Assembly (NCBI GenBank): GCA_030628225.1
Contig: DAOVRJ010000004.1
Location: forward strand, 1-22,252
Reading direction: 5' to 3'
DNA from: Candidatus Zixiibacteriota bacterium
GTDB taxonomy: Bacteria > SM23-81
Length of the DNA stretch: 22,252 bases
Shown here: positions 1 through 22,252 of the stretch, piece by piece
How positions within the stretch are numbered: the first letter of the stretch is position 1
How the letters are laid out: each line of letters starts with the position of its first letter
Made by a program: the position numbers and the translations under genes
Notes under the pieces: generated by a model
The model's database searches: none
What the model was told of the DNA's origin: nothing
What the model saw: the letters and a program-made list of their open reading frames with translations, nothing else

Positions 1-159
1 AACCGGGTAGTCATGGAGATGAACATCGTACCGATATTCACCTATCGGCAAATCGCTGAATGTATGCAGAAAGATAAAAGATTCGCTAGCTTCGAACGTC
101 AAATTTTCAGCCTTGCGGGAACAGACCCGCTAGATTTGATGGCCGACAAGCTGTCATAG
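1..159 (+). CDS. Unrecognised ORF fragment cut by the window edge
   Basis: Frame 1 is open from the first base to a TAG at 157-159. The first ATG is at 13 and a second one follows at 19. The visible product has about 48 residues and a mixed charged composition (for example KDKRFASFERQIF). I do not recognise it. It may be the C-terminus of a longer gene that begins before the window, or chance. The gene after it is a broken antitoxin-like ORF, so this may also be accessory-region debris. Confidence that it is a real coding end is low. Confidence 0.3.
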   Translation, partial: NRVVMEMNIVPIFTYRQIAECMQKDKRFASFERQIFSLAGTDPLDLMADKLS

Positions 160-180
160 TCCAATTGACAAGGTGCAAAG

Positions 181-369
181 CTGGGTACAGCCGAAAAAGA
201 GGTTCGAAAGATGCTCGACAAGATTCCAGACGATACATCCTTGGAGGATATCCAATGCCACATATATGTTTGCCAAAATGTCGAACATGGGCTGAAAGAT
301 ATCAAAGATGGCCGAACTCTAAGTCAAGAAGAGATTGAGTGACGGATGTCCAAATGGCTCGAAAGATGA
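181..369 (+). pseudogene. Addiction-module antitoxin-like protein, interrupted by in-frame TGA
   Basis: Read in the frame of the ATG at 211, this stretch encodes TAEKEVRKMLDKIPDDTS, then LEDIQCHIYV and GLKDIKDGRTLSQEEIE. This resembles the small antitoxin-like proteins whose core is DDxSLEDIQYHIYV...G(L/R)xDxxxGRTxSxEEVxxRMxKWL and which sit beside RelE/ParE-type toxins. A TGA at 340-342 stops the frame. The next eight codons (343-366) read RMSKWLER, exactly the expected family C-terminus, and end in TGA at 367-369. The gene is therefore probably inactivated by one nonsense change, or by a sequencing error. No good start codon precedes residue TAEK; ATG 211 would drop the first conserved residues. 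A frame stop (TGA 166-168) lies just upstream. No toxin partner is visible. The family assignment is from remembered motif similarity. Confidence 0.5.
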
Positions 370-411
370 AGTGGGCTAAGGAAGCGTAGTTTCGTGCTGA
401 GGCATTAAACC

Positions 412-735
412 ATGTCGATGAAAAAGAGTAAAAAACATTCCAGACTTGATGTAGTACTAGGTGTTGCTTGGTACAGGCCAGAACAATGGAATCGTCTTCT
501 TGAGATAGCAGCGGACCGTGATGGCCTCGAAGACACCTATGAAGAATGGCTGCGCTTCGCGGAAAGAAGCCTTCCTCAACTCTCCAGACATGGAATCCTA
601 CCCCAAAAAGTTGATATTGACGTTGAAGAGTTATTGCAATGGTGCAATGATCAAAATTGTCCCGTTAATGCGAGTGCTCGTGTAAAATTCGTAGCTGAGA
701 AGTTAGTTCAACAACACAAAGTTGATGAAAAATAG
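412..735 (+). CDS. Conserved hypothetical protein, 107 aa
   Basis: A 107-residue soluble protein with no signal peptide or membrane helix. It begins with a basic stretch (MSMKKSKKHSR). Its core (LGVAWYRPEQWNRLLEIAADR, then DTYEEWLRFAERSL) recalls a small conserved bacterial family of unknown function with the same WYRPEQW and DTYEEW signatures. The C-terminal half (VDIDVEELLQWC...VNASARVKFVAEKL) matches the usual ending of that family, so the gene looks full length. The start is ATG 412 with a GAGG about ten bases upstream; ATG 418 is a possible alternative. It lies between the broken antitoxin-like gene and the first palindromic element, in a stretch typical of toxin-antitoxin and accessory genes. 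I cannot give a function. Confidence 0.75.
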   Translation: MSMKKSKKHSRLDVVLGVAWYRPEQWNRLLEIAADRDGLEDTYEEWLRFAERSLPQLSRHGILPQKVDIDVEELLQWCNDQNCPVNASARVKFVAEKLVQQHKVDEK

Positions 736-854
736 CTTGACCCCCTAATATTTCGTTTTACCTGACCTGTGTTCCGCTCCTCTTCGTGCAGACAGGAGAA
801 CTTTATTCTTAGCTTGACTAAACATGAGAGAAGAAATTAAGCAAAACTATAGCT

Positions 855-925
855 CCTTGCGGATGTTATCATCCACAAGGAAAACGAAGAAAGTTGCCTT
901 GGATGATAACATCCACGGTGAGCAA
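855..925 (+). repeat. Two-hairpin palindromic element, copy 1 (complete)
   Basis: Hairpin A is 855-880: arms CCTTGCGGATG and CATCCACAAGG around loop TTAT, with one mismatch in the 11-bp stem. A 16-nt spacer follows (AAAACGAAGAAAGTTG, 881-896). Hairpin B is 897-918: arms CCTTGGATG and CATCCACGG around loop ATAA. The tail TGAGCAA (919-925) ends the element. The cores of A and B are reverse complements of each other, so A can also pair with B. The element lies directly in front of hicB. There is no T-run after either hairpin, so a simple terminator is unlikely. Confidence 0.85.
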
Positions 926-945
926 AAGTAAAAAGGAGTGTTGAA

Positions 946-1137
946 GTGGAAAAGATGAGGTACGTATACTGGAAAGATAAAGATGTGTGGCTGGGTTATT
1001 TCCAAGAATTCCCAGACTACATGACGCAAGGAGTGAGTATTGACGACTTGAAAGAACACCTTGCCGACCTCTATAAAGACTTAACGAGTGGGAAGATCCC
1101 CGGCGTTCGCCGTGTCGCGGAGCTTGAGGTGTCGTGA
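946..1137 (+). CDS. hicB: HicB-family antitoxin, short form
   Basis: A 63-residue protein related to HicB antitoxins. It has the partial RNase-H-like fold signature with YVYWKDKDVWLGYFQEFPDY, matching the usual (Y/F)...GxF.E(F/L)PGC/DY...TQG pattern, followed by a helix (VSIDDLKEHLADLYKDL). The family normally neutralises HicA and autoregulates the operon. This short form has no obvious C-terminal DNA-binding domain after the core. Translation probably starts at GTG 946, because AGGAG at 934-938 is seven bases upstream; ATG 955 is too far from it. The stop overlaps the start of hicA by four bases (GTGA), so the two are co-translated in the order antitoxin then toxin. The palindromic element copy 1 lies immediately upstream and could carry regulatory sequence. 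Confidence 0.85.
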   Translation: MEKMRYVYWKDKDVWLGYFQEFPDYMTQGVSIDDLKEHLADLYKDLTSGKIPGVRRVAELEVS

Positions 1138-1319
1138 AAAGAAGAGATTTGATCAAACAGCTTGAAGCGAAGGGCTGTCTCCTTATCCGCCATGGTGGGA
1201 GGCATGACTGGTACCAAAATCCAAGGACGAAGGTGTCTCAGCCCGTGCCACGACACAGGGAAATCAATGAACGCCTGGCTAATCACATCATCAACATGCT
1301 GAAAGATTACGGTGGATAA
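1134..1319 (+). CDS. hicA: HicA-family mRNA interferase toxin
   Basis: A 61-residue HicA/YcfA-type toxin with a dsRBD-like fold. The N-terminal KRRDLIKQLEAKGCLLIR is the expected first helix and strand. It is followed by HGGRHDWYQNP, where the HGG-(R/S)H segment carries the catalytic histidine of the family, and by VPRHREINERLANHIINML, matching the family's P.H.EI..GT....I....G ending. HicA cleaves mRNA and blocks translation until bound by HicB. The start is GTG 1134, overlapping the hicB stop. No transmembrane or signal sequence is present. Length is normal for the family, so the module looks intact. Element copy 2 begins 27 bases after the stop. Confidence 0.88.
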   Translation: MKRRDLIKQLEAKGCLLIRHGGRHDWYQNPRTKVSQPVPRHREINERLANHIINMLKDYGG

Positions 1320-1345
1320 CAAGCCTCTGGGGCAAACGCCCACCG

Positions 1346-1418
1346 CTCCTTGTGGATGTGATCATCCACAAGGAGAGCAGAGAAAGCTGCCGTGGCTGAT
1401 AACATCCACGGCGAGCAA
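1346..1418 (+). repeat. Two-hairpin palindromic element, copy 2 (complete)
   Basis: Hairpin A is 1346-1375: a perfect 13-bp stem with left arm CTCCTTGTGGATG, loop TGAT and right arm CATCCACAAGGAG. Measured from the same point as copy 1, the spacer is again 16 nt (AGAGCAGAGAAAGCTG, 1374-1389). Hairpin B is 1390-1411: CCGTGGCTG, loop ATAA, CATCCACGG, with one mismatch, extendable by a G-C pair to 1389-1412. The tail is CGAGCAA (1412-1418). It lies between hicA and the next gene, whose ribosome binding site (GAGGAG) starts directly after the tail. Confidence 0.88.
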
Positions 1419-1427
1419 GAGGAGCAG

Positions 1428-1784
1428 ATGAAAAATCGAAGGGCAATTCAAGAGCGTTACCTTCGCGATGCAATTCCGGTTCGTCTAGGCGGTCTGGCGG
1501 CAGATCTGGCGCGGATTCAGTCCTTTTCGGACCATCCAGACCATCGGGAGACAGTCGAAAGCTTACTAGAGGAAAGCGCCCTGTTCATCGAGTGGACGGC
1601 TTCTGAGTTCGAATACGATGCGTGTGTCCAGCTAGCTGAGCTTCAACATCTGCTCGTTCGCTGGCGTCGCACCTGGGCGGAAATCTGGGCAAATGCATCT
1701 CTGCGCAGCGAAATCGCTCAACAGGCAGGGGAATGGTCACGGCGGATTATGAAAATTGCGGGGCTCTTGCCTGAATCAGGTTGA
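1428..1784 (+). CDS. Conserved hypothetical protein, 118 aa
   Basis: A soluble, mainly helical 118-residue protein with no signal peptide. Landmark segments are RAIQERYLRDAIPVRLGGL, AADLARIQSFSDHPDHRETV, LLEESALFIEWTA and RRTWAEIWANASLR. It recalls a conserved hypothetical family, seen in cyanobacteria and other environmental bacteria, with the YLRD.LPVRLGGLAADLARI...SLLEES..FIEWTA pattern. Function is unknown; the family often sits in accessory regions. I start it at ATG 1428 because GAGGAG lies five bases upstream. A longer in-frame start (GTG 1392) would begin inside hairpin B of element copy 2 and is rejected. It has no operon partner. Element copy 3 follows after about 50 bases. Confidence 0.75.
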   Translation: MKNRRAIQERYLRDAIPVRLGGLAADLARIQSFSDHPDHRETVESLLEESALFIEWTASEFEYDACVQLAELQHLLVRWRRTWAEIWANASLRSEIAQQAGEWSRRIMKIAGLLPESG

Positions 1785-1834
1785 TATATGCGGCTCCAAA
1801 TCTTCTCCGTACCATGGAATGCTCTTTCAGATAG

Positions 1835-1879
1835 AAAGAAGAGAAAATTGCCGTGGATGATAACATCCACAGCGGGCAA
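1835..1879 (+). repeat. Palindromic element, copy 3 (hairpin B, spacer and tail only)
   Basis: The 16-nt spacer (AAAGAAGAGAAAATTG, 1835-1850) matches the spacers of copies 1 and 2. Hairpin B is 1851-1872: CCGTGGATG, loop ATAA, CATCCACAG. The tail is CGGGCAA (1873-1879). Hairpin A is not recognisable at its expected place (1809-1834). The copy sits between the 118-residue hypothetical and the secreted nuclease, in the same orientation as the others. Confidence 0.8.
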
Positions 1880-1910
1880 GGTACTGCATTGATCTCAGAA
1901 AGACGACCAT

Positions 1911-3434
1911 ATGATTTGTTGCGCACTGACACGAGCATTTACGGTCGCAGTAATAATAGTGGTCCTGGCCAGTATCGTCGGTGCGGCCGCGGACATGCCC
2001 CCCCAAGGTATAGTCATCGATGGTCTGTTCGGCGACTGGGCCGGTGTAACGCCCATCTACATGGATAAGGTCGGTGACCAGCTCGATTCAGAGATCGACT
2101 TCGGCGCCCTTAAGGTGGCCAGCGATTCCGCACGTATCTATCTCTATCTTGAGATCGGGGTGGAGCGGAACCTGCAGAACGACAACGAGATCGTGCTTTA
2201 CCTGGATACGGACAACTCCTGCGAAACCGGGCGCTCTGTCGGGGGAATCGGCGCCGAGATCGAATGGGCATTCGGCCGACGAGTCGGAGCGGCCTATCTT
2301 CCTGGCGATACGGTAGAGCTGAGCCCGGCGAATATCGGTCTGCGACAGGGACCAACGGTTACCTCCACCCGGTTCGAGATCTCGCTTGGTCGCAGCTCCA
2401 TGGTCAAGTGGGTGCCGCTCTTTCCCGGGGACTCCATAGCCATCCTCTTGCGCGACGAGGAAGAGGGGATCCAGGATGTGCTGCCGGATGTGCCGGGCAA
2501 ACTACAGATCGTCCTCAGCGACCAAAAGCCAGTCCAATATCCCCCCATTCCCATCGGTCGCCAAGATCCCGGTCATCTTCGCCTGGTCACCTACAACGTC
2601 CTCTTCGATGGTCTGTTCAAAAGACCCGGGTTGTTCCTGAGCATTCTGCGGGCCTTGGATCCCGACGTCATCTGTTTCCAGGAGATCTGGAATCACTCGG
2701 CCAAGCAGACGGCCGACATGGTCGCCCGGATGCTTCCCGATGCAACCTGGTACTCAGAGAAAAGCTTCGAGGGTGTGATCGTCAGCCGCTATCCGATCGT
2801 CGATTTCCACCCCACCGATGGGCAAAATGGTAACCTCTGGGCCCTGATCGATCTTCCCGACGAGCGCTTTGCCACCGATCTCTCCATTATCAATGCGCAC
2901 CCACCTTGCTGCGACAACAACGCCGGGCGCGAATTGGAACTGGACGCCATCGCCGCCTGGATCCGCGAACTCCAGTCCCCCGGCGGACGGGAGCTGGTTC
3001 CAGGTACGCCCATTGTGATCGCCGGCGACATGAATCTCGTTGGGCCCGCCCGGCAATTGGAGATCCTCCTGTCTGGCAGGATCGTTAACCAAGCGCTTTA
3101 CGGGCCATCCCATTTGCCGGACTGGGACGGCAGCGCCCTCGCCGATGTGATGCCCTACCACACGACCGGCCGCGAGGCATACACCTGGCGCAGCATCGAT
3201 AGATACGCCAGTTCATTCACTCCGGGTCGCCTTGACTATATCTTCTACTCCGACAGCGTGCTGAAACTGGGCAACCACTTCGTCCTGTGCACCCCGGAGA
3301 TGTCACCGGAGGAGCTGGCTGCTGCTGGTCTTGAGGCTTACAATACCGAAGTTGCCTCGGATCATCTGCCGGTGGTGGCCGACTTCATCTTTCCTCCGCC
3401 AGCCACAGGCAAGAAAACGGACAGGACGGAATAA
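1911..3434 (+). CDS. Secreted EEP-family (endonuclease/exonuclease/phosphatase) protein with N-terminal CBM9-like domain
   Basis: A 507-residue exported protein. Residues 1-27 form a signal peptide (MICCALTRAFTVAVIIVVLA, then small residues before AADMPP). Residues about 32-180 resemble a CBM9/DOMON-type beta-sandwich that often starts IDGxxxDW (IDGLFGDWAGV) and includes YLYLEIG and VLYLDTD. Residues about 224-497 are the EEP domain (AP-endonuclease/DNase I/sphingomyelinase superfamily): LRLVTYNVLFDG, VICFQEIW with metal-ligand Glu258, SFEGVIVSRYP, VIAGDMNLVG with Asp373 and Asn375, and the C-terminal SDHLPV with catalytic Asp484-His485. All expected active-site residues are present. The substrate cannot be read from sequence; a phosphodiester (DNA, phospholipid or sugar phosphate) is expected. 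ATG 1911 has only a weak ribosome site. Its GC content is clearly higher than that of the adaptor-permease genes downstream. A small membrane protein follows 16 bases after the stop. Confidence 0.85.
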   Translation: MICCALTRAFTVAVIIVVLASIVGAAADMPPQGIVIDGLFGDWAGVTPIYMDKVGDQLDSEIDFGALKVASDSARIYLYLEIGVERNLQNDNEIVLYLDTDNSCETGRSVGGIGAEIEWAFGRRVGAAYLPGDTVELSPANIGLRQGPTVTSTRFEISLGRSSMVKWVPLFPGDSIAILLRDEEEGIQDVLPDVPGKLQIVLSDQKPVQYPPIPIGRQDPGHLRLVTYNVLFDGLFKRPGLFLSILRALDPDVICFQEIWNHSAKQTADMVARMLPDATWYSEKSFEGVIVSRYPIVDFHPTDGQNGNLWALIDLPDERFATDLSIINAHPPCCDNNAGRELELDAIAAWIRELQSPGGRELVPGTPIVIAGDMNLVGPARQLEILLSGRIVNQALYGPSHLPDWDGSALADVMPYHTTGREAYTWRSIDRYASSFTPGRLDYIFYSDSVLKLGNHFVLCTPEMSPEELAAAGLEAYNTEVASDHLPVVADFIFPPPATGKKTDRTE

Positions 3435-3450
3435 TTCCAGGAGGTGAGCA

Positions 3451-3639
3451 ATGCGGAATGCGACGTTGGTACTGATCGCTCTGTCAGCAGTGGGCTTTGT
3501 TTTCGCGGTTGTCGGGACGTTGTTGGGCCGTTCCATCATTGGGGTAGCGTCTGAGGGTTTCTCCCGGGCCTGCACCAATCTGGCGCTGATCGCCATAGCG
3601 TTGCTGCTGGCTTCGGAGAAAAGGTCGGCCAAAAAATAA
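3451..3639 (+). CDS. Small membrane protein with two helices, 62 aa
   Basis: A 62-residue hydrophobic protein. It has two predicted membrane segments, about residues 4-25 (LVLIALSAVGFVFAVVGTLL) and 38-54 (ACTNLALIAIALLLA), joined by a short GRSIIGVASEGFSR loop and ending in a basic tail (SEKRSAKK). A near-perfect Shine-Dalgarno sequence AGGAGGTGA (3439-3447) sits just before ATG 3451, which strongly supports translation. It starts 16 bases after the nuclease stop, so the two probably form an operon. I do not recognise a family; it could anchor or help the secreted nuclease, but that is only context. The strong ribosome site contrasts with the weak one of the gene before it. Confidence 0.75.
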   Translation: MRNATLVLIALSAVGFVFAVVGTLLGRSIIGVASEGFSRACTNLALIAIALLLASEKRSAKK

Positions 3640-3713
3640 GTACATTCTTATTAAAACAGGCTGTTTGCGGATGTCTTATGCACAACGAAAGCCAGGCCCA
3701 GTGACATTCGTGA

Positions 3714-3758
3714 GTTGTTAGAAACAGAGCTGTGGATGATAACAGCCACAGCGAGCAA
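3714..3758 (+). repeat. Palindromic element, copy 4 (hairpin B, diverged spacer, tail)
   Basis: Hairpin B with its outer pair is 3729-3752: GCTGTGGATG, loop ATAA (3739-3742), CAGCCACAGC, with one mismatch. The tail is CGAGCAA (3752-3758). The preceding 16 nt (GTTGTTAGAAACAGAG) only partly resemble the other spacers. Farther upstream, 3665-3687 (TTGCGGATGT...CACAACG) looks like a decayed hairpin A, but at 43 nt rather than 16 nt. The copy precedes the adaptor gene of the transporter. Confidence 0.75.
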
Positions 3759-3791
3759 AATTCTTCCAGTACTCTCAAACTCGAGGCATTC

Positions 3792-4958
3792 ATGCTTTTC
3801 TCGAAATCAAGATTCATTATCGGTTTAATCCTCATCGCTATAATTGCCATTGGCATTGCTTATTTTGTCAACGGCAAGGGCACCGATGGCCGAGAAGGTG
3901 GGCCAAGATATAAAGAGGTTAAGGTGGAACGCGGTACTTTTCAGGTTGTTGTTACTGCCAACGGGGTGGTGAGACCCATCGATCGCATCGAGATGAAATC
4001 GAAAGCCAGCGGTCAAATTGAGGAATTGCCTGTAGAAGAAGGAGATTTTATTCGCAAAGGCCAGCTCATCGCCAGGCTCGATCAGAAAGATGAGCGGGCT
4101 GCCGTAGCCCAGATTCAAGCAGACTTCGATATAGCAAAGGCTGAACTGAAGCAAGCACAACGCATATTCGATCGCCGACATGAGCTATACCAAAAACGCC
4201 TCATTTCGGAGGAAGAGCAGGATCAAATCGAACTCAGTCTGACGGTGGCTAAGGGAAAGTTAGTACAAGCAAAAACCGCTTTAGAACGTGCTAAAGAGCG
4301 GTTAAATGAGTCGGTTGTCCGGGCCCCCATTGACGGGATTATTCTACAAAAATATGTCGAAGAGGGACAAATTATCGCCTCAGGGGTGAGCAATGTTGGT
4401 GGTGGAACCCCTATTGTCGATATTGCGGACATGAGTTCCGTTTACATTGAAGCGGGCATTGATGAGATCGATATCGGAAAGATTAGAGTCGGGCGAAGCG
4501 CGGTGGTTGTTGCAGAGGCTTATTCCCAGCTCAAGTTCGCTGGAAAGGTCGTTCGCATTGCCCCGGAGGCGAAAATCGAGCAGAATGTAACTCTGTTCAA
4601 TGTGATCGTAGAAGTTGAAAATACCGACGGCAAATTGAAATCCGGGATGAATACGACCATCGAAATTACCATTGTGAAGAAAGAAGACGTTCTTTTAGTT
4701 CCTGTCATCACGCTGCAGATGCCATCAGGGCCCAAAGGGCAATCGGATGAGCGGATGGTTCTCCTTAAACGAGATGATGAATATGTGCCACACCTAGTAA
4801 AAATTGGGCTGTTCGATTTTAAACAGGCGGAGATATTGTCGGGGCTCAACGAAGGCGACGTGCTTGGCGTTTCCATGACGTCGCGGTTGAAAGCAGAAAA
4901 TGAACAGATGGAAGAGAGAATACGAAGCAGTCGCGGCTTTGGCACCAGCGGCCGGTAG
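3792..4958 (+). CDS. HlyD/MacA-type periplasmic adaptor (membrane fusion protein)
   Basis: A 388-residue adaptor of a MacAB-like tripartite or ABC export system. Residues about 8-27 form a single membrane anchor (FIIGLILIAIIAIGIAYFV). A split lipoyl/biotinyl-like domain follows: SGQIEELPVEEGDFIRKGQ before, and VRAPIDGIILQKYVEEGQII after, a central coiled-coil hairpin (about residues 90-175, rich in A/E/K/Q, with YQKRLISEEEQDQIE at the turn). The C-terminal half has the beta-barrel domain (VYIEAGIDEIDIGKIRVG) and the membrane-proximal domain (LKSGMNTTIEI, LLVPVITLQ). I start at ATG 3792, with GAGG five bases upstream. A longer in-frame start at GTG 3732 would begin inside element copy 4 and is rejected. 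The permease gene starts 41 bases downstream. Confidence 0.9.
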   Translation: MLFSKSRFIIGLILIAIIAIGIAYFVNGKGTDGREGGPRYKEVKVERGTFQVVVTANGVVRPIDRIEMKSKASGQIEELPVEEGDFIRKGQLIARLDQKDERAAVAQIQADFDIAKAELKQAQRIFDRRHELYQKRLISEEEQDQIELSLTVAKGKLVQAKTALERAKERLNESVVRAPIDGIILQKYVEEGQIIASGVSNVGGGTPIVDIADMSSVYIEAGIDEIDIGKIRVGRSAVVVAEAYSQLKFAGKVVRIAPEAKIEQNVTLFNVIVEVENTDGKLKSGMNTTIEITIVKKEDVLLVPVITLQMPSGPKGQSDERMVLLKRDDEYVPHLVKIGLFDFKQAEILSGLNEGDVLGVSMTSRLKAENEQMEERIRSSRGFGTSGR

Positions 4959-4999
4959 ACATCGCCTTAAAAATCAATACGCTCTGATGGAATCGACAG

Positions 5000-6199
5000 A
5001 TGGTCCTAATTGAAAATCTGCTGTTGGCGCTTCATAGTCTGAAATCAAATCCCCTGCGATCGGTCTTGACCCTCATCGGGATATCTGTTGGAATTGGTGC
5101 TGTGCTTTACGTTGTAGTTCTTGGTGAGATCACCCAACGAAGCATTAACGAACGTTTGGAGTCCTTAGGATCGAACGTTCTCACTATACGCCCCGGTTTC
5201 TCTCGAAGACACGGCATTCGTACCGGAACCAACGTCGTCAATCTGAAATGGGATGATGCCAAAGAAATTGCCAGCACCTCGGAAGTCGTTGCTGTAACAG
5301 TACCAACTTATTCGGGACAGGGGGTTGTAGAATATAAAGATCAAAATTGGACAACCCGTATGAGCGGAACAACGCCGGCATATGAATTTGTCAATAAAGA
5401 TCATCCCATCGAAGGACGGTTTTTTGATCAGGATGAGCTAAACCGAAGAGCACGTGTTTGCATATTGGGCGCCACAGTCCACGAAAAGCTCTTCGGGATT
5501 GATTCACCCATCGGCGAATCGATTTTGATCAAATCAAAGAGATTTACAGTTATCGGATTATTGGGGGCAAAAGGGGAAAGCTGGTCTAATCCTGATGATC
5601 AGGTGTTTATTCCTCTGACAACCGCCCAGGAGAGGTTGTATGGGGTGGACCATCTCTCCAGCATTTTGGCGCAGATGCGATCTGTGGACGATTATGACGA
5701 AGCGCTTTTTGATGTTGAGACCATATTGCGGAGAAATCATCGATTGCGCCCGGAGCAGGACAATGATTTCCGGGTCAGGCGACAGGACTTCTTTCTGTCA
5801 ACGATTCAAGAGACCAACAAGGAGATAGCCCATTTCATCATCATCATCGCCTGTGTGTCGCTGGTGGTCGGCGGTATCGGCATAGCCAATGTGATGTTGG
5901 TGGCAGTTACCGAGCGTATTCGTGAAATTGGCGTTCGGAGGGCAGTTGGGGCGAAGAAGATTCACGTTCTTGTTCAGTTTTTAACCGAAGCGATGATATT
6001 GGGGTGCCTGGGAGGGTTGTCAGGTGTGATTGGCGGCATGATTTTTAACCACTTTAAGATAGGGTCCGGATTCGTTTTGCCGTGGAACTGGATGGGGTAC
6101 AGTTTTTTCATCTGCGCCGGTATCGGTGCCCTCGCCGGTCTCTATCCCGCTCTTCGTGCTTCCAATGAAAATGTCATCGATGCCCTGAGATATGAGTAA
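5000..6199 (+). CDS. MacB/FtsX-family ABC transporter permease
   Basis: A 399-residue permease of the MacB family, lacking the nucleotide-binding domain. An N-terminal helix (about residues 19-42, SVLTLIGISVGIGAVLYVVVL) precedes a periplasmic MacB_PCD domain (about 45-265, with SLGSNVLTIRPGFSRR and FGIDSPIGESILI). Three C-terminal helices form the FtsX domain (about 275-300, 328-350 and 365-385), with the cytoplasmic coupling motif ERIREIGVRRAVGAKK between the first two. It ends GLYPALRASNENVIDALRYE, the usual family end, so it is complete. Such permeases dimerise and work with a separate LolD/MacB-like ATPase and an adaptor, here the gene 41 bases upstream. No ATPase is encoded between or directly beside them, so it must be encoded elsewhere. 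The ribosome site is weak. Confidence 0.9.
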   Translation: MVLIENLLLALHSLKSNPLRSVLTLIGISVGIGAVLYVVVLGEITQRSINERLESLGSNVLTIRPGFSRRHGIRTGTNVVNLKWDDAKEIASTSEVVAVTVPTYSGQGVVEYKDQNWTTRMSGTTPAYEFVNKDHPIEGRFFDQDELNRRARVCILGATVHEKLFGIDSPIGESILIKSKRFTVIGLLGAKGESWSNPDDQVFIPLTTAQERLYGVDHLSSILAQMRSVDDYDEALFDVETILRRNHRLRPEQDNDFRVRRQDFFLSTIQETNKEIAHFIIIIACVSLVVGGIGIANVMLVAVTERIREIGVRRAVGAKKIHVLVQFLTEAMILGCLGGLSGVIGGMIFNHFKIGSGFVLPWNWMGYSFFICAGIGALAGLYPALRASNENVIDALRYE

Positions 6200-6275
6200 G
6201 TAAAGCAATCGCTCTGTGTTTATTTGGCAATCAAATAGCAATGAAAGAACCTTGTGATTAAGGAGTTGGAGTTTT

Positions 6276-6626
6276 TTGGTCTCGCTCGAGGGCTCATCAC
6301 CCGGTGGCGGTCTCTACGACCGCATCTACCAGGTCGTCCGCCTGATCCCCCGCGGCCGCGTGGCCATCTATGGACAGATCGCCGCTTATGTTGGCCGGTG
6401 CACTCCCCGGCAGGTGGGATATGCCATGGCAGCCCTGCCCTCCGGTCTCGATGTGCCCTGGCACCGGGTGATCAACAGGGAGGGAAGGATCAGCTTTCCC
6501 AGGAACAGCTCCGCTGCGCTGGAGCAAAGTATGCTGTTGCAAGCCGAGGGGGTCGTGTTCGATGAAAGTGAGCGGGTCGAGCTCGATGATGTCGGCTGGG
6601 CCGGTCTGCTTGCTGATTCGATTTGA
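6276..6626 (+). CDS. Alkyltransferase-like DNA repair protein (ATL)
   Basis: A 116-residue homologue of the O6-methylguanine-DNA methyltransferase DNA-binding domain. The helix-turn-helix part is seen in YDRIYQVVRLIPRGRVAIYGQIAAYVGR, the arginine-finger region in TPRQVGYAMAALP, and the active-site loop in PWHRVINREGRI. The acceptor Cys of the usual PCHRV motif is Trp62 here, the hallmark of ATL proteins. These bind and flip O6-alkylguanine, then flag it for nucleotide excision repair instead of removing the alkyl group. It is soluble and cytoplasmic. The start is probably TTG 6276: AAGGAG lies at 6260-6265 and the frame is closed at 6255-6257. It stands alone, 76 bases after the permease stop. 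Confidence 0.88.
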   Translation: MVSLEGSSPGGGLYDRIYQVVRLIPRGRVAIYGQIAAYVGRCTPRQVGYAMAALPSGLDVPWHRVINREGRISFPRNSSAALEQSMLLQAEGVVFDESERVELDDVGWAGLLADSI

Positions 6627-6793
6627 TGTGCTCCTGCGGCCACGGGCAGGCGCAGATGTTTGAAATCTCGCTTATGTATTGAGCAGCCCTGGCCGTCTTG
6701 ATTTGACAATTTTATTCATACTTAACAACGTCGTTCAGCCAGCGCTTTGCCTTGTCGTCTGGAACAACCGGATTAATGGAGGTTTCCACCTCT

Positions 6794-7213
6794 ATGAAGA
6801 GCTACCGAAAAGAGTTATGGTTCGATGTCCCTGGACGCCGGGCTTTCATCAACATCACACCTCAGGTTGAGCAGTGCTTGATGGAAAGCGGTGTTAGAGA
6901 GGGGCTGGTGCTGGTGAACGCCATGCACATAACCGCTTCCGTGTTCATCAATGACGATGAATCCGGTCTCCACCAGGACTATGAAGAATGGCTGGAGAAA
7001 CTGGCGCCGCATGAGCCCGTCAGCCGGTATCGGCACAACCGCACCGGGGAGGATAACGGCGATGCGCATCTAAAGCGGCAGATCATGGGGCGGGAAGTGG
7101 TGATAGCGGTCACCGATGGGCGTTTGGATTTCGGCCCGTGGGAGCAGATATTCTACGGCGAGTTCGATGGCCGGCGCAGGAAGCGTGTTCTGCTGAAGAT
7201 CATAGGCGAGTGA
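6794..7213 (+). CDS. YjbQ/UPF0047 family protein (secondary thiamine-phosphate synthase-like)
   Basis: A 139-residue protein of the YjbQ family, named for the weak thiamine-phosphate synthase activity reported for the E. coli member; its true role is unsettled. The family pattern is complete: [37 protein letters not shown] with the conserved His, [40 protein letters not shown] with another conserved His, and [21 protein letters not shown] start at ATG 6794, matching the usual family start, with GGAGG at 6778-6782. ATG 6776 is in frame and would add six residues. It is soluble, with no operon partner; the next gene starts 105 bases later, after an inverted repeat. Confidence 0.9.
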
Positions 7214-7221
7214 GACGGGTG

Positions 7222-7250
7222 CTTGAAGATAGGAGGGAGTATCCTTCAAG
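7222..7250 (+). terminator. Inverted repeat after the YjbQ-family gene, possible terminator
   Basis: CTTGAAGATA (7222-7231) pairs with TATCCTTCAAG (7240-7250) as a 10-bp stem with a single bulged base and an 8-nt purine loop. It lies nine bases past the stop of the YjbQ-family gene. There is no T-run after it, so classic intrinsic termination is doubtful; it could stabilise the transcript end. Confidence 0.4.
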
Positions 7251-7317
7251 GATCAGCGCAGCCGGACAGCTCGCTGAAGCCGGCATATTTTAGAAGCCAA
7301 AACACGAGGAGAACCAT

Positions 7318-7710
7318 TTGAATTGTCCACTGTGCAAAGAGCCATTGGTCGTTTTGGAGCTTGATGAGGTGGAAATAGACTACTGTACCTCCTGTGAGGG
7401 TATTTGGTTTGATGCCGGAGAGCTGGAGCTTTTATTGGAGGACTCTGCTGAAAAGGATCATTTTCTATCTTCTCTTGAGGTAGACAGAACCGCTAAAGAG
7501 AAAGCTCGAAAATGTCCTATCTGCTCAAAGAGGATGGAAAAGGTTTGCCCTGTATCAGACATGAGGTTTCATATAGATAGATGCCGCCGGAATGATGGCA
7601 TCTGGCTGGATGGAGGTGAGCTTGAGCAGATCGTTCGGATGACGGGTTTTGGCAAAGATCACCGGGTTTTACGTCTGCTCAAAGATATGTTCGCCAGGAA
7701 AACACAATGA
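7318..7710 (+). CDS. Double TFIIB-type zinc-ribbon protein
   Basis: A 130-residue protein made of two zf-TFIIB-like ribbons. The first is CPLCKEPL...[21 protein letters not shown] and the second is [11 protein letters not shown]...[21 protein letters not shown]. Both keep the CxxC...C..C/R-x-GxWxDxGEL pattern; in the second the last Cys pair is CRRND, so one ligand is missing. Ribbons of this type are common in small bacterial proteins of unknown function, often linked to membrane or protease genes. The start is TTG 7318 with GAGGAG six bases upstream. The lemA-like gene follows after 16 bases, so these two are probably co-transcribed, with the M48 protease next. Confidence 0.85.
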
Positions 7711-7726
7711 TGAAAGGAGGGTGAAG

Positions 7727-8284
7727 ATGATAATTCTACTGATACCTTTAATAGTTATCGCGATCCTTTTCGTGGTCTTTATCGGAATATACAACTCTCT
7801 GGTACGACTGAGAAACCGGGTGAAAAATGCCTGGTCGCAGATCGACGTTCAATTGAAAAGGCGACACGACCTGATCCCGAATTTGGTGGAAACCGCCAAG
7901 GGATACATGAAACACGAAAAGGAGACCTTAGAGAATATCACACAGGCAAGAAGCCGGGCTATGGGTGCTGGAAGCGTCGGCGAGAGGTCGAAAGCCGAGG
8001 GCACCTTGAGCGGTGCCATCAGCAAGTTTTTCGTCGTCGTGGAGAATTATCCTGACTTGAAGGCGAATCAGAACTTTCTGTCATTACAGGAAGAATTGAC
8101 CTCCACTGAGAACAGAATAGGGTTTGCCCGGCAGAGCTATAACGATCAGGTGTTGTTCTTCAACAACAAGATCCAGATGTTTCCTTCAAGCATAGTTGCC
8201 GGGATGTTCAGCTTTACGGTAGAGGAGTTTTTTGAGATAGAAGAGGCCGGAGAAAGGGAAGTGCCGAAAGTCGATTTTTCGTGA
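7727..8284 (+). CDS. lemA: LemA family membrane protein
   Basis: A 185-residue LemA protein. Residues about 2-22 form the N-terminal membrane helix ([20 protein letters not shown]). The signature follows: [40 protein letters not shown], then the helical bundle with [17 protein letters not shown] and [14 protein letters not shown], ending with [10 protein letters not shown]. This matches the family in full. LemA proteins have a long extracytoplasmic helical domain and are often encoded beside HtpX or TPM-domain proteins, as here. The start is ATG 7727 with AAGGAGGGTGA just upstream; a longer in-frame start inside the previous gene (ATG 7649) is not needed. The M48 protease gene begins 104 bases downstream. 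Confidence 0.92.
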
Positions 8285-8388
8285 TGGATGATGGGAAAGC
8301 CCGTTTATCTGTCCGTTGATGGGCAGAGGTGAATCTGTTGTCAACGCGCGAGCTCAGCGGGGGATTGAGGAGTTGAAGCCAGAGAGCC

Positions 8389-9840
8389 ATGTGGGAGCTA
8401 ATACGAAAAAATAAAAGAAAATCGCTGATTCTTTTTATATTTATGGGGATTTGCCTTGTTCTGTTGGGCTATTTCGTCGGCGCTGTCTTCTTCCCTCCCG
8501 ATGGGGGCGTTGCCGGTATTTTCATCGCCCTGGGCGCATGGTTTTTCATGTCGCTGATCAGTTATTTTACCGGCGACTCGATTATACTGGCCACCAGCAA
8601 CGCGCAGGAAGTTTCTCATGATGTCCATCCACAGCTGTTTAACATTGTAGAGGAGATGAAGATCGCGGCCAATTTACCTGTTATGCCAAAGGTGTATGTT
8701 ATTGACGAAGCGGCGCCCAATGCATTTGCCACGGGCACAAGACCGGAAAAAAGTGCTGTTGCGGTGACTGCTGGACTGCTTTCCCGGCTTAACAGAGATG
8801 AGCTACAGGGGGTGATTGCCCACGAGATGTCTCACATCGCCAATCGGGATGTGCTATTTATGACCTTTGCCGGGATCTTGCTGGGGAGTATAGTGCTCAT
8901 CTCCGAGGTGTTTTTAAGAAGCATGTGGTTTTCCTCCAGATCATCGAAAAGGTATCGTGCCGGCAAGAAAGTGGCCGGAGGGCAGGCTCAGCTGATCATC
9001 ACCGCTGTCGCAATTGCTCTTGCCATATTAGCTCCTATAGTAACGCGGCTGCTTTATTTCGCCATATCAAGAAAAAGGGAATATCTGGCCGATGCGTCCG
9101 CTGTCAGACTGACGAGATATCCACAAGGCCTGGCTTCTGCTCTGGAGAAGATCTCGGCGGTAAAATTAGATCTTCCTTCGGCCAACAAGGTCACGGCTCC
9201 CATGTATATCATCAATCCTCTTAAAAAGAAAGGCGCCCGACTGTTAAATCTCACCAGCACCCATCCTCCTATCTACGAGAGAATTGGAATCCTGCGCAGT
9301 ATGATATACAGGGCTAATTTTCTCGATTATCAAAAAGCCTATTCGCGGGTCAAGGGGGAATCGTCCGTGATTATCCCGGCATCAGGATTGCGACAAACCG
9401 AGGTGATCCCGGTGCGGAAAGCGTCTATGGAGAAAGGGGTGGGAGAGACAGGGAAAAAGAAGGGAGTCAGAGAGCTGGTGGACTTGATGCGGGCGGTCAA
9501 CAAATACGCTTTTTTGATCTGTGCCTGCGGGCTTAAGATAAAAGTGCCCCCGGATTTCAAGAAATCCAAGATATCCTGTCCCCGGTGCGGGCGGGAAGTT
9601 GAGGTTCCGCTTGCTGAACTGGCGGCCCTCACTGCAGCAGCGGGGGCCGTGACGGCGGGAAAAGACGAGAAAAAAGATGAGCAGATCTCGGCACGCAGCC
9701 AACAGGTCTATATGAGAAAAGGAAAGGGCTGGGAGAGCTTTTCTTGCTCTTGTGGCAGATTGCTGCAGATCTCCCCGGCCTTTCGCGGCTCACATATTGT
9801 TTGTAGCACATGTGGAAGAAGGACCGTGATTAAAAGTTAG
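8389..9840 (+). CDS. HtpX-like M48 metalloprotease with two C-terminal zinc-ribbon modules
   Basis: A 483-residue membrane zinc protease of the M48B (HtpX) type. Two helices lie near residues 13-33 and 39-62. The zinc site is HEMSH (His145, Glu146, His149) with the third ligand Glu231 in SRKREYLADASAV. Two further helices surround residues 160-180 and 200-226. The peptidase part ends near 310 (STHPPIYERIGILRSM). The remaining ~170 residues are unusual: a linker with CACGLKIKVPPDFKKSKISC-PRCG (about 383-405), then a second CSCGRLLQISPAFRGSHIVC-STCG (about 450-474). Each is a four-Cys ribbon of similar layout (CxCG...CxxCG). HtpX normally ends shortly after the peptidase domain, so this is an extension. 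It lies downstream of a double zinc-ribbon gene and lemA, suggesting a membrane-protein quality-control set. Confidence 0.9.
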   Translation: MWELIRKNKRKSLILFIFMGICLVLLGYFVGAVFFPPDGGVAGIFIALGAWFFMSLISYFTGDSIILATSNAQEVSHDVHPQLFNIVEEMKIAANLPVMPKVYVIDEAAPNAFATGTRPEKSAVAVTAGLLSRLNRDELQGVIAHEMSHIANRDVLFMTFAGILLGSIVLISEVFLRSMWFSSRSSKRYRAGKKVAGGQAQLIITAVAIALAILAPIVTRLLYFAISRKREYLADASAVRLTRYPQGLASALEKISAVKLDLPSANKVTAPMYIINPLKKKGARLLNLTSTHPPIYERIGILRSMIYRANFLDYQKAYSRVKGESSVIIPASGLRQTEVIPVRKASMEKGVGETGKKKGVRELVDLMRAVNKYAFLICACGLKIKVPPDFKKSKISCPRCGREVEVPLAELAALTAAAGAVTAGKDEKKDEQISARSQQVYMRKGKGWESFSCSCGRLLQISPAFRGSHIVCSTCGRRTVIKS

Positions 9841-9952
9841 GGACACGATCTTCACTTTGATATCTCGTGCTGCCAAAAGAGACCGGATCGATGAGATGAA
9901 TGCACAAGCGGGGATGTAGATCAAGGAAGATATTAAATGAAAGGGGTGAAAT

Positions 9953-12223
9953 ATGAAAAGGGCCTTGGTGGGAATGTCCGCGACAGTCCTTTTGTTTGTC
10001 TGTAGTTATGGGACAGTAAATGCTCAGTCATTGCATTTTAGCATTGAAAGGGTAGAGGAGTTTAGTGGCACATCCAACACGAGATTGTTGATTCATCCGG
10101 CAAACCACGATCTAATTGCCTATAATGGTGATTTTGCCTTTCGCTCTTCAGACCAGGGTGTTGATTGGGAACTGGACACGTTATTAAATTTGCCTGGAGA
10201 TGGGGCACTGCGCATTTCACCGGCAGATCCTAGCATTGTTTATGGTGGCAGATTTTCACCTTTGCAACGCAGCAATGATGGCGGTTGTACCTTTACTGAA
10301 ACCGCTCCCTTTCCCGAAGGTAGTGGCTTGCATGTATGGGATATTGCGATACATCCGAACGATCCAAGTATTCTTTATGTCGGTCTGGACTTAACCCTTG
10401 TTAAATCAGAAGATTATGGCGTCACTTGGACAGATTTGCCTTCAACGGCAAGCGGATTGCCCACGGCAACACTATATAAGAAGCTCTTTATCGATCCTGA
10501 TACTCCTTCTCGCGTCTTTGTGGGGACAGAAAGCGGCGGTCTTTACAGAACAATAGATGATGGTTCAAGCTGGTCCTATTGTGGCCCGGGATATTCCGTG
10601 GGGAATTTGCGTGATTTCCATTGGATTCCGAACGGAGATACCGTCTATCAGATTGAAAATGATGGGATTTATCGATCTGATAATGGAGGTGATACCTGGA
10701 TATGCACGGACACCCTTTCTGCGGGGAATTTTCATGTAATCGGTGTGAAAGCAGATGATGCCGAAGTGGTTTTTTATGTTAGCTCTAACGGTAGTGGTAC
10801 TTATCAGCTCTATCGTTCAATAGATGGTGGCAGTACTTTCACCGATGTTCACACATTTGACAGTTATATCAGTGATTTTGAGTTTGGCTGTGGTTCACAA
10901 TACATGTTCTTCACTGATCCCGATGATTCAGACGTCATGTATTTAGCCGCCGCGTTTGGCATACAGTGGATGAGCTTCATGTTTAAGAGCACCGATGCCG
11001 GAGTCTCATGGGAGTACATGAAAGATGGAATTTACAATTTCAATATCAATGATATCTGCATCGCAAACACAGGTCTGCTCTTGAGTTTCGAAGAGAATTA
11101 CGTTTATTATAATGTCTTGGACATGAGCACTTCCGCGGTTCATACTTATCGGGTAGTAGAATCCAATTGGCCCACAGGCAGGGTAGTGCAAGATCCGAAC
11201 AACCCAGATTATATCTGGTATACCAATATCAGAGGAATGACCAGGATCACCAACAATGGGGCTACAATGACCCCGATACATCAGCCGGGCGATGCTGGAA
11301 CAGCAGTGGAAGCATTGGATGTAAATGGCTCAACACATATTTATTATGCAACTTACGGTCTTTCGAAAGCCCCAGTTCTGTACAAAAGCACAGATGGCCT
11401 CTTATTCAACCCAGTGAATATTCCCGCTAATAGCTCAACGATTACAGCGATATTGGCAGATCGAACGGATACCGACAAGATTATCATGGCAACCGACGGC
11501 AATGGGTATTTTATAACCATAAACGGAGCTGTTGATTGGGCACATTATACAAATCCTGGAACAATCAATGATATGGCTATGGATGCAACTGATAATTACA
11601 TTATTTACTTCGCTGCCTGCGATGCTCTCTATAAAAGTGTTGATGGAGGGGAAACTGCGGTACAGATAGGTAGTTTTCATGCAGATTGCATCGTGATAGA
11701 CCCCGAGGATCATAATACTATTTACGTATCTTCGGGCTCGCACATCTTCTATTCTCTTGATGGAGGCATGACATGGTCTGTATTTGAATTATTGCCGGGT
11801 TTTGAAAGAAATCTCGGTAGATTGATATTAGAATTTGATCCCAATAATCCAGACCATTTATATGTAGCTTCACAATTCTATGGTTTATTCCTGGTAACAG
11901 CAACTCCTGTAGGAGTGGATGATAAAGCCGAGAATTCGGTACCTGCCGGGTTCTCTCTTTTCCAGAACTATCCGAATCCCTTTAATCCAACGACAGCGAT
12001 ACGATACGAATTGCTAAAAGATGCCAAGGTGGCTCTCAAGATCTACAATATGCTTGGTCAGGAAGTAAGGACATTAGTCGATGAAGAGCAAATTGCTGGC
12101 TGCCGGTCAGCAACATGGGATGGGAAAAATAATGTCGGTCAGGATGTGAGCTCGGGAATTTACATCTGCAAACTTAAAACGCCTGACTTAGTAGAGACGA
12201 AGAAGCTTTTGTTGATCAGATGA
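9953..12223 (+). CDS. Secreted Asp-box (BNR/VPS10-like) beta-propeller protein with T9SS sorting domain
   Basis: A 756-residue protein with a Sec signal peptide (residues 1-25, ending VNAQS). The body (about 30-650) carries roughly nine Asp-box motifs of the S-x-D-x-G-x-(T/S)-W/F type, for example SSDQGVDW, SNDGGCTF, SEDYGVTW, TIDDGSSW, SDNGGDTW, SIDGGSTF, STDAGVSW, SVDGGETA and SLDGGMTW. This indicates one or more sialidase/VPS10-like propellers; no catalytic residues can be assigned. Residues about 660-756 form a type A T9SS sorting domain: GFSLFQNYPNPFNPTTAIRY, VALKIYNMLGQEVRTLV, SGIYICKL and KKLLLIR. The protein should be exported to the periplasm, carried through a type IX system, and anchored or released at the surface. 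It is relatively AT-rich and stands alone. GGGGTGA lies five bases before ATG 9953. Confidence 0.92.
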   Translation: MKRALVGMSATVLLFVCSYGTVNAQSLHFSIERVEEFSGTSNTRLLIHPANHDLIAYNGDFAFRSSDQGVDWELDTLLNLPGDGALRISPADPSIVYGGRFSPLQRSNDGGCTFTETAPFPEGSGLHVWDIAIHPNDPSILYVGLDLTLVKSEDYGVTWTDLPSTASGLPTATLYKKLFIDPDTPSRVFVGTESGGLYRTIDDGSSWSYCGPGYSVGNLRDFHWIPNGDTVYQIENDGIYRSDNGGDTWICTDTLSAGNFHVIGVKADDAEVVFYVSSNGSGTYQLYRSIDGGSTFTDVHTFDSYISDFEFGCGSQYMFFTDPDDSDVMYLAAAFGIQWMSFMFKSTDAGVSWEYMKDGIYNFNINDICIANTGLLLSFEENYVYYNVLDMSTSAVHTYRVVESNWPTGRVVQDPNNPDYIWYTNIRGMTRITNNGATMTPIHQPGDAGTAVEALDVNGSTHIYYATYGLSKAPVLYKSTDGLLFNPVNIPANSSTITAILADRTDTDKIIMATDGNGYFITINGAVDWAHYTNPGTINDMAMDATDNYIIYFAACDALYKSVDGGETAVQIGSFHADCIVIDPEDHNTIYVSSGSHIFYSLDGGMTWSVFELLPGFERNLGRLILEFDPNNPDHLYVASQFYGLFLVTATPVGVDDKAENSVPAGFSLFQNYPNPFNPTTAIRYELLKDAKVALKIYNMLGQEVRTLVDEEQIAGCRSATWDGKNNVGQDVSSGIYICKLKTPDLVETKKLLLIR

Positions 12224-12371
12224 AGAACGCTATCTGACCTGCCGATCTGAGCACCGTGTTCAGGCCCGACCTCGTCGGTCAAATTGGAGGGAATACCTGT
12301 GACAACTGGTACGTTGGTTTTCTTCGTCGTTTGCTTTTTAAGTGTGATTACCAGAGGAGGAGAGAAGAGAG

Positions 12372-13181
12372 ATGGTGAAATCAAGTGGTTGTCTCCTATT
12401 GATTGTTTTGCTCAGCGCGACACTGCTGCTTGGCGGCTGTTCGAAAGATGAAGTTGGTAAACCGCTTGAATCTGATTCTGCTATTGTGGGCAATTGGATT
12501 AAGATGGCTCCGTATCCTCAAACAACGATTAAGACTTTGATTCTCAAGTCGGATAACAGCTATAAGAGTGATTTTACCGGTGATGGCACAATAGATGTCA
12601 GCGGTGAATATTCCCTTTCCGGCAATCAAATTACTTTCCAGGACAGAACCGGTGAACATGCCTGCCCTGATATGAAAGGCGTGTATAACTACAGTGTTGC
12701 CGAAAACCAGCTGCAATTTTCATTGATAAAGGATGAATGTAAAGGGAGAACACACGCTATATCAGGAATCTGGATAGCAGAAGAGTACCAGCAGGCGATA
12801 GGGGCATACACGCAAAGGATAAGGTCTAACCCGGGTGATGTGCATGCATATTTCAATAGAGCTCGATTAAAAGCCGTTTCCCAGGACCATGAAGGAGCAT
12901 TACGCGATTATAACAAAGCGATAAAATTGAACCCTACTCATGCGAAAGCTTTTGCTGGCAGAGCACATATAAAAAGTCTGTTTTTGCAGGATTACGAGGG
13001 CGCGTTAAGAGATTATGACAATGCAATCGCATTAGGTCCAAGACTTGAAAATGCATATGTCAACAGAGGTTTTGTGAGACATCATCTGGCCGACAATGAG
13101 GGAGCCTGCTCAGACTGGAAGAAGGCTCTGGAACTGGGTTTCTTGCCGGCAGAGGAGATTATTGAAGAATACTGCCAGTAG
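12372..13181 (+). CDS. TPR-containing lipoprotein
   Basis: A 269-residue lipoprotein. The signal sequence ends in the lipobox LLGGC with lipidated Cys23. Residues about 38-125 form a small beta-rich domain (IVGNWIKMAPYP, SDNSYKSDFTGDGTIDVSGE, LQFSLIKDECKG), of the lipocalin-like 'how much does it deviate from baseline' layout often seen in Bacteroidetes lipoproteins. Residues about 135-262 are three to four TPR repeats (AYTQRIRSNPGDVHAYFNRA, ALRDYNKAIKLNPTHAKAFA, ALRDYDNAIALGPRLENAYV, CSDWKKALELGF), suited to protein-protein binding. No enzyme motif is visible. The start is ATG 12372, with GGAGGAGAGAAGAGAG directly before it. It is about 150 bases after the T9SS protein, with no obvious strong terminator between them. 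Confidence 0.85.
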   Translation: MVKSSGCLLLIVLLSATLLLGGCSKDEVGKPLESDSAIVGNWIKMAPYPQTTIKTLILKSDNSYKSDFTGDGTIDVSGEYSLSGNQITFQDRTGEHACPDMKGVYNYSVAENQLQFSLIKDECKGRTHAISGIWIAEEYQQAIGAYTQRIRSNPGDVHAYFNRARLKAVSQDHEGALRDYNKAIKLNPTHAKAFAGRAHIKSLFLQDYEGALRDYDNAIALGPRLENAYVNRGFVRHHLADNEGACSDWKKALELGFLPAEEIIEEYCQ

Positions 13182-13204
13182 AATGATCGGCCCCCACGGC
13201 CATC

Positions 13205-13297
13205 ATTCTGAGTCTGGAAGCGGTCTTCGCCGACCCGCGGCTGACCAGCACCATCCTGCCCATCGGGGATGGGTTGACTATTAGCGTAAAGAGGTGA
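13205..13297 (+). pseudogene. C-terminal remnant of an O-methyltransferase gene
   Basis: The frame from 13205 to the TGA at 13295-13297 reads ...VFADPRLTSTILPIGDGLTISVKR. The ADPRxxSxxLPIGDGxxxxxxR ending is the conserved last strand region of caffeoyl-CoA-type (Methyltransf_3) O-methyltransferases. Only about 25 codons are recognisable: a stop (13184-13186) lies just upstream in frame and no SAM-binding motif is present. It begins 24 bases after the stop of the TPR lipoprotein, so most of the gene has been deleted. Confidence 0.6.
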
Positions 13298-13400
13298 TGG
13301 ATGTGTCGTCGTCGGATGTCGTTTTGGCGGCTTCGAGGTGCGTTGCGCGAATCGGATTGTCGGGAATCGGAGATCGAAGCGGCTGGTGTTTTTATCAGTG

Positions 13401-13577
13401 ACGAGCTTAGACGAAGACAAACGAAGCTCGATGCTGGGTTGACGTTGTCGAAGCTCGTAACGAAACTGGAAGCTGGAAGCTCGATGCTCGATATGAAACT
13501 GGATTCTGGTAAAAGACCGGGACTGGAGACTCGAGAAAAGTTTTTCATCCAGGATCCAGAATCCAGGATCTAGGATC
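13401..13577 (+). repeat. Degenerate short direct repeats (GAAGCTCGATGCTGG / GGATCCAGAATCCAGG type)
   Basis: The stretch between the O-methyltransferase remnant and the DUF3795 gene is built from imperfect short units. GAAGCTCG occurs three times (near 13423, 13450 and 13477 as CGAAGCTCG or GGAAGCTCG), GAAACTGGA twice (near 13461 and 13495), and ATCCAG/GGATC units cluster at 13548-13577. An open frame through it encodes a biased peptide and is not taken as a gene. The rest of this 493-nt gap (13298-13400) shows nothing recognisable. Confidence 0.6.
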
Positions 13578-13674
13578 GGTTTTTTCTAGTTTCGATGCCG
13601 ACAACCGACAAACGAGCTTTGATAAAGATCTTGAGGGTGCCGATTGAAAAGATACAGAAACGAAGGAGGATCAA

Positions 13675-14151
13675 TTGAACACCGGCGGAAGTAAAAACCT
13701 CATCGCCTATTGTGGTCTTTATTGCGGCGAATGTTTCGGTCACAAGGGAATCGTCGCCGATCTGGCCAGGGACCTGAGAAAAGAACTGCGCCAGACCCGG
13801 TTCGATAAGACCGCCGAAGCGTTGTCCGACATGTCATTCTTCGCTGTGTTCAAAAACTATCCGCAATGCTATGAAGTATTGGGCGCTCTGGTAAAATTGC
13901 GCTGCAAGAAAGCCTGTAGAGCTGGCGGTGGCCCGCCTTTCTGCAAGATTAGAAAATGCTGTCAGCGGAAAGGAATCGACGGCTGTTGGGAATGCGCTGA
14001 ATTTGCGACCTGCGAAAAGCTCGACTTTCTAAAACCGGGTCATGGGGATGCGCACATCAAGAATTTACGGAAGCTGAGCAGAAAAGGGGTCAAGGAGTTT
14101 CTCAGCGGTAAGAAATACTGGTATTCGCCGATCAAAGAGAAGGAAGCTTGA
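13675..14151 (+). CDS. DUF3795 family cysteine-rich protein
   Basis: A 158-residue soluble protein of the DUF3795 family. The N-terminal IAYCGLYCGECF (Cys13, Cys17, Cys20) is the family hallmark. A second cluster, CKKACRAGGGPPFCKIRKCC followed by KGIDGCWECAEFATCEKL, supplies further Cys. The end KNLRKLSRKGVKEFLSGKKYW matches the usual ...I.....G...F...... tail. The many cysteines suggest a zinc or iron-sulfur site. No function is established. The start is TTG 13675, with the strong AAGGAGGA (13663-13670) four bases upstream. It is preceded by the repeat block and followed by 255 bases with no gene, which contain only a weak GAGAGCA...TGCTCTTT hairpin near 14313-14335. Confidence 0.85.
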   Translation: MNTGGSKNLIAYCGLYCGECFGHKGIVADLARDLRKELRQTRFDKTAEALSDMSFFAVFKNYPQCYEVLGALVKLRCKKACRAGGGPPFCKIRKCCQRKGIDGCWECAEFATCEKLDFLKPGHGDAHIKNLRKLSRKGVKEFLSGKKYWYSPIKEKEA

Positions 14152-14406
14152 AAACAGGAATTGGAGATCGGGATTCGGGCGAGGGGGCTTCGCCGGGGAA
14201 TTGTTTGCGAGTGAATAACTAACATGCTCGTGGTTGCTTGGAGGTTTAACTGAAGATTCTTGGGTCTATCCTCGAAAGAGTTTAAGAAAGCACACAATCG
14301 GTTTAATCTCCAGAGAGCATGATGTATTGTGCTCTTTATGCAGAAATGCTGCTCCTATCTAATTTTGATTTCTACCTCTATGTTAAGGGTAGGAGAAATT
14401 TTATAA

Positions 14407-15891
14407 ATGTCTACAAGCAGAGTAGATCGCAAATTTATGAAGCTTGCCATCGAGGAGATGTCGGGGTCGCGCTCCGAGCATTCTCATAAGGCTGATCCTC
14501 TAGTAGGAGCTGTTCTTGTTAGTGCAAAAGGTAATGAGTTGGCTCAAGCTGGTAGGGGAAGTCTTCGAGTTGGGAATCACGCCGAATATCTCGTCATTGA
14601 AAGATTATCAGGCGATAAAAATCTCGAGGGTTCGACACTTTATATTACCCTTGAACCTTGCACCAGCCGAGGAGAAGGGAAAAAGCCTTGCGTTGAATGG
14701 ATTGTGAAAGCCCGTATAGGACGCGTTGTAATTGGCATACCGGATCCTAATCCAGAGATCCATGGGCACGGAATAACGTATCTGCTTGATCAGAACGTAG
14801 ATGTTGACTTCTTTGATCAAGATCTGAGAGAGCAAATCCGGCGTGAGAACCAAGATTTTATCGATCATTACATGGATTTGAGCGAAGAAAAGCAATTGCA
14901 AGAGGAATTTGAAGGTTCCTCAGAACGAGAGCAAGAGCCTGTCTTAAGTGCGACTGTGGATGATTTCTCATGGGATGCTATTCAAGAGTACATTGATATT
15001 CGTGGTAAACACTTTAGCAAGCCATCGCCTGAGCTGTGGAGCTTCTTTCATAAAAACGGTTTCCTATCTATTCATCCCAAAAGACGTACATACGTCCCCA
15101 CCATAGCCGGTCTTTTACTCTTTGGAGAGAGTCCTGAAGACTTCCTAGTTCAAAGTAAGCTCAAGTTAGAAGCGGAGATCGGAGGAAAGCTTATCCTTGA
15201 AGATGTTGCGGGACCACTTCCTTGCTTGCCTGAAAAGATAGAAGAGTTTTTCAGCAAGAATATGAGGACTTATACTGAAATTAAGGGTTTTAAGAGAGAA
15301 GCAGTTACTGAATATCCTTTGGAGGCGTTGCGAGAGGCCGTAATAAATGCTATTGTTCACAGGGATTATACAGCAGGAGCTCGGGTGCTCATTCAAATGA
15401 CTCCTAAAAGTATTATCATTAAAAGCCCTGGATATCTCCTTCGACCATTGACTCTTGATCAAATCCGGAAATGCGATGCGCCTCCTTATAGTAGGAATCC
15501 TCGGATTGCTGAGACATTTAATATGATGAATCTGATGGAAGAGAGGGGGCGTGGTTTAAAGAACATGCGCGATCTGCTTGTAAAACATGGACTCAGACCA
15601 CCAAGATTTGATTATGAAAGCGGATATTTTGTTGTGACCTTCTTTGGACAAGAACTTGCTCCAGGGGTCATTCGGATTCCATCAGAGTTAATGGCCAAAC
15701 TTAACAATCGCCAGCAGGAATTAATCGATTTAGTACGTAATCGAGGAAGAATTACCAGTGCTGAATGTGCCGAGAGATTTAAAGTAAGCATAGATACTGC
15801 AAAGCGGGATTTAAAGAAACTTGTGGAGCTTGGCATATTAGAAAAAAGAGGTCTCGGTCCAGCTACATTTTATGCTTTAATCGGTGCATAA
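14407..15891 (+). CDS. Deaminase-GHKL ATPase-winged helix fusion (RecG-like/AlbA_2-type regulator with AlbA_2 replaced by a CDA/RibD-like deaminase)
   Basis: A 494-residue cytoplasmic multidomain protein. Residues 8-130 are a zinc-dependent deaminase of the RibD/CDA superfamily: DPLVGAVLVS, the HAE motif (His58-Ala-Glu60), TLYITLEPC (Cys85) and KPC (Cys95), so all three zinc ligands and the catalytic Glu are present. A charged linker (about 140-180) follows. Residues about 180-410 match the C-terminal half of RecG-like/AlbA_2 regulators: TIAGLLLFGESP, then the HATPase_c_4 signature YPLEALREAVINAIVHRDY (303-321, N-box Glu310/Asn314) and ERGRGLKNM. Residues about 433-490 are a DeoR-like winged helix (GRITSAECAERFKVS, TAKRDLKKLVELGIL). 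The usual N-terminal AlbA_2 (Schlafen-like) domain is absent. The start is ATG 14407 with AGGAG 11 bases upstream. A role in nucleotide-linked regulation or defence is inference. Its stop codon is formed by the second unit of an 11-bp tandem repeat. Confidence 0.88.
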   Translation: MSTSRVDRKFMKLAIEEMSGSRSEHSHKADPLVGAVLVSAKGNELAQAGRGSLRVGNHAEYLVIERLSGDKNLEGSTLYITLEPCTSRGEGKKPCVEWIVKARIGRVVIGIPDPNPEIHGHGITYLLDQNVDVDFFDQDLREQIRRENQDFIDHYMDLSEEKQLQEEFEGSSEREQEPVLSATVDDFSWDAIQEYIDIRGKHFSKPSPELWSFFHKNGFLSIHPKRRTYVPTIAGLLLFGESPEDFLVQSKLKLEAEIGGKLILEDVAGPLPCLPEKIEEFFSKNMRTYTEIKGFKREAVTEYPLEALREAVINAIVHRDYTAGARVLIQMTPKSIIIKSPGYLLRPLTLDQIRKCDAPPYSRNPRIAETFNMMNLMEERGRGLKNMRDLLVKHGLRPPRFDYESGYFVVTFFGQELAPGVIRIPSELMAKLNNRQQELIDLVRNRGRITSAECAERFKVSIDTAKRDLKKLVELGILEKRGLGPATFYALIGA

Positions 15892-15975
15892 TCGGTGCAT
15901 AATCGGTGCATGACCGGATATAATCGGTGCATAATCGGGTCATAATTGGGACATAATTGGGACATCACTCGGACA
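15878..15975 (+). repeat. 11-bp tandem repeat overlapping the 3' end of the deaminase fusion gene
   Basis: Nine adjoining units: TAATCGGTGCA at 15878, 15889, 15900 and 15921; a 10-bp variant TGACCGGATA at 15911; TAATCGGGTCA at 15932; TAATTGGGACA at 15943 and 15954; and TCACTCGGACA at 15965. The first unit encodes the last residues (IGA) and the TAA stop is the first triplet of unit 2. Units diverge gradually from left to right. The period is not a multiple of three. Confidence 0.92.
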
Positions 15976-16209
15976 GAATCGTTGAAGGATCATGGGGAAA
16001 AATGTAATAAGCATGGTAATAACCCAGCGGTGATCGTTGGACTGCTGAACGGATTCTGCACTTAATTGTCCATCAGCGAGCGTAGATTTAATGTGGTGGT
16101 GATGGTGCTGATGGGGTGAGGTAAGGATGACAGCAATTGCTTACATTACGATCTGCTTTGTTTTCCGTTCCTCTTGACAAATTTCCCCTTTCACTCTCCC
16201 CTTTCCCAT
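15976..16209 (+). other. Non-coding stretch before the promoter
   Basis: No convincing gene, RNA or repeat is seen here. It contains a short low-complexity run (GTGGTGGTGATGGTGCTGATGG near 16093) and a second TTGACA near 16173 without a matching -10 box. A frame opening at ATG 16137 has no ribosome site and runs out of frame through the protease remnant, so it is not called. Confidence 0.5.
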
Positions 16210-16238
16210 TTGACAAACCGATGAAAATTTGTTATAAT
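16210..16238 (+). promoter_or_regulatory. Consensus sigma70-type promoter
   Basis: TTGACA (16210-16215), a 17-bp AT-rich spacer and TATAAT (16233-16238) give an exact match to the housekeeping promoter consensus. It lies just upstream of the first protease remnant and about 470 bases before the arylsulfotransferase gene, reading toward both. The expected start point is near 16245. Confidence 0.75.
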
Positions 16239-16266
16239 AAAAAACTTAACCAACTAATGGTTTTAA

Positions 16267-16644
16267 CAGCTCTTCGGCCTTGTTCTCCTCTCCTGCTCCC
16301 GGCCGCCAGCGCCATCAGGTCCAGAGCCCTCTCGGTTTCCGGTGCTCGAAGAATCGATTCCGGCAGAAGAGTATGTCGATCTGAACACGGTTCTGATGGA
16401 GTCGACTTTTCGGCTTCAAGGTGTCACGGCGCAAGATTCAGTGCTCATTGGAACGGTGTTCATCTTTGATATCCCATGTCAGGGGTGTCCGAGCAAAGTA
16501 ATTCTGGTTGCCTCCGCTCATCTGCTGGACAGTATGGTAACCGACCGGGCGTTGTTGAGTCTCAGGAATAAGAAATGGGATGGGAGATGGGAGGAGCACC
16601 CGTGGTGGATTGAGGTCTGCCACGATGGAAGGCAGACATTATGA
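16267..16644 (+). pseudogene. Trypsin-like lipoprotein remnant, copy 1 (N-terminal part only)
   Basis: This is closely related in DNA and protein to the gene after the arylsulfotransferase. The frame from 16267 reads QLFGLVLLSCSRPPAP (a lipobox-like LLSC), then EEYVDLNTVLMESTFRLQG, DSVLIGTVFIFD, VILVASAHLLDSM (the trypsin-like His region) and EEHPWWIEV, then stops at TGA 16642-16644. It lacks a start codon: TAA 16264-16266 closes the frame, and the only nearby ATG (16257) is in another frame. The whole second half, including the catalytic Ser region, is also missing. It is transcribed in principle from the consensus promoter just upstream. Confidence 0.75.
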
Positions 16645-16711
16645 GGCGTTTTACTGGATGATGCGCGTACTAGAAGCTCTCGTGGATGCGTTACTGGATG
16701 GAGAATAGAGA

Positions 16712-18034
16712 ATGAAAGCACCCGGTAGCCAATATGGATTTGTGATATCGCTTTTGTTTGGTCTCATGCTCCTGTTCGTTTCGACGGATGTGTCAGCGCA
16801 GCAGGCTGATTCTTTACAGACGCGGGATTGGGAGAGACAGCTGGAAAGACTGCTTGCCGTACCTTATGTTGGGCTCTCGGAGACGGAGGTGGATGAGCGG
16901 GACACGAGCGTCACTCGTTATCGAGAGGACAAGAGTTATTACGGTTATAACTTCTATTGCACCCGAGGTTCGAGCAAAGCGACGTTGATGGATATGAATG
17001 GTCATGTGGTGCATCAGTGGTGTTTTGACTTCGATGAGGAGAAGTGCCATTGTAAACTGGCCATTTTATTGGACAAGGGCGATCTGTTCGGGATTTCGAA
17101 CAACAAGAAGGTGTTCTTACTGAACTGGGACTCGGAGCTTATCTGGGAGAAGCAGCTTCGAGCCCATCATGATATGTCGCAGGCTTCCGATGGCTCATTT
17201 TTTGTTCTCACGCGGGAGATGAAAGAACACCGTGGTTCGAAGGTCATATTTGATAACATTATACATTTGTCACCGGACGGAGAGGTGCTGGACCAGTGGT
17301 CTTCTTATGATCACTTAGAGGAGTTCGGGGAAAAGCTGGATACGCGATCGTTTTTAGATGTGATACTGGATAGCATCGACGCTGGTCAATCACAGGAAGA
17401 CGGAGATAAGAAGCCAATTTCAAAAGACATAAAGAGTGTACGTATCGACAATCCTTTAAGAGACTTGGATTATTTTCACATGAACACCATGCATTTGCTT
17501 CCTGCCACAGAGCTGGGAGAGCGAGATTCGCGATTTCGCGAGGGTAACTTGCTGGTTTGCTTTCGCAACGTAAATCAAATTGCTGTTTTAGAAAGGGACA
17601 CGTATCGCGTCCTGTGGGCTTGGGGTGAAGGTGAACTTCAGTGGCCTCATGATCCGACGATGTTGGACAATGGCCACATCTTGATTTTTGACAATGGGAT
17701 CGAACGCCAATATTCCAGGATCCTGGAGCTCGATCCAGAAACAGAGACCATCGCATGGGAGTATACCGATAAACCGCCAGAGAATTTTTATTCCCCCAAG
17801 CAGGGTTCGGCCCAGAGGCTGCCCAATGGAAACACGCTGATATGTGCAAGTGGAAATGGTCGTGTTTTTGAGGTAGATCCAACGGGTAGAAAGGTGTGGG
17901 TGTGGTCAAACCCTGACACACACCGAAACCATCCGGAAATCATTTTCAGGATGAGGCGCTTGCCCCCAGCTTTTGTCGACAGGCTGCTTGATAAGGCCGA
18001 GGATCTGAAACATAGTATCAACGAGCAGAGGTGA
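16712..18034 (+). CDS. Arylsulfotransferase (ASST) family exported protein
   Basis: A 440-residue protein with a Sec signal peptide (residues 1-30, LLFGLMLLFVSTDVSAQQ). The mature part shows the beta-propeller of ASST-family proteins: YNFYCTRGSSKATLMDMNGH, VVHQWCF, LLDKGDLFGIS, LRAHHDMSQASDGSFFVL, DYFHMNTMHLLP (the conserved His region), LLVCFRNVNQIAVLE, VLWAWGEGELQWPHDPTMLD, NGHILIFDNG, ERQYSRILELDPETE, and LPNGNTLICASGNGRVFEVD near the end. Bacterial ASSTs move sulfate between phenols in the periplasm. Many FCB-type relatives of this kind are of unknown substrate, so activity is uncertain. It starts at ATG 16712 with GGAG eight or nine bases upstream. It is flanked on both sides by decayed copies of a trypsin-like lipoprotein gene. 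Confidence 0.82.
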   Translation: MKAPGSQYGFVISLLFGLMLLFVSTDVSAQQADSLQTRDWERQLERLLAVPYVGLSETEVDERDTSVTRYREDKSYYGYNFYCTRGSSKATLMDMNGHVVHQWCFDFDEEKCHCKLAILLDKGDLFGISNNKKVFLLNWDSELIWEKQLRAHHDMSQASDGSFFVLTREMKEHRGSKVIFDNIIHLSPDGEVLDQWSSYDHLEEFGEKLDTRSFLDVILDSIDAGQSQEDGDKKPISKDIKSVRIDNPLRDLDYFHMNTMHLLPATELGERDSRFREGNLLVCFRNVNQIAVLERDTYRVLWAWGEGELQWPHDPTMLDNGHILIFDNGIERQYSRILELDPETETIAWEYTDKPPENFYSPKQGSAQRLPNGNTLICASGNGRVFEVDPTGRKVWVWSNPDTHRNHPEIIFRMRRLPPAFVDRLLDKAEDLKHSINEQR

Positions 18035-18063
18035 TGTGCCTCCGCGGTTCGTATGGCTATGCA

Positions 18064-18756
18064 ATGGGACGAATCCATGACAGTGTGCTCTGGCCCTCGG
18101 TGATTCTGCTCTTTTTCACTCTTCCCCTCTGCTGCTGTTCAAGGCCGCCAGCGCCGGGGCCTGAGCCCTCTCGATTCCCGGTGGTCGAAGCCACGGTTCC
18201 GGCGGAAGAGTATGTCGATCTGAACGCGGTTCTGATGGAGTCGACTTTTCGGCTTCAAGGTATCACAGTGCAAGATTCAGTGCTCATTGGAACGGTGTTC
18301 ATCTTTGATCTACCATGTCAGGGCGATCCAGATAAGGTGGTGTTAGTCACTTCCCACCATTTCTTGGACAGCTTACGAGGTGACCGGGCGCTGCTTGGTC
18401 TCAGAAGAAAGGCGGTCGATGGAACATGGGCAGAACACCCTTGGTGGATAGAGATTCGCCGCCATATGCGTCCCGCTACCAGATTTCACGGAGATACCGC
18501 TACGCTCTATCGAATTGTTGGCCGATGAGGGAACCTTCCAGAAATACGAGATTCACCCAGGGGATGAGCTGATGTGTCTGGGGTATTCATCGGTGAACGG
18601 GGTACACGGCCGCGGAGGGTTTCCCATATTGCCGGACTGCTCAGCAAACAGTGGTTCGCAGACAAGGATGAGAAACAGCCCCTGAAGGTGGCGGAGGTGG
18701 TTCACGCTCACTTCATCGGGGAAACCGTTAATAAACTGCTGCCAGAGAATCGTTAA
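18064..18756 (+). pseudogene. Trypsin-like serine protease lipoprotein, copy 2, broken by frameshifts and deletions
   Basis: Frame 1 from ATG 18064 gives a lipoprotein signal (VILLFFTLPLCCCS), EEYVDLNAVLMESTFRLQG, DSVLIGTVFIFD, VVLVTSHHFLDSL (trypsin-like His region) and EEHPWWIEIR-like AEHPWWIEIR. Near 18458 the homology moves to another frame: AAICVPLPDFTEIPL, IELLADEGTFQKYEIHPGDE, LMCLGYS and GGFPIL. Near 18627 it moves again: HIAGLLSKQWFADKDEKQPL and [20 protein letters not shown], to TAA 18754-18756. The expected GNSGGP segment with the catalytic Ser is absent, as is the stretch around the first frame change. So at least two deletion/frameshift events have killed the gene. Copy 1 upstream keeps the DGRQTL segment that copy 2 lacks, so the two decayed independently. 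Confidence 0.78.
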
Positions 18757-18782
18757 CCCAACAGGCAAAGAAGGAGGAATCT

Positions 18783-19940
18783 ATGCGAGACGTTGCCATC
18801 ATCGGTGTGGGGATGAATAAATGGGGCGAGCTGTGGGAGAAGTCCATGCGCGACATTTACGTGGAAGCGGCTCTTCTGGCCATCGAGGATGCCGGTGTGG
18901 ATCACATCGACTCCATGTACGTGGGCTGTATGACCAGCGGCCTCTTCGTGGGCCAGGAGCACTTAGGCTCTCTCATGGCCGACTATCTGAACGTGACACC
19001 CATTCCAGCCACGCGGATCGAATCGGCCTGCGCGTCGGGAGGGGTGGCCCTGCGCCACGGATTCATAGAGGTGGGATCGGGAATGAGCGACATCGTTCTG
19101 GTGGGTGGTGTGGAGAAGATGTGCGATGTGGGTGGTGGTGAGGCCACCTATGCCCTGTCCACGGCCGCCGACCAGGAATACGAGTGCTACCAGGGCGTCA
19201 CTTTTCCGGGACTGTATGCTTTGATGGCCCATCGCCACATGCACCTTCACGGCACCACCCAGGAGCAGTTAGCTCATGTGGCCGTTAAAAATCACGATCA
19301 CGGCTCAATGAATCCTCTGGCCCAGTATCCCTTCAAGGTCACCCTGGAGCAGGTGCTGAGCTCAGTGATGATCGCCGATCCCCTGAGAATTCTGGACTGC
19401 TCACCGATCACCGACGGAGCGGCCGCAGCCATCCTCTGTCCCCTGGAGATGGCCAAGAAGTTCACCAAGAAGCCCGTTGTCCAGATCATCGGCTCGGGAC
19501 AGGCCACGGACACCATCGCTTTGCATACCCGAGAGGATATGAGCTGGCTGGGGGCCACGGCCAGGGCCGCCGAGGTTGCCTATAAGATGGCCGGCGTGGG
19601 TCCCGACGACCTTGATTTGGTTGAGGCACACGACTGCTTTACCATCGCCGAGATCTGCGTCATCGAGGCCCTGGGATTGGTGGATAGGGGTCAGGGTGGA
19701 AAGGCGGCCGAGAGCGGTCTCACCGCTCTGGGAGGTAAGATCCCGGTGAACGTCAGCGGTGGTTTGAAGGCCAAGGGGCATCCCGTGGGTGCCACCGGGG
19801 TGGCCCAGGTCGTGGAGATGGTCGAGCAGCTCCGCGGCGAGGTGGGAGAGCGGCAGGTAGAGGGGGCGCGGGTAGGCCTGACCCAGACCATGGGAGGCAC
19901 CGGAGGCAGCACGGCGGTGCATATCTTTCGGCGAGTGTAG
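18783..19940 (+). CDS. Thiolase-family acetyl/acyl-CoA acyltransferase (archaeal/SCP-x-like type)
   Basis: A 385-residue thiolase of the lipid-transfer/archaeal acetyl-CoA C-acetyltransferase type. The N-terminal [15 protein letters not shown] starts the first fold. The nucleophile is Cys83 in ESACASGG, the histidines are His283 in [10 protein letters not shown] and His333 in [14 protein letters not shown], and the end is [14 protein letters not shown], where the second Cys of classical degradative thiolases is not present in the usual CxG form, as is common in this subgroup. It condenses or cleaves acyl-CoAs and normally works in a complex with a DUF35 zinc-ribbon/OB-fold protein, which is encoded 69 bases downstream. 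The start is ATG 18783 with AAGGAGGAATCT directly before it. GC content is clearly higher than that of the genes upstream. Confidence 0.9.
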
Positions 19941-20009
19941 CCGGAGAGAAAAACCCCTCAGGAATTGGTAAAAACTATTGCGCGACGAACAACTTTCAAG
20001 GAGGATGCA

Positions 20010-20411
20010 TTGTCCACATCGGCAAGATATTGGCGGGGGATCCCCCAGCGTTACCGGCTGGAGGCTAACAAATGCAAGAAGTGTGGTCAGACGAGTTTTC
20101 CGCCGCGGTTGGTCTGCCCCGCCTGCGGATCCCGTGAGTTTGAGGCGACGAAATTACCTCAAACCGGAACGCTGCTAACCTACACAGTTATCCGCGTGGC
20201 GCCCAGTCAGTTCGTCGACGAAGCTCCCTACGCCGTGGGAGTTGTGGAGTTGGACGGAGGCACCAGGATCACCAGCCAGATCACCGACTGTTCCCTGGAT
20301 GCCATTCGGATCGGGCAGAAGATGAAGGTGGAGTTTCGTCGGATTCGGGCAGAAGGCCTGTCGGGCATCATCTGTTACGGTTACAAGTGTGCTCCGGTGG
20401 CCGTTCAATAG
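20010..20411 (+). CDS. DUF35 zinc-ribbon/OB-fold partner protein of the thiolase
   Basis: A 133-residue protein of the OB-fold nucleic-acid-binding/acyl-CoA-associated DUF35 family. Residues 8-18 (WRGIPQRYRLE) form the usual N-terminal helix. The rubredoxin-like zinc ribbon has CKKC (22-25) and CPAC (36-39). The OB fold follows, with TGTLLTYTVIRVAP, APYAVGVVELDGGTRITSQI and a GQKMKVEFRR strand. In archaea and many bacteria this protein bridges a thiolase and a partner enzyme and helps hold acyl-CoA. The start is TTG 20010, with AAGGAGG (19998-20004) five bases upstream; a longer in-frame TTG at 19965 has no ribosome site. The gene lies between the thiolase and the carboxyltransferase with short gaps, so it belongs to the same operon. 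Confidence 0.9.
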   Translation: MSTSARYWRGIPQRYRLEANKCKKCGQTSFPPRLVCPACGSREFEATKLPQTGTLLTYTVIRVAPSQFVDEAPYAVGVVELDGGTRITSQITDCSLDAIRIGQKMKVEFRRIRAEGLSGIICYGYKCAPVAVQ

Positions 20412-20435
20412 CGGACCGGTAAGGGGAGATATGGG

Positions 20436-22043
20436 ATGTTTCGTATTGAGAGCAAGGTGGACACCAAAAGCAGCACGTTCAAGAAAAACCGCCAGCACAA
20501 CCTGAAGCTGGTGGAACAGTTCAAGGAACGGTTGGAGGAGGCTAGCAAGGGAGGTCCGCCGCCGGCCCGCAAGAGGCACAAGGACCGTGGCAAGCTCACG
20601 GCGCGGGAGCGGCTGGACCGGCTTTTCGACCCGGACACGCCCTTTTTGGAGCTCAGCGCCCTGGCCGCTTACCGGATGTATGACGATGGGTTCCCCGGTG
20701 CCGGGATGATCACCGGGGTGGGGGTGGTGCACGGCCGGGAGGTGTTGGTGGTGGCCAACGATGCCACGGTCAAAGGTGGAACCTACGTGCCCATGACCAT
20801 CAAGAAGCACGTGCGCGCCCAGGAGCTGGCTCTGGAGAACCGCCTGCCCTGCGTCTACCTGGTGGACTCCGGGGGCATCTTTCTGCCGCTGCAGGTGGGC
20901 ACCTTTCCGGACAAGGAGCACTTCAGCCGGATCTTTTACAACCAGGCCCGGCTTTCCGCCCGAAACATACCCCAGATCTCGGTGGTCATGGGCTCATGCA
21001 CCGCCGGGGGGGCCTATGTGCCGGCCATGAGCGACGAGACGGTCATCGTCCGGCAGCAGGGCACCATCTTCATCGGCGGCCCGCCCCTGGTCAAGGCAGC
21101 CACCGGGGAGGTGGTGACTGCCGAGGAGCTGGGCGGCGCCGACGTGCACTGTCGCACTTCCGGGGTGAGCGATCACTACGCCCAGAACGACGAACATGCC
21201 TTACAAATCTGCCGCAACATCGTCCAGAATCTGAACACTCCCCGGAAATTCGAGCTGGAGATAACCGAACCTAGGGATCCCCACTACGATCCCGAGGAGA
21301 TTTACGGGATCCTACCCGCGGATCTGCGCAAGTCCCTCGACATGCGCGAGATCATCGCCCGGTTGGTGGACGGCAGCGAGTTTCACGAGTTCAAGGAGCT
21401 GTACGGGCCCACCATCGTCACCGGCTTCGCCCGCATAATGGGCTTTCCGGTGGGCATTTTGGCCAACAACGGCGTGCTCTTCTCGGAGAGCTCCGTCAAG
21501 GGAGCCCATTTCGTGGAGCTGTGCGCCGTGCGCAAGATCCCGCTGATCTTTCTGCAGAACATCACCGGTTTCATCGTGGGCAAACAATACGAGCACGGGG
21601 GCATCGCCAAGGACGGGGCCAAGCTGGTCCACGCCGTGGCCAATGCCGATGTGCCCAAGTTCACCGTCATCGTGGGTGGGTCTTATGGGGCGGGCAACTA
21701 CGGGATGTGCGGACGGGCCTATGGTCCCCGGCTTCTGTGGATGTGGCCCAATGCCAGGATCTGCGTCATGGGCGGCGAGCAGGCGGCCAACGTTCTGTTG
21801 ACCGTGAAGCTTGGTCAGTTGAAGAGAAAGGGTCAGACCATGACCCCGCAGGAGCAGGAGAAATTCAAGGCCCCCATCCTGAAGAAGTACGATCAGGAGA
21901 GCAGCGCCTATTTCAGCACCGCCCGTCTGTGGGACGATGGCATCCTGGATCCTTTGGACACCAGGATGGCCCTGGGTCTGGGTATCTCCATGTCGTTGAA
22001 TGCGCCGATCCCGGAGCACAGGTTTGGCGTGTTTCGGATGTAG
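20436..22043 (+). CDS. mccB: Acyl-CoA carboxylase carboxyltransferase subunit (methylcrotonyl-CoA carboxylase beta type)
   Basis: A 535-residue carboxyltransferase that transfers CO2 from biotin to an acyl-CoA. N-terminal crotonase-like half: [92 protein letters not shown] and [17 protein letters not shown], all typical of the methylcrotonyl-CoA type (MccB/MCCC2) rather than the propionyl-CoA type. C-terminal half: [40 protein letters not shown] and [18 protein letters not shown]. The length matches the family. No biotin carboxylase/BCCP gene is in the window; it is expected nearby. With the thiolase/DUF35 pair this suggests leucine or branched isoprenoid acyl-CoA breakdown. The start is ATG 20436 with GGGGAG upstream. 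The assignment to MCC rather than geranyl-CoA carboxylase is not certain. Confidence 0.88.
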
Positions 22044-22073
22044 GATGGATCGTGATTCGTGAATAAAAAGAGA

Positions 22074-22197
22074 GGATTCAAGGATCCAAGGATTCGAGGG
22101 TTCAAGGGTAAAAACCTTCCCGAATCCTGACTGTATTCAAAGGGGAGGCGTACGGGGTTCACTTGAATCCTGGAACCCTTGACCCCTTGAACCCTGG
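22074..22197 (+). repeat. Degenerate direct and inverted GGATTCAAGG/GGGTTCAAGG repeats
   Basis: On the left (22074-22108) the units GGATTCAAGG, GGATCCAAGG, GGATTCGAGG and GGGTTCAAGG follow each other. On the right (22163-22197) CTTGAATCCTGG, AACCCTTGACC and CCTTGAACCCTGG are the same motif in reverse orientation. The two halves could form a long imperfect hairpin. They lie just after the carboxyltransferase stop. They resemble the ATCCAG/GGATC units at 13548-13577. Confidence 0.65.
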
Positions 22198-22213
22198 GGT
22201 GGTGGGGGCTGGA

Positions 22214-22231
22214 AGGGGGATGTTTCCCCCT
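22214..22231 (+). terminator. G/C-rich perfect hairpin near the right edge, possible terminator
   Basis: AGGGGGA (22214-22220) pairs perfectly with TCCCCCT (22225-22231) across a TGTT loop. No T-run follows, so it is only a possible transcription end or structural element. It sits about 170 bases after the carboxyltransferase gene. Confidence 0.35.
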
Positions 22232-22252
22232 CGCTTCAACCGGCGTGCTGCT

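Follow-up and report, generated by a model that had tools for sequence, protein, structure and literature searches.

What is the role of a RibD-like deaminase that is joined to a GHKL-type ATPase and a winged helix? The question is raised by P0001, an uninterrupted 494-aa ORF that occupies exactly positions 14407..15891 on the forward strand of the window, that is, the whole 22,252-nt stretch analyzed from Candidatus Zixiibacteriota (GCA_030628225.1, contig DAOVRJ010000004.1). A sequence-only reading had described the protein as a deaminase (HAE and PC...PC motifs) joined to HATPase_c_4 and a winged helix, with the deaminase in place of the usual AlbA_2 domain. It had considered a RibD biosynthetic role unlikely and an antiviral role possible. 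The features of the gene are listed below.

14407..15891, + strand: whole gene of P0001, deaminase - HATPase_c_4 - winged helix (ORF, Pfam and predicted structure)
14407..14871, + strand: RibD-like Zn-dependent deaminase domain, residues 1-155 (Pfam dCMP_cyt_deam_1; TIGR00326; RibG fold match)
14578..14586, + strand: H58-A-E60, first Zn ligand and catalytic glutamate (H58 and E60 in 83/83 aligned members)
14656..14691, + strand: P84-C85-x9-C95, predicted Zn cysteines (P84, C85 and C95 in 83/83 members; RibD-type long spacing)
14872..15306, + strand: linker and pre-ATPase alpha/beta region, residues 156-300, common to AlbA_2-type relatives (3lmm_A alignment)
15319..15642, + strand: GHKL-type ATPase, HATPase_c_4 (Pfam 324-412; motifs)
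15706..15879, + strand: C-terminal winged helix, residues 434-491 (Pfam HTH_DeoR; helices and strands in the model)

Domain architecture of P0001

Pfam searches found all three domains of the proposed fusion above their cut-offs: dCMP_cyt_deam_1 at residues 6-110 (54.4 bits, cut-off 25), HATPase_c_4 at residues 324-412 (68.6 bits, cut-off 26) and HTH_DeoR at residues 435-480 (38.6 bits, cut-off 21). What had been read as the second 'PC' of the deaminase is C95. The ATPase part carries an N-box (R309-E310...N314...H318-R319-D320-Y321), S340-P341-G342, R363-N364-P365 and E378...G383. These motif residues (N-box, SPG, RNP, E378/G383) are kept in ~72-80 of 84 alignment rows and the remainder are mostly gaps. 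ATP binding is predicted for this domain, and the winged helix is a putative DNA-binding element. SLFN_AlbA_2 (Pfam) is absent from P0001 and from the members of family alignment A5. PADLOC 2.0.0 gave 14 matches to P0001, restricted to the ATPase half and the helix-turn-helix (top match Aga_SIR2-PNTD over 130-393), and not one was confined to the deaminase region; none of its deaminase models of known defense systems matched the protein.

In the predicted structure (m115ef65bd4b8; mean pLDDT 83.8, pTM 0.62), residues 156-494 match DIP2311 (3lmm_A) with Z 21.3 and 304 residues aligned, and the rmsd of 9.4 Å indicates that the domains are placed differently. We take DIP2311 (3LMM) to be an AlbA_2-family protein. 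A related C-terminus, matched by three family members, is named 'Transcriptional regulator DIP2311-like' in Pfam. The AlbA_2-HATPase_c_4-HTH protein of locus L085 aligns to P0001 solely over 276-493 (ATPase and winged helix), and with AlbA-type scaffold proteins in other genomes the alignment starts at about residue 158-182 or later. Since the fold matches are to 3lmm on one side and RibD on the other, and the sequence alignments start at ~158-182 or later, the model and the alignments indicate that the scaffold is common to both groups and that the N-terminal domain is exchanged (AlbA_2 versus RibD-lineage deaminase), as had been proposed. At L085, in one Kiritimatiellae genome, two paralogues adjoin each other, an AlbA_2-HATPase-HTH gene (7502-8890) and a deaminase-HATPase-HTH gene (9686-11595).

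PMC12839542 describes a protein with Schlafen RNase, minimal histidine kinase and wHTH parts that accompanies BREX in at least 1017 taxa. The deaminase version is not named in that description, and no description of a deaminase-HATPase_c_4-wHTH architecture was found in the literature searched, a search to which the 2011 deaminase survey (PMC3239186) did not belong. The P0001 family is like the Schlafen/AlbA_2-HATPase_c_4-wHTH effectors in having the same ATPase and winged-helix scaffold and the same accessory placement by RM/BREX-type systems, and unlike them in carrying a RibD-lineage deaminase in place of the N-terminal AlbA_2 nuclease. On the best reading, effectors of the Schlafen-scaffold ATPase-wHTH kind are known and the variant with a deaminase as N-terminal domain is new.

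Lineage of the deaminase domain

Profile searches with the deaminase domain gave RibD first and TadA next. The closest fold to model residues 5-160 is B. subtilis RibG (Z 21.9, rmsd 2.1 over 146 aa, 31% identity), compared with Z ~16 each for TadA and yeast cytosine deaminase. P0001 shares with RibD/RibG the deaminase fold, the HAE motif, the PC...C motif with long cysteine spacing and D113 of the DPNP motif. The residues between the Zn cysteines number 9-11 in the family, 8 in RibD and 2 in TadA. Unlike RibD/RibG, P0001 lacks a reductase domain, lies outside riboflavin loci and falls under the RibD equivalog cut-off: TIGR00326 (NCBIfam RibD) scored 70.1 bits against a cut-off of 156.35 and only profile positions 1-134 of 343 were covered. 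At the asparagine positions of the RibD NP and DPNP motifs the family mostly has S and D, and this sequence change suggests a substrate other than that of RibD. P0001 also shows a weak match above the cut-off to Inv-AAD (AID/APOBEC-like; 34.5 bits, cut-off 26.5), a profile matched by 56/56 members at E<=0.001.

In the deaminase-domain tree, RibD is set apart from the family (97/85) and the branch joining the family has values of 87/97; long branches meet in this tree, so the separation is moderately firm only. P0001 is sister to L030 (92/94). The pair falls outside the main clade of 80, and the branch in which P0001 lies is divergent and sparsely sampled. Three PDB entries titled 3-dehydroquinate dehydratase I (8dq9, 8dqb and 8dqc) match RibD in sequence and fold; the title looks wrong.

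Distribution and genomic neighborhood of the family

Beyond its own phylum, P0001 has full-length relatives at five loci, spread over four genomes; the search identities are 45, 37, 34, 34 and 32%, the alignment identities 31-43%. Patterns made from deaminase pieces without the EPC motif were scanned against 85,000 genome species and gave 437 stretches, of which 382 were confirmed as encoding. Among the best 80 of these 382 loci, 71 are near-complete single-ORF fusions: the ORF matches a six-member model across both deaminase and ATPase and, in most cases, also across the winged helix; in seven further loci of the best 80 the ORF is broken or cut off at contig ends. A chance fusion or assembly chimera is ruled out by the full-length architecture at the five other loci and by dCMP_cyt_deam_1 and HATPase_c_4 both being matched in 56/56 members of alignment A5. 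The sequence-only reading had named loss of the active site in most members as evidence against itself. The site is intact: H58, E60, P84, C85 and C95 are kept in every one of the 83 aligned members.

The family spans more than 20 bacterial phyla and the archaeon Methanolobus. Its presence is patchy, with 1/10, 1/3 and 2/395 genomes in three phyla (each count includes the seed genome). Scans of genome contigs and viral contigs with P0001 gave no match, and no family member was found in plasmids or in E. coli, the latter searched by DNA-level blastn. A Methylobacterium plasmid match (H17, query residues 7-255) was rejected as an ordinary RibD in a rib operon. No further close relatives of P0001 were found in its own phylum, which comprises four genomes, or in 395 genomes of a larger phylum, where the seed and one other main-branch-type member were found.

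Several members deviate from the common form. The product of L069:9860-11752 has an insert of ~120 aa between deaminase and ATPase, and that of L049:6043-8292 has ~260 extra residues ahead of the deaminase, possibly from a wrong start; neither addition has a Pfam match. L041:7857-8774 encodes a deaminase of the same subfamily that stands alone and ends in a different C-terminus; it is found near an AAA_21 gene on a prophage-like contig, where terminase-like and portal-like genes were read from the ORFs to the left and an integrase-like gene to the right. P2-like phages are hotspots of defense genes (PMC9122126). Identical or near-identical deaminase domains occur across species or phyla, in L119 and L121 (Methanolobus) and in L071 (Kaiserbacteria) with L072 (Bacteroidota), which suggests either recent transfer or a binning error.

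The P0001 gene stands alone, as the sequence-only reading had noted. It is flanked by genes for a DUF3795 protein and an arylsulfotransferase-like protein, and no defense genes were found around it within the 22-kb window. In the source genome there is no match to HSDR_N (HsdR) and no second copy of P0001 was found. The GC content of the gene is 43.2% (third positions 36%) against a window mean of 50.6%; this AT-richness is compatible with acquisition and is no proof of it. About seven 11-bp repeats (TAATCGGTGCA ... CATAATTGGGA) lie at window positions 15878-15981, and the array overlaps the last codons and the stop of the gene. The tested repeat pattern has no second occurrence elsewhere in the source genome. 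The array is possibly an insertion-sequence end or a set of protein-binding sites. Just downstream, a 300-nt direct duplication (77% identical) covers 16318-16617 and 18157-18456, and its first unit repeats part of the gene at 18031-18528.

Neighborhoods were counted at 78 loci with a central ORF. RM or related defense genes lie within 5 kb in 34/78 loci; 23 of these have type I RM subunits and 20 have the defense gene directly adjacent. The other 44 loci have no neighbor in the limited set of defense classes used, and many of the contigs are short. The density of labeled defense matches is 0.22 per kb at 0-1 kb, drops to 0.03 per kb at 5-7.5 kb and reaches 0 at 7.5-10 kb, and 74/74 of the matches are on the same strand as the deaminase gene versus 476/707 neighbors overall. 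The neighbor HMMs were seeded from the neighbors themselves; the trends with distance and strand, together with the PADLOC scan, remove this bias only in part. An independent PADLOC and Pfam scan of the nearest neighbors found REase_I, Specificity_I, MTase_I, HerA, GmrSD and YhcG. HsdR is present within 5 kb in 15/78 loci, compared with ~0.2% estimated for a random gene from the HSDR_N base rate (47/145 genomes, mostly single copy).

Family genes are located inside or at the edge of type I RM operons in L053, L061, L108, L109 and L120. The gene order is hsdM-hsdS-deaminase gene-(one gene)-hsdR in L053 (Methanolobus), hsdM-hsdS-deaminase gene-hsdR in L108 and hsdR-hsdS-deaminase gene-hsdM in L109. 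Among the deep relatives of P0001, L030 is next to an MNT/HEPN pair and L031 next to an SfiI-type RM pair; L033 is flanked by AbiE and an RM-like gene. Riboflavin genes (RibE, RibH, RibD-reductase relatives) are absent from the 800 neighbor proteins, and the source genome has a separate RibD (L002) adjoining RibE. Riboflavin biosynthesis is rejected on the basis of the sub-cut-off TIGR00326 score together with the lack of riboflavin neighbors, in line with the earlier expectation for P0001.

Candidate functions and implications

We favor, at a rough probability of 0.55, the reading that the P0001 family consists of widespread, horizontally moving accessory defense effectors in which a RibD-lineage Zn deaminase replaces the nuclease of the Schlafen/AlbA_2 scaffold, the ATPase and winged helix serving to switch on a nucleotide deaminase. 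The conserved fusion, the invariant active site, the RM/defense neighbors and the patchiness count for a defense role, as do the RM-adjacent deep relatives (L030, L031 and L033), the prophage-like L041, the sister Schlafen effectors with BREX and the prrC-like operon position of some members. On the other side, the P0001 gene is solitary in a genome without HSDR_N, and absence from plasmids and E. coli is unusual for a mobile defense gene. Mechanistically, we propose that the deaminase is held quiet in uninfected cells by the GHKL-type ATPase and the winged helix. These would sense an infection cue, either phage or damaged DNA or, by analogy with PrrC/EcoprrI, a linked type I RM enzyme being inhibited. 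The deaminase would be exposed on ATP binding or hydrolysis and would then act on a nucleotide, most likely a pyrimidine nucleotide. The deamination may block the replication of the phage and would probably sacrifice the cell.

A defense role could also be fulfilled on nucleic acid, with the deaminase targeting cytosine or adenine in phage DNA, mRNA or tRNA and the winged helix or ATPase aiding its loading. The presence of a winged helix, the RNase relationship of AlbA_2 (the usual partner of the scaffold), the Inv-AAD match and the resemblance of the model to TadA are in keeping with such a target, but fold and profile are nearest to RibD, whose substrate is a free nucleotide-like pyrimidine, and we regard this alternative as rather unlikely. 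With the two defense readings taken jointly, a place of the family in defense is quite probable. We are somewhat less sure for P0001 itself, which is divergent and solitary. The suggestion of an antiviral function draws support from the strong RM/defense linkage of the family, and none from the window, in which the P0001 gene has no adjacent defense gene.

The pairing of a catalytic domain with a winged helix would fit a metabolite-responsive regulator equally well, which counts against the defense reading. The deaminase domain would bind or convert a pyrimidine metabolite and signal through the ATPase to the winged helix, and any role in defense would consist in the control of neighboring RM genes. 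The DeoR-like winged helix, the Pfam name of the related C-terminus, the frequent co-orientation with RM operons and the repeat array at the 3' end of the P0001 gene agree with it. Yet the strictly kept catalytic residues would be needless for pure ligand sensing, the family gene is often within the operon, and the diversity of the linked systems (type I, GmrSD, HerA, ResIII, AbiE, SfiI) argues against one fixed regulon; regulation seems improbable as the main function. A metabolic enzyme, either a paralogous RibD or a pyrimidine-salvage deaminase with a regulatory tail, is very unlikely, since RibD is the nearest enzyme family in profile and fold but the score is under its cut-off, the reductase domain is missing, the genome already has its own RibD, riboflavin genes do not neighbor the family and the distribution is patchy.

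The preferred reading, a switched nucleotide deaminase in defense, can be compared with known antiviral systems. RdrB and Cad1, both adenosine deaminases, differ from P0001 in fold. AvcD, RADAR RdrB and Cad1 give precedent for antiviral deaminase effectors, including nucleotide conversion (PMC10511110, PMC9994260, PMC11645235), and those that act on nucleotides have other folds or settings (PMC10511110, PMC11645235); AvcD is one half of an RNA-antitoxin pair, unlike P0001. The prrC gene is embedded in the EcoprrI operon (PMC3874165), and some family members are similarly within or bordering an hsdM-hsdS-x-hsdR operon (L053, L108 and L061). PrrC differs in being an anticodon nuclease of a different fold, and the P0001 gene is without an RM partner. 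An anti-restriction protein sets off PARIS (PMC9122126).

A more specific and tentative proposal is a PrrC-like fail-safe. A linked restriction system would keep a latent nucleotide deaminase silent, and a solitary member would be silenced by its own ATPase/wHTH part. The deaminase would be freed when a phage defeats restriction, and infection would be stopped by poisoning of the nucleotide pool. If this proposal is true, the family would be a deaminase branch of the Schlafen-scaffold immune effectors, common to bacteria and archaea. For the defense reading in general, the invariant active site and the single ~500-aa polypeptide mean that one gene and a pair of point mutants suffice for a direct test, and the members within type I RM operons could show whether the guarding of latent effectors is common among restriction systems. 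On that reading, the RibD-lineage deaminase would join the small set of antiviral deaminases, and the ATPase/winged-helix scaffold of the accessory Schlafen RNases would be a general switch with exchangeable effectors.
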